A stretch of 64,000 bases of DNA from Kineococcus aurantiacus. Lineage in GTDB: Bacteria > Actinomycetota > Actinomycetes > Actinomycetales > Kineococcaceae. The stretch lies in assembly GCF_013409345.1 (NCBI RefSeq), contig NZ_JACCBB010000001.1, positions 2,170,001 through 2,234,000 on the forward strand, written 5' to 3'. The translations under genes were made by a program, and so were the position numbers. Within the stretch, counting starts at the first letter, position 1; every line of letters begins with the position of its first letter. Shown here piece by piece: positions 1 to 64,000 of this stretch. The notes below the pieces were generated by a model. It made no database searches. It saw only the letters and a program-made list of their open reading frames with translations, and had not been told where the DNA came from.

Positions 1-82
1 GCAGCATGCGCTTCAGGACGAGCCCGCGGCTGGACCCGAGGTCCACCTCGAGCCTGTCGGCGGCTTGCACGGTCTGGCTCAT
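1..82 (-). CDS. peptide ABC transporter permease (DppC-like), N-terminus only
   Basis: The first 27 residues of a protein on the minus strand start at an ATG at 82. This ATG overlaps the stop of the upstream permease gene by four bases (ATGA), the usual sign of translational coupling. The fragment ends in a basic stretch (VLKRML) like the one before the first membrane helix of DppC/OppC permeases. The order binding protein, DppB, then this gene is the standard dpp/opp order, so DppC is the likely identity. The fragment alone cannot prove it; an ATPase subunit would be the alternative. Confidence 0.6.
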   Translation of the reverse strand, partial: MSQTVQAADRLEVDLGSSRGLVLKRML

Positions 83-1035
83 CGGGCACCTCCGGCGACG
101 CGGATGCGGGGGTCGAGGACGGTGTAGAGCACGTCGACCACGAGGTTGATGACGACGTAGGCGAGGGTCACGACGAGGACGACGCCCTCGATGACGGGGT
201 AGTCGCGGCTGAACACCGAGTCCAGCGTCAGCTTGCCGAAACCGGGCAGGCCGAAGATGCGCTCGGTGACGACGGCGCCGGAGATCAGCCCGCCCAGCTG
301 CAGGCCGACGAGGGTGACGACGACGACGAGGGAGTTGCGCAGCGCGAACCGCAGCACGACGGCCGAGCGGGAGGCGCCCTTGGCGCGGGCGGTGCGGACG
401 TAGTCGGCCGAGAGGTTCTGCAGCATCGAGGCCCGGGTCTGGCGCATGACGACCGCGGCGATCCCGGCGCCGAGGATGACCGCCGGCAGCGTGAGGTGGT
501 GCAGGGACCGCAGCGGGTCCTCGGCCGGGGAGACGTACCCGGAGGCGGGGAACCAGCCGAGCCCTACGGCCAGGTAGAGGATCGCCAGCAGCCCCAGCCA
601 GAAGCTCGGCACCGACAGCCCCAGCAGCGACAGCCCGTTGACGCCGGCCTCGGCCCAGGTCCCGCGGCGGACCGCGGCGACGACACCCATCGCCAGGCCC
701 AGCACGACCGCGAAGAGCATGGCGTAGACGGACAGCCAGACCGTGACGGGCAGCGTCGCGCCGATGAGCTCGGTCACCGGCGTCCCCGTGCGCACCGAGG
801 TCCCCAGGTCGCCGGTCAGGGCGTGGGTGAGGAACCTCCAGTACTGCACCCAGACCGGCTGGTCCAGGCCGAGGTCGGCGCGCACGGCCGCGAGCGCCTC
901 CGGGGTGGCCTCCTCCCCGGCGGCGGCGAGGGCGGGGTCGCCGGGCAGCGCGCGCACCCCGGCGAAGACGACCACCGAGGCGAGCAGGAGCGTCACGACG
1001 CTCTGCCAGACCCGGGACAGCAGGAAACGTCCCAT
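79..1035 (-). CDS. peptide/nickel ABC transporter permease, DppB family
   Basis: An integral membrane subunit of a dipeptide/oligopeptide importer, 318 aa. A hydrophobic N-terminal helix (VVTLLLASVVVFAGV) is followed by the LPGDPA motif typical of DppB. Several more helices follow, then the cytoplasmic EAA-type loop (YVRTARAKGASRSAVVLRFA) that contacts the ATPase. The start MGRFLLSRVW at 1035 gives the normal family length and lies one base after the stop of the binding-protein gene. A GTG at 1044 is an alternative. Its 3' end overlaps the next permease by four bases. Substrate is not predictable beyond the peptide/nickel/opine class. Confidence 0.9.
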   Translation of the reverse strand: MGRFLLSRVWQSVVTLLLASVVVFAGVRALPGDPALAAAGEEATPEALAAVRADLGLDQPVWVQYWRFLTHALTGDLGTSVRTGTPVTELIGATLPVTVWLSVYAMLFAVVLGLAMGVVAAVRRGTWAEAGVNGLSLLGLSVPSFWLGLLAILYLAVGLGWFPASGYVSPAEDPLRSLHHLTLPAVILGAGIAAVVMRQTRASMLQNLSADYVRTARAKGASRSAVVLRFALRNSLVVVVTLVGLQLGGLISGAVVTERIFGLPGFGKLTLDSVFSRDYPVIEGVVLVVTLAYVVINLVVDVLYTVLDPRIRVAGGAR

Positions 1036-1036
1036 C

Positions 1037-2680
1037 TCACTCACTCCCCTGGAGGAAGGCGGCCCGCCCGAGGCGGACGACGCCGTCGGCGTAGGTCTCG
1101 ACCCCGGCGACGGCGTCCTCACCGGAACTGACGTACCCGGTGATGCTGCGCACGCGGTAGAGGTAGACGATCGGGTTGTCCCGCTGCACGATCGCGACGA
1201 CCTGCCCGTAGAGGTCGGCGCGGACGGCGGGGTCGGTGCTGCGGGCGGCCTGCTTGAGCAGCGCGTCGACCTCGGGGTCGGAGTACCCCGAGTAGTTGCT
1301 GCCCGCGCCGGTGGTCAGGAAGCTGGAGGAGTTCCCGTGCGGGTCGACGCGGCCGGACCAGCCGAGCTGGACGGCCTCGAAGTCGCCGGAGGACTGCTGG
1401 TCCAGCAGCGTGGAGTACTCGACGGGTTCGATCTCGAGCTGGAAACCGGCTTCGGCGACGCTGGCCTGCAGGGCCTGCGAGAGCCGCAGCGTGTCGGCGG
1501 TGTTCGAGGCGGACACCCTGATCCGGTACGGCAGTTCCACCCCGGCCTCGGTGAGCAGCTCCTCGGCCCGGGCCGGGTCGTGCGGCGGGCAGGCGTCGGA
1601 GGCCTCGGTGGCGTAGACGCTGTCGGGGGAGATGAACGAGCAGGCCGGCTGGTACCAGTCGTTGAACACCGAGTTCACGAGGGCCTGCCGGTCGACGGCG
1701 AGCGAGAACGCCTCGCGGATGCGCGGGTCCGTCGCCAGCGGGGTGTCGATGCGGCCCGGGGGTTTCCCCACGCCGTCGGTGTTCCCGAGGTTGAAGGTGA
1801 CGCCCTGGTACCCGAACGAGCCGGTCTGCAGCAGGCCGGTGCCCTCCTCCTGCCGCAGCGCGTCGACGTCCTGCGGGGACAGGCTGTCGGCGACCTGCAC
1901 GTCCCCGGACCGCAGGTTCGCGGCGCGGATGGTGGCGTCGGTCATGATCCGGTAGGTGATGGAGTCGAGGTGGACCTGGTCGGCCGCGTAGTAGCCGGGG
2001 TCGCGTTCGACGGTGATCGACGTCTGCGGGACGCGGTCGACGAACTTGAAGGGCCCCACGCAGGTGGGGTGGTCGCCGAAGTCCTCCCCCCGTTCGGCCA
2101 GCGCCGCGGGTGACATGACCACGCCGGCGCGGTCGGCGAGGGAGGCGGTGAGCGGGGCGAACGGCGTCTCGTAGTGGACGACGACGGTCGAGGGGCCGGT
2201 CGCCTCGACGTCGCGGACGGGCCCGAGCTCGTTCTTGCGGCTGCTCGTCGGCAGGGTGAGGTTGCGTTCGAGCGTCGTGACGACGGCGGCGGCGTCCAGC
2301 GGGGTGCCGTCGGCGAACCGGATGCCGGAGCGGACGGGGATCGTCACGGTGAGGCCGTCGGGCGAGGTCGTGGGCAGGGCCTCGGCGAGCTGGGGGACGA
2401 GGTTCCCGTCGGCGTCGATGTCGTAGAGCTTCTCGCAGATCGCGTTCATGACGTAGCGCGTGTAGAGCGAGGACGACGTCGTGGGGTCGAGCCGGTCGGG
2501 TTCGGCGGACAGGGCCATGACGAGGTCGCCGCCGTCGCGCAGGGGGCGGTCGCCGACCGGGACCCCGGTGACGTCCTCGCGCTCGGGCGCCTGCCCGACG
2601 GGCTGGACGGGCACGCACGCGGTCAGGGCCAGCAGGGGTGCGAGCGCGGCGGTCGTGAGCAGTGCTGGTCGGGCAGTCAT
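1037..2680 (-). CDS. ABC transporter substrate-binding lipoprotein, family 5 (DppA/OppA-like)
   Basis: Extracytoplasmic solute receptor of 547 aa for the peptide importer encoded immediately downstream. The N-terminus is a lipoprotein signal: a hydrophobic run, then LTAC at about residues 19-22, so Cys22 would be lipidated. The body carries SBP_bac_5 features, including the GGDLVMALSAEPDRLDPTTS opening, a YDIDADGNLVPQLAEALPT strand and an AFSLAVDRQALVNSVF segment. Length fits the family. It is the first gene of the operon. The upstream region has a 13-bp palindrome and a TTGTATAC-like site that could be its control region. Ligand is unknown (peptides, opines and metal complexes are all possible). 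Confidence 0.92.
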   Translation of the reverse strand: MTARPALLTTAALAPLLALTACVPVQPVGQAPEREDVTGVPVGDRPLRDGGDLVMALSAEPDRLDPTTSSSLYTRYVMNAICEKLYDIDADGNLVPQLAEALPTTSPDGLTVTIPVRSGIRFADGTPLDAAAVVTTLERNLTLPTSSRKNELGPVRDVEATGPSTVVVHYETPFAPLTASLADRAGVVMSPAALAERGEDFGDHPTCVGPFKFVDRVPQTSITVERDPGYYAADQVHLDSITYRIMTDATIRAANLRSGDVQVADSLSPQDVDALRQEEGTGLLQTGSFGYQGVTFNLGNTDGVGKPPGRIDTPLATDPRIREAFSLAVDRQALVNSVFNDWYQPACSFISPDSVYATEASDACPPHDPARAEELLTEAGVELPYRIRVSASNTADTLRLSQALQASVAEAGFQLEIEPVEYSTLLDQQSSGDFEAVQLGWSGRVDPHGNSSSFLTTGAGSNYSGYSDPEVDALLKQAARSTDPAVRADLYGQVVAIVQRDNPIVYLYRVRSITGYVSSGEDAVAGVETYADGVVRLGRAAFLQGSE

Positions 2681-2702
2681 CGCGAACCTCTCGCAGGTCG
2701 GA

Positions 2703-2726
2703 TTCGGCAGCCGAACGTATACAATT
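2703..2726. promoter_or_regulatory. putative operator upstream of the dpp-like operon
   Basis: A perfect 13-bp palindrome (TTCGGC-A-GCCGAA, 2703-2715) abuts AACGTATACAATT (2714-2726). Read on the minus strand this is AATTGTATACGTT, resembling the TTGTATAC core bound by several GntR-family repressors. No GntR gene lies in this window. The site is 23-46 bp from the start of the binding-protein gene. Confidence 0.35.
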
Positions 2727-2804
2727 CAGGCACCGTACTCTTCCCGTGTTTCCCCCGTGTTTCACACCGCGGGGTCGCCCAGCCCACCGAGCACGGAGAC
2801 CGCG

Positions 2805-3539
2805 ATGCCCCCCGAGAAGACGTCCGAGAAGCCCGCCGGCACCACCGGGGACCCGGCGCGCCGCGCCTCCTGGCACCTCGCGCTCATGCTCGTCCTGACG
2901 TTCTCCACCGGGATCGTCGACGCCGTCGGCTACCTCGGGCTGGACCGCGTCTTCACCGCCAACATGACCGGCAACGTCGTGATCCTCGGGATGGCCCTCA
3001 CCGGGTCGCAGGACCTGCCGATCCTGGGCCCCGTGCTCGCCCTGGCCGGTTTCCTCCTCGGCGCCGCCGTCGTGGGCCGGGTGCTGCGCCGCGCCGCGAC
3101 GGGGTGGACGACCGCCTCCACGTGGGTCTTCGCGCTCGTCGGGGTCGTGCTGGCCGGCCTGGCCGTGGCCGCCTCGCTCATCGCCGGGCTGCCCGTCGAG
3201 CCCGGCACCACCCCGCCGCCGGCCGCCCTGGTCGTGACCACCGTGCTGGGCCTGGCGATGGGCGGTCAGGCCGCGGCCGCGCGCCGGCTGGGGGTCAAGG
3301 ACGTCACCACGGTCGTCGTCACCTCGACCCTGACGGGGCTGGCCGCCGACTCCCGCCTCGCCGGCGGCAGCGGCGAGGGGTGGCGCCGCCGCCTCGGCGC
3401 GGTCGTGCTCATCCTCGCCGGCGCGGCCGTCGGCGCGGCGCTGCTGCGCTGGCACGTCGGCGCCGGGCTGGGCCTGGCCGCCCTCATCTCCCTCGTGGCC
3501 GCCGTCCTGGGCCACCTGCGGGCGCACGCCACCCGCTGA
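2805..3539 (+). CDS. DUF1275 (YoaK-like) membrane protein
   Basis: A 244-aa integral membrane protein of the DUF1275/YoaK family, function unknown. The family signature is clear in the first third: STGIVDAVGYLGLDRVFTAN followed directly by MTGNVVILG. Roughly six hydrophobic segments follow, and the C-terminus has GAALLRWHVGAGLGLAALIS. The ATG at 2805 is chosen because the longer open frame upstream overlaps the divergent binding-protein gene and reads as non-coding. It faces the SDR gene and shares a hairpin with it. Family members are sometimes annotated as transporters, but that is unproven. Confidence 0.85.
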   Translation: MPPEKTSEKPAGTTGDPARRASWHLALMLVLTFSTGIVDAVGYLGLDRVFTANMTGNVVILGMALTGSQDLPILGPVLALAGFLLGAAVVGRVLRRAATGWTTASTWVFALVGVVLAGLAVAASLIAGLPVEPGTTPPPAALVVTTVLGLAMGGQAAAARRLGVKDVTTVVVTSTLTGLAADSRLAGGSGEGWRRRLGAVVLILAGAAVGAALLRWHVGAGLGLAALISLVAAVLGHLRAHATR

Positions 3540-3570
3540 ACCCCCGGCCCACCCCGGCCCACCCCCGGGG

Positions 3571-3597
3571 GTGACCCCGGGGTCATCCCGGGGTCAC
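3571..3597. terminator. bidirectional terminator hairpin
   Basis: Perfect 11-bp stem (GTGACCCCGGG / CCCGGGGTCAC) with loop GTCAT, between the convergent DUF1275 and SDR genes. It overlaps the last codons of the SDR. No T-run, as is common in high-GC actinobacteria. Confidence 0.65.
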
Positions 3598-4499
3598 ACG
3601 GGGAAGCGGACCCCGGTGAGCTCCTCGGAGACGGCCCACAGCCGCTGCTGGACGGCGAGGTCGTGCGACTGCGGGCTGGAGACGACCGGCCGCGGCAGGC
3701 CGCGCGACTCACCGGGACCGCCCGGCCCGAAGTACTGCCCGCCCAGGACGGCCGGGTCGGTGGCGGCCCGCAGCGTCGGCAGCGCCCCCGCGGCCGCCGG
3801 TTGCGCGAGCAGCGACCCGAACCGCTCCATCGCCGCCCGCACCGGGGCCGGGGAGTTGCGGACCAGCTCGGTGTTCGACACCCCTGGGTGCGCGGCCACC
3901 GCGATCGTCGCCGCGCCGCGGGCCGCGAGCCGGCGCTGCAGCTCGTAGGTGAACAGCAGGTTCGCCAGCTTGGACTGCCCGTAGGCGCCGGCGCGGGAGT
4001 AGGAGCGCTCCCACTGCAGGTCCTCGAAGCGGATCGCGGCCCGGAACCGGTGGGCCAGGCTGCTGACGGTCACCACGCGCGAGCCAGGGACGGGCAGCAG
4101 CGCGTCGAGCAGCAGCCCCGTCAGGGTGAAGTGGCCCAGGTGGTTGGTCCCGAACTGCCGCTCGAAGCCGTCCTGCGTCGTCTCCCGCGGCGTGTACATG
4201 ACCCCGGCGTTGTTGACGAGCAGGTCCAGGCGGGGGTGCGCGGCCCGCAGCGCCTGCGCCGCCTCCCGGACCGAGCCGAGCGAGGACAGGTCCAGCCGCT
4301 GGACCGAGACGTCCCCGCCCATCCGCGCCGCGGCCGCCTCCCCCCGGCCGACGTCGCGGACCGCCAGCACCACCGTGGCGCCCCGGGCCGCGAGGACCGC
4401 GGCGGTCTCGAAGCCGAGGCCCGTGTTGGCCCCGGTGACCACGGCCACCCGGCCGTGCTGGTCCGGGACGTCGCCCGCCGTCCACCGCGCGCTGCTCAC
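3594..4499 (-). CDS. short-chain dehydrogenase/reductase, retinol-dehydrogenase-like
   Basis: NAD(P)-dependent oxidoreductase of 301 aa. It has the Rossmann motif TGANTGLG near residue 23, the NNAGVMYTP segment, the [17 protein letters not shown] helix typical of retinol-dehydrogenase-like SDRs, a catalytic serine in [10 protein letters not shown], and the catalytic YGQSK (YxxxK). The C-terminus ([15 protein letters not shown]) closely resembles that of the SDR at 28871-29821, so the two are probably paralogues. Substrate unknown. It stands alone, convergent with DUF1275. Confidence 0.9.
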
Positions 4500-4577
4500 G
4501 TCGTCCTCCTCGTCCCGCGCACCGCCGGCCGGTGCGGCCCTGCGGCGATCCTGCGCCCCGCACCCGCGCGGCGCGCG

Positions 4578-4931
4578 TCAGTCGGGCGGCCCGGCGAGCC
4601 GGCGCGCGTCGCGCTCCCCGTCGGCGGTGGACCCCTCCCGGTCGCGCGCGCGGTGGGCGTCGGCCTGCGCCTGGACCCACCCCTGGTGCGCCTCCCACGC
4701 GCTCTGCTCGGTCACGCCCGAGGCCGCCGCGATCTGCGACCAGGAGGCGCCCGCCGCGCGCGCCGCCCGGACCGCGAGCTGACGCGGCCGGGGCGGGGGC
4801 GCGAGGGCCCCGGCGGGCCCGGCGGGGCGGGGCGGTGGCGAGGGGGCGGCGGGCGGTGCAGCATCATCGGCACGACGGATGCCAGCCCGACCAGCCGGTG
4901 CGACCGGTGCGACCGCAGTGACGAGGAAGCC

Positions 4932-4958
<27 letters not shown>
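4578..4958 (-). CDS. small helix-turn-helix protein, start uncertain
   Basis: The last ~70 codons are protein-like and contain a clear helix-turn-helix: [20 protein letters not shown] followed by AWEAHQGW. Such short WxxIAxxxGVTxQSAW modules are common in actinobacteria and presumably bind DNA. The start is a problem. No ATG, GTG or TTG lies in frame between the motif and a GTG at 4958, which sits inside the divergent pgm gene. The intervening segment is proline/alanine-rich ([16 protein letters not shown]). Either this GTG is used, overlapping pgm by 27 bp, or a non-standard start is used, or the gene has lost its 5' end. Confidence 0.45.
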
Positions 4959-6581
<1,623 letters not shown>

Positions 6582-6588
6582 TCCGCCC

Positions 6589-6954
6589 GTGACGAGGATC
6601 GACCAGTGGACGTGGGCGGTCCGGCTCTTCAAGAGCCGGTCCGTCGCGTCCGCCGCGGTCAAGGCCGGGCACGTCCGGCTCAACGGCGAGCGGGCCAAAC
6701 CCGCTGCGGCCGTGCACGTCGGGGACGAGGTGCGCATCCGGGCCGAGGGGTACGAGAAGGTGTTCGAGGTCGTGCGGCTGCTCGACAAGCGCGTGGGCGC
6801 GCCGATCGCGCAGGCCGCGTACGTCGACAAGTCCCCACCGCCCCCGCCGAGGGACGAGTTCTTCGGCGCCTTCGGGACCCGCGACCGCGGCGCGGGACGC
6901 CCCACGAAGCGGGACCGCCGCGAGATGGACGAACTGCGAGGACGACGCCCGTGA
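6589..6954 (+). CDS. S4-domain RNA-binding protein, Hsp15/HslR-like
   Basis: A 121-aa protein with an N-terminal S4 RNA-binding domain: RIDQWTWAVRLFKSRSVASA, then GHVRLNGERAKPAAAVHVGD. In Hsp15 this domain binds free 50S subunits carrying nascent chains. The rest is a basic tail (PTKRDRREMDELRGRR). The GTG start at 6589 is 7 bp after pgm. The stop overlaps the GTG of the next gene (GTGA), so pgm, this gene and the MpaB gene probably form one transcript. Confidence 0.85.
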   Translation: MTRIDQWTWAVRLFKSRSVASAAVKAGHVRLNGERAKPAAAVHVGDEVRIRAEGYEKVFEVVRLLDKRVGAPIAQAAYVDKSPPPPPRDEFFGAFGTRDRGAGRPTKRDRREMDELRGRRP

Positions 6955-8027
6955 ACCCGACCCCGGACCCGCCCCTGGACCTGGAGGGGGCCCGTTCCCA
7001 CGGGGACCCGCTCGCCGACGCCGTCGCCGACGCGGTGCTGGACGACGCCTCGGTGCGGGGGCAGTTCGCCACCGCCCTGCGCGACGGTTCGGCGGGCGCG
7101 GCCCACCCCGCGGTGCGCGCTTTCGTGGGTGAGCTGGAACGCCTGGCCGACGGCGCCGACCCCGCGCTGCTGGCCGCGGGCGCGCGGGCGACGTTCACGG
7201 CCCCGCTGGCCGTGCACGTCTTCGACGTGGGGGCCGGGGCGCTCATCAGCTCCTACCGGCCACCGGGCCCGGCGGCCGTGCTCGTCGGGACCGGACGCCT
7301 GGTCCACGGCACGCAGGGCCGGCTCACGGACACGGCCCGGTGGCTGTCGGCGGCCTCCCTGCCGGGGGGCCTGGTCCGGGGCGCCGAGGGCTGGGTCTCC
7401 ACGGCGTGGGTCCGGCTCGGGCACGCGCTGGTGCGCCGGGGCCTGCAGCGGCGCGGTCCGCTGCCCGACGGCTCGGTGCCGATCAGCCAGTTCGACGACG
7501 TGCGCACCTGGCTGGACTTCACCGTCGTCGCGCCCCGCTCGGCGCACCGGCTGGGGTTCGCCGTGACCGACGCCGAGTACGCGCAGTTCCTCACGTACTG
7601 GCGGTTCCTGGGTGAGCTGCTGGGGGTGCGCCCCGAACTCCTCGCCGGGGTCGTCGACCGCCGCTCGGCGGCGGAGCTGCTGCACCGGGTGGACGCGCTG
7701 ACCGGTCCGCCGTCGCAGGACTCCCGGGTGCTGGTGGCCGCCGGGGTCGAGGCCCTGGCGGGCGGCCTCACCGACCTCACCCGGATCCCGCACGGCCCGG
7801 CGCTGGCCGCCGCGCGCGTCGTGGCCCGGCACCTGCAGGGCCCGCAGCTGGGGCGGGCGCTGGGCCTGGGCGAGCCCGCCCCGCAGGACCGGCTCGTGCC
7901 GCTGGCCGCCGCGCTGGCCCGCGCCGGGCTGGCGGTGCTGCGGCGCTCGGACCGGGTGTGGAACGCGGTGCTGGAGGCGAACGTGGAGGCGAACCGGCGG
8001 TTCCTGCGGGAGACGGCGGCGGCGTGA
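6951..8027 (+). CDS. oxygenase MpaB family protein (DUF2236)
   Basis: A 358-aa member of the DUF2236/MpaB family, named for a fungal mycophenolate-pathway oxygenase; bacterial members are mostly uncharacterised. Recognisable are the GDPLADAVADAV opening, a long helical centre with VHGTQGRLTDTARWL, and WVSTAWVRLGHALVRRGL. The GTG start at 6951 overlaps the preceding stop by four bases. A second DUF2236 protein lies at 36688-37635, but the two are not close in sequence. Confidence 0.75.
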   Translation: MNPTPDPPLDLEGARSHGDPLADAVADAVLDDASVRGQFATALRDGSAGAAHPAVRAFVGELERLADGADPALLAAGARATFTAPLAVHVFDVGAGALISSYRPPGPAAVLVGTGRLVHGTQGRLTDTARWLSAASLPGGLVRGAEGWVSTAWVRLGHALVRRGLQRRGPLPDGSVPISQFDDVRTWLDFTVVAPRSAHRLGFAVTDAEYAQFLTYWRFLGELLGVRPELLAGVVDRRSAAELLHRVDALTGPPSQDSRVLVAAGVEALAGGLTDLTRIPHGPALAAARVVARHLQGPQLGRALGLGEPAPQDRLVPLAAALARAGLAVLRRSDRVWNAVLEANVEANRRFLRETAAA

Positions 8028-8037
8028 ACCCGGGCCG

Positions 8038-8277
8038 TCACCGGCTGCGGGGCAGGTCCTCCAGCCACTGCTCGACCTCGGCCAGCGTCAGGACCGGCCC
8101 GGCCGCGCCGAACGCGATGCGGGCGTCCTTCTCCCCCGGTCTCCCGCTGGTCAGCAGGTAGCCGGGGTGGCGGTTGGTGGGGGCCTGCAGGGTCCAGCCC
8201 TTGCGGGCGGCCTCCTTGCGCAGCCGCGCGAACCGCTCGTCGTCCCCGCCCGCGGCGGCGGGGGTGCCGGGGGTCAC
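8038..8277 (-). CDS. small hypothetical protein downstream of MerR
   Basis: A 79-aa protein I do not recognise. It is charged and soluble, with FARLRKEAARKGWTLQAPTN near the start and LTLAEVEQWLEDLPRSR at the end. Its GTG start overlaps the MerR stop by four bases (GTGA), so the two are translationally coupled and probably act in the same response. No cysteine or metal-binding motif is visible. Confidence 0.65.
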   Translation of the reverse strand: MTPGTPAAAGGDDERFARLRKEAARKGWTLQAPTNRHPGYLLTSGRPGEKDARIAFGAAGPVLTLAEVEQWLEDLPRSR

Positions 8278-8648
8278 GAGGCCCTCGCGCAGGCCGCGGG
8301 GTCGGCGCGGTAGGCCTGCCCGGCGCGGATGACGTCGTCGAGCTTGTCGCGGGTGGCGGTCAGCTCCTCGAGCTGGGCCTGGACGCGGGCCCGTTCGGCC
8401 AGCAGCCGCTCGTGCATCTCGTCGGTCAGGACGCCGTGGTCCATGCACGGCAGGATCCGCACGACGGCCTTGCTGCCCAGGCCGGCGGCGTAGAGGTTCT
8501 GGATGAAGCGCACCCGCTCGACCGCCGAGTCGGGGTAGTGCCGCTGCCCGCCGGGGCTGCGCTCGGCCACCAGCAGCCCCTGCTCCTCGTAGTACCGCAG
8601 CGCGCGGACGCTGACGCCCGACCGCTTCGCGACCTCGCCGATGCGCAC
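8274..8648 (-). CDS. MerR family transcriptional regulator
   Basis: A 124-aa activator/repressor. The N-terminal winged helix MRIGEVAKRSGVSVRALRYY is followed by EEQGLL, and a dimerising coiled coil (RLLAERARVQAQLEELTATR) follows. CMDHG in the middle is typical of MerR members that sit next to SDR genes. There is no obvious metal-binding cysteine pair. It is divergent from the SDR at 8749, with a perfect dyad in a MerR-type promoter between them, so it very likely controls that gene. Confidence 0.92.
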   Translation of the reverse strand: MRIGEVAKRSGVSVRALRYYEEQGLLVAERSPGGQRHYPDSAVERVRFIQNLYAAGLGSKAVVRILPCMDHGVLTDEMHERLLAERARVQAQLEELTATRDKLDDVIRAGQAYRADPAACARAS

Positions 8649-8710
8649 CGCTCCCCCTGCTCCCCCGTCCGGTGGACCCGTCCCGATACCGAAATCGACC
8701 CCGGGACGAC

Positions 8711-8742
8711 TTGACCCTCACGTCGACGTGAGGTCCTAGCGT
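8711..8742 (+). promoter_or_regulatory. MerR-type promoter with 18-bp palindromic operator
   Basis: TTGACC (8711-8716) and CTAGCG/TAGCGT (8736-8742) are separated by an unusually long 19-20 bp spacer. That spacer holds a perfect 18-bp palindrome, CCTCACGTCGACGTGAGG (8716-8733). A dyad inside an overlong spacer is the hallmark of promoters that MerR proteins activate by untwisting DNA. It reads toward the SDR at 8749. Confidence 0.8.
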
Positions 8743-8748
8743 ACCCGC

Positions 8749-9438
8749 ATGACCACTGCACTCGTCACCGGCGCCAACCGCGGCATCGGCCGCCACCTCG
8801 CCTCCCAGCTCCTGGAACGGGGGGCCAAGGTCTACGCCGCCGCCCGCCGTCCCGAGACCCTCGACCTGCCCGGCGCCGTCCCCGTCGCCCTCGACATCAC
8901 CGACCCCGACGCCGTCGCCGCGGCCGCCGCCCTGGCCACCGACGTGGACCTGCTGATCAACAACGCCGGCGTCTCCACCGGCGCGACCCTGCTCGGGGAC
9001 CTGGGACCGGTGCGCACCGAGCTGGACGTGAACTTCTGGGGCACCCTGGCGATGGTGCGCGCCTTCGCCCCCGTACTGGCCGCCAACGGCGGCGGCGCGG
9101 TCGTCAACGTGGCGTCGGCGCTGTCCTGGTTCGCCTTCCCCGGCGCCGGGGCCTACGCGGTGTCGAAGGCGGCGAACTGGAACATGAGCAACGCGCTGCG
9201 CCTGGAACTGGCCGGGCAGGGCACGCAGGTGACCTCCGTCCACCTCGGTGCGGCCGACACGGACATGATGAAGGACTACGACGGCGACAAGACCGACCCG
9301 GCGACGGTCGCCGCGCGCACCCTGGACGCCGTCGCGGCGGGTGAGCTGGAGGTCGTCGTCGACGAGTGGAGCGCGATGGTCAAGGCTTCCCTGGCCCGGG
9401 ACCCGCGGGAGTTCTACGCCGGCTTCCTGCCCGCCTGA
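8749..9438 (+). CDS. short-chain dehydrogenase/reductase controlled by MerR
   Basis: A 229-aa classical SDR: nucleotide-binding TGANRGIG at the N-terminus, LLINNAGVS, the helix NFWGTLAMVRAFAPVL, serine in NVASALSWF, and catalytic YAVSK. It is closely related to the SDR at 24989-25717 (shared RGIG, GAKVYA-ARRPE, GTLAMVRAFAPVLA-NGGGAV), so the two are paralogues with different regulators. Substrate unknown. The MerR-type promoter starts 38 bp upstream. Confidence 0.92.
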   Translation: MTTALVTGANRGIGRHLASQLLERGAKVYAAARRPETLDLPGAVPVALDITDPDAVAAAAALATDVDLLINNAGVSTGATLLGDLGPVRTELDVNFWGTLAMVRAFAPVLAANGGGAVVNVASALSWFAFPGAGAYAVSKAANWNMSNALRLELAGQGTQVTSVHLGAADTDMMKDYDGDKTDPATVAARTLDAVAAGELEVVVDEWSAMVKASLARDPREFYAGFLPA

Positions 9439-9549
9439 GACTGCCGCGGCAGGGCGGCCCCGGATCCGGGCGAACAGCGGGCGAGTAGTTAGAAGGTTGC
9501 CTAGAGTGACTCCGGGGGACGTTCTCGACCCGACGGGAGGCGGACGGAG

Positions 9550-11172
9550 ATGCAGCACGCCCCTGCGCCCGACCTCGACACCGTCTTCGCCGCCCTGCCC
9601 ACCGCGTACCTCGTGGTCGACCGCGACCTCGTGATCGTCGAGGTCAACCGCGCCTACGCGACCATGCTGTCGCGCCGTCGCGAGGACCTCGTGGGACGGC
9701 CCGTGTTCGAGGCCTTCCCCCCACCGCCGGACACCCTCGACGACGACGGCAGCAACCCCGCCGAGGTGTCCATGCGCCGCGCCCTGGCCGGGGAGACCGA
9801 CGTCCTGCCCACGCTGCACTACGACGTGGTCTCCCCGGCCACCGGCGAGCTGGTCCAGCGGCACTGGTCGGTCGTCAACGCCCCGCTCGCCGACGCCGAC
9901 GGCGTCGTCCGCTACGTCCTGCACCGCGTCGAGGACATCACCGACTACGTCCTGGAGCGGGCCCGCTCGGTGCAGGTCGAGGCCGAGCTGTTCGTGCGCG
10001 ACCGCGAGGTGGAGGTGGCCCGCCGCGCCGAGCGGCTGGCCGCCCGCACCGTCGCCGCGCAGGCGCACGTCGCGCTGCAGCTCGTCGAGGCCGGTGACCA
10101 CGACGAGCTGCTGGAGGGCGTGCGCACCTTCGCCCGCTCCGTGCTGGGCGCCGCCACCGCCTCCGCCGCCCTGCTCGGCGAGCGCCCCCCCGGCAGCGCC
10201 GCCGCCGAGGTGACGGCGGCGGGCTGCCCGTCCCTGGTGCAGACGCCCGTCGTCGTCGACGGCGTGCAGCTCGGCGAGCTGGCCCTGGGCTGGGACCACC
10301 CGCGGACCCTGGGCGCCGGCGACCACGAGGTCGTCGGGGCCGTCGCCGTCCAGTACGGCCAGGCCGTCCTGCGGCTGCGGCACCGGGCCGCGGAGCAGGA
10401 GGCCGCCGAGACCGCGCTGGCCATGTCGGAGACGTTGCAGCGCAGCCTGCTGCCGCGACCCACCGCCGTCGCCGGGCTCGACGTCGCCGTCCGGTACCGG
10501 CCCGCCTCCCAGCAGGCCCGGGTCGGCGGGGACTGGTACGACGTGTTCCACGACGCCGACGGGACCGCGGCCCTGACGATCGGCGACGTCAGCGGCCACG
10601 ACGGCACGGCCGCCGCCCTCATGGGTCAGGTGCGCTCCCTGCTGCGCGGCGTCGCCTACGCCACCCCCGCCGACCCCGGCCACCTGCTCGGCGTCCTCGA
10701 CGAGGCCCTGTTCGACCTCGGCGTGGACGCGCTGGCCACCGCGGTCCTGGTGAGCGTGCACCCCGACGGGCGCGGCGGGCGCTGCCTGCGCTGGTCCAAC
10801 GCGGGCCACCCCCCGCCGCTGCTGCTGCTGCCCGACGGGTCGGTGGAGGTCCTGGCCCGCGAACCGGAGCTGCTGCTGGGCTGCCGGACCGGCACCGGGC
10901 GCTCGACCCACCGCCGCGACCTGCCCGACGGGGCGACGGTCGTGCTCTACACCGACGGCCTCGTCGAACGGCGCGGCGCCACGATCGACGACGGCGTCCA
11001 GTGGCTGCGCGAACGGGTCGCCGCGCTCGCCGGGGACGACCCCGAGGAGCTGTGCGACGGCCTGCTGGCGGACCTGGGCGTCCCCGAGGACGACGTCGCG
11101 CTGCTGCTCGCGCGGGCCGTCCCCGCCGGCAGCCGCCCCGTCGCCGGCCTCGTCCTCACCGGGTCGGCCTGA
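9550..11172 (+). CDS. PAS-domain SpoIIE/PP2C-type serine phosphatase
   Basis: A cytoplasmic 540-aa signalling protein. An N-terminal PAS domain (AALPTAYLVVDRDLVIVEVN, then GRPVFEAFPP) is followed by a helical linker and a GAF-like region (about 165-280). The C-terminal PP2C-SIG domain (about 300-500) has LQRSLLPRP, VGGDWYDVF, IGDVSGHDG and SNAGHPPPL, including the metal-binding aspartates. Such proteins (RsbU/RsbP type) dephosphorylate anti-anti-sigma factors in the general stress response. No anti-sigma or anti-anti-sigma gene is adjacent. A second phosphatase lies at 34569-36308. Confidence 0.92.
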   Translation: MQHAPAPDLDTVFAALPTAYLVVDRDLVIVEVNRAYATMLSRRREDLVGRPVFEAFPPPPDTLDDDGSNPAEVSMRRALAGETDVLPTLHYDVVSPATGELVQRHWSVVNAPLADADGVVRYVLHRVEDITDYVLERARSVQVEAELFVRDREVEVARRAERLAARTVAAQAHVALQLVEAGDHDELLEGVRTFARSVLGAATASAALLGERPPGSAAAEVTAAGCPSLVQTPVVVDGVQLGELALGWDHPRTLGAGDHEVVGAVAVQYGQAVLRLRHRAAEQEAAETALAMSETLQRSLLPRPTAVAGLDVAVRYRPASQQARVGGDWYDVFHDADGTAALTIGDVSGHDGTAAALMGQVRSLLRGVAYATPADPGHLLGVLDEALFDLGVDALATAVLVSVHPDGRGGRCLRWSNAGHPPPLLLLPDGSVEVLAREPELLLGCRTGTGRSTHRRDLPDGATVVLYTDGLVERRGATIDDGVQWLRERVAALAGDDPEELCDGLLADLGVPEDDVALLLARAVPAGSRPVAGLVLTGSA

Positions 11173-11181
11173 CCGCGTCCC

Positions 11182-12276
11182 TCACCGGCCGGGCGGACCC
11201 GGCAGGGCGCGGCGCAGGTGCGGGGCGAAGCGCTCGGCGACCAGGCGGTGCGAGACCGCGTCGAGGTGCAGGGCGTCCGGCAGCGGGTGCGCCGCCTCGT
11301 CCGCCGCGCCGAACAGCTCCAGGCCGTCGACCAGGTGCAGGTGCGGGTCGTCGGCCTGGCGCTGGCGCACGACCCGTTCCAGCTCCGCGCGCAGCGAGGA
11401 CAGCGTGAGGCGGCCCGGCTCGGGCGTCCCCGTGGCCGTGAACCGCACCTCGCCGCGGGCCAGCGCGTCCAGGTCGAACGCCCCCGGCCCGGGGGTGTCC
11501 TCGTGCAGGGCGCAGTGCAGCGGCGTGACGACCAGCAGCGGCGTCGCCGGGTGCCCCTCGCGCACGGTGTCGAGGAACCCGTGGACCGCGGGGGTGAAGG
11601 CCCGCAGCCGCATGGCGTCCGCGTTGACGACGTTGATCCCCAGCTCCAGGCTGACGACGTCGGCCGGCAGGTCGCGGACGGCGCGCGCGGTCGAGGCGTC
11701 GAGCAGCGCGCCGCCGCCCAGGCCGAGGTTGCGCAGCTGCAGGTGCGGGGCGGCGAGGGCGACCCACGTCGTGCTGGGGCTGGCCGCGCCGGAGCCCTGG
11801 GACAGGGAGCTGCCGTGGTGCACCCACACCGGCCGCTCGTCCACCACGGGGCGGGCCGAACCCTCGACGCGGCAGGACAGCAGTTCCGTCCTCTCGTGCT
11901 GCGGCAGCCAGACCTCCACGAGCTGGTCGCGCGCCGGCACGCCCGTGAAGACGACCCGGCCCTCGTCGGCCGTCGTGAGGCCGACGAGCTCGCCGTCGAC
12001 GCGCAGGTCGTAGACGCCCGGCGGCCGCGGCGGGACGCCCGGGTAGCTCTGGCGGGTCGCCTCGACGCGCAGCTCCACGGCGCTCACCGTCCCGCGGAAC
12101 ACGACCCGGACCCCCGAGGGCTGCGCCTCGGCCGTCAGGAGCTGGGGGTCGGGGAACTGCCGGCGCGCCCACGCGGGCAGGCGGTGCGGCAGGACCCCGC
12201 GGGCCGTCGTCTCCAGCTCGACGGCGCCGTGCACGTACTGCTCGGTCAGCGGCAGGTCCACGCCCGGGCCCCTCAC
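11182..12276 (-). CDS. SGNH/GDSL hydrolase with N-terminal beta domain
   Basis: A 364-aa esterase/lipase-like enzyme. An N-terminal beta-rich region (about 1-150) precedes an SGNH domain: WVHHGSSLSQGSG supplies the nucleophile serine, SLELGINVVNADAM the oxyanion block, and PDALHLDAVSHRLVAERFAP the Asp-x-x-His pair near the end. Similar two-domain acyltransferases/esterases act in polyketide tailoring or polysaccharide deacylation, but nothing here fixes the substrate. The GTG start overlaps the stop of the aldo/keto reductase by four bases, so they form a two-gene operon. No signal peptide is visible. Confidence 0.8.
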   Translation of the reverse strand: MRGPGVDLPLTEQYVHGAVELETTARGVLPHRLPAWARRQFPDPQLLTAEAQPSGVRVVFRGTVSAVELRVEATRQSYPGVPPRPPGVYDLRVDGELVGLTTADEGRVVFTGVPARDQLVEVWLPQHERTELLSCRVEGSARPVVDERPVWVHHGSSLSQGSGAASPSTTWVALAAPHLQLRNLGLGGGALLDASTARAVRDLPADVVSLELGINVVNADAMRLRAFTPAVHGFLDTVREGHPATPLLVVTPLHCALHEDTPGPGAFDLDALARGEVRFTATGTPEPGRLTLSSLRAELERVVRQRQADDPHLHLVDGLELFGAADEAAHPLPDALHLDAVSHRLVAERFAPHLRRALPGPPGR

Positions 12277-13202
12277 GTCCAGGGCAGGGTGGCGCGGGTG
12301 GCCCAGTACCGCTCGGGCGGCTCGGCGGCCCCGTCGGGCACGACCGCGGGGGGCCGGGCGGCGAGGTTCTGCTCCAGCTGCCCGGTCGTCACCGCGCCGC
12401 TGAGGACCACGTCGACGAAGGGCTGGGCCAGGACCGCGCCGAGCGCGAAGGCGTCGACGCCCTGCCCGTCGACCCGCGCGAGCGCCGCGACGGCCGGGTC
12501 CGCGCCGCGGGCGGTGAGGCGGCCGTTGGCGACGCCCTCCTTCACCACGACGAGCCAGCCCTCGTCGTGGGCCTGCGCCAGCACCGGGCCGACGGAGCGT
12601 TCCAGCAGGTTCCACGTGGCCTGCACGGCGCTGAACGGCGCGCCGGTACCCAGCGCGCGTTCCAGGACGGCTCCCTGCGCGGGCCCGCTCGTCGAGAGGC
12701 CGACCCGAACGCCGGTGGCGGCGAGACCGGCCAGCGCCGCGAGCAGCGGCCCGTCGTCCAGGGCGGGGCTGTCGGGGGTGATGGAGTGGACGAGGTAGAC
12801 GTCCGGGGGGCCGCCGAGGGCGTCGAGCGTCTGGGGCCACTGCCGCTCGAACATGGCCAGGGAGTGGTCCTTGCGCTCGTGGACGGCGGCGTCCAGGGAC
12901 CAGTCGCCGACGTACTCGTAGCCCCACTTGGAGCCGATGGTGAGCTGGTCGCGCCGCCCGGGGTGGGCGGCGAGCCAGGTGCCGAGGAACCGCTCGGCGT
13001 GGCCGTAGGAGCGGGCGACGTCGACGTACCGGACCCCGCGCTCCCAGGCCAGGTCGAGCAACTGGTGACAGCGGGCTTCCATCTCCTCCACGGACCGTGA
13101 GGAGGCGAGGTCGTCACCGCGGCCCAGCGTGAGGTACGCGGGCCGGCCGGCGGCGGCCAGCCCCAGACCGAACCGGTGCACCCAGGGAGTGGTGTAGGTC
13201 AC
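12273..13202 (-). CDS. aldo/keto reductase
   Basis: NADPH-dependent oxidoreductase of 309 aa with a TIM-barrel pattern. The catalytic tetrad residues are visible in VDVARSYGHAERFLG (Asp and Tyr), IGSKWGYEYVG (Lys) and VYLVHSITPD (His). It closes with AFALGAVLAQPFVDVVLSGA. It heads a two-gene operon with the SGNH hydrolase. Its ATG is 41 bp from the divergent zwf start, so the two may share a control region. Substrate unknown. Confidence 0.9.
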   Translation of the reverse strand: MTYTTPWVHRFGLGLAAAGRPAYLTLGRGDDLASSRSVEEMEARCHQLLDLAWERGVRYVDVARSYGHAERFLGTWLAAHPGRRDQLTIGSKWGYEYVGDWSLDAAVHERKDHSLAMFERQWPQTLDALGGPPDVYLVHSITPDSPALDDGPLLAALAGLAATGVRVGLSTSGPAQGAVLERALGTGAPFSAVQATWNLLERSVGPVLAQAHDEGWLVVVKEGVANGRLTARGADPAVAALARVDGQGVDAFALGAVLAQPFVDVVLSGAVTTGQLEQNLAARPPAVVPDGAAEPPERYWATRATLPWT

Positions 13203-13243
13203 TCGCGTAGCGTAGGTGGGGCACCACCCTCCCCCCCATCGAG

Positions 13244-14695
13244 TTGGAGACGGACATGAACAACGCGCTGGGCGCCACCACGAGCGCCGGCCCCACCGTC
13301 TTCGTCGTGTACGGCGCCAGCGGCGACCTCGCCAAGCGCCTGGTCATGCCCGGTTTCGCCGCGCTCGCCGCGGCCGGTCTGCTGCCCGACCAGTGGGTCC
13401 TCATCGGTTCCGGCCGCCGCGCCACCCCGGTCGAGCAGTACCGCGAGCACGTCCGCGACGGTCTGCAGGAGTTCGCCCGCGGCAAGAATGGCGTGACCGA
13501 CGAGGTCATCGAGTCGATCCTGCCGGGGCTGCGCTTCGCCGGCGGCGGTTTCACGGCCGAGGACCCCGGCGAGCTGCTGGACGCCATCGCCGCGGCCAAG
13601 GACGAGATCGGCTCCGACGCCCAGGTCGTGCACTACCTCGCGCTGCCGCCGACGACGTTCGTGGACTACACCCGGGCCATCGCCGCCCACGGGCTGGCCG
13701 AGGGCACCCGCGTCGTCTACGAGAAGCCCTACGGGACGTCCCCGCAGTCCTTCGAGGAGCTCGACCGGCTCGTCCTGTCGGTCTTCGAGGAGCAGCAGGT
13801 CTTCCGCATCGACCACTTCCTGGGCAAGGAGGCCACCCAGCAGCTGCACGTCATCCGGTTCGCCAACCGCATGATCGAGCAGCTGTGGTCCAACGAGCAC
13901 GTCGCCCAGGTCCAGATCGACGTCCCCGAGGTGCTCGGCGTCGACGACCGCGCCACGTTCTACGACGAGACCGGCGCCACCCTCGACATGCTCGTCACCC
14001 ACCTGCTGCAGGTGGCCGCCGAGGTGGCGCTCGACCCGCCGGCGGACTGGACCTCCGACGCGCTGGCGACGGCCCGCGAGGCCGTCCTGGCCAAGGTCCG
14101 CCCCATCGACCCCGACGAGGTCGTCCTCGGCCAGGCCGTGGGGTACCAGGACCTGGAGGACGTGCGCGACGGGTCCAGCACGGACACCTTCGTCGCGGCC
14201 CGGGTGTGGGTCGACACCGAGCGCTGGAGCGGCGTCCCGTTCGTCCTGCGGACCGGCAAGAAGCTCGCCGAGTCCCACCAGCACGTCACCCTCGTGTTCA
14301 AGCGGCCGCTGAACTCCCCGCAGAAGGACGACGCCGCCGCCCCCGAGACGCTGACGTTCACGTTGTCCGGCAACGGGTCCCTGTTCGCCGGGGTCACCGC
14401 CCGCCGCCCCGGCGTCTCCGACGACCTGGTGCCGGGGAACCTGTACCTGGACCTGGCCGACCTGCCCAACGCCGAGCCGCTGCCGCCGTACGCGGCGCTG
14501 CTGCGCGACGTCCTCATCGGCGACCGCGCCCTGTTCACCACCTCCGACGGGCTCCGGGACGCCTGGCGCGTCGCGGCCCCGATGCTGGACTGCCGTCCCC
14601 AGCTGCACCCCTACGAGCCGGGGACGTGGGGCCCGGCCGAGGCCGAGGCGATCGCCGCCCCGTACGGCTGGCTCACCGAGCACCCCCGCGCCTGA
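13244..14695 (+). CDS. zwf: glucose-6-phosphate 1-dehydrogenase
   Basis: First enzyme of the oxidative pentose phosphate pathway: glucose 6-phosphate to 6-phosphogluconolactone with NADP+ reduction. It is 483 aa. Diagnostic segments are VVYGASGDLAKR (dinucleotide site, about 22-33), YEKPYGTS, the active-site signature RIDHFLGKEATQQ near 188, and FVLRTGKKLAESH. ATG codons at 13244 and 13256 are both possible; the first is preceded by GAGTTGGAGACGG. The usual neighbours opcA, gnd, tal and tkt are absent, so this may be a second, stand-alone copy. It is followed by a strong hairpin. Confidence 0.93.
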   Translation: METDMNNALGATTSAGPTVFVVYGASGDLAKRLVMPGFAALAAAGLLPDQWVLIGSGRRATPVEQYREHVRDGLQEFARGKNGVTDEVIESILPGLRFAGGGFTAEDPGELLDAIAAAKDEIGSDAQVVHYLALPPTTFVDYTRAIAAHGLAEGTRVVYEKPYGTSPQSFEELDRLVLSVFEEQQVFRIDHFLGKEATQQLHVIRFANRMIEQLWSNEHVAQVQIDVPEVLGVDDRATFYDETGATLDMLVTHLLQVAAEVALDPPADWTSDALATAREAVLAKVRPIDPDEVVLGQAVGYQDLEDVRDGSSTDTFVAARVWVDTERWSGVPFVLRTGKKLAESHQHVTLVFKRPLNSPQKDDAAAPETLTFTLSGNGSLFAGVTARRPGVSDDLVPGNLYLDLADLPNAEPLPPYAALLRDVLIGDRALFTTSDGLRDAWRVAAPMLDCRPQLHPYEPGTWGPAEAEAIAAPYGWLTEHPRA

Positions 14696-14716
14696 GGTCC
14701 GCGTTCCCCGCTCGAA

Positions 14717-14763
14717 GCACGGTTCGGGCCCTCCCAGGGCCCTGGGGAGGGCCCGAACCGTGC
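14717..14763. terminator. terminator hairpin after zwf
   Basis: Perfect 19-bp stem: GCACGGTTCGGGCCCTCCC (14717-14735) pairs with 14745-14763 across a 9-nt loop. It lies 21 bp after zwf and is followed by GTTGG rather than a T-run, as often seen in high-GC genomes. Confidence 0.75.
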
Positions 14764-14850
14764 GTTGGGCGGGAGGCCGCGGCGACCCCGCGCCCGGTGC
14801 TCCCCGCGCGTCCCCTCCCCCGCGCGGCCCCGGCGGTCCAGAGTGGGTCC

Positions 14851-15093
14851 ATGTCGGACGATCTGCTGGCCAACCCGGCGAACTTCCCCGAGCTCATGCT
14901 CCTGCCGCACCTGGACGACGAGTGGACCGAGGTCCGGCTCGGGCGGCGCAGCGACGGGGCGTGGGAGGTCTACGTGACCATCCGGGTGGACGAGGGGTAC
15001 CGCAGCGAGGCGGCGGCCCAGGCCGTCGCCGACCACTACCGGGAGAACCTGCAGGCCTACGTCGAGCAGCGGCGGCGCAAGCGGATGCGCTGA
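14851..15093 (+). CDS. small hypothetical protein
   Basis: An 80-aa protein I do not recognise. It begins MSDDLLANPANFPELMLLPH and ends in a basic helix (ENLQAYVEQRRRKRMR). The centre, LGRRSDGAWEVYVTIRVDEG, looks like a beta-hairpin. Codon third positions are almost all G/C, which supports coding. It lies between the zwf terminator and the convergent CAP gene, so it is probably monocistronic. No signal peptide. Confidence 0.6.
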   Translation: MSDDLLANPANFPELMLLPHLDDEWTEVRLGRRSDGAWEVYVTIRVDEGYRSEAAAQAVADHYRENLQAYVEQRRRKRMR

Positions 15094-15142
15094 CCGCCCA
15101 CCCGCGGGGCGCGGGACGGCGCGGGCCCGTGACGGGCCGGGC

Positions 15143-15799
15143 TCAGGACAGCGAGCGGGTGACGCGGTCCAGGGCGGGCGCGGGGGCCGAGGCCGGCGCG
15201 GCGGGGGCCGCGGGAACGGGCAGGGCCTGCGCGGGCGCCTGCGCCAGTGGCGCCGGAACCGGAGCGGGAGCCGGGGCCGGGTGGAAACCGGCGACGGGGC
15301 CGTTGGGCTGCTCGAAGACCTGCACGACCCACAGGCGACCGTCCTCGGAGCGGACCGCACCGAAACCGGCGACGCTGACCTCCGGGCGCAGGATGTTCGC
15401 CCGGTGGCCCGGGGAGGCCATGAACGCGCCCTGCAACTGGTCGGCGTCGGCGCCGACGCCGACGTTCTCGGCCACCAGCGACCACCCGGACAGCTGGCGG
15501 GACAGGTCGGGGTTGTGCTTGAGCTCGGCGTCGCCGGCCATCCGGAACGCCCAGTCGGTGGCGACCCGGTTGGCGTCGTCGGACAGCCCCAGGGCGGGCA
15601 GGCCGTTCTGGACGCGGGCGGCGTTGACGAGTTCGTACGCGTGCTGGGCCTGGCCGCCGTCACCGGTGAGGGCCGGGCCGTCCGCCTGCGCCGCACCGGC
15701 TCCGACGACGGCGCCCGCGGCGGCGGCGACGAGCGCGGCGGCGCCCAGGACGCGACGGCGCAGGGGGGTGCGGGGGGCGGTGCGGGCCGTGGTGTCCAC
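15143..15799 (-). CDS. secreted CAP-domain (SCP/PR1-like) protein
   Basis: A 218-aa exported protein. The N-terminus is a signal peptide: basic (PLRRR), a hydrophobic alanine/valine run, then AGAAQA as probable cleavage site. The CAP domain spans about 50-160: YELVNAARVQNGLPAL, LKHNPDLSRQLSG, VAENVGVGA, and FMASPGHRANIL with the conserved Ser-Pro-Gly-His. The rest is a proline/alanine tail, probably spanning the cell wall. Bacterial CAP proteins are poorly understood; roles in stress, adhesion or lipid binding are suggested. Confidence 0.9.
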   Translation of the reverse strand: MDTTARTAPRTPLRRRVLGAAALVAAAAGAVVGAGAAQADGPALTGDGGQAQHAYELVNAARVQNGLPALGLSDDANRVATDWAFRMAGDAELKHNPDLSRQLSGWSLVAENVGVGADADQLQGAFMASPGHRANILRPEVSVAGFGAVRSEDGRLWVVQVFEQPNGPVAGFHPAPAPAPVPAPLAQAPAQALPVPAAPAAPASAPAPALDRVTRSLS

Positions 15800-15916
15800 A
15801 GGGTCCTCCGGGGGGCGGGGGCGTTCGGGGGGTTTCGTGCTCCCCCTCCCCCTCGGCCCCCGCGGGCCGCTCCTGTAGCCCGACCGGGTGAGAGGACCCC
15901 GCGCCCCGCCGGGCCG

Positions 15917-16834
15917 TCAGCCCGCCGACGTCGGCAGGTGCACCCGCGGCACGTCGTCCCCGTCGGTCCGCGCCCCCGCCGGCGCACCGTCCCGCGCGCG
16001 CACCTGGGCCGCGGTCCACGTCGCGCCGGCGCTGGCCGCGACCACGAGCACCACGCCCGCACCGCCGAGCACCGTCATGCCCTGCCCCAGCAGCGCCCAC
16101 CCGGCGAGGGAGGCGATGACGGGTTCGAGGCTGAGCAGGACCCCGAACGTCCGCTGCGGCAACCGGCGCAGCGCCGCCAGTTCGAGGGAGTAGGGCACCA
16201 CCGAGGCGAGCACGGCCGTCCCCAGCGCCAGCAGCAGCCCGTGCGGGGCGCTGACCGCGTGCAGCGCACCGGCGGCGCCGAACGGCACGAGCACCAGCGC
16301 CCCGACCGCGGTCGCGACCGCCAGCCCCCCGTGGCCCTCCGTCACCCGGCCCAGCCGGGCCCCGGCCACGATGTACGCCGCCCAGCAGGCCCCCGCCAGG
16401 AGCGCGAACACGACGCCCAGCACGTCGAGGGAACCACCGCCGCCCTCCCCGGCCAGCCCCAGCACGGCGACGCCGACGAGCGCGAGCGCCACCCACAGCA
16501 GGTCCCGGACCCGGCGGCTGGTGACGGCCGCCAGCGTCAGGGGGCCCAGGAACTCCACGGTGACGGCGGTGCCGAGGTCGATGCGGGACAGCGCGGCGTA
16601 GAAGCAGCCGTTCATCGCGCCCAGGCTCAGCCCCAGCAGCACGGCCGCGCGCCACTGCGGGCCGGTCCATCGCCGCACGCGCGGGCGGAACACCAGCAGG
16701 AGCAGCAGCGCGGCCAGCCCCAGCCGCAGCAGGGTCGTGCCCGTGCTGCCGCCGAGGGCGAAGAGGTGGACGGCGAGGGCGGCGCCGAACTGCAGCGACG
16801 TGCACGAGCCGATGACGAGGAGGAGCGGACCCAC
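15917..16834 (-). CDS. EamA/DMT family exporter (RhtA-like)
   Basis: A 305-aa membrane protein with ten hydrophobic segments arranged as two EamA repeats. Features such as SLQFGAALAVHLFALGGSTG, LGAMNGCFYAALSRIDLGTA, VEFLGPLTLAAV and LSLEPVIASLAGWALLGQGM match the RhtA-type amino-acid/homoserine exporter group of the drug/metabolite transporters. The GTG at 16834 is preferred to the longer frame, which runs through the divergent regulator. It is divergent from the LysR gene at 16920, the typical arrangement of a LysR regulator and its target exporter. Confidence 0.87.
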   Translation of the reverse strand: MGPLLLVIGSCTSLQFGAALAVHLFALGGSTGTTLLRLGLAALLLLLVFRPRVRRWTGPQWRAAVLLGLSLGAMNGCFYAALSRIDLGTAVTVEFLGPLTLAAVTSRRVRDLLWVALALVGVAVLGLAGEGGGGSLDVLGVVFALLAGACWAAYIVAGARLGRVTEGHGGLAVATAVGALVLVPFGAAGALHAVSAPHGLLLALGTAVLASVVPYSLELAALRRLPQRTFGVLLSLEPVIASLAGWALLGQGMTVLGGAGVVLVVAASAGATWTAAQVRARDGAPAGARTDGDDVPRVHLPTSAG

Positions 16835-16892
16835 CGTCCCAGTCTCCTCCGCGCGAACCTGCCGTCCAGCGAACGTCTCCGAGCAGTACCGT

Positions 16893-16905
16893 TCAGCTCC
16901 GCTGA
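16893..16905. promoter_or_regulatory. LysR-type T-N11-A box
   Basis: TCAGC-TCC-GCTGA, a perfect 5-bp inverted repeat of the T-N11-A form bound by LysR regulators, between the EamA gene (-) and the LysR gene (+). It lies 15 bp before the LysR start, which suggests autoregulation and control of the exporter. Confidence 0.5.
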
Positions 16906-16919
16906 CGAATCGAGGTCCC

Positions 16920-17825
16920 GTGCTGGACGTCCACCGGCTGCGCCTGCTGCGCGAGCTGCACCGGCGGGGCACGCTGGCGGCCGTCGCGGCGGCCATGAGC
17001 TACAGCCCCTCAGCGGTCTCGCAGCAGCTGTCCCAGCTCGAGGCCGAGGCCGGGGTGCCGCTGCTGGAGAAGCGGGGCCGCGGGGTCGTGCTGACCCCCG
17101 CGGCCCGGCTCCTCGTCGCGCACGCCGACGCCGTGCTGTCCCAGCTCGAACGGGCCGAGGCGGACCTGGCGGCGCTGTCCCGGGAGGTGTCGGGGGTGCT
17201 GCGCGTGGCGAGCTTCCAGACGGTCCTGTTCGCGCTCGTCCCCGGTGCGCTGACGCTCCTGGCGGCCCGGCACCCGGCGCTGCGCGTCGTCATCGACCAC
17301 CGGGAGGCCGAGCCGGCGTTCTCCGCGCTCGCGGCCCGCGACGTCGACCTGGTGCTGGGCGAGGAGTACCCGGGGCTGCCGCACCCGCGCGCGGCCGACG
17401 TCGACGAGGAGGACCTCGTGCACGACGCGCTGCGCCTGGCGGTCCCGGCGACGGGCCCGTGGTCGGGGGTGTCGCGGCTGGAGGACCTCGCCGGGGCGCC
17501 GTGGGTCCTCGAACCCGTGGACACCGACCCGGGCCGCTGGGTGCTGGCCCGCTGCCGGCAGGCCGGTTTCGAACCCGACGTGCGGGTGCAGACGCCCGAC
17601 GCGCTGCTGCACGTGCACCTGGTGGAGACCGGGCACGCGGTGGCGCTGCTGCCGGACCTGTCCCACGCGGGGCGGCGCCCCGCCCTGCGCTTCGCCGACC
17701 TGCCCGGGCACCCGGCGCGGCGGCTGTTCACGGGGGTGCGGCGCGGGGCGGCGGGGCGGCCCGCGGTGCGGGCGTTCCGCGACGCGCTGCGGGAGGTGGC
17801 GCGGGAGGTCGCGGCCGGCGCCTGA
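16920..17825 (+). CDS. LysR family transcriptional regulator
   Basis: A 301-aa LysR regulator. The N-terminal winged helix has RLLRELHRRGTLAAVAAAMS and YSPSAVSQQLSQLEAEAG. A periplasmic-binding-like effector domain follows (VLRVASFQTVLFALVPGALT). The actinobacterial form with SYSPSAVSQQ is common next to EamA exporters. The GTG start at 16920 gives the HTH at the usual place. It probably controls the divergent exporter at 15917-16834; inducer unknown. Confidence 0.92.
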   Translation: MLDVHRLRLLRELHRRGTLAAVAAAMSYSPSAVSQQLSQLEAEAGVPLLEKRGRGVVLTPAARLLVAHADAVLSQLERAEADLAALSREVSGVLRVASFQTVLFALVPGALTLLAARHPALRVVIDHREAEPAFSALAARDVDLVLGEEYPGLPHPRAADVDEEDLVHDALRLAVPATGPWSGVSRLEDLAGAPWVLEPVDTDPGRWVLARCRQAGFEPDVRVQTPDALLHVHLVETGHAVALLPDLSHAGRRPALRFADLPGHPARRLFTGVRRGAAGRPAVRAFRDALREVAREVAAGA

Positions 17826-17837
17826 GCGCGGCGCCGG

Positions 17838-18860
17838 TCAGCGCCGGGGCCGCCCCGAGACCCGCACGTCCCCGCCGACGACGCTCACGTCGTCGACGTC
17901 GAGGCCGATCGCGTCGGTGATCGTCGTGACGCCCGTGCCGGCCAGGGCCGCGGTCCCCGCCCCCAGCAGCGTGGGCGCCACGTACGCGACGACGCGGTCG
18001 ACGAGCCCGGCGGCGAGGAACGCCCCGGCCAGGGTGGGCCCGCCCTCCAGCAGCACGGACACGACCCCGCGCCCGCGCAGCTCCGCCAGCAGCTCCGCGG
18101 GCGTCCCGGCGCGGGAGACGAGGGTGGGGGCGGCGTCGTCGAGCACGCGGGCGCCGGCGGGGACCCGGCCCCGCCGGTCGAGGACCACGCGCAGCGGCTG
18201 CCGCCCGGACGGGGTGCCGTCGGCCGCGCGCGCGGTGAGGTGCGGGTCGTCGGCCAGGACGGTCCCGGACCCGGCGACGACCGCGTCGACGCGGCGGCGC
18301 AGGTCGTGGACCTCCTCGCGGGAGGCCGCCGAGGAGATCCACCGGCTGGTGCCGTCGGCGGCGGCCGAGCGGCCGTCGAGGGTGGCGGCGAACTTCCACA
18401 GCACGTGGGGGCGGCCCGAGCGGGCCGAGACCAGCCACGCCTCGTTGACGCGCTCGGCCTGCGGCGCCAGGACCCCGGCGAGGACCTCGACGCCGGCGGC
18501 GCGCAGCGTGTCCGCCCCGCCGCCCTCGACGGCACCGGGGTCGGGGACGGCGTAGACGACGCGGGCGACCCCGGCGCGCAGCAGCGCCTGGGCGCACGGG
18601 CCCGTGCGGCCGGTGTGGTTGCACGGTTCGAGCGTCACGTAGGCGGTGGCGCCGCGGGCGCGGTCCCCGGCGGCGGCCAGCGCGTTGACCTCGGCGTGGG
18701 GGCCGCCGGCGCGTTCGTGCCAGCCCTCCCCCACGACCGTCCCGTCGGGGGCCACGAGCACCGACCCCACGACGGGGTTCGGGGACGTCGTCCCCAGGCC
18801 CCGGGCGGCGAGCTCCACCGCCCGGGCCATGGGCCGCTCGTCGAGGTCGGGCGCGGGCAT
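17838..18860 (-). CDS. ribD: bifunctional riboflavin biosynthesis deaminase/reductase RibD
   Basis: Catalyses the second and third steps of riboflavin synthesis: deamination of the diaminopyrimidine, then NADPH reduction of the ribosyl side chain. It is 340 aa. The N-terminal cytidine-deaminase-like domain has zinc motifs GGPHAEVNAL and EPCNHTGRTGPC. The C-terminal DHFR-like reductase domain has RPHVLWKFAATLDGRSAA, DLRRRVDAVVAGSGTVLADD and SVLLEGGPTLAGAFL. The ATG shares one base with the ribA stop (TGATG). No ribE, ribH or ribB is nearby. Confidence 0.95.
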   Translation of the reverse strand: MPAPDLDERPMARAVELAARGLGTTSPNPVVGSVLVAPDGTVVGEGWHERAGGPHAEVNALAAAGDRARGATAYVTLEPCNHTGRTGPCAQALLRAGVARVVYAVPDPGAVEGGGADTLRAAGVEVLAGVLAPQAERVNEAWLVSARSGRPHVLWKFAATLDGRSAAADGTSRWISSAASREEVHDLRRRVDAVVAGSGTVLADDPHLTARAADGTPSGRQPLRVVLDRRGRVPAGARVLDDAAPTLVSRAGTPAELLAELRGRGVVSVLLEGGPTLAGAFLAAGLVDRVVAYVAPTLLGAGTAALAGTGVTTITDAIGLDVDDVSVVGGDVRVSGRPRR

Positions 18861-19477
18861 CAGCCGGCGAGGTCGAGCGTGTGCGAGGTGTGGTCGCGCT
18901 TGGCGCGCAGGTAGCGGGCGTTCGCGGCGGACAGGTGCACGCCCGTGGGGACGCGGCGCTCGACGCGGATGCCGTGCGCCTGCAGCTGCTCGGCCTTGTC
19001 GGGGTTGTTGCTCAGCAGGTTGATCCCGCCGACGCCGAGGGCGCCGAGCATCTGGGCGGCCGCGGTGTAGTCGCGCTCGTCCTCGCCCCGGCCGAGGGCG
19101 AGGTTGGCCTCGTAGGTGTCCAGCCCGCTGTCCTGCAGGGCGTAGGCGTCGAGCTTGGCGTACAGGCCGATGCCGCGGCCCTCCTGGCGCAGGTACAGCA
19201 GGACCCCGCCGGCGGTGGCGATGCGCTCGACGGCCTCGCGCAGCTGCGGGCCGCAGTCGCAGCGCTCGGAGCCGAACACGTCACCGGTGAGGCACTCGCT
19301 GTGGGGGCGCACGAGGGGGGTGCCCTCCTGCCAGTTGCCCAGGGCCAGGGCCAGGTGCTCCTTGCCGTCGACGAGCCCGTCGAAGGTGTGGACGCGGGCC
19401 GTCGTGCGGTACCCGTCGCCGAAGCGCAGGGGGACGTCGACGGCGGTGCGGACGGTCGCGACGGGGGTCTGGGTCAC
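18860..19477 (-). CDS. ribA: GTP cyclohydrolase II (RibA)
   Basis: Opens the imidazole ring of GTP, the committed step of riboflavin/pyrimidine synthesis. It is 205 aa, a stand-alone RibA without a fused RibB domain. Zinc ligands are the cysteines of HSECLTGDVFGSERCDCG. The catalytic region is YLRQEGRGIGLYAKLDAYAL, and the C-terminal LLSNNPDKAEQLQAHGI is conserved. The GTG at 19477 overlaps the stop of a coding-like ORF upstream (GTGA); the TGA overlaps the ribD start. I looked for an FMN riboswitch upstream and did not see one. Confidence 0.95.
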   Translation of the reverse strand: MTQTPVATVRTAVDVPLRFGDGYRTTARVHTFDGLVDGKEHLALALGNWQEGTPLVRPHSECLTGDVFGSERCDCGPQLREAVERIATAGGVLLYLRQEGRGIGLYAKLDAYALQDSGLDTYEANLALGRGEDERDYTAAAQMLGALGVGGINLLSNNPDKAEQLQAHGIRVERRVPTGVHLSAANARYLRAKRDHTSHTLDLAG

Positions 19478-19749
19478 GAGCGGTTCCTCTCGGGCGACCT
19501 GCGGGGAGCGGTGGACGCTCCCCCTCGGGGGTCGCCGGTGACGGTGGGTGGGGCGGCCTCGTCGGTCACCGGGCCGAGCGTGCCGGACGGGACGGTCCGG
19601 TGCCCACGGGGGGCGCCGGGGTCCAGGGGCCGCGGCAGCACGCGGGTCGTGGAGCGCGGGTCGTTCGTCACGGACCTCGAACTGCCGGGGACCGCCGCCT
19701 GTTCCCGCGCCGGGCCCGGCCGGTGGCCGGTCGGGGTGGCGTTCGGCAC
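19474..19749 (-). CDS. possible leader ORF translationally coupled to ribA
   Basis: A 91-codon frame starting at GTG 19749, with GGGAGG six bases upstream, and ending in a GTGA overlap with ribA. Third positions are roughly 90% G/C while first positions are mixed, the signature of real coding in this genome. The product (opening with PNATPTGHRPGPAREQ) is proline/arginine-rich, apparently disordered, and unlike anything I know. It could be a leader whose translation sets ribA expression, or chance. It lies downstream of the MarR operators, so MarR may also affect it. Confidence 0.42.
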   Translation of the reverse strand: MPNATPTGHRPGPAREQAAVPGSSRSVTNDPRSTTRVLPRPLDPGAPRGHRTVPSGTLGPVTDEAAPPTVTGDPRGGASTAPRRSPERNRS

Positions 19750-19774
19750 GGCGGACCTCCCACGGACGAGTGAC

Positions 19775-19818
19775 TTGATGCTTCAATCGACACTAGACGC
19801 GCTGACTTGAACCGTCAA
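19775..19818. promoter_or_regulatory. two MarR operators, TTGA-N4-TCAA
   Basis: Two 12-bp inverted repeats of the same form: TTGATGCTTCAA (19775-19786) and TTGAACCGTCAA (19807-19818), each preceded by GAC. The centres are 32 bp apart, about three helical turns, between the ribA-side genes (-) and the MarR start (+). The second overlaps the MarR leader, which fits autorepression. Confidence 0.65.
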
Positions 19819-19832
19819 CAACAAGGAGCGTG

Positions 19833-20297
19833 ATGGACCCCCAGTGGCTCGACGCCGACGAGCAGGCCACCTGGCGACGGCTCGCCGCGGTGCTCTCGGC
19901 CCTGCCCGCCGCCCTCGACGCCCAGCTCCAGCGCGACTCCGGGCTGACCCACTTCGAGTACGCCGTGCTGTCCACGCTGTCCGAGGCCCCGGACCGGACG
20001 CTGCGCATGAGCTGCCTCGCCGGCCTGGCCAACGGCTCGCTGTCCCGCCTCTCCCACGTCGCCGGGCGGCTGGAGCGCAGGGGCTGGCTCCTGCGCCGCC
20101 CCGACCCCGAGGACGGGCGCTGGACCCTGGCCACGCTCACCGACGCCGGCTGGGAGCAGCTCGTCACCGCCGCCCCGGGGCACGTGGGGGCCGTGCGGCG
20201 CGTGGTGTTCGACGCCCTGACCCCCGAGCAGGTCCGCCAGCTCGGGGAGATCGGCGAGCGCCTCCTGCGATCGGTGGAAGCCGAGCGGTTCTCCTAG
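19833..20297 (+). CDS. MarR family transcriptional regulator
   Basis: A 154-aa winged-helix regulator. It has the LTHFEYAVLSTLSEAPDRTL helix pair, recognition helix region ANGSLSRLSHVAGRLERRGW, and a wing with RRPDPEDGRWTLATLTDAG. The ATG at 19833 sits four bases after AAGGAG; a GTG three bases earlier is too close to it. It is divergent from the rib genes, with paired operators between. No catalytic or metal site is visible; ligand unknown. Confidence 0.92.
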   Translation: MDPQWLDADEQATWRRLAAVLSALPAALDAQLQRDSGLTHFEYAVLSTLSEAPDRTLRMSCLAGLANGSLSRLSHVAGRLERRGWLLRRPDPEDGRWTLATLTDAGWEQLVTAAPGHVGAVRRVVFDALTPEQVRQLGEIGERLLRSVEAERFS

Positions 20298-20317
20298 GGG
20301 GGCGGTACGTTCGGAGG

Positions 20318-21025
20318 GTGGGAGCACCGACCGGTCGCGCGCTGAAGACGATCAGCTACAACCTCCACGAGGGCCGCGCGACGCTGGAGCTGGACCAGCT
20401 CGCGCAACTGCACGACGTCGACGCCCTGTGCCTGCAGGAGTGCGACACCCTGCGGCTGCCCGAGACCGTCGGCCCGCTGGTCCTGGCGGGCGCGACGCAG
20501 CGCAACCGCCTCGGTCTGGCCCTCTACTACCGCCCCGACCGGCTGCACGTGCACGGCCACGAGCTGCGCCCGCTGCGCCGGTCCATGCACGACCGGTTCC
20601 TCGCCCCCGCCCACGAGCGGCTGCTCGCCGTGCGCTTCGAGGACCTGCACGACGACGGCGCCCTGCTGACGCTCGCCTCCATCCACACCGCCCCGCTGTC
20701 GGCGACCAACGCCATGCGCCGCCACCAGATCACCGAGGCCCTCGGCGCGATCCGCGCCGCTGCGCACGGGTCGGCGGCCCTCGTCGTCGGGGACTTCAAC
20801 TACCCGTGGTTCGCCAGCTCCCTGGCCCGGCGGCTGGCCGAGCAGGGCTTCGAGGTCTCCCACAGCGACCTGCCCACCTACGTGCGCAAGCGGTTCCGCG
20901 GGCACTTCGACTTCGCCATCTCCGAGGGCATGCACATCGAGCGGGTCAAGACGCTTCAGCAGGCCGGCTCGGACCACCTGCCCGTCCTCGTCGAGGCCCG
21001 GGTCAAGGCGCCCGTCCCGGCCTGA
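20318..21025 (+). CDS. endonuclease/exonuclease/phosphatase family protein
   Basis: A 235-aa metal-dependent phosphoesterase of the EEP fold. Visible are KTISYNLHEG (Asn), LCLQECDTLRL (metal-binding Glu), LASIHTAPLSATNAMRRHQI, LVVGDFNYPWFASSL (catalytic Asp-x-Asn) and a final GSDHLPVLVEA (Ser-Asp-His). Catalytic residues look intact. The family cleaves DNA, RNA, phospholipids or inositol phosphates, and the substrate cannot be read from sequence. The GTG start has GGAGG directly upstream; it lies 20 bp after MarR and may be co-transcribed. Confidence 0.85.
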   Translation: MGAPTGRALKTISYNLHEGRATLELDQLAQLHDVDALCLQECDTLRLPETVGPLVLAGATQRNRLGLALYYRPDRLHVHGHELRPLRRSMHDRFLAPAHERLLAVRFEDLHDDGALLTLASIHTAPLSATNAMRRHQITEALGAIRAAAHGSAALVVGDFNYPWFASSLARRLAEQGFEVSHSDLPTYVRKRFRGHFDFAISEGMHIERVKTLQQAGSDHLPVLVEARVKAPVPA

Positions 21026-21064
21026 GCCGTCGCGGCCGGCGGAGGACGTGCGGCCGGCCCACGG

Positions 21065-22207
21065 TCACCGCCGGCCTCGGCCTCCTCCCACGTCGACGCG
21101 GGCGTCCGGGCGGGACGGCCCGTCGACGAACTCGCCGCCGACGCTCGTGATCAGCTCGGGACCGAACGACGCCACCGGGGTGCGGGCCCCCGGACGGCCC
21201 TCGCCACGGGCGAGCCGGCGGGTGGTCTCCGCGCAGACCGCGACGGTGGCGGCCTGCGCCTCCGGCAGGCGCGACCAGCCCTCCGCGCTCGTGCCGTCCT
21301 GCCACCTCACGTGGGCGTGACCCCAGGAGGAGACCCGGGGGGCGGACCGCGCCCGGAACTCGACGGCGGCGAGGCGACGCGCCGCGAACCGGCGCAGCGG
21401 CCCGACGGCGAGCAGGTTCGCGGCCGGCGGCAGGGCGATCCGCGCGAGCGCGCCGGTGGGCACCTCGCTGGAGGCCGCCTCCACGAACGGGGCACCGCTG
21501 GCCCGGTGGGCGGCGAGGAGTTCCCCCAGCGGCATCGAGGCGGTCACGACGCGGTCGCCGTCGGGGGTGACGAGCGCGCGCGGTGCGCCGCCGACCGGGG
21601 CGGCGACGAGCCGCCCACCGGCGAACCGCCGCCCCTGGAACCGCCGGCCGCCGGGAACGCCCGGCAGGCCCTCCACGAGGGTGCCCGCCAGCGCGTCCCC
21701 CAGCCGGCCCGCCTGCAGGGCGAGGGAGGGGACCATGTCGACGCGGACGCGCTCGGCCCGCCGTCCGGTGCGCGCGCCGTCGCGGCACAGCCGGACCACG
21801 ACGCCCTCGGTGGCCGCCACGCCGAACCCGGCACCGGTCACGAGGGTCCGCCCCGCCCGCTCCGCCTCGGCGTGGCGGGCCAGGAGCCGCGACACGGCGG
21901 CCAGGTCGTTGGCGAGGTCGACGTAGTCGCTGCCGGCCGCCAGGCAGGCGTCGACCACCGGTCCGGCCGTCGCCGTGAAGGGGCCGACGGTGTTGACCAC
22001 GACGGCGGGACGGACCGCGCGGACCGTGTCGGCCACCTCCCGCACCCCCGCGGCCACCAGGGTGCGGTGGCCGTGGCCGCCGGCCGCCTCCCGCAACCGG
22101 TTCCCGTCGCGACCGACCAGGACGACCTGCAGGCCGTCCCGCGCGAGCGCGTCGGCGACCCCCCGCCCGGTCCGTCCGGTCCCTCCGAGCACGAGCACGT
22201 CAGCCAC
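21065..22207 (-). CDS. saccharopine dehydrogenase-like NAD(P)-binding reductase
   Basis: A 380-aa Rossmann-fold protein. It opens VADVLVLGGTGRTGRGVADA, then NTVGPFTATAGPVVDACLAA and SDYVDLANDL, the pattern of saccharopine-dehydrogenase-like and trans-acting enoyl-reductase proteins. Substrate is unknown; most relatives are uncharacterised. The GTG at 22207 has AGGGGGG upstream. Directly upstream are two identical 19-bp palindromes, so expression is probably under tight repression by a TetR-like protein. Confidence 0.8.
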   Translation of the reverse strand: MADVLVLGGTGRTGRGVADALARDGLQVVLVGRDGNRLREAAGGHGHRTLVAAGVREVADTVRAVRPAVVVNTVGPFTATAGPVVDACLAAGSDYVDLANDLAAVSRLLARHAEAERAGRTLVTGAGFGVAATEGVVVRLCRDGARTGRRAERVRVDMVPSLALQAGRLGDALAGTLVEGLPGVPGGRRFQGRRFAGGRLVAAPVGGAPRALVTPDGDRVVTASMPLGELLAAHRASGAPFVEAASSEVPTGALARIALPPAANLLAVGPLRRFAARRLAAVEFRARSAPRVSSWGHAHVRWQDGTSAEGWSRLPEAQAATVAVCAETTRRLARGEGRPGARTPVASFGPELITSVGGEFVDGPSRPDARVDVGGGRGRR

Positions 22208-22224
22208 GGCGTCGCCCCCCTGTC

Positions 22225-22271
22225 GATGACACGTCGTGTCATCGTCGCACCCGATGACACGTCGTGTCATC
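22225..22271. promoter_or_regulatory. twin identical 19-bp palindromic operators
   Basis: GATGACACGTCGTGTCATC occurs twice, at 22225-22243 and 22253-22271, 28 bp apart. Each is a perfect dyad around a central T. The first is 18 bp upstream of the reductase start at 22207. The form suits a TetR-family dimer. No matching regulator gene is adjacent. The remainder of 22272-22513 shows no convincing gene. Confidence 0.75.
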
Positions 22272-22513
22272 ACCTGGCACGGGGGTGGTGGGCAGGTGCG
22301 CCGACGCCGCGACGTCGTCCGGGCCGAACCGGCGCTGCGGGAACGCGACACGCAGGAGCGCGACGACCTCGTCCGGGTCCGGCGCCTGTTCCCGACGTCG
22401 ACGGCGACCAGCGGGGGGACCCGGGCGACGACGGACGGGCGGTGACCACGCGGCCGGGGCCGGGACCCGCGGGAGCAGCAGCTACCGCGACGCCACCGTC
22501 CCGGCCCGACCGC

Positions 22514-22747
22514 TCAGCAGCTGCCGCCGCCGCCGCCGCCGCCGTCCCCACCGCCGCAGCCGCCGCCGAAACCGCCACCCCCACCGCCGTCGCCGCCGAA
22601 GGAGTCGGCACCGCCGGCCGCACCGCCGTCGTTGAACCAGGAGGATCCCGTGTGCCCGGGCCGGTGGGGACCGCGACCCGACCTGAGGCGGCCGACGGCG
22701 CCGAGCAGCAGGACCACGACCGCGACGACGAAGAACAGGACGACCAC
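22514..22747 (-). CDS. small membrane peptide with glycine-rich tail
   Basis: A 77-aa protein. One N-terminal hydrophobic helix (VVVLFFVVAVVVLLLGAVG) is followed by a short basic segment (RLRSGRG), then a tail of almost pure glycine with Asp, Ser, Phe and two cysteines, ending GGGSC. The GTG at 22747 is chosen because GGAGG lies 8-9 bases upstream. Glycine/cysteine-rich tails end several actinobacterial membrane proteins, but I do not know the family. A surface-anchored, possibly low-complexity structural role is only a guess. Confidence 0.55.
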   Translation of the reverse strand: MVVLFFVVAVVVLLLGAVGRLRSGRGPHRPGHTGSSWFNDGGAAGGADSFGGDGGGGGGFGGGCGGGDGGGGGGGSC

Positions 22748-22910
22748 GAGGACCACCTCCGTCCGCCTCCCCGCTGCACCCAGCAGCGCCGGGGGAGACG
22801 CTGGTCGCAGCGTGGCACAGGGACGCGCGCCGGGGTAGGGGTGCTGCTCCCGGTGACGCGGGGTCCACGACGGCCTGGCCGCAGGCCGCCGTCACCGGCA
22901 AGCTGTTGCG

Positions 22911-23873
22911 GTGCACCAGCACCCGCCGCCGGCGACGCCCGCCGCGCGGGCCGTCGCGCACGTCGACCGGCACGCCCGTGGTGGCCCGGTCGACCCCACC
23001 TGGCCGATCACCGTGCACTTCCACCCCGACAGGCCCGTCCGCAGCTCCCGCGGCGACGCCCACCCCCGCAGCGCGACGGTCCTGCGGGCCCTGACCGCCG
23101 ACGGGCGCTACCGCTCCCAGTTCGAGACCGGCACCGGCAACGGCGGGCTGACCGCCCACCCCGGCGGGGACCGCTGGTCCTGGGAGTCGCGCCTGTTCGC
23201 CGCCGCCTACGACACCGAGCCCGCCGCCGCCCGCCCCGTCTACGGCTCCCTGAACCACGCCCGGCACCCCGTCGGGGGCTCACCCCGCTTCGGTTCAGCG
23301 CACCTGCGCCTGCGCGCCCACGTCCTGACCCGCACCACCTTCTGCTACCCCGACAGCGCCGAGGACCCCGTCGACGTCGCCACCGCCGCCCACTTCGACC
23401 TCCTGCGGGTCCGGCGGCAGCGACCCGACACCGCCACCCGCGACCTGCTCGACGACTACGTCGAGGCCCACGTCCACGGCGGTCTCCTGCTCGGGCGCGA
23501 CGTCGAGGCCCTCGTGCTGGATCCCAGCCACCGCGGCACCGACGTCGAGGACGACGCGCACCGGTTCAGCCGGCGCTTCGCCGTGGCCCTGGAGTGGCAC
23601 CCCGGCTTCGCCACCACCGCGCGGACCGTCGCCCAGCACCCCGGCTACCGCGGCGCGGACGTCGTCGCGGCCGCGGCCCGCGTCGCCGCGGGCGCTCCGG
23701 ACGGGACGTTGACCCCGCGCGTCGTCGGGGTCGCCGCCCGCGCCGGCGCCGAGGACGAGCAGGTCCTCAAGCGCGTCTGGCACTGCACCGCCCGCTTCGG
23801 GTGGCCGTCCGGCGGCTCCCCCGCGGTGGTGGCGCCTCCCGGGCGCGGTCACGGGCCGTCGTCGACGTCCTGA
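22911..23873 (+). CDS. DUF3626 domain protein
   Basis: A 320-aa soluble protein matching DUF3626. The signature block is RYRSQFETGTGNGGLTAHPG, then GDRWSWESRLFAAAYD, RPVYGSLNHARHPVGGSPRF, HLRLRAHVLTRTTFCYPDSA and YVEAHVHGGLLLGRDVEALV. Family function is unknown. The invariant arginine, histidine and glutamate clusters suggest an enzyme. The GTG start at 22911 lacks a strong ribosome-binding site. Neighbours do not suggest a pathway. Confidence 0.8.
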   Translation: MHQHPPPATPAARAVAHVDRHARGGPVDPTWPITVHFHPDRPVRSSRGDAHPRSATVLRALTADGRYRSQFETGTGNGGLTAHPGGDRWSWESRLFAAAYDTEPAAARPVYGSLNHARHPVGGSPRFGSAHLRLRAHVLTRTTFCYPDSAEDPVDVATAAHFDLLRVRRQRPDTATRDLLDDYVEAHVHGGLLLGRDVEALVLDPSHRGTDVEDDAHRFSRRFAVALEWHPGFATTARTVAQHPGYRGADVVAAAARVAAGAPDGTLTPRVVGVAARAGAEDEQVLKRVWHCTARFGWPSGGSPAVVAPPGRGHGPSSTS

Positions 23874-23922
23874 GGCGTCGAGGAGCGGGCCGTCGCCGAC
23901 CGTCCCGGCGCCGCCGCCCGAG

Positions 23923-24294
23923 TCAGGACAGGGCCAGGAGGAGCCCGGCGACGACGAGGGCCGTGGCGGTGGTGGCGTGCACGCTCACCGCGTGGCGCAG
24001 GGTCCCCCCGTCCCGGGTGACGACGACCGCGTCCCCGACCGGGGTGAGGGCCGCGGCGACCAGGACCCAGCCGAAGGCGTGCTGCCCGGCCGCGGCGAGG
24101 ACGACCAGGGGCACGATCCCGGAGGTGATGTCGCGCACGCCCTTGATGCTGGTCAGGGCCCGCGGGCGGTCCTGCGGGACGCCGAAGCCGGCCAGGGCCA
24201 CCCGCGGGGCGACGAGGAAGCGGGCACCGATGAAGAGGATGGAGACGCAGCCGGCGACGGCGACGACCAGGGCGGCGGTGGTGGTGACGGTCAT
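23923..24294 (-). CDS. DUF4267 membrane protein controlled by divergent TetR
   Basis: A 123-aa membrane protein with four hydrophobic helices: ALVVAVAGCVSILFIGARFL, ITSGIVPLVVLAAAG, FGWVLVAAALTPVGDAVVV and ATALVVAGLLLALS. Between the first two is KGVRDITSG, typical of DUF4267. Function unknown; such genes are very often divergent from a TetR regulator, as here. Three operator-like repeats lie between the two starts. Confidence 0.82.
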   Translation of the reverse strand: MTVTTTAALVVAVAGCVSILFIGARFLVAPRVALAGFGVPQDRPRALTSIKGVRDITSGIVPLVVLAAAGQHAFGWVLVAAALTPVGDAVVVTRDGGTLRHAVSVHATTATALVVAGLLLALS

Positions 24295-24320
24295 GGCGGA
24301 CAGCCCTCCGGGAGATGATC

Positions 24321-24389
24321 TAACGACGTTCGATAACGACGTTAGACCTCTCGGTCAGCGTTGTCTACCACTGCAATCTAACGACGCTA
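24321..24389. promoter_or_regulatory. three TetR-type operators, TAACG-A-CGTTA
   Basis: TAACGACGTTC (24321-24331), TAACGACGTTA (24334-24344, perfect dyad around A) and TAACGACGCTA (24379-24389), between the DUF4267 gene and the TetR gene. The first two overlap the likely promoter of DUF4267; the third is 11 bp before the TetR start, which fits autorepression. Confidence 0.7.
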
Positions 24390-24399
24390 GACTGCGGCC

Positions 24400-24951
24400 G
24401 TGAGCCCCCGACCAGCCCCCGACCGGACCGCGCGACGCGCGCAGATCACCCACCTGACCCGCCAGGTCGCCGAGGCCGAGGGCTGGGCCGCGGTGACCAT
24501 GCGCCGCCTGGCCGGCGAGCTCGGCGTCACCCAGCCGGTGCTCTACTCCGCCTTCACCAGCCGCCAGGACCTCGTCGACGCCGTCGCCCTGGACGGCTTC
24601 ACCGCCCTGAGCGCGGCCCTGGAGGCCGCCCCGGCCACGCCACCGGCCCGGATGGGCGCCTACCTCGACTTCGCCGTCGCCCACCCCCGCACCTACGAGG
24701 CGATGTTCTCCCTGCCCTCCCAGCTGCGCTTCGGCGACAGCACCCACGCACCGCTCGGCCGCGCCTTCACCGCCATCCGCGAGGCCTTCCCCACCACCGG
24801 GGACGACGGAGCCGACGACGTGCGCGCCGAGGTGGCCTGGTCGACCCTGCACGGCCTGGCCACCCTCCAGGCCGGCGGACGCCTGCCCGCCGGACGCACC
24901 CGGGCGCGGCTGGAGGCCGCCCAGCGGATGCTCACGCCCGGGACGACCTGA
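24400..24951 (+). CDS. TetR family transcriptional regulator (WHG-type C-terminus)
   Basis: A 183-aa repressor. The HTH is VTMRRLAGELGVTQPVLYSA, then FTSRQDLVDAVALDGF. The C-terminal ligand domain contains AHPRTYEAMFSLPSQLRFGD and VAWSTLHGLATLQAGGRLP; the W-x-x-x-H-G pattern marks the TetR WHG subgroup. GTG start at 24400. It probably represses itself and the divergent DUF4267 gene through the three dyads between them. Confidence 0.92.
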   Translation: MSPRPAPDRTARRAQITHLTRQVAEAEGWAAVTMRRLAGELGVTQPVLYSAFTSRQDLVDAVALDGFTALSAALEAAPATPPARMGAYLDFAVAHPRTYEAMFSLPSQLRFGDSTHAPLGRAFTAIREAFPTTGDDGADDVRAEVAWSTLHGLATLQAGGRLPAGRTRARLEAAQRMLTPGTT

Positions 24952-24988
24952 GGGCCCGCCACCGCCCCGACGCGCCGCGCCGCCGGGG

Positions 24989-25717
24989 TCAGCCGGCGAT
25001 CCCGGCGAGGTCGAACACCTGCGGCGGGCCGGAGAGGAGCTTCTTGGTCCCCAGGCCGTACCGGTCCAGGACCTCCACCTCCCCGGCCTCCAGCCCGTCC
25101 AGCGCCAGGGCCACGAGGTCGGCGGGGTCGTTCATCGCGCCCTCGGGCAGGTCCAGCCCGGCCTCCGCCGCGAACGCCTTCATCGGCTCGGTGGCCGTCA
25201 TGCCGGGCACCAGGGCCGTGACCTGGGTCCCCTGGGCGGCCAGCTCCAGCCGGATCCCGTTGGTCAGGCCCCACTGCGCGGACTTGGCCGCCGCGTAGGC
25301 GGTGTTCCCCTCGACGGTGGCCCACGCCACGGCCGACAGGACGTTCAGGACGGCGCCGCCGCCGTTGCGGGCCAGGACCGGCGCGAAGGCGCGGACCATC
25401 GCCAGGGTCCCGTAGAAGTTCGAGTCGACGACCTCGCGGATGGCGCGCAGGTCACCGTCCACGAGGTTGCCGCCGGCGGTGGAGGCCGCGTTGTTGATGA
25501 GGACGTCGACGTCGCCGGCGACCTCGGCGGCCGCCTGGACCGAAGCCGGGTCGGTGATGTCGAGGCGGAGCACCTCGGCCCCGGGGACGTCGACGAGTTC
25601 GGGGCGCCGGGCCGTGGCGTAGACCTTGGCGCCGCGGCGCAGGAGCTCGGTCGCGAACGCGTGCCCGATGCCGCGGTTGGAGCCGGTGACCAGTGCAGTG
25701 CTGCCGTGGAGTCGCAT
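24989..25717 (-). CDS. short-chain dehydrogenase/reductase divergent from AraC
   Basis: A 242-aa classical SDR: TGSNRGIGHAFATELLRRGA near the N-terminus, INNAASTAGG in place of the usual NNAG, SNFYGTLAMVRAFAPVLARN, NVLSAVAWA with the serine, and catalytic YAAAK. It is a paralogue of the SDR at 8749-9438. It lies 91 bp from the divergent AraC gene, with three inverted repeats between, so AraC is its likely regulator. Substrate unknown. Confidence 0.92.
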   Translation of the reverse strand: MRLHGSTALVTGSNRGIGHAFATELLRRGAKVYATARRPELVDVPGAEVLRLDITDPASVQAAAEVAGDVDVLINNAASTAGGNLVDGDLRAIREVVDSNFYGTLAMVRAFAPVLARNGGGAVLNVLSAVAWATVEGNTAYAAAKSAQWGLTNGIRLELAAQGTQVTALVPGMTATEPMKAFAAEAGLDLPEGAMNDPADLVALALDGLEAGEVEVLDRYGLGTKKLLSGPPQVFDLAGIAG

Positions 25718-25801
25718 GCTCCGACCGTACGGAGCCGGCGTGCGCGGATCGATGCTCGATCAGCTCGTCTTCTTGCTCGTCCGCCTCACCGCGTGGTGAG
25801 G
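25718..25801. promoter_or_regulatory. SDR/AraC intergenic region with three inverted repeats
   Basis: In 84 bp there are three perfect dyads: GCTCCG-N6-CGGAGC (25718-25735), GATCGA-TGC-TCGATC (25747-25761) and CCTCACC-GCGT-GGTGAGG (25784-25801). The first touches the SDR start, the last ends 7 bp before the AraC GTG. These are candidate operators for the AraC protein or another regulator. Confidence 0.45.
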
Positions 25802-25808
25802 TGACGCC

Positions 25809-26762
25809 GTGGATCCCCTGAGCGACGTCCTGACCGTCTCCGGTGTCCGCGGCGCCCTCGGCAACCGCGTCGCCGCCGGCGGGACCTGGGCGACGGCCGT
25901 GGACGACTGCTCGGGCGAAGCCGTGCTGCACGCGGTCACCGCGGGCAGCGCGTGGCTGACCGTGCCCGGTCGCGAGGCGCTGCACCTGGCCGCCGGGGAC
26001 GTCGTCCTGGTCGGCAGCGGCATCCCGCACGTCCTCGGCGACGACCCCCGCACCCCCGGCACCGCCTGCGACCGCGCGGCGGCGACCCGCCGCGGCCGCA
26101 CGGGCGAGGTGCTGACGCTGGGGTCGCAGCCGCCCACGACGCACGTCGTCACCCTCTCCTACACCTGCGACAGCACGGCCCTGACGCAGGTGGTGCAGAG
26201 CCTGCCCGACCTCGTCCACGTCGCCGCCGGCACGGGGACGGCCGGCCTGGACGCCACCGTGCGGATGCTCGACCAGGAGCTGCGGGACCCGCAGATCGCG
26301 TCGACCGCGGTGCTGAACAGCCTCATCGACGTGGTCCTGGTGCAGCTGCTGCGCGCCTGGCTGGCCTCGCGCCCGGTCGCGTGCCGGGGGACCTGGCTGG
26401 CGATGACCCAGGACCCGGTGGTGGGCCGGGCCCTGGAGCACCTGCACGCCGACCCCGGACGACCCTGGACCACGGCCTCCCTGGCCACCGCGACCGCGGT
26501 GTCGCGCGCGACGCTGGCGCGACGGTTCCCGGCGGTCATCGGCCAGACCCCCGCCGCCTACCTGACGTCGTGGCGCATGGACCTGGCCGCGGTGCGGCTT
26601 CGGCAGGGCCGGGAACCGGTGGAGTCGATCGCCTCGGACGTCGGGTACTCCTCCGTGCCCGCCTTCACGCGGGCCTTCACCCGCGCCCACGGCCGGACCC
26701 CGGGCAGGTACCGCACCCAGGCGCGGGACGCGGGGCAGGCGTGGGAGACGGCCCCCGCCTGA
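25809..26762 (+). CDS. AraC family transcriptional regulator with cupin domain
   Basis: A 317-aa regulator. The N-terminal cupin (about 1-190) has AWLTVPGREALHLAAGDVVL and GSGIPHVLGDDP. The C-terminal AraC domain has two HTHs: TTASLATATAVSRATLARRF and VESIASDVGYSSVPAFTRAF, ending HGRTPGRYRTQAR. This arrangement is common in AraC proteins that activate a divergent SDR. GTG start at 25809. Ligand unknown. Confidence 0.93.
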   Translation: MDPLSDVLTVSGVRGALGNRVAAGGTWATAVDDCSGEAVLHAVTAGSAWLTVPGREALHLAAGDVVLVGSGIPHVLGDDPRTPGTACDRAAATRRGRTGEVLTLGSQPPTTHVVTLSYTCDSTALTQVVQSLPDLVHVAAGTGTAGLDATVRMLDQELRDPQIASTAVLNSLIDVVLVQLLRAWLASRPVACRGTWLAMTQDPVVGRALEHLHADPGRPWTTASLATATAVSRATLARRFPAVIGQTPAAYLTSWRMDLAAVRLRQGREPVESIASDVGYSSVPAFTRAFTRAHGRTPGRYRTQARDAGQAWETAPA

Positions 26763-26780
26763 GGACCCCCGCGGGCCGGG

Positions 26781-27746
26781 TCAGCCGTTGCCGCCGGCGC
26801 GGAACTCGATCCAGGCGTCGTTCATCCTCTTGACCTGGCCCGGGGTGAACACGTCCATGCAGCTGTCGTCGGAGTAGTCCATGAAGTTGTGGACGGGGTC
26901 CAGCCCGGGGGCGGCGCACGTGTCGGCGCCGACGGGGCAGCCGAACTGCGGGACGGCCTCGCGCGGGGTGTCGGCGACACCGTCACCGCTGGCGGAGCAG
27001 GCGCCGGCGAAGGTGTGCTCCAGGGCCATCCAGTGCCCCACCTCGTGGGTCAGGGTGTCGCCCTCGTTGTAGGGCGCGGCCGTTCCGCCCGGCATGGACT
27101 CGTCGAGCATCACGACCCCGTCGAGGTAGTCGCGGCCGTTGTTGTACCCCTTGGGGAAGTAGGCGTAGCCGAGCAGCCCACCGCCGAGGTCACCGACGTA
27201 GACGTTCAGGGTCTCCGAGTCGCCCTCGTGCAGCGCCCGCTTCATCGCCCGTTCCCCCTCGCCCCGCGCCAGCGACGCCCAGGCCGGGTTCACCGTGTAC
27301 GTCGTGCGCTCGAGCGCGAAGCGGAACGGGGACGCGGCCGCGTCGGGCGAGGTCCTGCCGGCGTAGGCGTCGTTGAGCACCTGCACCTGCGCCGTGATGA
27401 GGGCTGCGTAGCGGGACTTCTCGGCCGGGGTCGTCGGCTGGTCGGTCACGACGTGGAACACCGTCTCGACCGTCACCGACCCCGCGGTCATCATCGGGTG
27501 GGGTTTGATGACGCCGTACTTCTTGGCGTCCTTCGCCGCGTAGAGCGCGGGTTCGGCGACGGCCGCGCCCTCGCTGACGCGCGCCGCGGAGCCGGGTTCG
27601 GCGCACCCGGCGGCCGCGGCCGTCGAGGCCTCGGCCGACGTCGACGTGACCGCCCCGGAGGCCGTCAGGGCGGTGAGCGTCACGACGGCGGCGACGGGGG
27701 CGAACCTGCGGGCGAGGTGCCGGGCACGGGAGACGTGAGGCGTCAT
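26781..27746 (-). CDS. secreted zinc metalloprotease, M43/pappalysin-like
   Basis: A 321-aa exported protease. The signal peptide (RRFAPVAAVVTLTALTASGA) ends near AEASTA. The zinc site is HEVGHWMALEHTF near residue 233, matching HExxHxxxxxH with the glycine typical of metzincins. Downstream are conserved cysteines and the Met-turn-like NFMDYSDDSCMDVFT. The ATG at 27746 removes an implausible proline/arginine N-terminus from the longer frame. Such secreted proteases degrade external protein; target unknown. Confidence 0.9.
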   Translation of the reverse strand: MTPHVSRARHLARRFAPVAAVVTLTALTASGAVTSTSAEASTAAAAGCAEPGSAARVSEGAAVAEPALYAAKDAKKYGVIKPHPMMTAGSVTVETVFHVVTDQPTTPAEKSRYAALITAQVQVLNDAYAGRTSPDAAASPFRFALERTTYTVNPAWASLARGEGERAMKRALHEGDSETLNVYVGDLGGGLLGYAYFPKGYNNGRDYLDGVVMLDESMPGGTAAPYNEGDTLTHEVGHWMALEHTFAGACSASGDGVADTPREAVPQFGCPVGADTCAAPGLDPVHNFMDYSDDSCMDVFTPGQVKRMNDAWIEFRAGGNG

Positions 27747-27831
27747 GGCGGGATCCAGTCGTCGCGGGGCGAGGTGCGCCCACCCTGGCACACCGCCTGG
27801 CTCCCAAGCAGGACGATCCCCGGATCCGTCC

Positions 27832-28674
27832 TCACGCGTCGGCGGGCGCACCGAGGACGGAGAGGAGTTCCAGCTTCTCCTGGTCCTCGGTCCCGGGCAC
27901 CGCGGTGTACACCAGCAGCAGGTGGTTCTGCTGCGGGTCCAGCAACGTCTGGCAGTGCAACTGGATCGGACCCACCGCCGGGTGCACGAACCGCTTGACG
28001 TCAGTGGGACGAACCCCCACCTCGTGCAGCTCCCACAACCGGCGCAGTTCCTCCGACCTCGCCAACGCCAACTCGGCCAGCTCCGCGGCCCGCGACCCCG
28101 GCCCCCGCCGGGTCACGACCTCACGCAGGTGCGAGGCGTACAACCGGGACAAGAACGCGTGGTCCTGCGGCGCGTACCACTGCCGGGTCCCGGGGTCGGT
28201 GAACCAGCGGTACCCCAGGCTGCGGGCCGGCCCGCTCCACCGGGTGGCGTCGCCGGTCAGCGCGATGCCCATCGGTGTCTGGCGCAAGGTCACCCCCAGC
28301 TCGGTGACGATCTCGGCCGGGGTGTCCTCCAACCGGTCCAGGATCCGCAGCAGGCCGGGGCTGACGTGCTCGCTGAGGGCACCACGCGCCGGCGGCTGGT
28401 GCCCAGCCAGCCGGAACAGGTGGTCACGCTCGTCCAGGCCCAGGTGCAACCCCTGGGCGATGGAGGCGACCATCTGCACCGACGGCTGCGGCCCGCGCCC
28501 GCGCTCGAGCCGGGCGTAGTAGTCGGTGGACATGTGGGCCAAGGCGGCGACCTCCTCACGCCGCAACCCGCTGGTGCGGCGCCGCTGCCCGCGGGGCAGG
28601 CCGACGTCCTGCGGTTGCAGGGCCTCACGCCGCAGGCGCAGGAACTGCGCCAGGCCGGTCCTGTCGATGTCCAT
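27832..28674 (-). CDS. XRE/MmyB-type helix-turn-helix regulator
   Basis: A 280-aa regulator. The N-terminal XRE HTH has [20 protein letters not shown] and [14 protein letters not shown]. The C-terminal MmyB-like PAS-type ligand domain has [33 protein letters not shown] and [20 protein letters not shown]. Proteins of this form are a large actinobacterial group usually divergent from SDR genes, as here (28871). It probably binds the 195-bp intergenic region. Ligand unknown, possibly a fatty acid as proposed for MmyB. Confidence 0.93.
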
Positions 28675-28733
28675 CGGTCCTCCCCGTGCGGTGGTGCACC
28701 CTTCCTACCGGCTCGGCCCACCACCAGCCACGA

Positions 28734-28790
28734 CCTGCCGGTCCCCCCTTCAGCACGGGTGCCCGGCGTCGCCAGGGGTGGACCGGCAGG
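28734..28790. promoter_or_regulatory. long-spaced inverted repeat between XRE and SDR genes
   Basis: CCTGCCGGTCC (28734-28744) and GGACCGGCAGG (28780-28790) are perfect 11-bp complements 35 bp apart, midway between the divergent starts. They could be two half-sites bridged by the XRE regulator or a hairpin in the SDR leader. Confidence 0.4.
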
Positions 28791-28870
28791 CCCTGGATGC
28801 CACCGCGGACCCGGCGGAGGCTGGTGCGACCGACCCGCCCCCGGCGGGTCCCGCTCCCCAGGAGGACGTC

Positions 28871-29821
28871 GTGTCCCGCACCCCCTCGCTATCCCTGCCC
28901 GACCTGTCCGGCCGGCGCGCCCTGGTCACCGGCGCCAGCGACGGCATCGGCTTCGGCATCGCCCGCCGACTCGCCGCCGCCGGCGCCCACGTGCTCCTGC
29001 CCGTGCGCAACCGCACCAAGGGCAACGCCGCCGTGGCCCGCATCCACGCCCAACACCCCCAGGCCCACGTCACCCTGCACGACCTGGACCTGTCCTCCCT
29101 GCGCTCGGTCGCCGCCCTCGGCGACACCCTGCGCACCCAAGGGCACCCCATCCACCTGCTCATCAACAACGCCGGGGTCATGACCCCACCCCAACGCCAG
29201 ACCACCACCGACGGTTTCGAACTCCAGCTGGGCACCAACCACCTCGGCCACGTCGCCCTCATCGCCCACCTGCTGCCCCTGCTGCGCGCCGGCCGCGCCC
29301 GCATCACCTCCCAGATCAGCGTGGCCGCCCGCAGCGGCGCCGTGCACTGGAACGACATCAACTGGGAGGACAGCTACAGCGGCATACGCGCCTACAGCTC
29401 CTCCAAGATCGCCTTCGGCCTGTTCGGCCTGGAACTGGACCGCCGCAGCCGCGCCGAGGGCTGGGGCATCACCAGCAACCTGTCCCACCCCGGCGTCGCC
29501 CCGACCAGCCTGCTGGCCGCCCGCCCCGAACTGCAGCGCGAACGGAACACCCCCCAGATCGCCGTCATCCGCCGACTTTCCCGCGCGGGCATCCTGGTCG
29601 GCACCGTGGATTCCGCTCAGCTGCCGGCCCTGCACGCCGCCACCGCACCGGACGCGCGGGGTGGTCGGCTGTACGGGCCCACCGGCCCCGGGCACCTCGG
29701 CGGCGGGCCCGGCGAGCAGGCCCTGTACCGGCCGCTGCGCGACCAGGGCGAGGCCGAGCGGGTGTGGACGGTGTCGCAGGAACTGGCCGGGGTCTCCTTC
29801 AACACCCCCGCGACCGCCTGA
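28871..29821 (+). CDS. short-chain dehydrogenase/reductase, retinol-dehydrogenase-like
   Basis: A 316-aa SDR. It has [58 protein letters not shown], serine in [10 protein letters not shown], and YSSSK as catalytic Yxxx[17 protein letters not shown] lead-in is typical of this subgroup. The GTG at 28871 follows AGGAGG closely; the longer frame upstream is not protein-like. It is divergent from the XRE regulator and a paralogue of the SDR at 3594-4499. Confidence 0.92.
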
Positions 29822-29959
29822 GCCCCCGCACCGGGCGGCGCGGCGGCGGAGCACCGGGCGGGAGAGTCGTTCGTCGGAAGCGCCGGGCAGCGGTCCCCCC
29901 GTAGGTTCGGCCCAGGACGTCCGGCCACCGGCCGGCACCCGCCGACCCGAGGAGCCACC

Positions 29960-30085
29960 GTGCCCGAGAACGAGACCGTCCTCGAACCCGCCGGCGCGGG
30001 GGTGTGGGCCGCGCTCGTGCTCGCCGCGCTCACCCTCGGCCCCGTCCTGCTCGTGGCCCGCACCCCCGTGCCTGAGCCGGTCTGA
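29960..30085 (+). CDS. 41-residue single-pass membrane peptide
   Basis: A tiny gene with a good ribosome-binding site (GAGGAG five bases before GTG 29960). The product is an acidic N-terminus (PENETVLEPAG), one membrane helix (VWAALVLAALTLGPVLLVA) and a short tail. Its stop is three bases before the LysR start, so the pair is almost certainly co-translated. I do not recognise the family. It could tether or sense for the LysR operon, but that is speculation. Confidence 0.6.
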   Translation: MPENETVLEPAGAGVWAALVLAALTLGPVLLVARTPVPEPV

Positions 30086-30088
30086 GCC

Positions 30089-30979
30089 GTGCCCACCCTG
30101 CGCGCCCTCGAACTCCTCGTCGCGGTCCTCGACCACGGCTCCCTCACCGAGGCCGCCCGGCGGCTGCACACGACGCCGTCGGCGATCTCCCACCAGCTCG
30201 CCGCCCTCGAACGGGAACTGCGGACGCCGCTGCTGCACCGGCTCCCGCGGGGCGTGCAGGCGACCGCGGCCGGGCGCGCCGTCGAGGCCGACGCCCGGCG
30301 GGCCGTCGAGGCCGCCGCCGCCGTGACCCGCGTGGGCCGGGCGGTGGCGGCCGGGACGGCGGGGCGGGTGCGCGTCGCCTGCGGGGAGGTCCTCACCGCC
30401 CCGCTCGTCGCCCCGGTCCTGGCCCGCTGGCGGCACGAGCACCCCGACGTCGTCGTGGAACTGGCCGAGTTCGCCAGCGCCGACGCCCTCGCCGCGCACG
30501 TCGAGGCCGGTGACGCCGACCTCGGGGTGATCCCCCGGCCCCGGGGCTGGACCGGCGACGTGCACCTCGTCGGCCACGAGGAGGTCGTCGCGGTCGTCCC
30601 CCCGGGCCACCCCCTGGCCGGGGCCACCCCGACCGGGACGACGACCGTGGCCGGCGTCGCGGCCCACCCCGTCGTCGGGCTGACCCCCGGCAACGGCCTG
30701 GACCGCTGGCTGACCGGGCTCGCGGCCGACGCCGGGACCGCCTTCGACGTGGTGGTGCGGACCCGCAGCGCCTCGACCGCCGTCCACCTGGCCCGCGCCG
30801 GCGCCGGGGTCGCGGTCGTGCCGGTCAGCGCCCTGGGCGGTGACGGCACGGGCGTCGTGCGGTTCGACCCTCCCCTGGGGCGCGACGTCGTCGCGCTGCT
30901 GCCCACCGGCGGGGCCGACGCCCTCGCCGGGCAGTTCCTGCGCGACCTGCTGGCGCGGGGCGCGCCGCAGCTGCCGTGA
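30089..30979 (+). CDS. LysR family transcriptional regulator
   Basis: A 296-aa LysR protein. HTH: LELLVAVLDHGSLTEAARRL, then HTTPSAISHQLAALERELR. The effector domain begins GRVRVACGEVLTAPLVAPVL. It is preceded by the 41-residue membrane peptide and followed on the same strand by SDR-like, quinone-reductase-like and ABM genes, which it probably controls although LysR targets are more often divergent. GTG start at 30089. Confidence 0.92.
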   Translation: MPTLRALELLVAVLDHGSLTEAARRLHTTPSAISHQLAALERELRTPLLHRLPRGVQATAAGRAVEADARRAVEAAAAVTRVGRAVAAGTAGRVRVACGEVLTAPLVAPVLARWRHEHPDVVVELAEFASADALAAHVEAGDADLGVIPRPRGWTGDVHLVGHEEVVAVVPPGHPLAGATPTGTTTVAGVAAHPVVGLTPGNGLDRWLTGLAADAGTAFDVVVRTRSASTAVHLARAGAGVAVVPVSALGGDGTGVVRFDPPLGRDVVALLPTGGADALAGQFLRDLLARGAPQLP

Positions 30980-31056
30980 GGAGTCCTCAACCCGGCGTCC
31001 GGGAACCCTCACAGCAGACCGGGACGCACACCCGCCTCGACCGCGTTGGGGAGACC

Positions 31057-31761
31057 GTGACCACCTCCGCAGAACTCACCGGGCACAGCGTGCTCGTCGT
31101 CGGCACCGGCGGCATCGCCCGCCGGACCGCGCAGTCGGCCCGCGACGCCGGCGCCGACGTCGTCCTCGCCGGACGCGACCCCGGGCGCACCGCGAGCGCC
31201 GCCGCAGCCGCCGGGGCCCGCCCCGAGACCGTCGACCTGTCCGACGAGGGGTCGATCGCGGCGCTGGCCGGGCGGCTCGGCCGCGTCGACCACGTCGTGA
31301 ACCTCGCCGCCGCCCCCGCGAACGGGCCGCTGCGCGACCTGGGCCACGCCGCGCTCGTGCGCGCGTTCGACGCCAAGGTGTTCGGCCCCGCGCTGCTCGC
31401 CGGGCGCCTGGACATCGGCCGGTCCCTGACGCTGTTCTCCGGGTTCATCGCCTGGCGACCGGCCGCCGAGCGCGTCGCCATGGCCACCGCCAACGGCGCC
31501 ACGGCGTTCCTGGCCCAGGCGCTGGCCGTGGAACTGGCGCCCGTGCGCGTCAACGCGATCTCCCCCGGTGTCGTCGACTCCGGTTCCTGGGACGGCCTGG
31601 GCGCGGCCAAGGAGGGTTTCCTGGCCGCCACGGCGGAACGGAACCCGGCGCGGCGCAGCGGGACCGTCGACGACCTCGCGCAGGCCGCCCTGTTCGCCAT
31701 GACCAACCCGTTCCTCACCGCCACGACGCTGCACGTCGACGGCGGCGGCCGCTTCGCCTGA
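31057..31761 (+). CDS. SDR-fold protein lacking the catalytic Tyr and Lys
   Basis: A 234-aa Rossmann protein. The nucleotide site is VVGTGGIARRTAQSARDAGA, then DHVVNLAAAPANGPL where NNAG would be. At the position of YxxxK the sequence is MATAN (in VAMATANGATAFLAQALAVE), so Tyr and Lys are Met and Asn. The rest (LAPVRVNAISPGVVDSGSW, THVDGGG-like end) is normal. Either it uses another mechanism or it is a regulatory/binding protein. GGGGAG lies three bases before GTG 31057. Confidence 0.8.
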   Translation: MTTSAELTGHSVLVVGTGGIARRTAQSARDAGADVVLAGRDPGRTASAAAAAGARPETVDLSDEGSIAALAGRLGRVDHVVNLAAAPANGPLRDLGHAALVRAFDAKVFGPALLAGRLDIGRSLTLFSGFIAWRPAAERVAMATANGATAFLAQALAVELAPVRVNAISPGVVDSGSWDGLGAAKEGFLAATAERNPARRSGTVDDLAQAALFAMTNPFLTATTLHVDGGGRFA

Positions 31762-31780
31762 CCACCCGCCCGAAGAACCC

Positions 31781-31812
31781 GCAGAAACCCGCTGAGACCC
31801 GCTGAGACCCGC
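31781..31812 (+). repeat. 10-bp tandem repeat in leader of quinone-reductase gene
   Basis: GCAGAAACCC then GCTGAGACCC twice, in tandem, directly before the ribosome-binding site of the gene at 31824. Short and probably a slippage product. Confidence 0.5.
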
Positions 31813-31823
31813 AGGAGAGAACC

Positions 31824-32825
31824 GTGAGCACCGTCCCCGCCGTCGCCGCCCTCGACGGCCTGCCCGTCACCGACCCCGACGTCCTCGTGGACGTCACCGT
31901 CCCCGTCCCCGAGCTGCGCCCGCACGACCTGCTCGTCGAGGTCCGCGCCGTCTCCGTCAACCCCGTCGACGTCAAGGTCCGCGCCGGCCTGGGCAAGCAG
32001 CCCACCCCGAAGGTCCTCGGCTGGGACGCCGCCGGGGTCGTGCAGGCCGTCGGCGAGGCCGTGGAGGGTTTCGCCCCCGGTGACGAGGTCTGGTACGCCG
32101 GCGACCTGACGCGGCCGGGGTCCAACGCGCACCTGCAGGCCGTCGACGCCCGCATCGTCTCGCGCAAACCCACCAGCCTGACCTTCGCCGAGGCCGCGGC
32201 GATGCCGCTGACCACCATCACCGCGTGGGAGGCGCTGTTCGACCGGCTGCGGCTGACCGCCGACTCCACCGGCACCCTCCTCGTCCTGGCCGGCGCCGGT
32301 GGCGTCGGGTCGGTGATGATCCAGCTCGCCAAGCAGCTCACCGGGCTGCGGGTCCTGGGCAGCGCCGGGAAACCCGCGTCGGAGCAGTGGGTCCGCGACC
32401 TCGGCGCCGACGGCGTCGTCGACCACCGCGACCTGGTCGCCTCCGTGCGCGCGGCGGCCCCCGAGGGAGTGGAGTTCCTCTTCACGCCCAACACCCAGGG
32501 CCAGGTGGAGGCGTTCGCCGAGGTCGTGAAACCCTTCGGGCAGGTCGTCGGGATCGACGACCCGGACGGTCTGGACCTGATGCCCCTGAAGGCGAAGAGC
32601 ATCGCCTGGCACTGGGAGTTCATGTTCACCCGGTCGATGTTCTCCACCCCCGACCTGGCCGAGCAGGGGGAGCTGCTGCGCCGCACCGCCGAACTCGTCG
32701 ACGCCGGGCGGGTCCGCACGACGCTGACCACCACCATCGAGGACTTCTCCGCCGCCGGGCTGCGCGAGGCGCACCGCCTGGTCGAGACCGGCCGCACCGT
32801 CGGCAAGGTCGTCGTCACCCGCTGA
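31824..32825 (+). CDS. zinc-type alcohol dehydrogenase-like quinone oxidoreductase
   Basis: A 333-aa NADPH-dependent reductase of the MDR superfamily. The GroES-like part has VRAVSVNPVDVKVRAGLG and VLGWDAAGVVQAVGEAVEGF. The Rossmann part has LLVLAGAGGVGSVMIQLAKQ, and IAWHWEFMFTRSMFSTPDL is typical of the ZADH/QOR subgroup. No structural zinc cysteines are present, as in quinone reductases. GGAGAG precedes GTG 31824. Second enzyme of the LysR-associated operon. Confidence 0.9.
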   Translation: MSTVPAVAALDGLPVTDPDVLVDVTVPVPELRPHDLLVEVRAVSVNPVDVKVRAGLGKQPTPKVLGWDAAGVVQAVGEAVEGFAPGDEVWYAGDLTRPGSNAHLQAVDARIVSRKPTSLTFAEAAAMPLTTITAWEALFDRLRLTADSTGTLLVLAGAGGVGSVMIQLAKQLTGLRVLGSAGKPASEQWVRDLGADGVVDHRDLVASVRAAAPEGVEFLFTPNTQGQVEAFAEVVKPFGQVVGIDDPDGLDLMPLKAKSIAWHWEFMFTRSMFSTPDLAEQGELLRRTAELVDAGRVRTTLTTTIEDFSAAGLREAHRLVETGRTVGKVVVTR

Positions 32826-32865
32826 GGACCCCGGACCCCCGGACCCGAACCCTGAGGAGGAACCC

Positions 32866-33156
32866 GTGAGCACCACCGTCGTCGCCGACATCGCCCCCCT
32901 GCCCGGCCGCGAGGAGGAGGTGGGGCGCGCCCTGCGCGCCGCCGTCACCCGCGTCCGCCGCGAGGACGCCGGCTGCGAGCGCTACGAGCTGAACACCGAC
33001 CCCCGCGACGGTTCCTACGTCATGGTCGAGCAGTGGGCCGACGCGGCCGCGCTCGACGCGCACGCGGCCGGGCCGGCGTTCGCCGAGCTGTCCGCGGCGC
33101 TGGAGGGCCTGCTCGCCCGGCCCATCGCGGTCCGCGCGCTCACTCCCGTGGGGTGA
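32866..33156 (+). CDS. antibiotic biosynthesis monooxygenase (ABM) domain protein
   Basis: A 96-aa ferredoxin-fold protein of the ABM/YgiN type: VVADIAPLPGREEEVGRALR, AGCERYELNTDPRDGSYVMV, then EQWADAAALDAHAAGPAFAE. YgiN relatives act as quinol monooxygenases, which fits its place next to a quinone-reductase-like gene. GAGGAGG precedes the GTG at 32866. Last gene of the operon, followed by a strong bidirectional hairpin. Confidence 0.88.
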   Translation: MSTTVVADIAPLPGREEEVGRALRAAVTRVRREDAGCERYELNTDPRDGSYVMVEQWADAAALDAHAAGPAFAELSAALEGLLARPIAVRALTPVG

Positions 33157-33164
33157 GCCGGGCC

Positions 33165-33203
33165 GACCGTGCGCCGTCGCCTCCCGGGCGACGGCGCACG
33201 GTC
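33165..33203. terminator. bidirectional terminator hairpin
   Basis: Perfect 17-bp stem (GACCGTGCGCCGTCGCC, 33165-33181, with 33187-33203) and 5-nt loop, between the convergent ABM and beta-helix genes. Its right arm reaches the stop codon of the latter. Confidence 0.8.
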
Positions 33204-34386
33204 AGCACGCCGGGGCGACGGGCACCGCGGCCCCGGTGTCGACGTACTTGTTCCCCGACAGCTTCACCCCGGCCGGCGCGATGACGGGGCCGTACTTGCC
33301 GCCGTGCCCGAAGCGGTTGTTGCGGAAGACGACGCTGGTGTCGACGTTCGCGTCGCAGCTGACGTTGACCGAGTACGTGCCGCCGTTGAAGTAGTTGTTC
33401 TCGAACACCGCGTTGCGCAGGCGCCCGGTGCCGGTCTCGGTCCCCAGCTGGACGGCGGCGTTGAGGAAGTCGTCGACGCCGGGGGTGCGCGGGTCGAGGG
33501 TGTTGTGCCGCACGAGGATCCGCTCACCACTGGTGGACTGCAGCGCGTCGGTGTGGATGCCCCCGGTGCGCACCAGGCCGTGGATCCAGCTGTCGAGGAC
33601 CTTCACGTCGTACCCCAGGCGCGGGCCGTCCTGGGAACCGCGGACCTCCACGCGGCGCAGGGTGTAACCGCCCCAGCCGATGGCCGTCTCGCTCGCGCCC
33701 GCGCCGCCGTCGATCTCGGAGTCCTCCATGACGAAGTCCTTCACGCCGCTCACCGAGACCGCCACCTGCCGCCCGTCGGTGCAGGTGACCCGGGAGTTCC
33801 GCACGACGACACCGGCTGCGCGCACGGTGAGGCAGCCCATGTCGAGGCCGTCCAGGACGGTGCCGGGGGTGGTGACCACGACGTCACCGACGGGGGTGAG
33901 GACGGTTCCGGCGGGCACCCCCGTGGTGTCGGCGTTCGGCCAGCCGGCGGGGATGCCGAGCGGGACCGGCGGCACCAGCCGGAGCACCTTGTAGACGGTC
34001 TGGACCTGGTACTTGCCCTTGTACAGCTTGGCGACGAGGGTGACCGATCCGCTGCGGCCGGTCAGGTCCACCGTGCCGGAGGCCCGGTAGGTCGCGCCGC
34101 TCGCGGTGACGCCGCCGAGGGACCCGACCTCGGCGGTGCCGATGGAGTAGACCCCGCGGTCGAAGGGGACGGCGGTGGCGGTCTCGATGCTGATGGGCCC
34201 GGCGGGGATGCGGGCGTTGTTGACGGTGCTGCCGGCGTAGTTCATCACCGGCGAGGCGGCGCGGGCGGTGGGGGCGACCGCCGCGCTGGTCGTGCCGGCG
34301 ACCAGGGAGGTCAGGAGGGCGGCGGCGACCGCCACGGCGCGGGGGCGGCGCCCCCGGCGGGTGGTGGACGAGACACGCTGGGACAC
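33202..34386 (-). CDS. secreted right-handed beta-helix protein
   Basis: A 394-aa exported protein. A signal peptide (RRPRAVAVAAALLTSLVAGT, ending near ARA) precedes a linker region with beta strands (about 40-170). A parallel beta-helix follows: TVLDGLDMGCLTVRAAGVVV, RNSRVTCTDGRQ, VLDSWIHGLVRTGGIHTDAL, RNAVFENNYFNGGTYSVNVS. Such folds are typical of polysaccharide lyases/hydrolases; catalytic residues cannot be assigned. AGGAG lies seven bases before the GTG at 34386. It stands alone. Confidence 0.87.
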   Translation of the reverse strand: MSQRVSSTTRRGRRPRAVAVAAALLTSLVAGTTSAAVAPTARAASPVMNYAGSTVNNARIPAGPISIETATAVPFDRGVYSIGTAEVGSLGGVTASGATYRASGTVDLTGRSGSVTLVAKLYKGKYQVQTVYKVLRLVPPVPLGIPAGWPNADTTGVPAGTVLTPVGDVVVTTPGTVLDGLDMGCLTVRAAGVVVRNSRVTCTDGRQVAVSVSGVKDFVMEDSEIDGGAGASETAIGWGGYTLRRVEVRGSQDGPRLGYDVKVLDSWIHGLVRTGGIHTDALQSTSGERILVRHNTLDPRTPGVDDFLNAAVQLGTETGTGRLRNAVFENNYFNGGTYSVNVSCDANVDTSVVFRNNRFGHGGKYGPVIAPAGVKLSGNKYVDTGAAVPVAPAC

Positions 34387-34568
34387 AGGGGATCTCCTGG
34401 GGGGAAGAAGGTGAGTGTGCTCCCTGGGGTATCGGTCCCGGCACGGGGGGGACTGGCTGCGCCGGTGGGGTGCTGGCATGTGGGTGACACCGCGTCACGC
34501 CACGGGGACCGCGGGCAGGCGCGGCTCACGCGGCGCGGGGACCACCGCGCCGGTCGGCGGGACGGCGC

Positions 34569-36308
34569 TCAGCCCGCGTCGCGGTGCAGCGCGAACCACA
34601 CCACCTTGCTCGCGAGGCCGTCCCCCACCGGGTGCACGCCCCACTCGTGGGCGGCGACGCTGACCAGCTGCAGCCCCCGCCCCGACAGGGCCTCGTCGTC
34701 GGGCGGCAGCAGCTCGGGCAGCCGGTCGTTCTCGTCCTCGACCTCGACGACCAGCCGGTCGGCGGTGCTGGACGCGCTGACCCGGATGTCGCTGCGGGCG
34801 TGCACGACCGCGTTGGCGACGAGTTCGCTGACGCACAGCTCGGCGGCGTCGACGGCGTCCTCGCCCCACCCGTCGGTCCCGGCGACGGAGCGGACGACGG
34901 CGCGCGCCGTCGACGCCGACCGCGGTTCCGGCGGCAGCACCGCGACGCGGGTGGCGGCGGCGGTCGCGTCGTGGGGTCCGTCCGCGGCGGGGGCCTCGTC
35001 GGTGCGGGCGCCGAGGGGGGTGGCGCGCAGGACGAGCAGGGTGCGGTCGTCGGCCGCGGTGGCGGGGACCGGCTCGTCGTGCAGGGCGGCGGTGGCCAGT
35101 TCCGCGCACACCTGGTGGGCGTCGGTGCCCGTGGTGCGGTGCAGCGACGCGGCGAGGGCGTCGAGGCCGGTCATGACGCCCGTGGTGCGGGTCTCGACGA
35201 CCCCGTCGGTGACGAGGACCAGCACGCTGCCGACGGGCAGCCGCCGGTGGTGCTCGGTGCGGGCCCCGGGCCAGTCCACGCCCAGCAGCGGGTCCCCGCC
35301 GCCCTGCAGCACCCGGACCGCGCCGTCGGGGCGGCGCAGCACGGGCGGCGGGTGGCCCGCGTCAGCCCAGCGCACGTCGAGGGCGCCGTCGTCGGTGCGG
35401 GCGCAGGTGAGCACGAGCGCGGTGGCCGTCGTGCCCGGTTCCAGGGCCGCGACGACGGCGTCGAGCCGGTCCAGCAACCGGCCCGGGCCGTCGTCGCTGT
35501 CCCAGGCCAGCCCGCGCAGCAGGGTCCGGACGCGGGTCATGGCCGCGGCCGCGAGGTGGTCGTGCCCGGCGACGTCCCCCACGGCGACCACCACGTCGCC
35601 GCGGGCGCGGGGGAAGGTGTCGTAGAAGTCGCCGCCGATGTCCACGCCGTCCCCGGCGGGCACGTAGCTGACCGCGATCTCCAGGCCGTCGGTGTCCAGC
35701 GGCTCGGTCAGGACACCGCGCTGCAGCGCCCGCACCATCCGGCCCACGCGCACGCCGGCCCGGTGCTCCTGGTCGACGAGCAGGACGCGGTGCACGGTGG
35801 GGGCGCAGTGCGCGGCGAACACCTCCAGCCGCTCCACCTCGGCCTCCTCGAAGGGACCGGGCGCCGTCCACGACACGGCGAGGCTGCCCACGACGTCCTC
35901 CCCCACGCGCAGCGGCAGCAGCGCCCAGCGCGGGCGGTCGGTCACCTCGACGACCTCGGCCATCCGGGGGTGCACGCGCGCGGCGGCGTCGTGGTCGGGC
36001 ACGAGGAAGGTGCGGCCCTCGCGGGCGGCCCGGCACGCCGGCAGGGGGCTGTCGAAGGGTTCGTGGTCGAAGCGGGCCCGCAGGTCGGGCCCGAAGGAGG
36101 TGCTGAGGACGAGCTGCCAGCCGCCGTCGGCGGCGGGGGTCACGATGCCGCAGCCCGCGGCGCCCAGGGCGGGCAGGCCGACGCCCACCAGGGAGCGCAC
36201 GACGTCCTCCACGGACAGGGCCAGGCTCACGTCGAGGGCGAACCGCGCGACCGCCTCCCAGGCCGACCCGGCGGTCCGCTCCCCGTCGGCACCACCGTCA
36301 CCGGACAT
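34569..36308 (-). CDS. GAF-PP2C(SpoIIE)-HATPase stress-signalling protein
   Basis: A 579-aa protein with three domains: GAF (about 15-170, SVEDVVRSLVGVGLPALGAA), PP2C-SIG phosphatase (about 190-420, with LQRGVLTEP, IGGDFYDTF, VGDVAGHDH and ADAGHPPPV), and an RsbW-like HATPase (about 450-579, with AELCVSELVANAVVHA and GRGLQLVSVAAHEWGVH). A phosphatase and an anti-sigma kinase in one chain could both phosphorylate and dephosphorylate an anti-anti-sigma factor. ATG at 36308. The frame stays open upstream into a LuxR-like remnant. Confidence 0.9.
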   Translation of the reverse strand: MSGDGGADGERTAGSAWEAVARFALDVSLALSVEDVVRSLVGVGLPALGAAGCGIVTPAADGGWQLVLSTSFGPDLRARFDHEPFDSPLPACRAAREGRTFLVPDHDAAARVHPRMAEVVEVTDRPRWALLPLRVGEDVVGSLAVSWTAPGPFEEAEVERLEVFAAHCAPTVHRVLLVDQEHRAGVRVGRMVRALQRGVLTEPLDTDGLEIAVSYVPAGDGVDIGGDFYDTFPRARGDVVVAVGDVAGHDHLAAAAMTRVRTLLRGLAWDSDDGPGRLLDRLDAVVAALEPGTTATALVLTCARTDDGALDVRWADAGHPPPVLRRPDGAVRVLQGGGDPLLGVDWPGARTEHHRRLPVGSVLVLVTDGVVETRTTGVMTGLDALAASLHRTTGTDAHQVCAELATAALHDEPVPATAADDRTLLVLRATPLGARTDEAPAADGPHDATAAATRVAVLPPEPRSASTARAVVRSVAGTDGWGEDAVDAAELCVSELVANAVVHARSDIRVSASSTADRLVVEVEDENDRLPELLPPDDEALSGRGLQLVSVAAHEWGVHPVGDGLASKVVWFALHRDAG

Positions 36309-36445
36309 GGCGGTCCCCTGCTCGTCGTGGCTCACGCCGACTGGACACGGCCCGCGGTCTGGACCCCTCACAACTCCAACACACCCACTCCGCCGGGACA
36401 ACGGTCCGCGCCGGTCCGGTGGCCGGGCGGGCCGGGCGGGTCGGA

Positions 36446-36632
36446 CCTCCCCGAGCCGCCGCAGCGCCGCACGCACCCGCGGGCGGCCGGCCACGCCCAG
36501 CGTCGGGAACGCCCGGTGCGGGTGCACGCCCACCGTCCGGTGCGACAGGTGGAGGCGGTCGGCGATCCGCCGGTCGCCCCGCCCCTCCGCGGCCAGCCGC
36601 CCCACCGGCAGCCGGAGGGCCGTCAGGGCCAC
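36446..36632 (-). pseudogene. remnant of a LuxR-type helix-turn-helix
   Basis: About 60 codons read LPVGRLAAEGRGDRRIADRL then HLSHRTVGVHPHRAFPTLGV, close to the C-terminal HTH of LuxR regulators but with unusual prolines and no N-terminal part. A GTG at 36632 could start it. It is in frame with the SpoIIE gene with no stop between, so it might be an N-terminal extension of that protein (687 aa in all). The linker between them is arginine/proline-rich and not protein-like, so a decayed regulator is more likely. Confidence 0.5.
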
Positions 36633-36687
36633 CGCCCCTCCCCCGCCCCGGGGTGCGGGCGCGGGTGCGGCGGGTGAGCCTGGCGGG

Positions 36688-37635
36688 GTGCCCCTCCTGC
36701 TCCCCGCCCGGCCGCCGCTGCACGACCGGGTCCGGGCGGGGTTCCGGGCCCGCGTCTCCGGTGACCCCACGGGGGCTCCGGACTGGGTCCGCGACATCGC
36801 CACCGTCGGGGGGGGCCCGGGCTGGTTCGAGCCCGACGGGGTCGTCTGGCGCGTCCACGGGGACCTGTCGACCCTGGTCGGCGGCATCGCCGCGCTGCTG
36901 GGCCAGGGCACCCACCCGCTGGCCCTGGCGGGGGTGCAGCGGCACTCCTCCTACCGCACCGACCCGTGGGCGCGGCTGGCGGGCACGGCCCGCTGGCTGG
37001 TCGTGTCGACGTTCGGGTCGGCGGAGCTGGCCGGGCGCGAGGCCGCGCGGGTGCGGGCGATGCACGAGCGGGTGCGCGGCACCGCCGGGGACGGCCGCGC
37101 CTACTCCGCCTCCGACCCGGACCTGCTGCGGTGGGTGCACCTGGCCTTCACCGACGCCTTCCTGGCCGCCCAGGACGCCTGCGGGCACGACCTGTCCCGC
37201 CGGTTCGGCCCCGGCTGGGGCGACGTCTACGTCCGGGACTGGGCCCGCAGCGCCCACGCCCTGGGGGCCCGGGACCTGCCGACGGGGCGCGCGGAGCTCG
37301 CCGAGGCGCTGCGGGCGGTGCGCCCGTCCCTGGCGCCGGTGCCCGAGGACCTGCGGGCCTTCATCGCCGCCCCCGCCGGGCTGAGCCGTCCCGAGCGGGT
37401 CGTCTACGGACGGCTGGCCCGGGCCGGGGGCCTGGTCCTGTCGCCGGTCCTGGCCGACCTGGCGGGGGTGCCGGGCCGGGCCGCGGGGCGGGGGCGGGCC
37501 CGGCAGCTGCGGGGGGCGCGGTGGTCGCTGCGGGCGCTGCAGCTGGCGCTGGGCCCGTACAGCCCCTCGGAGGAGGCCGCCCGGTACCGCACCGGCCGCG
37601 GACCGCGACCGGTCTGGCTCGACGACCACCCGTGA
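36688..37635 (+). CDS. oxygenase MpaB family protein (DUF2236)
   Basis: A 315-aa DUF2236 protein: VWRVHGDLSTLVGGIAALLG, THPLALAGVQRHSSYRTDPW, RLAGTARWLVVSTFGSAELA, YSASDPDLLRWVHLAFTDAF, and YVRDWARSAHALGARDLP. These match the canonical form of the family better than the protein at 6951-8027. It is presumably an oxygenase acting on an unknown substrate. The GTG at 36688 gives the normal start of the family. Confidence 0.85.
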   Translation: MPLLLPARPPLHDRVRAGFRARVSGDPTGAPDWVRDIATVGGGPGWFEPDGVVWRVHGDLSTLVGGIAALLGQGTHPLALAGVQRHSSYRTDPWARLAGTARWLVVSTFGSAELAGREAARVRAMHERVRGTAGDGRAYSASDPDLLRWVHLAFTDAFLAAQDACGHDLSRRFGPGWGDVYVRDWARSAHALGARDLPTGRAELAEALRAVRPSLAPVPEDLRAFIAAPAGLSRPERVVYGRLARAGGLVLSPVLADLAGVPGRAAGRGRARQLRGARWSLRALQLALGPYSPSEEAARYRTGRGPRPVWLDDHP

Positions 37636-37694
37636 GGGTGGTTCCCGCCCGGAACGCCCCTGGCGGTGAACGCCGGTCATTTACGATCCGCGTG

Positions 37695-38036
37695 ATGTCC
37701 ACGCTCAGTTCCCCTCCCCGTCCGGTGGGGTCCGGGGTCGCGCGCGCAGCGGCCCCGGCCGACACCGGCACCCTGCTGTGGCAGTGGTACGCCTCCCTGG
37801 ACGAGCGGGGGGTGGCCGAGGCACGCCGGTGCCTGCTGTCGGGCACCTGCTCCCGCGCCCTGCTGGAGTCCCTGCGCCGGGTCCTGCCGCCCGGGGTCGC
37901 CTCCCGGCGCGGGCTGGACGACCCGCACGCGACGAACCCCGGCGACCCGCTGGGCGCCCGGTTGCAGACGCTGCTGCGCCAGCAGCTGCTCACGGGGCCA
38001 CCGGCCCCGGCGCTGCTGCCGGCAGCGGGAGCCTGA
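37695..38036 (+). CDS. small hypothetical protein
   Basis: A 113-aa protein I do not recognise. The core is helical: LLWQWYASLDERGVAEARRC, then LLESLRRVLPPGVASRRGLD and GARLQTLLRQQLL. Third codon positions are almost all G/C. ATG at 37695 (a GTG three bases earlier is possible); the upstream CATTTACGATCC is unusually AT-rich and may hold its promoter. It is the last normal-composition gene before the low-GC island. Confidence 0.55.
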   Translation: MSTLSSPPRPVGSGVARAAAPADTGTLLWQWYASLDERGVAEARRCLLSGTCSRALLESLRRVLPPGVASRRGLDDPHATNPGDPLGARLQTLLRQQLLTGPPAPALLPAAGA

Positions 38037-38281
38037 CGCTCACCGCCTGTGTGGCCGGTGCCGTTGGGGAGCCGGGTCGCGCTACGGCAACTGGCGGGGA
38101 AACGGTCCGCTTCGCCCCGTTGGTCATTGCCCTGCGCTCCGGCCGCCACTGACTGTGGTTCGCAGGCGGCGGTGAGAGGTCATCACCGCCAGTACAGTCT
38201 CGACGACCCGGGCCGTGGTGACATCCTTCTCGCGCGGATGCTGCAGGAATGCTGAGTCGGACAGTCGGCGATTAAGTCGCA

Positions 38282-40432
38282 TCAACGTACATCATCGCTT
38301 CGCTTCCAGAAGAGAGTATAGGGCTCATCCACCCATTGAGTAACCGAATCTTCTGGCAAGACAGCCATCATGTAGCTGCTCTCGCTGCGTATTAGGAAGT
38401 GCAAGTGGGACCCATGCGCGAGCACGAGGTGGAGCTTGTTGCCGTGCGCCAGCTCTCTTGCCGTGATCGGGGCGACGGTCGGCTCAGCCCAGGGCGTATG
38501 GACACCCCCCTTGACTTGCGCTCCGGCTTCAAGGGTCACCTCACCCGTGACGCGACTTCCTTCTTCCATATCCAGAATTTCAGCCAGCTGAACACCTCTT
38601 TTAAAGACCAGGTCGCCCTGAACTGCCGCGCCGCCCCACAACTTGATCGACCCGCCAACCCGGGAGTCCTCTTCGAGATGAATTCCGTCGAAGGCAAAGA
38701 TTCCTGCTTTTAACGAGAAGCCGGAACTTCCCTTCTGCCCTTCACTCTTGCGGCTCCCGACCCGACTGAGGTCGTAGATCCCGATGTCATCGCTAATTTC
38801 CGCTCCCCTCCCGAGGAGGATGCCTCTCGAGACGCTGGCACTGGACGAAAGATGCAAATGTCCCAAAGTCGCTCCAGGTCGGACGATGACGTAAGCAGTC
38901 ACTCGAGTCGCTACAAGCGAAAGAGAGCTCACACGAGAGCCCGGCCCAAGAACGATCCCGTCACCGACGGTGCCCTCACCCAGTTGCACACCAGCACCGA
39001 TCTCTGCCGCCTCCCCGATGCGGAGACCACCGCTGACGGTTGCCGGCCCGGCGATGACCAGGCTACCCCCGATCCTGCTCCCGGCGCGCAGATCAATGTT
39101 CTTGATATGAGAGGAGGGCTCGATTCTCAGGGTTTGCTCAACTGCTCCGCCCTCTGCGACGACCAATCCGCTCAGCAAGGAGGAGCTGCGCTCCAGACGG
39201 ATCTCACGGACCCTGCTCTCGGCCTGCAACTGAAAGATGCCTTCGATCGTGAGGTCGCTACCACCTCGAACGTGTCCTCCGATCCTGGAGCCCTGGCCTA
39301 CGACAAACTGGCCCTTGAGGATGGTCTTGGCTTGAAGTTCGACGTTGCCGTCGATTTGGCACCTTGAACCGACGGCAACATCGCCGGGGATGGGCTGGCT
39401 AGAACCGAGTTCAATGTTTCCCTTGATGGTGGTGTCATCCCCGAGGGAGATTTCGCCACCGAACAGGCAATCGTTCAAGTTCAAGTCACCTGCGATGAAA
39501 GTGCGTCCCATCGTCAGCTTTCCGAGGGGGCAGCCGCTGAAGTCCGCTCCATCCAGGACCGCCCCTTGCAGGTCGATCGACTGAGGAGGTAGGTCGAGGT
39601 CGACACTGGACCGGAGAAGGTCCCTCATCAGTCGGAACGCGGTACGCCTGACCTCCCCCTCGGCATCGAGGATTCTCGAGTCCTTGTCGCTCTGCAATTG
39701 CCACTTGCGGCGTTCCCTGAGTGGCGGTGTACGGGCATCCCCAGGCCCACGAGGGCGGCTGCGATGATCGTAAGGCTGCCTCAGGTACGCACAGAAGATC
39801 TCGATCACTACAGGGCTCCGGCGAGCTCCTTCTCTTGATCTGGTGTCCTCGAGTGCCAACCTGTGAAGAGAGTGCAATCCTCCCAGACGGACTGATGCTG
39901 AGGTGTGACCAAGCTGGTCGATGGCACTACTGAAGCGTGCATCTTGTTGAGAGGTAACTGCCTGGCGCTGAGTCGCCAGGTCACGCTCCCGCGTCAGAGA
40001 ATTCGTAATGCTCGTCTGCATCACAGCTTCTCGAGCGAGTCGCGCGTTGTGATTGCTCACGATCACACCGATAGCGGCGGCGGCAGCGGCGAGCAGCGCC
40101 CCGGAAACAATTCCGACAGGCGCTCGAGCCGCCACCAGTTGACTCTCGTAGGCCTGTTCGTCAACGGCCCTGTCAAGACCTCGTCGGGCGGCATCCTCAC
40201 AATCAAGAGCCGCCCCTGGAGATGCACTCGTCGGGGCTGGACACGGCACCTCGAAAGACGCACGCGCCACGAGGTAATCGGGAAGAACAACCCACAAACC
40301 CGCGACCGCAATCAGCGCTCCGGCAAGTATCAGCCCGATGTTTCGCCATTCACCGCGATTGAAGCCTGCATCGTGTGTGCGCTTTCGCTGCGTCGAGCCG
40401 TGATGAAGACCCTCGTCTGCGCTGTCGTCCAT
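38282..40432 (-). CDS. membrane-anchored protein with ~24 twelve-residue repeats
   Basis: A 716-aa protein of unusual design. Two membrane helices (about 32-50 and 104-125) flank a small external loop with two cysteines. A cytoplasmic segment follows (RFSSAIDQLGHTSASVRLGG, LHSLHRLALED), well known at this position in membrane-bound pentapeptide-repeat proteins. One short pentapeptide-like stretch (LQGAVLDGADFSG, near 300-315) is present. The remainder is a 12-residue repeat, G-x-I/V-x-L-G-x-x-x-x-I/V-x (GNIELGSSQPIP, GDVAVGSRCQID, GNVELQAKTILK), about 24 copies with one short insertion. This implies a long beta-helix. ATG 40432 has AGGA nine bases upstream. GC is clearly lower than in its neighbours. 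Confidence 0.85.
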   Translation of the reverse strand: MDDSADEGLHHGSTQRKRTHDAGFNRGEWRNIGLILAGALIAVAGLWVVLPDYLVARASFEVPCPAPTSASPGAALDCEDAARRGLDRAVDEQAYESQLVAARAPVGIVSGALLAAAAAAIGVIVSNHNARLAREAVMQTSITNSLTRERDLATQRQAVTSQQDARFSSAIDQLGHTSASVRLGGLHSLHRLALEDTRSREGARRSPVVIEIFCAYLRQPYDHRSRPRGPGDARTPPLRERRKWQLQSDKDSRILDAEGEVRRTAFRLMRDLLRSSVDLDLPPQSIDLQGAVLDGADFSGCPLGKLTMGRTFIAGDLNLNDCLFGGEISLGDDTTIKGNIELGSSQPIPGDVAVGSRCQIDGNVELQAKTILKGQFVVGQGSRIGGHVRGGSDLTIEGIFQLQAESRVREIRLERSSSLLSGLVVAEGGAVEQTLRIEPSSHIKNIDLRAGSRIGGSLVIAGPATVSGGLRIGEAAEIGAGVQLGEGTVGDGIVLGPGSRVSSLSLVATRVTAYVIVRPGATLGHLHLSSSASVSRGILLGRGAEISDDIGIYDLSRVGSRKSEGQKGSSGFSLKAGIFAFDGIHLEEDSRVGGSIKLWGGAAVQGDLVFKRGVQLAEILDMEEGSRVTGEVTLEAGAQVKGGVHTPWAEPTVAPITARELAHGNKLHLVLAHGSHLHFLIRSESSYMMAVLPEDSVTQWVDEPYTLFWKRSDDVR

Positions 40433-40785
40433 GAGCTTGATCCTGCCCCATTGCTGTTCCGAGCGGGGCGGAATCTGTTCACGTTCCGACTGGTAGGGGT
40501 TCGCACCTGACGCAAATTCCTCTCCACCGGCGTCTGGCTCAACTGAGCACAGTTGAGTCGTCCAAGTGCGCTGGTGCAGACGTGCAGTTGGGCCGCCGAG
40601 GAGGTGAGGCGACTGGCGGCTTGACTGCACACCATCCTCAAGCACGCAGATGTCATGGTCATCGACGTCACTGCGACGGCGGGCGGCCGAGGCGAACCGC
40701 TCCCGGTGACGCCCGTACCGGCCGCGTCCGCCAGCCAGTTCTCAGTGTTGTCGGCATCGCCCGGCGCAGGGCAGGATGGAGCCCC
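40433..40785. other. non-coding flank of the low-GC island
   Basis: 353 bases without a convincing gene on either strand. Composition rises from AT-richer near 40433 to normal near 40680. It must hold the promoter of the repeat-protein gene. I saw no tRNA, direct repeat or integrase remnant. Confidence 0.5.
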
Positions 40786-41634
40786 TCAGCCGGTGAGCGG
40801 CCCGTACAGCGCGGGCCGGCGGTCGGCGTGCACGTGGTTGCGCGCCGACACCCGCTTGTCCCGGGCCTCGGCCAGCCGGCAGTCGGCGAGGAGCACCTGC
40901 TCGGCGCCCCCGGCCTCCGCCTCGGCCAGCGGGTAGCCGTCCGGCCCGACGATCGCCGAACCGGCCACCCACTCCACGCCGCGTTCGGTGCCGGTGCGGT
41001 CGCAGGCGGCCACGAACATGCGGTTGGCCGCGGCGCCGGCCTGGACCTGCACCACCTCGATGGGCCGTTCACCGCCCCCGCGGCGCGGGCCGGGCCAGTT
41101 CGTCGGGGCGCAGACGAGGTCGGCGCCGGCCAGGCCCACCAGGCGCACCCACTCGGGGAACTCCAGGTCGTAGCAGATCACCAGGGCCAGCCGCCCCAGG
41201 TCGGTCTCGACGACCTGCGGCGGCTGGTCGCCGGGGACGAAGAACTCGCTCTCGCGGTCCCACAGGTGCACCTTGCGGTAGACGGTGCGCACCCCGGTGG
41301 GGTCGACGAGGACGGCGCTGTTGCGCAGGGTGCCGTCGTCGGCCCGCTCGGCCAGCCCGGCCGCCACCACGAGGCCGTGCCGGCGCGCGGCGGCGGTGAG
41401 GGCCGCGGTGGTCGGGCCGTCGAGGGGTTCGGCCAGCGCCCGCGCCTCCTCGGCGGACTCGAACACGTACCCGCTGCGCAGCAGTTCGGGCAGGACGACG
41501 ACGCGCGCCCCGCGGGCCGCGGCCCGGTCCAGGGCCGCCAGCCCGCGGGCCAGGTTCTCCTCGGGGCGGCCCACGGCGAGCGCCACCTGGCACACCGCGA
41601 CGGTGGTCCCCGCACCGACGGCGGAGGCGGTCAC
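40786..41634 (-). CDS. carbon-nitrogen (nitrilase superfamily) hydrolase
   Basis: A 282-aa amidase/nitrilase-type enzyme. The catalytic triad is complete: Glu50 in VVLPELLRSGY, Lys121 in VYRKVHLW, Cys154 in LVICYDLEFPEW. Substrates in this superfamily include aliphatic amides, N-carbamoyl compounds and omega-amides. Its GTG overlaps the stop of the APC permease by four bases, so permease and hydrolase are co-translated and probably import then hydrolyse the same nitrogen compound. The LacI regulator upstream likely controls both. Confidence 0.92.
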   Translation of the reverse strand: MTASAVGAGTTVAVCQVALAVGRPEENLARGLAALDRAAARGARVVVLPELLRSGYVFESAEEARALAEPLDGPTTAALTAAARRHGLVVAAGLAERADDGTLRNSAVLVDPTGVRTVYRKVHLWDRESEFFVPGDQPPQVVETDLGRLALVICYDLEFPEWVRLVGLAGADLVCAPTNWPGPRRGGGERPIEVVQVQAGAAANRMFVAACDRTGTERGVEWVAGSAIVGPDGYPLAEAEAGGAEQVLLADCRLAEARDKRVSARNHVHADRRPALYGPLTG

Positions 41635-43028
41635 CGGGCGGTCTCCACGGGCGCCGCCGCCGCAGCGGGAGAGGCGTCGGCCTCGTCGAGGGCGAGTTCG
41701 GGGACGGGGCGGCGGAACACCCGCGTGAGGCCCAGCAGGTAGACGAAACCCACGACCAGCCAGGTCAGCCCCACGACGAACGTGGTGCCGGACAGGCTGG
41801 TCCACAACCACAGGGTCAGCACGACGCCGATCCCGGGCAGGACGCCGAACAGGACGACGTCGCGCGCCGACCGCCGGTGCTGGTCGACCACGTAGTGCTT
41901 GACCACCGAGAGGTTCACGAAGGAGAACGCCACCAGCGCCCCGAAGCTCACCATCGCGGCGGCCAGTTCCAGGCCGATGAGCAGCGCCGAGCAGGACAGC
42001 ACCCCCACCACGACGACCGCCGCGACGGGCGTCCGCCAGCGGGCGTGCAGGACGCCGAAGAACCGCCGGGGCAGGACCCGGTCGCGGCCCATCGCGTAGA
42101 GGACGCGGGAGACGCTGGCCTGGGAGGCCATCGCGGAGGCGAAGCAGCCGGCGACGTAGGCGGCGGTGAAGAACACCTGCAGGAACTTCCCGCCGGCGGC
42201 GGCCATGACGTCCAGGGAGGCGGAGTCGACGTCGGCGAACGCGTGGCCCGGCAGGACGAGGTGGCTGATCCAGGCGATGACGACGAAGAGGACGCCGCCG
42301 ACGAGCGCGGACAGCAGGATCGCCCGCGGGATGGTGCGGCGGGGGTCGCGGGCCTCCTCGGCCAGCGTGGAGACGGCGTCGAAACCCAGGAACGACAGGC
42401 ACAGGATCGCCGACCCCGCCAGGATCGCGGGCAGGTGCGTGTCACCGCTCCAGAACGGCGCCGTCAGCGACGGGGCGCCCGTGCGGCCCAGCACGCGCAC
42501 GGCCGCGAGGACGAAGACGAGCAGGAACACGCCCTGGACGGCCAGCAGCACGACGTTCAGCCGCGAGACGGTGTCGATGCCGAGGACGTTGAGCCCCGTG
42601 ACGACCGCGATGGCCAGGAGCACCCAGACCGCCGCCGGGACGGCGGGGACCGCCTCGTGCAGGTAGATCCCGATGACCAGGTAGTTGATCATCGGCAGGA
42701 ACACGTAGTCCAGCAGCAGGGCCCAGCCGACGAGGAAACCGGTGCGGGCCCCGAAGGCGGTGCGGGTGTAGGCGTAGGCCGAGCCCGCGGAGGGGCGGGC
42801 GCGGACCATGCGCCCGTAGCTGTAGGCGGTGAACAGCATCGCCACGGTCGTGACGACGTAGGCCAGGGGCAGGTGCCCGGCCGTGAGGTCGGTGACGATG
42901 CCGTACGTCGTGAAGACGGTCAGCGGGACCATGTAGGCCAGGCCGAAGACCACCAGGGACGGCACGCCGAGGACCCGGCGCAGGCGCACGGGCGGGGCGG
43001 CGGACGCGGGGACGGGCGGTTCGCTCAC
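41631..43028 (-). CDS. APC family amino acid/amine permease
   Basis: A 465-aa transporter with about 12 membrane helices. Signature parts are FGLAYMVPLTVFTTYGIVTD, RPSAGSAYAYTRTAFGARTG, ILCLSFLGFDAVSTLAEEAR (the conserved FxGFDxxxxxAEE) and SQASVSRVLYAMGRDRVLPR. GGGAG lies five bases before GTG 43028. It is first in a two-gene operon with the nitrilase-type hydrolase and divergent from LacI. The substrate is probably an amide, amine or amino acid. Confidence 0.92.
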   Translation of the reverse strand: MSEPPVPASAAPPVRLRRVLGVPSLVVFGLAYMVPLTVFTTYGIVTDLTAGHLPLAYVVTTVAMLFTAYSYGRMVRARPSAGSAYAYTRTAFGARTGFLVGWALLLDYVFLPMINYLVIGIYLHEAVPAVPAAVWVLLAIAVVTGLNVLGIDTVSRLNVVLLAVQGVFLLVFVLAAVRVLGRTGAPSLTAPFWSGDTHLPAILAGSAILCLSFLGFDAVSTLAEEARDPRRTIPRAILLSALVGGVLFVVIAWISHLVLPGHAFADVDSASLDVMAAAGGKFLQVFFTAAYVAGCFASAMASQASVSRVLYAMGRDRVLPRRFFGVLHARWRTPVAAVVVVGVLSCSALLIGLELAAAMVSFGALVAFSFVNLSVVKHYVVDQHRRSARDVVLFGVLPGIGVVLTLWLWTSLSGTTFVVGLTWLVVGFVYLLGLTRVFRRPVPELALDEADASPAAAAAPVETAR

Positions 43029-43089
43029 GGGTTCTCCCTCTCGGTGGGGACGCCGACCGCGGCGTCGGGCGCAGCACCGAGGAAAGCAC

Positions 43090-43107
43090 TGCAGGAACGA
43101 TCCTGCA
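43090..43107. promoter_or_regulatory. LacI-type operator
   Basis: TGCAGGA-ACGA-TCCTGCA, a perfect 7-bp inverted repeat between the permease start (43028) and the LacI start (43141). Size and even symmetry suit a LacI-family dimer controlling both directions. Confidence 0.65.
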
Positions 43108-43140
43108 AGGGGTTCGGCGCACTCGGGATACCGTGCGGTC

Positions 43141-44127
43141 GTGCCCACGCTCCGCGACGTCGCCCGCGCCGCGGCCGTGTCCACCACCACCGCCTCCGAC
43201 GCGCTGTCCGGCCGCGGGCGCCTGCCCGAGGCCACCCGCCGCCGCGTCGCGGCCGTCGCCGCCGAGCTGGGGTACCGCCCGAACCTCACCGCCCGGAACC
43301 TGCGGCGCGGGCGCACCGGCGCCGTCGGGCTGCTCACCCCGCAGCACACCGCGGGCCTGGCCTACTACATGCAGCTGGCCATGGGCGCGGTCGAGGCCGC
43401 GCACGCCCAGGGCGTCGCCCTCACCCTGCTGCCGGCCGTCGAGGTCTCCCGCGGCGGGCTGCACGTCGACGGCGTCGTCGTCGCCGACCCCGCCCTGGAC
43501 GACCCCGTCGTCCGGTCCCTGGCCGGCGCCGGCCTGCCCGTCGTCACGTGCGAACGGGACCCCACGCCGTCGGCCGAGCACGCCGGCCGCGTCGAGAGCG
43601 ACCACGCCGCGGTGGTCACCGAGCTCCTGGACCACCTCGAGGCGGCCGGGGCCCGGCGCGTCGCCGTGCTCACCCCCGGGCAGGAGACCGCCTACGGCCA
43701 GGACGCGCACCGGGCCCACCAGCGCTGGTGCGCGCAGCGCTCGGTGCCCCCGCTGGCGGTCGAGGTCGGCCTCACCGCCCGGCCCGAACGCGTCCGGGAG
43801 GCCGTCACCGCGCTCCTCGACGCCCCGGAACCGCCCGACGCCCTGCTGGCCGTGCCCGACGGCAGCGCCGTCACCGCGCTGGAGACCGTCCGCGCGCGCG
43901 GGCTGCGGGTCCCCGAGGACCTGCTGTTCGCCGCCTACGCCGGCGGGCCCGCCATCGAGGCGCTGGACGTCACCGCGGTCGACCTGGCCCCCCGGCAGAT
44001 GGGGCACCGGCTGGTGCAGCTGCTGCTGGACGTCCTCGACGGCCGCCGCCCCGCGGGGACGCGCGAGGACCTGCCGCTGCGGATCGTCCCGCGCGGCAGC
44101 ACGGCGCGAGCGCCCCGGGGCGCCTGA
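43141..44127 (+). CDS. LacI family transcriptional regulator
   Basis: A 328-aa regulator. The N-terminal LacI HTH is TLRDVARAAAVSTTTASDAL with the hinge helix RPNLTARNLRRGRTG. A periplasmic-binding-like domain follows: VGLLTPQHTAGLAYYMQLAM, DGVVVADPALDDP and GAVDLAPRQMG-like C-terminal motifs (VDLAPRQMGHRLVQLLLDVL). GTG start at 43141. It is divergent from the permease/hydrolase operon with an 18-bp dyad between; the inducer is probably that operon's substrate. Confidence 0.93.
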   Translation: MPTLRDVARAAAVSTTTASDALSGRGRLPEATRRRVAAVAAELGYRPNLTARNLRRGRTGAVGLLTPQHTAGLAYYMQLAMGAVEAAHAQGVALTLLPAVEVSRGGLHVDGVVVADPALDDPVVRSLAGAGLPVVTCERDPTPSAEHAGRVESDHAAVVTELLDHLEAAGARRVAVLTPGQETAYGQDAHRAHQRWCAQRSVPPLAVEVGLTARPERVREAVTALLDAPEPPDALLAVPDGSAVTALETVRARGLRVPEDLLFAAYAGGPAIEALDVTAVDLAPRQMGHRLVQLLLDVLDGRRPAGTREDLPLRIVPRGSTARAPRGA

Positions 44128-44160
44128 GGCCCCCGGCACGGGGACGCGCCCACCGGCGCT

Positions 44161-44571
44161 CTACCGGCCCAGCCCGTCCACCAGGGCCGTGGCGTCCAGC
44201 AGCCCCAGGCGCGGGTCCGCCGCCCGCAGCGCCCTGACGAGTTCGGCCCTGCCCGCCGACGTCCCCGGGTCCAGCCGGTGCTGCTCGGCCAGCGCCCGGA
44301 CGCGCGCGGGCGTCATCGCGCGCCGGGCCTCCTCGGCCTCCCGCCGCCGATGGGCCTCCCCGCCGCGCCGCGCCGCCGAACCGGGACCCACGGCCCGCAG
44401 CAGGCGCCGGGCGAACAGCGCGGTCACGACGACCGTGGCCGCCAGCCGCCACCAGTCCCGTTCCAGGGCGTCGCCGACGGAGAGCACGACACCCGCGACG
44501 GTCCCCAGCGCCCAGCCGGTGACCTCCAGGCGCCGGCCCCAGGTCCCGGACCGCGCGGGGGGTGTGCTCAC
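44161..44571 (-). CDS. hypothetical membrane protein with SAP-like C-terminus
   Basis: A 136-aa protein. One or two N-terminal hydrophobic segments (WALGTVAGVVLSVGDALE, LAATVVVTALFARRLL) are followed by a charged helix (AHRRREAEEARRAMTPARVR) and a compact end (TSAGRAELVRALRAADPRLG). Its GTG overlaps the SDR stop by four bases, so it is co-translated with that SDR. I do not recognise the family. Confidence 0.65.
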   Translation of the reverse strand: MSTPPARSGTWGRRLEVTGWALGTVAGVVLSVGDALERDWWRLAATVVVTALFARRLLRAVGPGSAARRGGEAHRRREAEEARRAMTPARVRALAEQHRLDPGTSAGRAELVRALRAADPRLGLLDATALVDGLGR

Positions 44572-45404
44572 CCGCCCAGGGTGCCAGCCCCCCGCACGGC
44601 GTCGGAGATCGACTTCACCCCGCCGTGCGCCGTGAGCCCGCCGTCGACGGGGATCTCGGCGCCGGTGATGAACGAGGCCCGGTCGCTGAGCAGGAAGACG
44701 ACCAGCGGGGCGACCTCCTCGACGGTGCCGGTCCGCCCCAGCGGGGTCTCGGCGACGTTGGCGGCGCGGAACGCCGGGGCGGCCGAGGCCGTCATGGGGG
44801 TCTCGACGTACCCGGGGTGCACGAGGTTGACGCGGATCCCGCGGGGTCCCAGTTCCAGGCAGGCCGCCTTCGTCAGTCCCCGCAGGGACCACTTGCTCAT
44901 GGTGTACGCCACCGGGAAGTGCCCCGTCAGGGCGGCCGTGGAACCGACGTTGACGATGGACGAACCCGGCCGCAGGTGGGGCAGGCACGCCTGGATGCCC
45001 AGCAGCGGGCCGACGGCGTTCACGGCGTGGACGCGGTGCGCGTCGGCGGCCCGCAGTTCGGCCAGCCGCGCGCGCCAGGTGGTGCCGGCGTTGTTGACCA
45101 GGCCGTCGACGCGGCCGTACCGGGCGGCGACGTCGCCGACGAGCTCGGCCCAGCCCTCCTCGTCGGTGACGTCGAGGCGCCGGTACTCGGCGCCGGCGAG
45201 GTCCTCGTCGGGGGCGGCGGTCAGGTCGACCCCGACGACGGTGGCCCCCTCGGCGCGCAGGGCCCGGACCTCGGCCGCTCCCTGACCGCGGCCGGCGCCG
45301 GTGACGAGGACGACCTTCCCCTCCACCTGACCGGGAACGTGACCGGGGACCTGGCCGGGGACGGGACGGGCGCCGGGGGACGCCTCCTCGCGCGGACTGC
45401 TCAC
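44568..45404 (-). CDS. short-chain dehydrogenase/reductase
   Basis: A 278-aa classical SDR: VVLVTGAGRGQGAAEVRALR, GLVNNAGTTW, serine in NVGSTAALTGHF, catalytic YTMSK, then RGIRVNLVHPGYVETPM and GAEIPVDGGLTAHGG. It resembles 3-alpha-hydroxysteroid/carveol-type dehydrogenases. The start is uncertain: GTG 45404 is used here. The N-terminus has an odd internal repeat, VPGQVPGHVPGQVEGK, encoded by a short DNA repeat (45325-45365). It is coupled to the membrane protein downstream. Confidence 0.9.
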   Translation of the reverse strand: MSSPREEASPGARPVPGQVPGHVPGQVEGKVVLVTGAGRGQGAAEVRALRAEGATVVGVDLTAAPDEDLAGAEYRRLDVTDEEGWAELVGDVAARYGRVDGLVNNAGTTWRARLAELRAADAHRVHAVNAVGPLLGIQACLPHLRPGSSIVNVGSTAALTGHFPVAYTMSKWSLRGLTKAACLELGPRGIRVNLVHPGYVETPMTASAAPAFRAANVAETPLGRTGTVEEVAPLVVFLLSDRASFITGAEIPVDGGLTAHGGVKSISDAVRGAGTLGG

Positions 45405-45497
45405 CCGGTCACGGTGGCCGGTGCGCGGGGAACCGCGCAACCACGTGCCGGTGATGACCGGCATCGACGGGACCGATCCCGCCGGGCGGGGACCCGT

Positions 45498-46814
45498 TCA
45501 CCGCGGGTCGAGGAACTCCCCGAGGAACTCCTCGGTGGCCCGCACGGTCACGGCGACGGACTCCTCCCGCCCGAGGGAACCGACGACGGAGGGGACCGGG
45601 GGCAGGAACAGCGGGGCGTCGGTGAACGTCAGGTGCGCGGCGCCGGGGACCCGCTGGACCCGCGCCGCCGGGGAACGCGCCGCGACGGCCTCGACGGCGC
45701 GCGCGTACGCGGCGTCGGCGTCGGGGTTCCCGGTGCCGCGGCCGGCGACGAGGAACAGCACGGGGACGTCGAGGCCGTCGGCGCCGCGCGGCAGGCCGTC
45801 GAGGTCGACGGCGGCGTCGACGCGGTCGTCGTCCGCCGCGACGCGCAGGGCGGCGGCCCCGCCGAGGGAGTGGCCGGTCGCGGCGACGCGGCTGAGGTCG
45901 AGGTGGCCGCGCAGCAGCCCGTCGGCGGCGTTGCGGCGGGTGAGTTCGTCCAGGGCCGAGGACAGCTGCCGGGCCCGCACCCCGACCTGGCGGTCCGCGG
46001 CGGCCTGGTCGCGGGCGTCGTCGCCGGTGCTGCGGACGCGGGTGGGGACGGTGTCCCCGTCGGGTTCCACGACGAGCGCGGAGTCGCACGGGTGGTCGAG
46101 GGCGACGACGACGCGGCCGCCGGCGGCCAGCGCGGTGGCCCACGCGGAGTTCTGCCGACGCACGGAGGCGTCCCCGGGGGAGAACAGCACCACGGGGAAC
46201 CGCCCGGCCGCCACGGGGGTCCCGTCCGCCGCCGGGGACCGGGCCACGACCGCTTCGCGCAGCAGGAACCCCGGGACCCCGAACGTCCCGGCGAGGGCCG
46301 CGGCGACCTGCCGGGACTCGGCGCGGTCGCGGCCCAGGTGGGGCGCGGGTTCCCCGGCGGTGGCGGCGGGGTACCAGACCTGCGCGACGACGGTCGACGC
46401 CGGGCAGTCCGGGACGGGGCCGTCCCAGGAGACCTCGGTGGTCCCGACGGGGTGCGGGCCGGTGGGTCCGGGAACCCGCAGCGGCGGGAAAGCCCAGACC
46501 GCGAGGGTTCCCGCGAACGTCGCGACCACCGCGGCCGCGGCCGCCGGGAACCTCACCCGGCGTCGCCCGGCCACGAACCGGGCGACAGCCAGGACCGCGG
46601 CGACCAGCAGGGGCAGCAGCTGCCACCGCGGTCCCCCGTCGAGGGAGTTCAGCAGGAACCCCGCGACGACGGCGAGGACGGGGACGAGCAGGGAAACCCA
46701 CCGGCGCCCCCGCGGCCCCCGCAGGGGGACCAGCGCACCACCGAGGGAACCCAGCACGGCGACCCACGTCCCGACGTCTCGCAGCACGCCGCCGACCCTG
46801 CCGCACGCGGTCAC
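45498..46814 (-). CDS. membrane-anchored alpha/beta hydrolase (PAF-acetylhydrolase-like)
   Basis: A 438-aa enzyme. Three hydrophobic helices occupy about residues 1-115 (WVAVLGSLGGALVPL, SLLVPVLAVVAGFLLN, PLLVAAVLAVARFVAG). The catalytic domain has FPVVLFSPGDASVRRQNSAW (oxyanion side), VVVALDHPCDSALV, nucleophile elbow ATGHSLGGAAALRVA and VPGAAHLTFTDAPLF (His). Form and motif match PAF-acetylhydrolase/chlorophyllase-type esterases. The GTG at 46814 or one nine codons later is the start. Substrate unknown. Confidence 0.87.
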   Translation of the reverse strand: MTACGRVGGVLRDVGTWVAVLGSLGGALVPLRGPRGRRWVSLLVPVLAVVAGFLLNSLDGGPRWQLLPLLVAAVLAVARFVAGRRRVRFPAAAAAVVATFAGTLAVWAFPPLRVPGPTGPHPVGTTEVSWDGPVPDCPASTVVAQVWYPAATAGEPAPHLGRDRAESRQVAAALAGTFGVPGFLLREAVVARSPAADGTPVAAGRFPVVLFSPGDASVRRQNSAWATALAAGGRVVVALDHPCDSALVVEPDGDTVPTRVRSTGDDARDQAAADRQVGVRARQLSSALDELTRRNAADGLLRGHLDLSRVAATGHSLGGAAALRVAADDDRVDAAVDLDGLPRGADGLDVPVLFLVAGRGTGNPDADAAYARAVEAVAARSPAARVQRVPGAAHLTFTDAPLFLPPVPSVVGSLGREESVAVTVRATEEFLGEFLDPR

Positions 46815-46885
46815 CGCGGGGCGTCAGACCAGGGGTGGAACCACGGGCCGGGGACGTCCGACCACGGGAGGGCGCGGGAGGGAAC

Positions 46886-47107
46886 TCACCCCAGGGCCTC
46901 CCCCCACCACGCCGACAGCGGCCACGGCCCCGGGCCCTGCGGGCGGGAAACCCTGCGGCGCCGGCGCGACCGCACGGCGAGGCGCCGCAGCAGGGCGACG
47001 GTGACCGGGGTGGCGGGCGGCCGCGCGGCCTCCAGCGCGCAGATCGCGCACGCGGCCGGGCAGGGCGGTGCGGCGGGTCCGGGGGGAGGCCGGAGAACAG
47101 GGCGCAC
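46886..47107 (-). CDS. 73-residue cysteine-containing basic protein
   Basis: A small gene with GAGGAG six bases before GTG 47107 and strongly G/C third positions. The product has a cysteine cluster (CPAACAICALE), an arginine-rich helix (LLRRLAVRSRRRRRVSR) and a tryptophan-rich end (GPWPLSAWWGEALG). I know no family. The Cys spacing might hold a metal or anchor a redox group. The next 210 bases to the Nudix gene show nothing else. Confidence 0.45.
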   Translation of the reverse strand: MRPVLRPPPGPAAPPCPAACAICALEAARPPATPVTVALLRRLAVRSRRRRRVSRPQGPGPWPLSAWWGEALG

Positions 47108-47319
47108 GGGAACTCCTCGTCGGGTCGGCGGAGGTCGTGGCGGGTGACCGGCGGCCGGGTCCTCGCCCGGTCCCGCGGGTTCTCGTGCTGCTCACGCTAG
47201 GCGGGTCCACCGCGCCCAGGCCACCGGTTTTCCCTCCCCGGTCCCCCGGGACGGGCCGGCCCCGCGGCCTCGGCCCCGACGACGCCAGGAGCGGTCGGGG
47301 GCGGCGCGCTCCCGTCGAC

Positions 47320-47796
47320 CTACTGCGTTCCGGCCGGGCCGAGCAGCCCCAGCAACCGGTCCACGAACACGGCCTGCCCCGCCACGAGCTTGCCGCGGGC
47401 CTCGTCGGGGGTGAGCCACGCGACCCGGTCGATCTCGGGGAACTCCCCCGTGCGGCCCGAGCGCGGCGGCCACTCCATGGTGAACGTGCCGGGCACGACG
47501 GCCGCCGGGTCGAGGTCGGCCTCACCCGCCCAGATCGTCACGACCTTCCGGTTCCACTGGGTCGACTCCCCCAGCTCGACGAGGTCGACGTCGGGCACGG
47601 GCAGGCCCAGTTCCTCGGAGAACTCCCGGCGGGCCGCGGTGAGCAGTTCCTCGCCGGGTTCAGGTTCCCCCTTGGGGATGGACCAAGCGTGCTCGTCCTT
47701 GCGCGCCCACAACGGTCCGCCCATGTGGGCCGCGAGGAGTTCCACTCCCGCCCCGGTCCGGCGGAACAGGAGGATCCCGGCGCTGCGCTTGGGCAC
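47320..47796 (-). CDS. Nudix hydrolase
   Basis: A 158-aa nucleoside-diphosphate-linked hydrolase. The Nudix box is complete: GEPEPGEELLTAARREFSEE then LGL, near residues 42-66. The opening KRSAGILLFRR and HAWSIPKGE fit the Ap4A/MutT-like group with NUDIX-phosphohistidine relatives. GTG 47796 is chosen; the longer frame adds an alanine/glycine leader. It is divergent from the CWB2 gene. Substrate unknown. Confidence 0.93.
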   Translation of the reverse strand: MPKRSAGILLFRRTGAGVELLAAHMGGPLWARKDEHAWSIPKGEPEPGEELLTAARREFSEELGLPVPDVDLVELGESTQWNRKVVTIWAGEADLDPAAVVPGTFTMEWPPRSGRTGEFPEIDRVAWLTPDEARGKLVAGQAVFVDRLLGLLGPAGTQ

Positions 47797-47902
47797 GGGC
47801 TGATCCTGCCCCGGTCCGCCGCCCGCCGCAGCCCGGGAAAACCCGCCCGCGGCGGGGCCCGCAGCTGCCACACTGGCGCCCCAGCCGACCCCAGGAGGAA
47901 CC

Positions 47903-48964
47903 GTGCCCCGCCCGAGCGCCCGCCGCGCCCTGCCCGTCGCCCTGCTGTCGGCCCTGGCGCTGGCCGTGCCGGCGGCCGCGTCCGCCGCCCCCGAACCCGG
48001 GTTCGAGACGCTGACCCCGGCGTGCGTCCCGGCCCCGCCGGTGCAGCACCCGGGGTGCGGGACCGCCTACCGCGGCGCACCGCTGCCCAGCGGAACCCCG
48101 GACCAGGTCGTCGAGCTGTCCGGCGCCGACCGGTTCGCCACGGCCGCCGCGATCGCCGAGCACGGGTTCCCCGAGGCCGACGTGGCCGTCCTCGTCAGCG
48201 GTGAGGACCGCCACCTCGTCGACGCCCTGTCGGCCGCGCCGCTGGCCCGCAGCCTGGCCGCGCCCCTCCTGCTCGCCACCCGCGACGACGTCCCGGCGGC
48301 CACGGCCGCCTACCTGCGCGACCACGCCGTGCGGTCCGTGGTGGTCGTCGGCGGCGACGACGCCCTGTCGGCCCTCACCCCGAAGCGGTTGCAGACCCTG
48401 GGGGTCACCGACGTGCAGCGCATCGCCGGGGCCGACCGCTACGCGACGTCCCGGGCGGTCGCCGCGTTCCTGCCGGCGGCCACACACGGCTGGGCGGCCT
48501 CCGGCGAGGACGCCCACCTCGTCGACGCGCTCGCCGCCGCCGGCCCGGCCGCCCGCCTCGGCGAACCCCTCGTCCTCGTCGCCGACGACGACCCGATCCC
48601 CGCCGGGGACGCGCTGCGGGCGCTGGGGGTCACGACGACCACGGTCGCGGGCGGACCGGAGGGCGTGTTCCCCGAGGCGCTGGCCCCGCTGCCCACCCCG
48701 CACCGCGCCGCCGGGGAGGACCGCTACGGGACGGCCGCGGCGGTGGCCGTGGAAGCCGTGGACGCCGGGCTGCCCGCCGAGGACGTCGTCCTCGCCCCGG
48801 GCCTCACCGGTCACCTCGTCGACGCCCTCGCCTCCGGCCCGCTGGGCCGGGCGACGCTGCTCGTGGGCGAGGACCAGTCGTCCTTCGACGTCGTCGAGGC
48901 CTGGTTCGACACCTACGGCGCGGGTCGCGTCACGGCCGTGGGCGCGGTGAGCATCAGCGGCTGA
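47903..48964 (+). CDS. secreted cell wall-binding repeat 2 (CWB2) protein
   Basis: A 353-aa exported protein. Signal peptide: ARRALPVALLSALALAVPAA, then ASAA. Three CWB2 repeats (PF04122) follow, each opening with a Gly-x-Asp-Arg-Phe/Tyr-x-Thr-x-x-x-x-Ala motif: SGADRFATAAAIAE, AGADRYATSRAVAAF and AGEDRYGTAAAVAVEA, with VVVVGGDDALSALTP and HLVDALA between them. These repeats bind cell-wall polymers non-covalently. No enzymatic domain is attached, so it may be a wall-structural or adhesion protein. AGGAGG lies four bases before GTG 47903. Confidence 0.92.
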   Translation: MPRPSARRALPVALLSALALAVPAAASAAPEPGFETLTPACVPAPPVQHPGCGTAYRGAPLPSGTPDQVVELSGADRFATAAAIAEHGFPEADVAVLVSGEDRHLVDALSAAPLARSLAAPLLLATRDDVPAATAAYLRDHAVRSVVVVGGDDALSALTPKRLQTLGVTDVQRIAGADRYATSRAVAAFLPAATHGWAASGEDAHLVDALAAAGPAARLGEPLVLVADDDPIPAGDALRALGVTTTTVAGGPEGVFPEALAPLPTPHRAAGEDRYGTAAAVAVEAVDAGLPAEDVVLAPGLTGHLVDALASGPLGRATLLVGEDQSSFDVVEAWFDTYGAGRVTAVGAVSISG

Positions 48965-49043
48965 CGGTCGACGGCCGGGGACCGGCGAGAGCGTCGGTGA
49001 GAGGGTGCACCCGGGTGACGCTTCGACGCTGCAGGTCGGGGAC

Positions 49044-49832
49044 CTAGTGCGGTGGCACCACCGCACCCCCTGCGGCGGCCGTCCACGCGTCGCAACTGCT
49101 CTCACCCGGCTGGACGAGCACAGCGGGCGGGACCCACACCTGCACCTGCCCGTCCGGTCCGCGCCGACCCAGCACGCAACCGCTGCCGCGGGGAGCCGCG
49201 GACAGCGCCGCCCCCACCCAGCCGTCGTGCACCCCCACGTCGACCCGCACACCGGGACGCGGCGCAGCGTCCAACGCCGCCCGCACCGCCGCGGCGCCGG
49301 GTCGGTCCAGCGCTGCCCGCAGGGCCTCGGTGTCCGCGTCCGTCAGGTGCGGCACCGGCGGCGGTTCCGGCACGTCGATGACCTCGCGCTGCTCGCAGCC
49401 TCGGTCGATCCGCTCGGCGAGGGGTTCCCCGGTGCTCGGGTGGACGTCGACGCCCCACGGGCGCAGCACGTAGCGGTAGCAGTTCCGCGTCGACGGAGCC
49501 TGGTCCGGGCCGAGGTCGAAACCCCGACCGCCACCGGGAGCCCCGTACCCGGTGACGCGCACCTCCACGACGGTGCCTTCGACCGTCCCGCCGGGTCCGG
49601 GCGCCACCTCCAGCAGCTCCACTGCCGGCCACGTCGCACCCTGCCCGTCGCGCAGGGCGAAACCCACGACGTCGTCGAGGTCGCCGCTGCCGCTCGCGGT
49701 GCGGTCCAGGGAGCGGCCGACGTCGGCGGCTCGGGCGTCGGCGTCCGCGTCCGCCTGCGCTGTCGAGGTGCAGCCGGTGAGCAGGAGCGGCAGGCAAGCG
49801 GCTGCGAGGGCGAGCTGGGAGGCGGTGCGCAC
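49044..49832 (-). CDS. putative lipoprotein
   Basis: A 262-aa exported protein. The signal ends in a lipobox: LALAAACLPLLLTGC, lipidated at the Cys. The mature part has an acidic start (STAQADADADARAADV), a beta-rich centre (EVRVTGYGAPGGGRGFDLGP) and cysteines that may form disulphides (RNCYRYVLRPWG, DRGCEQREV, GSGCVLGRR, ESSCDAW). I do not recognise the family. GTG at 49832; the longer frame has a non-coding look. Monocistronic, convergent with the CWB2 gene. Confidence 0.8.
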   Translation of the reverse strand: MRTASQLALAAACLPLLLTGCTSTAQADADADARAADVGRSLDRTASGSGDLDDVVGFALRDGQGATWPAVELLEVAPGPGGTVEGTVVEVRVTGYGAPGGGRGFDLGPDQAPSTRNCYRYVLRPWGVDVHPSTGEPLAERIDRGCEQREVIDVPEPPPVPHLTDADTEALRAALDRPGAAAVRAALDAAPRPGVRVDVGVHDGWVGAALSAAPRGSGCVLGRRGPDGQVQVWVPPAVLVQPGESSCDAWTAAAGGAVVPPH

Positions 49833-50044
49833 CCGCCCAGCGTGCTGGACGGCCCGCGCGACGACGTCCGCCGACGGAGTGGTCTGCCACCGGCTGGACG
49901 GTGGACCCTCCCGCTGCCCCACCGACGAAGCTGACCACCCCTGAGGACGGTCGCTGCCGGGACGAGCGACGGCTCGACGGGTCGACCCACCGCGCGCGCC
50001 GGGAGCCGGGTGCTGTCCCGAGCGGGGGTCGGGCTGGTGCTCCC

Positions 50045-50179
50045 TCAGGTGAGCGGGGCGAAGCTCTGCGGGGACGCCTGCGCCGTGGCGCGGACGGCGG
50101 CCCTGAGGGCGTCGGTGTCGAGGAGGTGGGAGGCGTCGATGCGCTCCTCCAGGACGTCACCGCGGGCATCGCCGGTCAC
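50045..50179 (-). CDS. possible 44-residue peptide downstream of SulP
   Basis: Forty-four codons from GTG 50179 read RGDVLEERIDASHLLDTDAL then RAAVRATAQASPQSFAPL, an amphipathic-helix-like acidic peptide. Third positions are nearly all G/C. GAGGA lies ten bases upstream. It may be the last gene of the SulP operon or a decayed fragment. No family recognised. Confidence 0.35.
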   Translation of the reverse strand: MTGDARGDVLEERIDASHLLDTDALRAAVRATAQASPQSFAPLT

Positions 50180-50229
50180 GGCGCGGGAGTCCTCGGGAGC
50201 CGGCTCCCGGCCAGCTGGTCGGCAGCTGG

Positions 50230-51753
50230 TCAGTGCCCGCTGCCGAGGTGACCGGCCAGTCGCTCGAGGCGGGCGGAGCTGTCGGCGTTCAGGCCGGTGA
50301 CGTGCACCGTCTTGCCCCGGGCGGCGTACTTCGTCCGGATCGCGTCCAGCGCAGCGACGGTGGAGGCGTCCCAGACGTGCGCGGCAGACAGGTCGATCAC
50401 CACGTCCTGCGGGTCGCCGGGGTAGTCGAACCGGGTGACCAGGTCGTTGGAGGAGGCGAAGAACAGCGCGCCGGACACCGAGTACACGCGGGTGGTCCCG
50501 GCGGGGTCCAGGACGCTGGTGACCTCGACCAGGTGCGCCACGCGGCGAGCGAACAGCAGGGCGGCGATCAGGACCCCGACGACGACGCCGATGGCCAGGT
50601 TGTCGGTGGCGACCACGACGATGACGGTGGCGACCATGACGGCGGTCTCGCTCCCGGGCATGCGGCGCAGCGTGGCCGGGTGGACCGAGTGCCAGTCGAA
50701 GGTGCCGACCGCCACCACGATCATCACCGCGACCAGGGCGGCCATCGGGATGCGGGCCACCACGTCGCCCAGGCCGACGACCAGGACCAGCAGGAAGACC
50801 CCGGCCAGGAACGTCGAGGCGCGGGTGCGGGCGCCGGCCTTCACGTTGATCATCGTCTGCCCGATCATCGCGCAGCCGCCCATCCCGCCGAAGAAGCCGG
50901 TGATGACGTTGGCCACGCCCTGGCCCCAGGCCTCGCGGCCCTTGCGCGAAGGGGTGCCGGTGACGTCGTCGACGAGCTTGGCCGTCATGAGCGACTCCAT
51001 CAGCCCGACCAGCGCCATGCCCAGCGCGTAGGGGGCGATGACGCCCAGGGTGTGCAGGTTCAGCGGCACGTCCGGCAGCAGCGGGAAGGGCAGGCTGTCG
51101 GGCAGCTCCCCCTCGTCGCCGACGTCGGGAACGGTCAGGTGGGCGGCCACGGTGACCACGGTCAGCAGCACGATCGCGACCAGCGGAGCCGGGACGGCCC
51201 GGGTCAGGCGGGGGAGGAAGACCATCAGCGCGATGCCCGCGGCGATCATCGGGTAGACGATCCACGGCACGTCGCGCACGTGCGGCACCTGCGCGACGAA
51301 GATCAAGATGGCCAGGGCGTTGACGAAGCCGACCACCACGCTGCGCGGCACGTACCGCATCAGCTTGGCCACCCCCAGCAGACCCAGCACCACCTGCAGC
51401 ACACCGGCCAGGACGACGGTGGCCAGCAGGTGGCCCAGGCCGTGGTCACGCACCACCGGCGCGATGACCAGGGCGACCGCGCCGGTGGCCGCCGAGATCA
51501 TCGCCGGCCGCCCGCCCAGGAAGGCGATGGAGACGGCCATCGTGAAGGAGGCGAACAGCCCCACGCGGGGGTCGACACCGGCGATGACGGAGAAGGAGAT
51601 CGCCTCCGGGATGAGGGCCAGGGCCACGACGAGGCCGGCGAGGGCCTCGGTGCGCAGGACCCGGGGTGACAGCCACGGGGGCCGGTGGTGCCGGGCGGCC
51701 GGCGCCGGGGCGGCCGGGGCCGCGGTGGGGAAGGCCAAGGGTGCTCCGTTCAC
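50230..51753 (-). CDS. SulP family anion transporter with STAS domain
   Basis: A 507-aa inorganic-anion (sulfate/bicarbonate-type) transporter. The SulP core has EALAGLVVALALIPEAISFS near the N-terminus, VDPRVGLFASFTMAVSIAFL, GRPAMISAATGAVALV and GQGVANVITGFFGGMGGCAM (the conserved Gln-Gly-x-x-Asn region). A C-terminal STAS domain (about 415-507) contains VVIDLSAAHVWDASTVAALD. Length is on the short side for SulP. GTG at 51753. Anion specificity cannot be told; no carbonic anhydrase or sulfate gene is adjacent. Confidence 0.92.
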   Translation of the reverse strand: MNGAPLAFPTAAPAAPAPAARHHRPPWLSPRVLRTEALAGLVVALALIPEAISFSVIAGVDPRVGLFASFTMAVSIAFLGGRPAMISAATGAVALVIAPVVRDHGLGHLLATVVLAGVLQVVLGLLGVAKLMRYVPRSVVVGFVNALAILIFVAQVPHVRDVPWIVYPMIAAGIALMVFLPRLTRAVPAPLVAIVLLTVVTVAAHLTVPDVGDEGELPDSLPFPLLPDVPLNLHTLGVIAPYALGMALVGLMESLMTAKLVDDVTGTPSRKGREAWGQGVANVITGFFGGMGGCAMIGQTMINVKAGARTRASTFLAGVFLLVLVVGLGDVVARIPMAALVAVMIVVAVGTFDWHSVHPATLRRMPGSETAVMVATVIVVVATDNLAIGVVVGVLIAALLFARRVAHLVEVTSVLDPAGTTRVYSVSGALFFASSNDLVTRFDYPGDPQDVVIDLSAAHVWDASTVAALDAIRTKYAARGKTVHVTGLNADSSARLERLAGHLGSGH

Positions 51754-52096
51754 GGGGACGTCACCGGTGCGGGGCGCAGGCGCCCGCGGTCGGTGGGTGG
51801 GTCGGTGCTCGAGGCGGTCGAGCGGCGCACGGGTGCCGGGCCGCTCCCCTCTCCACCCACCCGTCGGCCGCGCCGGAGCGTGCTGGCTCCTGTGCCGACT
51901 GCGACGACTTCGTGAAGGGGTGACCCGATCGGTCGACGGCGTCTCGTCCTGCTCCCAACTCTACCCTAACGTAAGGGTAGAGTCGGGGTCGCTGACGGCG
52001 CAGAGGCGACGTCCCCGTGCCCGCCGGGCACCCGTGGACGTCGCGCACCGCGTTGTCCCCCAACCGTTCCCACCCGAGTCGATGAGATGAGGACGA
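51754..52096. other. SulP/acyltransferase divergent region
   Basis: 343 bases between divergent genes, no gene seen. The only clear feature is the 26-bp dyad at 51958-51983. Promoters for both directions must lie here. Confidence 0.5.
51958..51983. promoter_or_regulatory. 26-bp MerR-like palindrome
   Basis: ACTCTACCCT and AGGGTAGAGT are perfect 10-bp complements around AACGTA. TAGAGT, a plausible -10 element, appears in both orientations. The size and ACGT centre resemble MerR-type operators, like the one at 8711-8742. A MerR gene lies downstream of the acyltransferase (53457), so this dyad may be its target. Confidence 0.65.
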
Positions 52097-53380
52097 GTGA
52101 GCACCAATCCCGGCCGACCCGCCGGCCGCCGCGCCCACCACCCCGACGTCCGGCTCCAGCACGGCTGGACCAGGGGGTCACCGGCTGCGCCGGCGATCCC
52201 GTCGCGACGTCGCTCCGACCGGCCGTCCGGTCCCGGCGGCCGCTCCCCGGGGCCGACCCCCGCCCCCGGAGCACCCTCGACGAGCGGGCCCGGCGGGCGG
52301 GCGCGCAGCCAGGCCCGGCAGACACTGGCCGAGGCCTTCGACCCGCGCAGCAACGCCCTGGACCTGCTGCGGCTGGCGCTGGCGACCACGGTGGCGGTGG
52401 TGCACACCCTGCTCATCGGCACCGGCCACCAGCCCCGGACCGGCTCCACCGACCTGGGCAGCCTGGCCGTGGACGCGTTCTTCGTCCTCAGCGGCTTCCT
52501 GGTCACCCGCAGCTACCTGCGCCTGGGCTCCCTGCGCCGCTTCGCCTGGCACCGGGCCCTGCGGATCCTGCCCGGGTTCTGGCTGTCCCTGCTGCTGACG
52601 GCCCTGGTCGTCGCCCCGCTGCTGGCCGTGCTCGAGGGACGCCCGGCAGCCTCGGTGTTCGCCGGCCCGGCCTCGGCGCTGGACTACCTCAGCCGCAACG
52701 CGTTCCTGCAGATCCAGCAGTTCGGCATCGCCGGGCTGCCCACCGGCGGCGGCGCCCCGGACGTGGTCAACGGGGCGCTGTGGACGCTGTTCTTCGAGGC
52801 GTCCTGCTACGCGATCGTCGCGGCCCTCGGCGTGCTGGGCGTCCTGCGCCGGCAGCGGTGGCTGGTGCTGACCCTGCTGGTCGCCCTGTGGGCGCTGACC
52901 GTCGCCGCGACCGCCGGGTTCAACCCGCTGGGCTCGGAGCTGATGCTGCGGCTGAGCTTCGTGTTCCTGCTGGGCGCCGGCGGGCACCTGTTCGCCGACC
53001 GGATCCCGGTGCGCGGGTGGGTGGCCGCGCTCAGCCTGGTCCTGGTCCTCGTCGGGCTGGTCGCCCTGCCGGACTACCGCGCCCTGGCCGGGCCCGCGTT
53101 CGCCTACCTGTGCCTGTGGGCGGTGGTGCGCTGCCCGTGGCGCCCGCACCTGCGCGCGGACCTGTCCTACGGCACGTACGTCTGGCACTGGCCGATCGCC
53201 CAGCTGCTGTTCGCCCTCGGCGCGGCCGCCCTGAACGCGGTGCCGTTCCTCGCCCTGGGGCTGGCGGTGACCGCGGCGGTCGCCACCGCCTCCTGGTTGC
53301 TGGTGGAGCGGCCCGCGCTGGGGTGGAAGAACGCCGCCTGGGTCACCCGCACCCCCCGTGCCCTGCGCCCTCGACCGTGA
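52097..53380 (+). CDS. acyltransferase 3 (OafA/YrhL-like) membrane protein
   Basis: A 427-aa membrane O-acyltransferase that would transfer acyl groups to sugars of polysaccharides or antibiotics. The first 75 residues are a proline/glycine/arginine-rich cytoplasmic tail. About ten helices follow: NALDLLRLALATTVAVVHTL (family-conserved D-x-x-R and H), VDAFFVLSGFLVTRSYLRLG (S-G-F/Y), WHRALRILPGFWLSLLLTAL (R-x-x-R-I-x-P), and GALWTLFFEASCYAIVAALG with the conserved Glu. GAGGA precedes GTG 52097. Confidence 0.9.
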   Translation: MSTNPGRPAGRRAHHPDVRLQHGWTRGSPAAPAIPSRRRSDRPSGPGGRSPGPTPAPGAPSTSGPGGRARSQARQTLAEAFDPRSNALDLLRLALATTVAVVHTLLIGTGHQPRTGSTDLGSLAVDAFFVLSGFLVTRSYLRLGSLRRFAWHRALRILPGFWLSLLLTALVVAPLLAVLEGRPAASVFAGPASALDYLSRNAFLQIQQFGIAGLPTGGGAPDVVNGALWTLFFEASCYAIVAALGVLGVLRRQRWLVLTLLVALWALTVAATAGFNPLGSELMLRLSFVFLLGAGGHLFADRIPVRGWVAALSLVLVLVGLVALPDYRALAGPAFAYLCLWAVVRCPWRPHLRADLSYGTYVWHWPIAQLLFALGAAALNAVPFLALGLAVTAAVATASWLLVERPALGWKNAAWVTRTPRALRPRP

Positions 53381-53456
53381 CCGGCGGTGAACGGCACCCT
53401 CCGCCCACGCCCGGCCTCCACGTGGCGCCGGGCGATCGAGCCCCACCCGGGGGTGC

Positions 53457-53864
53457 TTGACTACGGCGGTGGACATCGCCGACGCCTCCGACCCTCGGAC
53501 CGGGCGGCTCATGCAGATCGGCGAGGTCGCCGAGCGGGTCCAGCTCTCGCACCGCACGGTGCGCCACTACGACGACGAGGGCCTGCTCACCCCCACCCGC
53601 AGCGCCGGCAACTTCCGCCTCTACACCGAGGCCGACGTCCAGCGCCTGCTGCTGATCCGGCAGATGAAGCCGCTGGGGTTCTCCCTGGACGACATGCGCC
53701 ACCTCATCGCCGTCCTGGACCAGCTGGCCACCGCCCCCGGCGATGAGCAGCGCACCCAGGAGCTGCGCACCTTCATCGCCACCGCGCAGGAACGCCGCGA
53801 CAAGCTCGCCCAGCAGGTCCGCACCGCCGATGCCTGGCTGGAGGACCTGCGCTCCCAGCTGTGA
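53457..53864 (+). CDS. MerR family transcriptional regulator
   Basis: A 135-aa MerR protein: MQIGEVAERVQLSHRTVRHY, then DDEGLLTPTRSAGNFRLYTE, LLLIRQMKPLGFSLDDMRHL and a C-terminal coiled coil (RRDKLAQQVRTADAWLEDLR). The start is unsure: TTG 53457, GTG 53469 or ATG 53511; the last gives the usual MerR N-terminus. No effector cysteines. It follows the acyltransferase on the same strand and may act on the palindrome at 51958-51983. Confidence 0.9.
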   Translation: MTTAVDIADASDPRTGRLMQIGEVAERVQLSHRTVRHYDDEGLLTPTRSAGNFRLYTEADVQRLLLIRQMKPLGFSLDDMRHLIAVLDQLATAPGDEQRTQELRTFIATAQERRDKLAQQVRTADAWLEDLRSQL

Positions 53865-54153
53865 AGTGACCGGCCCCGGCCCCGGGTCGTTCCGCCGATC
53901 GTGCCGACGTCGGGCGCCCGGTCGTGACCTCCGGGGGACTGAGTCGTCGGGGTCGAGAGCTGCCGAGCCAGCTGCGGGTCGAGCCGGCCGGACCCGCCCT
54001 CCGGGAGTGGCGGGCCAGGTCCCCCGCGCACTCGCACGTACAGGTCAGTCCTCCGGCCTCCTCGCCGACGACTTCGCCACCACCACCCAGACGCTGCACC
54101 CGCTCGACGCGAGCCTCGCTCCCGCAGACCGGGCACGGGCGCCAGGTGCGCAT
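53773..54153 (-). CDS. possible zinc-ribbon protein, C-terminus doubtful
   Basis: From ATG 54153 the first ~45 codons read RTWRPCPVCGSEARVERVQR, LGGGGEVVGEEAGGLTCTCE, giving a CPVCG knuckle and a second cysteine cluster (CTCEC), a convincing zinc-ribbon pattern. Beyond about 54000 the frame becomes arginine/serine-rich and then overlaps the 3' end of the convergent MerR gene. Either only the first part is real with a frameshift or lost stop, or the whole is a decaying gene. Confidence 0.4.
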   Translation of the reverse strand: MRTWRPCPVCGSEARVERVQRLGGGGEVVGEEAGGLTCTCECAGDLARHSRRAGPAGSTRSWLGSSRPRRLSPPEVTTGRPTSARSAERPGAGAGHFTAGSAGPPARHRRCGPAGRACRGVPARWR

Positions 54154-54289
54154 CGACCGACTCACCAGCCCGTTCGGCGATCCACGGAACTCACGTCGTG
54201 CGGGAGTCAGGTCCGCGGACCAGGTACCTGACCGCGGTCCAGCTCGGGTCCGAGCGATCCACCGGTCGTCCCGCTGTCGTGGACGTCGC

Positions 54290-54739
54290 TCACGCCGGCC
54301 GGCAGTCCTCCCCGCTCCCCAACGCCGCGACGTCAGGGCAGCGCGTGTGGCTCCACCCCTCGGATCCGAACGCGTCCGCAGTGGCGTCGGTGAAGACCTC
54401 CACGGCTCCACCGGGCAGCACCCGGTAGTAGGTCTTGACCGGGTCTCCTTCGGTGGTCGAGGAGGTGACCAGCACCTCTGCGCCGTCGTGCTGGGCGCCG
54501 GGGCTGAGCAGGCAGTCCTGCAGGGTCACCGGGGTGGACTGACCTTGCGGGACGGTGATCGGGGCGCACTGCGGCAAGGCCGAGCGTTCCCGGAAGGCCA
54601 CCGGCGCGCGGCCGTCAGCGGTCAGCTGCCACACGACCCACGCCGACGTCCCGACGGCCAGCAGCAGCAGGGCCACGGCCAGCACCGCGGCCGGGGAGAC
54701 GGGTCGGCTCTCCGGTGCGTCAGCGACGCCGCTGCTCAT
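54290..54739 (-). CDS. hypothetical single-pass membrane protein
   Basis: A 149-aa protein with one N-terminal membrane helix (AAVLAVALLLLAVGTSAWVV) and an extracytoplasmic domain with paired cysteines (LPQCAPITVPQG, LQDCLLSPG, HTRCPDVAALGSGEDC). The domain is beta-rich (AEVLVTSSTTEGD, KTYYRVLPGGAVEVF). I know no family. ATG/GTG start near 54739. It stands between the zinc-ribbon ORF and the toxin-antitoxin pair. Confidence 0.7.
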   Translation of the reverse strand: MSSGVADAPESRPVSPAAVLAVALLLLAVGTSAWVVWQLTADGRAPVAFRERSALPQCAPITVPQGQSTPVTLQDCLLSPGAQHDGAEVLVTSSTTEGDPVKTYYRVLPGGAVEVFTDATADAFGSEGWSHTRCPDVAALGSGEDCRPA

Positions 54740-54772
54740 CCGGCCATGATGCTCGCGCGGATGCTCGCGGGG

Positions 54773-55147
54773 TCACAGGAGTCGAACGTCGTAGTCCCCG
54801 AAGCGTCGATCGAGGGTGAGCAGTCGCAGCCCGCGCCGGGAGGCCTGCGCGATGAGCACCCGGTCGAAGGGATCGTCGTGGTGGCGGGGTAGGGCACCGG
54901 CGGCCAAGCCGTCGTCCACGGTGACCGGCAACTCGCTGAACCCCCGCTGCTGCAGTTCCTCGCGCAGGCCGTCCGGGACGGTCAGCTCGCCGAGCGCAGC
55001 CTCGATCGACATCTCCCACGCCGACGCGGCGGAGACGAACACCTCGTTCTCGCCGTCGGCCACGGCGACCCGCATGCGCCCGGGCAGGCGTTCGTCACCG
55101 CTCAACCACCACAGCAGGACGCGGGTGTCGAGCAGCAGAGCCGTCAC
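54773..55147 (-). CDS. PIN-domain toxin, VapC-like
   Basis: A 124-aa PIN-domain ribonuclease. The acidic active site is visible: Asp7 in LLLDTRVLLWW, Glu in SAASAWEMSIEAALG near residue 46, and DDPFDRVLIAQA near 92-96, then LLTLDRRFGDYDV. The LLLDTRVLLWWLSG opening is the PIN subgroup often paired with Phd antitoxins. Its GTG overlaps the antitoxin stop by four bases. It would cleave RNA when free of antitoxin. Confidence 0.92.
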   Translation of the reverse strand: MTALLLDTRVLLWWLSGDERLPGRMRVAVADGENEVFVSAASAWEMSIEAALGELTVPDGLREELQQRGFSELPVTVDDGLAAGALPRHHDDPFDRVLIAQASRRGLRLLTLDRRFGDYDVRLL

Positions 55148-55395
55148 AGGTGCGGCTCGACGTCGCCGTCGCCGAAGGCGGACACCAGGTCCTCGGAGGT
55201 GTCGTCGAAGTCGTCGGCGATGACCACTCGCCCCTTCCACGCCCCGGGACGGCGCGCTCCGTGCGAGCGGGCGGGCACCAGGCGGGCTACGGGCTTGCCG
55301 TAGCGGGCGATCACCACGTCTTCGCCCCGTTCGACCGCTTCGAGCAGTCGGGACAGGTGCGTCTTCGCCTCGTGCACGTTCACCGTCTGCGTCAC
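55144..55395 (-). CDS. Phd/YefM family antitoxin
   Basis: An 83-aa antitoxin. The N-terminal Phd fold is TVNVHEAKTHLSRLLEAVER then GEDVVIARYGKPVARLVPA, the DNA-binding/dimer part. The acidic C-terminus (ADDFDDTSEDLVSAFGDGD) would wrap the toxin. GTG 55395 is chosen; a TTG at 55425 gives an unlikely extension. The pair is translationally coupled and probably autorepressed by the complex. Confidence 0.92.
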   Translation of the reverse strand: MTQTVNVHEAKTHLSRLLEAVERGEDVVIARYGKPVARLVPARSHGARRPGAWKGRVVIADDFDDTSEDLVSAFGDGDVEPHL

Positions 55396-55479
55396 GGCTC
55401 CACGGTGAGGACTAAGTCGGACCAAGTCCCCGTGTGGGAACGCTGTCCGACAGTGACCACGACGTCACGGTCGTAGCGC

Positions 55480-55764
55480 TCAGTGCGCTTCTGCTGGTCC
55501 GTCGATGCGACGCAGCGTCCGAAGGAGACTCGGGTCCAGAGCAGTGCCAGCGCCCAGCACCTCGACTCCCAGCAGACGACCGGCGGTACTGAAGTCCAGG
55601 ATGACCTCGTACTCCTTGGACCCCGTACCCACGATGACTTGCTCCAGCGCAGGGTCGGTGCAGTCGCCCGACAAGTCGATGTAGACCGCATCGGCCTCCG
55701 CATCCCAGGTGCTGTCCACGGACCTGGCTTGCCGCGACGAGCACACAGCTGATCCACCGGTCAT
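55480..55764 (-). CDS. DUF2283 family protein
   Basis: A 94-aa protein whose last 75 residues match DUF2283: STWDAEADAVYIDLSGDCTD, YEVILDFSTAGRLLGVEVLG, then GTALDPSLLRTLRR. Function unknown; relatives are often near toxin-antitoxin or mobile genes. ATG 55764 lies inside an intergenic repeat copy, so the first ~14 residues may not be native and a GTG at 55719 is an alternative. Confidence 0.75.
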   Translation of the reverse strand: MTGGSAVCSSRQARSVDSTWDAEADAVYIDLSGDCTDPALEQVIVGTGSKEYEVILDFSTAGRLLGVEVLGAGTALDPSLLRTLRRIDGPAEAH

Positions 55765-55815
55765 CCCGCCGTCCGCGTGCTCGACGACCTCACGGTCTTG
55801 CCGATGTCCGGATGC
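55759..55815. repeat. dispersed intergenic repeat, copy 1 (module B)
   Basis: Contains CGACGACCTCACGGTCTTG followed by CCGATG, close to the second half of the copy at 59281-59345. Confidence 0.6.
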
Positions 55816-55905
55816 AGAACGAGCACGATGATCACGCACATGTCGCCGATGACCGGTCACTCACATGCGCGCCGCGAGGTGCCCTTGCATGTCGTACCAG
55901 CGACG

Positions 55906-56094
55906 ATGCCGATCGTGTTTCGGCCTTGGGGCAACGTCGTGCTCATCCTTGGTGCTCTCGCTCTGATCGTCGTCTCCCTCGTTGACGTCAAACGGCGGTG
56001 CCGGCGCGGGGAGAAGGGGTGGACGACAGGTCATGAGCTGGGAGTCGTGTCCATGTCCCTCGTCGTCCTGTCGCAGGCTCTGCCCCTGATCTAG
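55906..56094 (+). CDS. 62-residue membrane protein
   Basis: A small protein with two hydrophobic segments: VVLILGALALIVVSLVDV and LGVVSMSLVVLSQALPLI, joined by a basic loop (KRRCRRGEKGWTTGHE). ATG at 55906 without a good ribosome-binding site; an upstream in-frame ATG (55840) is possible. I do not recognise it. Confidence 0.5.
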   Translation: MPIVFRPWGNVVLILGALALIVVSLVDVKRRCRRGEKGWTTGHELGVVSMSLVVLSQALPLI

Positions 56095-56109
56095 TCGCGC
56101 GGCCATCCC

Positions 56110-56148
56110 ACCCTGCGGGCGAGGTCACGGTCATGGCGCCAGCCGGGC
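56110..56148. repeat. dispersed intergenic repeat, copy 2 (module A)
   Basis: CCCTGCGGGCGAGGTCACGG then TCATGGCG, matching the copies at 61815 and 62171. The interval 56095-56321 holds no convincing gene; a 50-codon minus frame starting at 56283 is weak. Confidence 0.6.
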
Positions 56149-56321
56149 GACGAAGGGGCCACGACGCAGAGCCGTGCGCCCTTGCACCGGGGCTAGCCGT
56201 TGCCGGCGTCGGCGGATGCGCCAGGCCTCGGTGTCGCTGCCACGGACCAGCGGGTACCCCCGCGAGGTCGTGCCGTCGGGCATGATTTCGTCGGCGCCGT
56301 GGAGAATGGCAGGGGAGCCGC

Positions 56322-56957
56322 TCAGGCCGGGTTCAGGTCTCCCAGTGCGGTCATGGCCTGGTCCAGAAGCTGGGCCAGTGACGCCTCTCCTCCGCCGGCG
56401 GTCCAGGCGTCGGTGGCCGCGTCCAGGCAGGAGATGGCTGCGGCGGCCATGACGTGCGCTCGGAGCTGAGACCCGTCGGGCAGTCGGCGGGCGATCTCCG
56501 GAGCCATCTGGCTCTCCCAGCCCTGGGTCTTCTCCCACTGCCGGGTCATGAGGGCGCAGGCGTCGCTGAGGAGGGCCATGAACTTCCTGGTCCCCTCGGG
56601 ATCGTCGAGCTCGGCGTCGGTGATCACGTCGAAGCTGCGCCGCAGCGACGTCCACGGGTGCTCGTCGTCGGGTCGCGTGCGCAGGGCTTTGGTGACCTCG
56701 TGCCCGGAGCGGGCGAAGGCGTCGAGGACGACGTCGTCCTTGGTGCCGAAGTAGCGGAAGAACGTGGCTCGCGACAGCCCGGCCTCCGCCGCGATCTGCT
56801 CGACGGTGGTGGCGTCGAAGCCCTGCTCCGCGAAGAGGCGGAACGCCACGGCGCTGACCTCCTCGCGCATGGCCTGACGTGTGCGGTCCCGCAGCGAAGC
56901 GGGGGGCTCGGCGCGGCGGGTCGAGGGTTCGCGACTGACGTGCGGTCGAGGAGTCAC
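56322..56957 (-). CDS. TetR family transcriptional regulator
   Basis: A 211-aa repressor. The HTH is FAEQGFDATTVEQIAAEAGL then SRATFFRYFGTKDDVVLDAF. The C-terminal domain includes SFDVITDAELDDPEGTRKFM and AAAAISCLDAATDAW, as in the actinobacterial TetR group near SDR or efflux genes. GTG at 56957. It is divergent from the SDR at 57059, its likely target. Confidence 0.92.
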   Translation of the reverse strand: MTPRPHVSREPSTRRAEPPASLRDRTRQAMREEVSAVAFRLFAEQGFDATTVEQIAAEAGLSRATFFRYFGTKDDVVLDAFARSGHEVTKALRTRPDDEHPWTSLRRSFDVITDAELDDPEGTRKFMALLSDACALMTRQWEKTQGWESQMAPEIARRLPDGSQLRAHVMAAAAISCLDAATDAWTAGGGEASLAQLLDQAMTALGDLNPA

Positions 56958-56986
56958 GCAGCGAGTCTAAGACATCGGGTAGCAGC

Positions 56987-57016
56987 TTGATACTTCGTCT
57001 CAGATAGAGGTAGCGT
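56987..57016 (+). promoter_or_regulatory. candidate promoter of the TetR-controlled SDR
   Basis: TTGATA (56987-56992), 17-bp spacer, then GTAGCG/TAGCGT (57010-57016), 43 bp before the SDR start. The region is locally AT-rich and holds repeated GGTAGC and AAGAC/GTCTT elements that could bind TetR. Confidence 0.4.
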
Positions 57017-57058
57017 CTTTTTCCTGGATGACGTTCCGCAACCTTCCGAGGAGTTCCC

Positions 57059-57880
57059 ATGTCCAAGACCTGGTTCATCACCGGCGCCTCCCGCGGCTTC
57101 GGCCGACGCTTCGCCGAAGCCGCGTTGCAGCGCGGCGACCGAGTCGCGGCCACCGCCCGCGACAGCGCCGCCCTCACGGACCTGTCGTCGCAGTACGGCG
57201 AGGCAGTCCTCCCCCTGACCCTCGACGTCACCGACCGCGCCGGGGTGAAGCGCGCGGTGAACCACGCCCACGACCACTTCGGGCGGCTCGACGTCATCGT
57301 CAACAACGCCGGCTCCGGACTGATGGGGGTGGTCGAGGACCTGACCGAGGACGCTCTGCGGGCGCAGTTCGAGGTGAACGTCTTCGCCCCGCTGTGGGTG
57401 ACCCAGGCGGCACTGCCCCACCTGCGCTCCCAGGGCAGCGGCCACATCGTCATGCTGTCCAGCCTGCTGGGGGTGGCCGCCTTCCCCACGACCGGTGGGT
57501 ACAGCGCGTCCAAGGCGGCCCTCGAGGCGTACTCGGAATCCCTGGCTCAGGAAGTCTCCGGGTTCGGCGTCAAGGTCACCATCGTCGAGCCAGGAGCCTT
57601 CAACACCGGCTTCAGCGCCAACGCGACGTACAGCACTCCCTCGCCCGACTACGCCCAGGTCCACGAGACCGTCGGAGCAGCCTTCGCCACCTTCCCCTCG
57701 CCCGATCCCGCAGGTGTCGGAGCCGCCCTGCTCGACGTCGTGGACGCCGAAGACGCTCCGCTGCGAGTGTTCTTCGGCACCTTCGGTCTGCAGACCGTCG
57801 AACCCCTCTACGCCCAGCGCCTGGCGACGTGGAAGAGCGCGGCAGCCATCTCGGCCAAGGCCGAGACCGTGCCGGCCTGA
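57059..57880 (+). CDS. short-chain dehydrogenase/reductase divergent from TetR
   Basis: A 273-aa SDR: TWFITGASRGFGRRFAEAAL, VIVNNAGSGLMGVVEDLTED, NVFAPLWVTQAALPHLRSQG, serine in VMLSSLLGVAAF and catalytic YSASK, then VTIVEPGAFNTGFSA. The SRGFGR and FxTGF features suit the classical subgroup annotated as oxidoreductases of unknown substrate. ATG at 57059. Divergent from the TetR gene at 56322-56957. Confidence 0.93.
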   Translation: MSKTWFITGASRGFGRRFAEAALQRGDRVAATARDSAALTDLSSQYGEAVLPLTLDVTDRAGVKRAVNHAHDHFGRLDVIVNNAGSGLMGVVEDLTEDALRAQFEVNVFAPLWVTQAALPHLRSQGSGHIVMLSSLLGVAAFPTTGGYSASKAALEAYSESLAQEVSGFGVKVTIVEPGAFNTGFSANATYSTPSPDYAQVHETVGAAFATFPSPDPAGVGAALLDVVDAEDAPLRVFFGTFGLQTVEPLYAQRLATWKSAAAISAKAETVPA

Positions 57881-58261
57881 AGGAGAGCAGCACCCGCAGC
57901 CCGATCGTCGTGGCCCGAAGACGCGGAGCGGTCCAGGCACGCGCGGCGGAACCGGCTGCGGTCTGCAGGCCCCCCAGGTTCACCCGTGCCTGCCGTGGGT
58001 GCGCGCCACCAGGGACAGGGCAGACATCGGCTACTCGTTGACTTCCTCCACGGCAACGGCCCGGCCAGGCTGTGCCGAGGTGCCCGGCGCGACGCTCTCT
58101 CATCGGCTGCCCAACAGCTTCACCGGTGTGGCTTTCTCACGGCGTGCGAAGAGGTCAAGCTGGGTCCCTCCCTGCCATCGCCGCTACCTCGATCAAGTCG
58201 CCCACCTGGTGAGCGGTAGCGCCCGCTACCCGACCAGGCCGAGGCGGCAAGAAGACCAGCG
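57881..58261. other. intergenic region, nothing recognised
   Basis: 381 bases between the SDR and the frameshifted repeat-protein gene. No frame on either strand looks like a protein. No hairpin or repeat copy was seen. Confidence 0.5.
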
Positions 58262-59245
58262 GTGAACGAGACACCGAGCCCTCGCACCCACCCCCGCCTG
58301 GATGAGTGGACCCACCACCTCTTCGTCCGCTGGTGCGGCCCCGAGGAGGTGGCCCACCGGCTGCACCTGCAACCCGGACACCCCGGCTTCCTCGTCTACG
58401 GCGGCGAGGAGCACACTCATCAACTGGGCCGACGCCTCCTCGGACACCGGCGGCATCCGCCAGCACCACGGTCACCTCCAGGCCGACTGGCTGGAGGTCG
58501 TCTCCGAGCGAGAGCACCACCACGCCGTCGAGCAGTTGCGCGCCTCCGGCTGGCCCGGCTTCCCCCTCGACGACGGGCACTTCCTCACCGCCTGGCGGGC
58601 CGAGCCGCACCCCTACCACCGCCTGGACCGCCTGCCCATGAGCAGCTACGTGCGCTGGCGCGGCCCCGACGACGCCACCCGCCGGCTGCACCTGCAACCG
58701 GGCCACACCGGGCTGCTCATCACTGCCGATGAGGCCCACGCGGTCATCGACTGGACCGATGCGCCCGAGGTCCTGCAGTACAACGGCCGCCTCGACCCCG
58801 ACTGGATGGACTGATCACCGAGCAGGAACACCAGCGCGCCAGCGAGCGGCTGCGGGCTTCGGGCTGGGCCGGTTTCCCCTGGCAGGACGAGCAGGCGATG
58901 GCCACCTGGTCCGAAGACCTCTGGATCACCGGTGGTGAAGCCTTCCCCGCGGGGACTCCAGTTCGCTTCATCGGCGACGGCCACGTCGCCGAACTGCTGG
59001 TCCTGCAACCGGGCCACCCGGGCAGGGTCACCAGCAGCGGAGAGAAGCACGACTGCGTGGACTGGATCGACGTTCAGGGCACCTTCCAGCACGACGGCGT
59101 CATGGGGCCGGAGTGGCTGGTCGCGATCGACGAGGACGACTACCGGCGCCGCGCCGATGCTGTGCATCGCTCTGGCTGGCCCGGCTTCGAGGCCGCCGGT
59201 CAAGACGGCCTCAACCACCCAGAACACGACGCTGAGCAGACGTGA
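58262..59245 (+). pseudogene. three-repeat protein of unknown family, two frameshifts
   Basis: Three ~105-codon units start at 58322, 58647 and 58958 and share VRW/VRF-x-G near the start, LQPGH(P/T)G, H-x-(L/V/C)-(I/V)-(D/N)-W, a W-(L/M) motif, and RASGW(P/A)GF or RSGWPGF at the end. The reading frame changes twice. Near 58411-58420 two bases are missing between EEH and LINW; at 58812 one base is missing, turning the expected codon into TGA after DWMD. The total loss is three bases, so the last unit is back in the original frame. As given it cannot make the whole protein. GTG 58262 is the likely old start. Family unknown. Confidence 0.75.
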
Positions 59246-59280
59246 CCGCGGGGCCCGGCTGAACCCTGTCTCCGGCCGTC

Positions 59281-59345
59281 GACGTCACGGTCATGGCGCT
59301 GGCCAGGACGTCGACGACCTCGCGGTCTTGTCGATGAGCGAGCGA
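59281..59345. repeat. dispersed intergenic repeat, copy 3 (modules A+B, fullest copy)
   Basis: GACGTCACGGTCATGGCGCT, then GGCCAGGACGTCGACGACCT, then CGCGGTCTTGTCGATGAGCG. The first 40 bases nearly match 62180-62219; the last 30 match 61249-61276 and copy 1. Confidence 0.7.
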
Positions 59346-59377
59346 TGGATTCAGGTGTTCTGTCGGGTGGTCCTGCC

Positions 59378-60013
59378 ATGATCGTCCTCATGCTGGAGCA
59401 GTCGGAGCGTGAGCTGGAGTGGGATGACGACTCGGAGCGGTGCTTCACGATCGTGCAGGGGTTGACACCCGTCCAGGCTCTGCAAGTGCTAGTGCCCGAT
59501 GCGGTCACTGACATCGCCCCCGCTCGGGAGGTCGAGCACTGGCTGGATGCGCCCTGGGGTCTTGACGAGCAGGTTGAGTACCCCGAGATCGCCTTCGCCG
59601 GGACGCATGAGGGCTGGACCTGGGTGTTCGAGCCCAACGGCTTCGCCGGGTCGAACTTTGAGCCCAGCACATCGACGCCCGTTCCGAGTCGCTACATCAG
59701 CGTGTACTGGAACATCAACGCCGTCATGCGCTTTCGCTACCTGGTGGACGGCAAACTGGGCCGCGACTTCGACCCACTCTTCCGCGCCGACGACGGTGCC
59801 GACAACGAGCTGAACGGCGTCGACCTTGACGCGGACCTCCTCGTGGGAGAGCCGGTGCCGGAAGGAGACCCCTTGCCCCAGGAGGACGACATCGACTGGA
59901 CTGAGCCGCGGAAGGCGTCGATGAGCCTGCTGGTCAACCTCAGTGGCGTGAGCTGGCCTTCGACCAACGACCTGGTCCGCAGCGCCACTGCGGCGGTCGG
60001 CTACACGATCTGA
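59378..60013 (+). CDS. DUF6461 family protein
   Basis: A 211-aa acidic soluble protein. The DUF6461 pattern is visible: RCFTIVQGLTPVQALQVLVP near the start, AGTHEGWTWVFEPNGFAGSN, then SVYWNINAVMRFRYLVDGKL and RDFDPLFRADD. The family is common in actinobacteria, often in tandem or in accessory islands, and its function is unknown. ATG 59378 is preferred over 59345, which lies in a repeat copy. GC is somewhat lower than in the core part of the window. Confidence 0.75.
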   Translation: MIVLMLEQSERELEWDDDSERCFTIVQGLTPVQALQVLVPDAVTDIAPAREVEHWLDAPWGLDEQVEYPEIAFAGTHEGWTWVFEPNGFAGSNFEPSTSTPVPSRYISVYWNINAVMRFRYLVDGKLGRDFDPLFRADDGADNELNGVDLDADLLVGEPVPEGDPLPQEDDIDWTEPRKASMSLLVNLSGVSWPSTNDLVRSATAAVGYTI

Positions 60014-60090
60014 TCATCCGGAAGCGCAGCTCGATCCCCACCCTGCACGCCAGCGTCCGGCGGAGATGCCCAGGTGCATGGCGCGAGCCG

Positions 60091-60178
60091 CGCTGCGCAC
60101 GGTCATGGCGCGGTGTGCGCGGGCGCACGGTCATCCCGCGCACCGCGCGACCACACGGTTATGCCGCGATCAGGGTGA
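60091..60178. repeat. dispersed intergenic repeat, copy 4 (several cores)
   Basis: Three core-like elements in tandem: GCGCACGGTCATGGCGCGG, GCGCACGGTCATCCCGCGC and CCACACGGTTATGCCGCGA. The GC-rich flanks can pair with each other and may form hairpins. Confidence 0.65.
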
Positions 60179-60199
60179 TGAGTCAGAGCAGCGTGAGCC

Positions 60200-60538
60200 T
60201 CACCGATCGGATCGGTCCCGCGCAGGCCTGCTCCTGCCGCGCCCCACCACGGCGTGGATCGCTTGGTACGGCACCACCGCAGTCACCAAGATGATCGCCA
60301 ACCGAACCCAGAAGGGCAGCGTCGAGTCAGCTGATGCCACCCCCGCCATGGTGATGAACAGGAGAGCAGCGAAGTCGAAGAGTCGCGGCCAGCCGTGCTG
60401 GCGGTGGTCTGTCTCCCATGAGGCTCGAACGGGAGCAGGCCGCGCATGGGACCAACCGGACAGACCCGAGCACAGAGCCGCCGGCATTAGCCACAGCATC
60501 CAGATCACAGCCTCATCGTCGCGGCTGCTCGTTCGCAC
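60200..60538 (-). CDS. small membrane protein
   Basis: A 112-aa protein with two or three hydrophobic segments: AVIWMLWLMPAALCSGLSG, LFDFAALLFITMAGVASA and FWVRLAIILVTAVVPYQAIH, and a basic end (GRGRSRPARDRSDR). GTG at 60538. I do not recognise the family. It lies between two copies of the dispersed repeat. Confidence 0.6.
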   Translation of the reverse strand: MRTSSRDDEAVIWMLWLMPAALCSGLSGWSHARPAPVRASWETDHRQHGWPRLFDFAALLFITMAGVASADSTLPFWVRLAIILVTAVVPYQAIHAVVGRGRSRPARDRSDR

Positions 60539-60570
60539 GCCACGGCTCCCTAGCGACGATGAGCCGAGTG

Positions 60571-60610
60571 GGTGATCTCGCGGTCATCCCGCGCGTCAGG
60601 ACGTCGCTGA
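60571..60610. repeat. dispersed intergenic repeat, copy 5
   Basis: GATCTCGCGGTCATCCCGCG followed by CGTCAGGACGTCG; combines the CGGTCATCCCGCG core of copies 4 and 6 with the AGGACGTCG of copy 3. Confidence 0.6.
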
Positions 60611-60636
60611 GCACCCACCCGCCGTGGGTGCGAGGC

Positions 60637-61068
60637 CTACCGACTCTCAGCCCACCCGCGCCGCCGCACTAGAGCTCGAACAGCCAGAACCCCCAGGTTC
60701 ACCACTGCCACGTACCCAGCCACCAGGCCACCGAGCACGGCCGCGGCCACCAGCCACAGCGCGTCCTCCAAGGCCAGCGGCGGCAACGTGCCCACCACAA
60801 AGGCCGCCCAGACCAGCGCAGGCCCCCACCAAGGGTGGATGCCCAGGTGCGCCACCACGCTCACCACGGCCACAGCTGCGCCGCCCCCGACCACTGTCCC
60901 GACGGGTACCTCAGAGCCGGCCCATCCTGACGCGCTCACGAAGGCGTAGCCGCAGACGCCACCGACCAAGGCGGCAAGCACCCACCACCCGATCTGCCCC
61001 AGGAGGGGCCAGCGCCGCGTCGGCGGCAGGAAGAAGCTGTTGCTGCGCTGGCCGTCGCTCGGGTGCAC
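60637..61068 (-). CDS. four-helix membrane protein
   Basis: A 143-aa integral membrane protein with four hydrophobic helices: GWWVLAALVGGVCGYAFVSA, GTVVGGGAAVAVVSVVAHLG, GPALVWAAFVVGTLPPLALE and ALWLVAAAVLGGLVAGYVAVV. The short C-terminus is basic. GTG 61068 is preferred (GTGATGAG upstream); a TTG at 61089 is the alternative. Family unknown. Confidence 0.65.
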   Translation of the reverse strand: MHPSDGQRSNSFFLPPTRRWPLLGQIGWWVLAALVGGVCGYAFVSASGWAGSEVPVGTVVGGGAAVAVVSVVAHLGIHPWWGPALVWAAFVVGTLPPLALEDALWLVAAAVLGGLVAGYVAVVNLGVLAVRALVRRRGWAESR

Positions 61069-61175
61069 CTCATCACCCTGCCTGCCCAACGATCAGCTAC
61101 AGAGATAGTGATGGGATCGGGACCCACTCGGAGCAACGAGCAACGCCTGCTGCGTGCGCATCGACGCGGCCAGCA

Positions 61176-61280
61176 ACCTTGCGGTCATCCCGCGGTGCGC
61201 GCAGCGCACGGTCATCCCGCGTTGTGCGCGCTGTTGCTGGGGGTCGGTGACGTCGCGGTCTCGCCGATGAGCGAGTGATC
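61176..61280. repeat. dispersed intergenic repeat, copy 6 (cores plus module B)
   Basis: CTTGCGGTCATCCCGCG, then GCGCACGGTCATCCCGCG, then GTCGGTGACGTCGCGGTCT followed by CGCCGATGAGCGAGTGATC. The interval 61069-61383 contains no gene. Confidence 0.7.
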
Positions 61281-61383
61281 GCCAGGCCGCTGACTTTGCA
61301 CCCAAGGTGCCCCCGTCTTCACCGCGGATGGATCACGTCGCGGTGGTAGCGGGTGTTTCGGTGCATCGGGGATCGGAGGGTCG

Positions 61384-61758
61384 TCAGGGTGGCGGACTCA
61401 CCGCTACGGCCGGCTCCCGCCCGCCGTCCAGGAGGGCGCGGGTGCCTAGGGGCTCGGCGAGCTCCAGCACGTAGGGAGCGCCAGGGTGGCCCTCGCAGTG
61501 GCCGGACATCCCAGCGGCGCGGACTCGGACGGTGATGACCACCGCCTCGCGCTGGTAGTCCACCTCGGGCTCCTCGATGCGGCCCTCAGGTGACTGCCCG
61601 CTGGCACAGGCCGTCTCGCTCACGAGCAGGGACAGCGTCGTGTCGGAGGGCTCGGGCGCCTCGGTCAGGCTCCAGGTCGCCACCGATGCCGAGGCGCACC
61701 CGCAGAGTCCGGCGGTCAGCAGGCCGACTCCTGCTGCCCTGGCCGGCTGTCTGCGCAC
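61384..61758 (-). CDS. putative lipoprotein
   Basis: A 124-aa exported protein. The signal (RAAGVGLLTAGLCGC) ends in an LCGC-type lipobox. The mature part starts ASASVATWSLTEAPEPSD and has a beta-rich middle (YQREAVVITVRVRAAG) with two cysteines (SETACASGQ, GHCEGHPG). It resembles small actinobacterial lipoproteins of unknown function. Monocistronic, between repeat copies. Confidence 0.72.
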   Translation of the reverse strand: MRRQPARAAGVGLLTAGLCGCASASVATWSLTEAPEPSDTTLSLLVSETACASGQSPEGRIEEPEVDYQREAVVITVRVRAAGMSGHCEGHPGAPYVLELAEPLGTRALLDGGREPAVAVSPPP

Positions 61759-61811
61759 GGATGCACGGTACGGGCAGCGATCGGCACGCAGGTGAACAAC
61801 ATCTGACTTCG

Positions 61812-61868
61812 TCGCCCTGCGGGCGCGATCACGGCTGGCTGCGGACGTCCGCTCCTGTCGATGACACG
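61812..61868. repeat. dispersed intergenic repeat, copy 7
   Basis: CGCCCTGCGGGCGCGATCAC then GGCTGGC, and GTCGATGACAC further on; a degenerate copy of modules A and B. Confidence 0.5.
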
Positions 61869-61884
61869 GTGCGGAAGAGGGTCG

Positions 61885-62127
61885 ATGCTGGCAGACACGG
61901 CTACCGACCTGTGCCCCCGTCCCCTCTCACAAGACGACGCGACAGCGCTGATCGGCGTCTTGGCCGTGCTGCAAGGACACGTCCTCAGCCACGAGCTCGA
62001 CGGCGATGTGGCTGCCCGCTTGCGTCGTCGAGTCGGGGTGGATGGTGGAGACGCGGAGTTGGAAGCAGCGCTCGACAACCTCGATCAGCGCCTACGGCAT
62101 GCACTCGAGGAGTACGACGAGCTTTGA
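61885..62127 (+). CDS. small hypothetical protein
   Basis: An 80-aa acidic, helical protein: LSQDDATALIGVLAVLQGHV, LDGDVAARLRRRVGVDGGDA, then ELEAALDNLDQRLRHALEEY. ATG 61885 follows GAAGAGGG at good spacing. I do not recognise the family; the helical, charged form suggests a binding or immunity-type partner, but there is no direct evidence. Confidence 0.55.
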   Translation: MLADTATDLCPRPLSQDDATALIGVLAVLQGHVLSHELDGDVAARLRRRVGVDGGDAELEAALDNLDQRLRHALEEYDEL

Positions 62128-62160
62128 GCGCCGCGCTGACGCCAGCTCGAGCATCATCTG

Positions 62161-62245
62161 ATCATGGCGCCCTGCGGGCGACCTCACGGTCACGGCGCTG
62201 GCCAGGACGTCGTCGACCGTCTGCACACGTCGACGAGCGGTCCAC
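62161..62245. repeat. dispersed intergenic repeat, copy 8 (module A)
   Basis: CGCCCTGCGGGCGACCTCAC, then GGTCACGGCGCTGGCCAGGA and CGTCGTCGACC. The part from 62180 nearly matches 59281 onward. Confidence 0.7.
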
Positions 62246-62308
62246 CCGGGGATCCACCTGATCACCGATCGAGTGGACCCCGCCTCGCCGCACTGGGACC
62301 GTCGCTCC

Positions 62309-62770
62309 ATGACACGGGCCGCGACTGCGACGGAGCAGGGGTGCACCTTCTGCGCCATCGCCGCACACGAGGCCGAGGCCAGCACGGTGCACGAGGACGA
62401 GACCGTCGTGGCCTTCATGGACCTCCACCCCGTCACCCCCGGGCACCTCCTGGTCGTCCCGCGCCACCACGCGGTCGGCCTGGAAGACCTGGACGAGACC
62501 ACGGGTGGTCACGTCTGGGCAGTGGCTCACGACCTGGCCCGCACCCTGCGCCGTTCGACGTTCCGGCCCGAGGGGATCAACTTCTTCCTGTGCGACGGCG
62601 AGGTCGCCTTCCAGACGGTCTTCCACCTCCACCTGCACGTCCTGCCCCGCTACACCGGAGACGGCTGGTCCGTCGAGAACCTCCCCGGGACGCTGGACCG
62701 GGACAGGCGACTCCTGGACAGCGACGCCCACGAGATCAAGGCCGCCGCTGCCCGCCTCACGGGCGACTGA
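62309..62770 (+). CDS. HIT family nucleotide hydrolase/transferase
   Basis: A 153-aa histidine-triad protein. The zinc/start motif CTFCAIAA, the GHLLVVPRHHAVGLEDLDE segment and the triad HLHLHVLPR (His106-x-His108-x-His110) are intact. HIT enzymes hydrolyse AMP or dinucleotide conjugates. ATG 62309 matches the usual HIT start; GTG 62273 would extend it. It stands alone among repeat copies. Confidence 0.92.
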   Translation: MTRAATATEQGCTFCAIAAHEAEASTVHEDETVVAFMDLHPVTPGHLLVVPRHHAVGLEDLDETTGGHVWAVAHDLARTLRRSTFRPEGINFFLCDGEVAFQTVFHLHLHVLPRYTGDGWSVENLPGTLDRDRRLLDSDAHEIKAAAARLTGD

Positions 62771-62816
62771 CCGTCCGGTGCCTGGGGACTCGTCGACCCG
62801 TCCGGAGTCGTGGCGC

Positions 62817-62846
62817 GTCGCGGCGACGTCACGGTCGTGGCCGCCA
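62817..62846. repeat. dispersed intergenic repeat, copy 9 (core)
   Basis: GCGGCGACGTCACGGTCGTG then GCCGCC; core of module A only. Confidence 0.5.
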
Positions 62847-62860
62847 CCTACGGTGGAGTC

Positions 62861-63249
62861 GTGAGTCGTGAACCGGCGTGCACCAGCGGGTTGACGCTGC
62901 ACGTCGACCCGCACGTCCCTGCTGCCGGCACACCGGGCCCGGGCGACACCAGTGACGCCGACGACGAGCAGCTGCGCGTCCTGAGGGACCGCTTGGCCCA
63001 GCCGGTCGTCAGTTCCCTGCTGACACCGATCGAGCTGCAGCAGCTGAGCGTGCACTGGGACCAGGACAGGACCAGCGGGGACACGTGGGTGCGGGTGGTG
63101 GCCTGCGACGAGGTGTTCCAGGACCGGCTCACCTCCCCGACCTGCAGCTGTGCGCGGCTCGGCTGGCGGACCACCTGCAGGACTGGATCGCTGAGAGCCG
63201 CTTCGGGTGGGGTCAGCGACGTACCACCCGCTGCACGCTCCCGGCGTGA
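62861..63249 (+). pseudogene. hypothetical gene split by a frameshift
   Basis: From GTG 62861 the frame reads DADDEQLRVLRDRLAQPVVS, then SLLTPIELQQLSVHWDQDRT and DTWVRVVACDEVFQDRL. It then turns into nonsense, while a different frame continues HLPDLQLCAARLADHLQDWI and AESRFGWGQRRTTRCTLPA to a TGA at 63249. The switch lies at about 63124-63132 and needs one base inserted. Both parts look clearly coding, so this is one gene with a recent frameshift or a sequence error. Family unknown. Confidence 0.65.
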
Positions 63250-63315
63250 CCGCAGGAACCACGACGGAGCAGGGCTGCGACGGAGCAGGACAGCCCCGCG
63301 GGCGGTCGTGGTCCG

Positions 63316-63348
63316 CCGCGGGCGACGTCACGGTCACGGCCTCCACCG
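63316..63348. repeat. dispersed intergenic repeat, copy 10 (core)
   Basis: CCGCGGGCGACGTCACGGTC then ACGGC, between the frameshifted gene and the TPR gene. Confidence 0.5.
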
Positions 63349-63412
63349 GGCGTCCGCGCAGTTGGCCGAGTCAGGTCCGCTCCAGCACCGGAGCCCCGGC
63401 AGACTGCTCCTC

Positions 63413-64000
63413 GTGGACGAGGACCTCGAGGCACGCCTGCGTGCCGCGCTGGCCGACACGGGCACCGACCCGGGCATCGACACCGACGAGCTCGTCGGGC
63501 TCGGCTGCGACTTGGCCGACGCCGGCCACCAGCGGCAGGCGCTGACCTGCTTCCAGCGCGCGGTGGCGCTGGGCAGTCAGTGGGTGTGGTTCAACGTGGG
63601 CAACACCCTGCGCGAGCTGCAGCGCCCCACCGAAGCCGTCGAGGCCTACCACCAGGCCATCGCCGCCGGCGAAACCGATGCCTGGCTCAACCTCGGGCAC
63701 GTCCTGGAGGGCCTGGGCGACCTGGCCGGGGCGATGGACGCCTACCGCGGCGCGGCAGTCCGAGGTGAACAACCCGAGGGGTACGTGCAGCTGGCCCACC
63801 TGCTGCACGAGCAGGGGGAACCGGAGCAGGCCGGTGCCGCCTTGGCGCGGGCGGTGGAGAGCGGGTACCTGCCAGCCGTCGCGCTGGCTGCGCGCTGGCG
63901 CTGGGAACGCACGCGAGACACCACCGACCCGGTCCTGGAGGAGCAGCTGCGTGCGGGGGCCGGCGTGGACGGATCGGCTCGCGCGGACCTGGCCGCACTG
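63413..64000 (+). CDS. tetratricopeptide-repeat protein, 3' end outside the window
   Basis: An open frame runs to the window end (196 codons seen). It carries at least three TPR/SEL1-like helical pairs: ALTCFQRAVALGSQWVWFNV, GNTLRELQRPTEAVEAYHQA, DAWLNLGHVLEGLGDLAGAM, and YVQLAHLLHEQGEPEQAGAA. The N-terminus (DEDLEARLRAALADTGTDPG) is helical. GTG 63413 is the likely start, although the frame is open further upstream. TPR proteins mediate protein binding; the partner is unknown. Confidence 0.8.
   Translation, partial: MDEDLEARLRAALADTGTDPGIDTDELVGLGCDLADAGHQRQALTCFQRAVALGSQWVWFNVGNTLRELQRPTEAVEAYHQAIAAGETDAWLNLGHVLEGLGDLAGAMDAYRGAAVRGEQPEGYVQLAHLLHEQGEPEQAGAALARAVESGYLPAVALAARWRWERTRDTTDPVLEEQLRAGAGVDGSARADLAAL

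Follow-up and report, generated by a model that had tools for sequence, protein, structure and literature searches.

A membrane-anchored Kineococcus protein with aliphatic 12-residue repeats as a candidate widened beta-helix of the pentapeptide type

A low-GC island in the genome of Kineococcus aurantiacus contains an intact gene for a 716-residue protein (P0001; 38282..40432, minus strand) in which two membrane segments and a helical anchor core are followed by a long array of aliphatic 12-residue units. This layout is shared by five Kineococcus genomes, including this one. All coordinates refer to the window, the 64,000-nucleotide stretch analysed here, which lies within a 4.85-Mb contig; all features of the gene are on the minus strand. 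We give roughly one chance in two to the reading that P0001 is a membrane-tethered cytoplasmic rod, a right-handed helix of the pentapeptide type in which each turn has widened to about 24 residues, with a scaffold or binding role and encoded by an accessory gene. A conserved helical domain, and after it the beta-helix, would be held on the cytoplasmic side by the pair of N-terminal membrane helices together with a long helix. The beta-helix would begin as a pentapeptide-type right-handed helix and widen by one residue per half turn as 11-residue units give way to 12-residue units. Each turn would then comprise two units and four strands, about 24 residues, and the rod would have about 13 turns.

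The open reading frame starts with an ATG at 40432, with AGGA eight bases upstream of it. It lies in an island of about 2.6 kb (38100..40699, no strand) defined by 100-base GC and GC3. Across the island the 100-base GC content is 0.50-0.69, as compared to 0.69-0.81 in the stretches on either side. The gene has a GC content of 59.9% against 74.4% for the window, and a GC3 of 64.3% against 92.1-98.5% in five nearby genes. The earlier note on this DNA had described a membrane protein gene on a low-GC island of horizontally acquired DNA. The limits of the frame are exact, the GC and codon analysis confirms the island, and acquisition is plausible because of the low GC3 and the relatives carried on plasmids. 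Inspection of the island by eye gave no second obvious gene, and a search for RNA families, promoters and terminators in it gave nothing informative. The direct repeats flanking the island are short and imperfect. An empty site was looked for and not found; the right flank matches a congener (G005) from window base 40795 onward and the left flank is on a different contig of that genome.

The two membrane helices reported previously are recovered by hydropathy. The first segment covers residues 30-58 (40259..40345; helix 26-57 in the predicted model) and the second residues 99-127 (40052..40138; helix 96-174 in the model). A conserved helical anchor core follows at residues 164-220 (39773..39943; RFSSAIDQLG...VRLGG...CAYLRQP), as seen in alignments A1 and A2, with block pLDDT values of 83-97. 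Within this core, the segment RFSSAIDQLGHTSASVRLGG (residues 166-185) is of the type that precedes pentapeptide-type repeats elsewhere, in agreement with the first description. The ratio of K+R to D+E residues is 5/2 before the first membrane segment, 3/8 in the loop and 4/3 after the second segment, which suggests that both ends of P0001 are cytoplasmic (N-in/C-in). The corresponding counts before the first segment in the other four homologues are 3/3, 3/3, 5/3 and 1/1, neutral in three of the four. An adhesin or secreted protein was set aside because P0001 has two membrane segments and its charges, in a pattern that is weak in the relatives, put the repeats on the inner side.

At the opening of the repeat side, residues 284-325 (39458..39583) hold pentapeptide-like sequence and then two units of 11 residues, assigned from a sub-cut-off Pentapeptide_3 match and from unit segmentation. 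The first 12-residue array (residues 326-559; 38756..39457) has about 20 units by hand and is supported by the period and by a solenoid in the model. A 22-residue insertion (residues 560-581; 38690..38755) then interrupts the period, with pLDDT values below 50 at 560-582; it is the short insertion already remarked near the end of the repeats. The second array (residues 582-641; 38510..38689) was delimited by eye, has five units by hand and shows model strands about 12 residues apart. The C-terminal tail (residues 642-716; 38285..38509) is modelled with low confidence. About 24 twelve-residue repeats had been counted originally. The 12-residue period stands, and the count by hand is about 25 units: two of 11 residues (304-314 and 315-325), about 20 of 10-13 residues and five of 12 residues. 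Automatic segmentation names only 10 units in P0001 because its units have diverged. A profile trained on more regular relatives gives residues 271-716 a score of 58.5, the maximum for shuffled sequences being 11.3 (n=100).

The anchor places P0001 beside the pentapeptide-tailed anchor proteins (PF13576). These share with it the N-terminal membrane segment or segments, the QLG...VRLGG...CAYLR core, an EVRxTAxRL segment and a repeat tail. Their tails pass Pfam Pentapeptide_3 and have periods of 5, 11 or an aromatic 12, whereas the Kineococcus tails fail this profile and use aliphatic 12-residue units. All five outside relatives scanned pass Pentapeptide_3 (33 to 186 bits). P0001 scores 14.8 bits with it (cut-off 27; stretch 289-327) and 11.9 bits with Pfam Pentapeptide (cut-off 20.2; stretch 287-301), and Pentapeptide_3 is not listed in the Pfam scan for the K. 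rubinsiae homologue (P0002) or for homologues L003 and L004. PMC8145042 defines a pentapeptide repeat protein as one with eight or more consecutive pentapeptides that fit the consensus. P0001 does not have eight such pentapeptides; it does have the membrane segments and core of the anchored relatives.

To follow the family outside Kineococcus, L003 was searched at E 1e-8 against the order (198 genomes) and the class (394), and P0002 at the same threshold against the phylum (396). Matches were obtained in 11, 50 and 42 genomes, respectively, counts that include the window's own genome and, for the order, its congeners. The best six (order), three (class) or two (phylum) candidates per genome were scored, and the loci read are samples of these. 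Among the loci read, no aliphatic 12-residue version was seen outside Kineococcus. When 84,980 species genomes were scanned with two anchor motifs, 21 relatives emerged. One is K. rubinsiae (L035); none of the remaining 20 shows an aliphatic 12-residue tail. The shared anchor also occurs in unannotated Lentzea, Actinoplanes and other genomes. The combination of anchor and repeats had been put forward as possibly new. In the loci read, the exact aliphatic layout was confined to Kineococcus; the anchor, on the other hand, already has annotated homologues, 26 of 30 matched plasmid records (Streptomyces, Nocardiopsis, Rhodococcus, Verrucosispora) being labelled pentapeptide repeat-containing protein. 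Searches of the openly accessible literature, which leaves out most subscription journals, showed no description of the anchor and 12-residue-repeat layout.

The tails carried by this anchor are of several kinds. In a survey of periods, 37 of 59 loci were readable, Kineococcus included; of the 22 others, 21 were without a recognised solenoid open reading frame and one was short or a duplicate. Reading both strands of these 22 made six usable (L028, L058, L059, L064, L071, L079), left 14 unrecognised and showed two misread frames (L063, L070). Pentapeptide-period tails are found, for example, in L007, L028, L029, L055, L068, L073, L075 and L080, and tails with an 11/22 period in, for example, L039, L040, L044, L048, L054, L056, L057, L059, L060, L064 and L065. 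Aromatic tails with a 12/24 period occur in L032, L052, L079 and L081, to which inspection by eye adds aromatic 12-residue tails in L062, L063, L066, L067, L070 and L078. The other surveyed loci have a weak period or no clear one.

In Kineococcus, the anchor with aliphatic 12-residue repeats is present in five of 11 genomes, including the window's own (G000, G004, G005, G006, G009). One further genome has the anchor with another tail (G001), one has it with true pentapeptides (G007), and four show no match at E 1e-5. A sister genus of the same family, represented by a single genome (G011), carries the anchor with pentapeptides. In G005, a second match to the anchor is truncated close to the end of a contig. 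In K. radiotolerans (G004) the gene sits on the linear plasmid pKRAD01, and in G005 it runs across the two ends of an 18.6-kb contig. These ends share an exact overlap of 95 bases; this contig is therefore probably a circular plasmid, with some doubt since the overlap falls in the repeats. The K. rubinsiae copy (G006) is on a 5.2-kb contig together with an apparent IS110-type transposase, identified by eye. AAA_10, NlpC/P60 and FtsK genes lie near the pKRAD01 copy; none were seen by eye beside the other copies, and no conserved neighbour or partner gene was seen beside the Kineococcus copies. The gene may be an accessory one, spread by plasmids and islands within the genus. No enzyme part is recognisable in P0001. 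Together with the lack of a conserved neighbour and the sporadic carriage on plasmids and islands, this makes a rod that scaffolds or binds partners at the membrane the likeliest function, although we offer it as a guess.

The way in which the tail departs from a pentapeptide helix can be followed in the unit lengths. In P0001, P0002 and L004 the pentapeptide-like sequence leads into two units of 11 residues, and later units mostly have 12; by eye, the first one or two units have 11 residues in L003 and L015. Because the segmentation permits a change of length in one loop only, we make no claim from the positions of the length changes. The hydrophobic spacing is 4-2-5 in an 11-residue unit of L056 (AHFHGDASLDG), 4-2-6 in the Kineococcus 12-residue unit (AHIGGDLRLGEG) and 5-2-5 in the aromatic 12-residue unit (AxFSGGxVxFxx). 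Judged by these spacings, the aliphatic and the aromatic 12-residue units may each have arisen from the 11-residue unit by gaining one residue, independently and in different loops. The earlier note had proposed that the pentapeptide helix was swapped for another solenoid on the same anchor. The anchor is indeed that of pentapeptide-type proteins, but the tail has a pentapeptide-like start followed by 11-residue and then 12-residue units. A replacement is also less supported since the same anchor carries 5-residue, 11-residue and aromatic 12-residue tails and the models superpose on right-handed helices, with the profiles on the opposite side. The start sequence, the 5-, 11- and 12-residue tails and the right-handed superpositions described below fit better with the widening of one helix.

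The profiles raise the alternative of a left-handed hexapeptide beta-helix, with three six-residue sides and 18 residues per turn, set on the anchor of the pentapeptide-type proteins as in the swap proposed earlier. We consider this unlikely, although it accounts for a series of matches. Pfam Hexapep (cut-off 27) is passed by P0002 (83.9 bits) and L003 (64.1), with P0001 just under the cut-off (26.8) and L004 at 19.2. EIF2B LbH and NCBIfam acyltransferase models also match, all under their cut-offs. A further match, at 45 and 108.9 bits, is to a PHROG of unknown function. At E 0.001 or better, the PDB sequences matched are one LpxA chain for P0001 and 27 chains for P0002 (acyltransferases, GlmU, carbonic-anhydrase-like subunits). 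Most phylum matches of P0002 cover the repeats alone, in frames of about 240-310 residues that are probably LpxA-type genes. P0001 thus has a hexad-like sequence in common with the LpxA/GlmU/NeuD-type helices (Hexapep PF00132); it differs from them by its membrane anchor and in having no detected acyltransferase or nucleotidyl domain. An acyltransferase was in any case rejected, as no catalytic domain was found beside the repeats.

In P0001 the period argues against a left-handed helix. In the hydrophobic autocorrelation of residues 326-645, lag 12 reaches 0.49, 9.8 sd above shuffles, followed by lag 24 (6.2 sd), lag 6 (5.8 sd) and lag 18 (2.4 sd). Over residues 326-558 the values are 8.3 sd for lag 12, 5.2 for lag 24, 4.5 for lag 6 and 1.3 for lag 18. 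Lags 12 and 24 therefore dominate over the lag 18 of a three-sided turn, the significant lag 6 being a point in favour of hexads. L004 behaves similarly (lag 12 5.5 sd, lag 24 2.6, lag 18 1.4). The regular homologue P0002 gives 15.4 sd for lag 12 and 14.7 for lag 24, with a lag 18 of 5.5 sd that is again compatible with the left-handed reading. As a left-handed control we used five of six hexapeptide proteins of the same genome (L118 included, L119 left out). Their lag 12 values are 0.5, 2.6, -0.2, 0.9 and 1.4 sd, those at lag 24 0.4, 1.0, 0.2, -0.8 and -0.5 sd and those at lag 18 0.9, 1.3, 3.1, 2.5 and 1.7 sd, over stretches that are shorter (119-170 as compared to 233-320 residues) and include non-helix sequence. 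In addition, the array opens with 11-residue units resembling those of the Pentapeptide_3 relatives.

AlphaFold2 predicts a beta-solenoid for both proteins examined, in line with the solenoid tail expected from the sequence. In P0001, the strands start at residue 284 and block pLDDT is 90-97 over 281-510, 65-82 over 511-560 and 64-76 over 581-640, in a model built from an 18-row alignment of which only two rows cover the solenoid. P0002, modelled from its single sequence, shows two strands per 12-residue unit, with block pLDDT of 86-96 over 311-630 and mostly below 60 in the anchor. Each of the two models can be superposed on right-handed helices, across some 250-350 residues. Among the best-ranked VIA-align rows are Sf6 tailspike for P0001 (Z 19.9, rmsd 3.2, 292 aligned residues), and Vag8 (Z 22.9, rmsd 4.5, 313 residues) and UpaB (Z 22.4, rmsd 4.2, 299 residues) for P0002; we take the best-ranked structures of both models to be mainly right-handed parallel beta-helices. 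AlbG, a pentapeptide protein, also aligns with the P0002 model (Z 13.5, rmsd 3.5, 193 residues). Foldseek against solved structures is not significant (best E 0.16 for P0001 and 0.21 for P0002). No hexapeptide acyltransferase appears in the 50 best rows of either structural list, but these lists contain Foldseek-ranked entries only, so that this absence excludes nothing. Span 319-666 of the P0002 model corresponds in the structural alignment to an antifreeze helix (residues 21-311), whose turns presumably have 19 residues, and scaling from it would give about 23 residues per turn. A viral structure library gave six matches with E <= 0.001, all with TM-scores of at most 0.34 and uninformative.

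We prefer the right-handed helix because period, 11-residue start, anchor family and models weigh more, in our view, than the profiles. We would go one step further, more tentatively. The tail may be a natural beta-helix, right-handed and four-sided, with six residues on each side and 24 per turn, derived from the pentapeptide helix (20 per turn) via 22-residue turns, with three widths along one chain. Its sequence may have converged on the left-handed hexapeptide motif, in which case standard profiles assign the wrong fold. If such a widened right-handed helix exists, residues per turn change stepwise within one chain, an evolutionary route joins pentapeptide-type and hexapeptide-type repeats, and a match to Pfam Hexapep can point to the wrong fold. 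Such a helix would also offer a simple model of beta-helix width that lends itself to testing.

A less probable alternative is a membrane-anchored bactofilin-like polymer, in which solenoids would stack end to end as cytoskeletal filaments. Bactofilins (PF04519) are small polymer formers with an aliphatic right-handed beta-helix. The Pfam Bactofilin profile (cut-off 27.9) is passed by L003 (33.1 bits), the only one of the three relatives scanned and of the four proteins overall to do so, P0002 scoring 20.9, P0001 15.5 and L004 11.5. Bactofilins are without an anchor of the P0001 type, which is that of pentapeptide proteins, and the low-confidence C-terminal tail (642-716) would occupy one end of the rod.

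Pentapeptide proteins of the cytoplasm are known to mimic DNA, and the acidic helix of P0001 could by analogy with Qnr/MfpA bind a DNA-handling enzyme near the membrane. Acidic residues outnumber basic ones on the repeat side of P0001 and of its four homologues, with D+E against K+R counts of 47/39 in P0001, 56/29 in P0002, 40/11 in L003, 40/29 in L004 and 41/13 in L015. However, the excess in P0001 itself is small, the membrane anchor is unlike the soluble gyrase protectors, and no gyrase or drug gene was seen among the nearby open reading frames read; we regard such a protector as very unlikely.

It is equally hard to credit that the predicted solenoid is an artefact and the repeats partly disordered: according to PMC11795689, AlphaFold2 over-predicts beta-solenoids for perfect repeats, which weakens the model of P0002, with its near-perfect repeats folded from a single sequence, more than that of P0001, but prediction methods agree there for four solenoid families with diverged repeats, and the diverged P0001 and L004 keep their lag 12.

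Returning to the membrane-tethered rod, HglK of Anabaena has a comparable layout, in which a long repeat region at the C-terminus comes after the membrane regions. As described in PMC8145042, it differs from P0001 by its four membrane regions and 36 true pentapeptides, the likeness being one of layout, and it serves as a precedent in that a membrane protein with pentapeptides affects the cell envelope.

A defence system was also considered and rejected, since PADLOC gave no match up to E 10 with four homologues. The same applies to a phage origin, as no relative of P0001 was found in phage records at E 1e-5 and viral contigs, scanned twice by pattern, gave no confirmed relative.

In the repeat regions of loci L002, L003 and L015, the last two being Kineococcus loci with aliphatic 12-residue tails, the tandem 12-residue units are nearly identical to each other. 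This suggests that the three arrays grew recently.

The island encoding P0001, the 716-residue anchored repeat protein, lies within 37619-40795 of the window. The left and right flanks of this region fall on separate contigs in the related Kineococcus genome G005. Therefore, the island may sit at a rearrangement point. The P0001-type gene of G005 is carried by L015, a whole contig of 18.6 kb that is probably circular. With its genes named by eye, this contig also contains a ParA-like gene, a tyrosine recombinase gene adjoining the repeat gene and a large ORF resembling a DNA methylase. A second anchor copy of G005 (L008), located at the end of contig C31, has a stop codon directly after the QLG motif, close to the contig end.

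The K. radiotolerans homolog of P0001, WP_012001937.1, is encoded on the linear plasmid pKRAD01 (L012, 9758-11566). Its record label, “UDP-glucose 4-epimerase”, is not backed by Pfam or NCBIfam scans. The gene belongs to a same-strand run that also includes AAA_10, NlpC/P60 plus transglycosylase, and FtsK genes, and this run looks like a conjugation locus.

Outside Kineococcus, a tandem pair of paralogs bearing the same anchor is observed in Lentzea (L037, about 7830-9741). The tails of both show weak periods of 11 or 22 residues. In Actinoplanes aureus, an anchored 11-residue-repeat gene is found at 7461-9164 of L039. Phage tail- and lysin-like ORFs, recognized by eye, are located a few kb from it.
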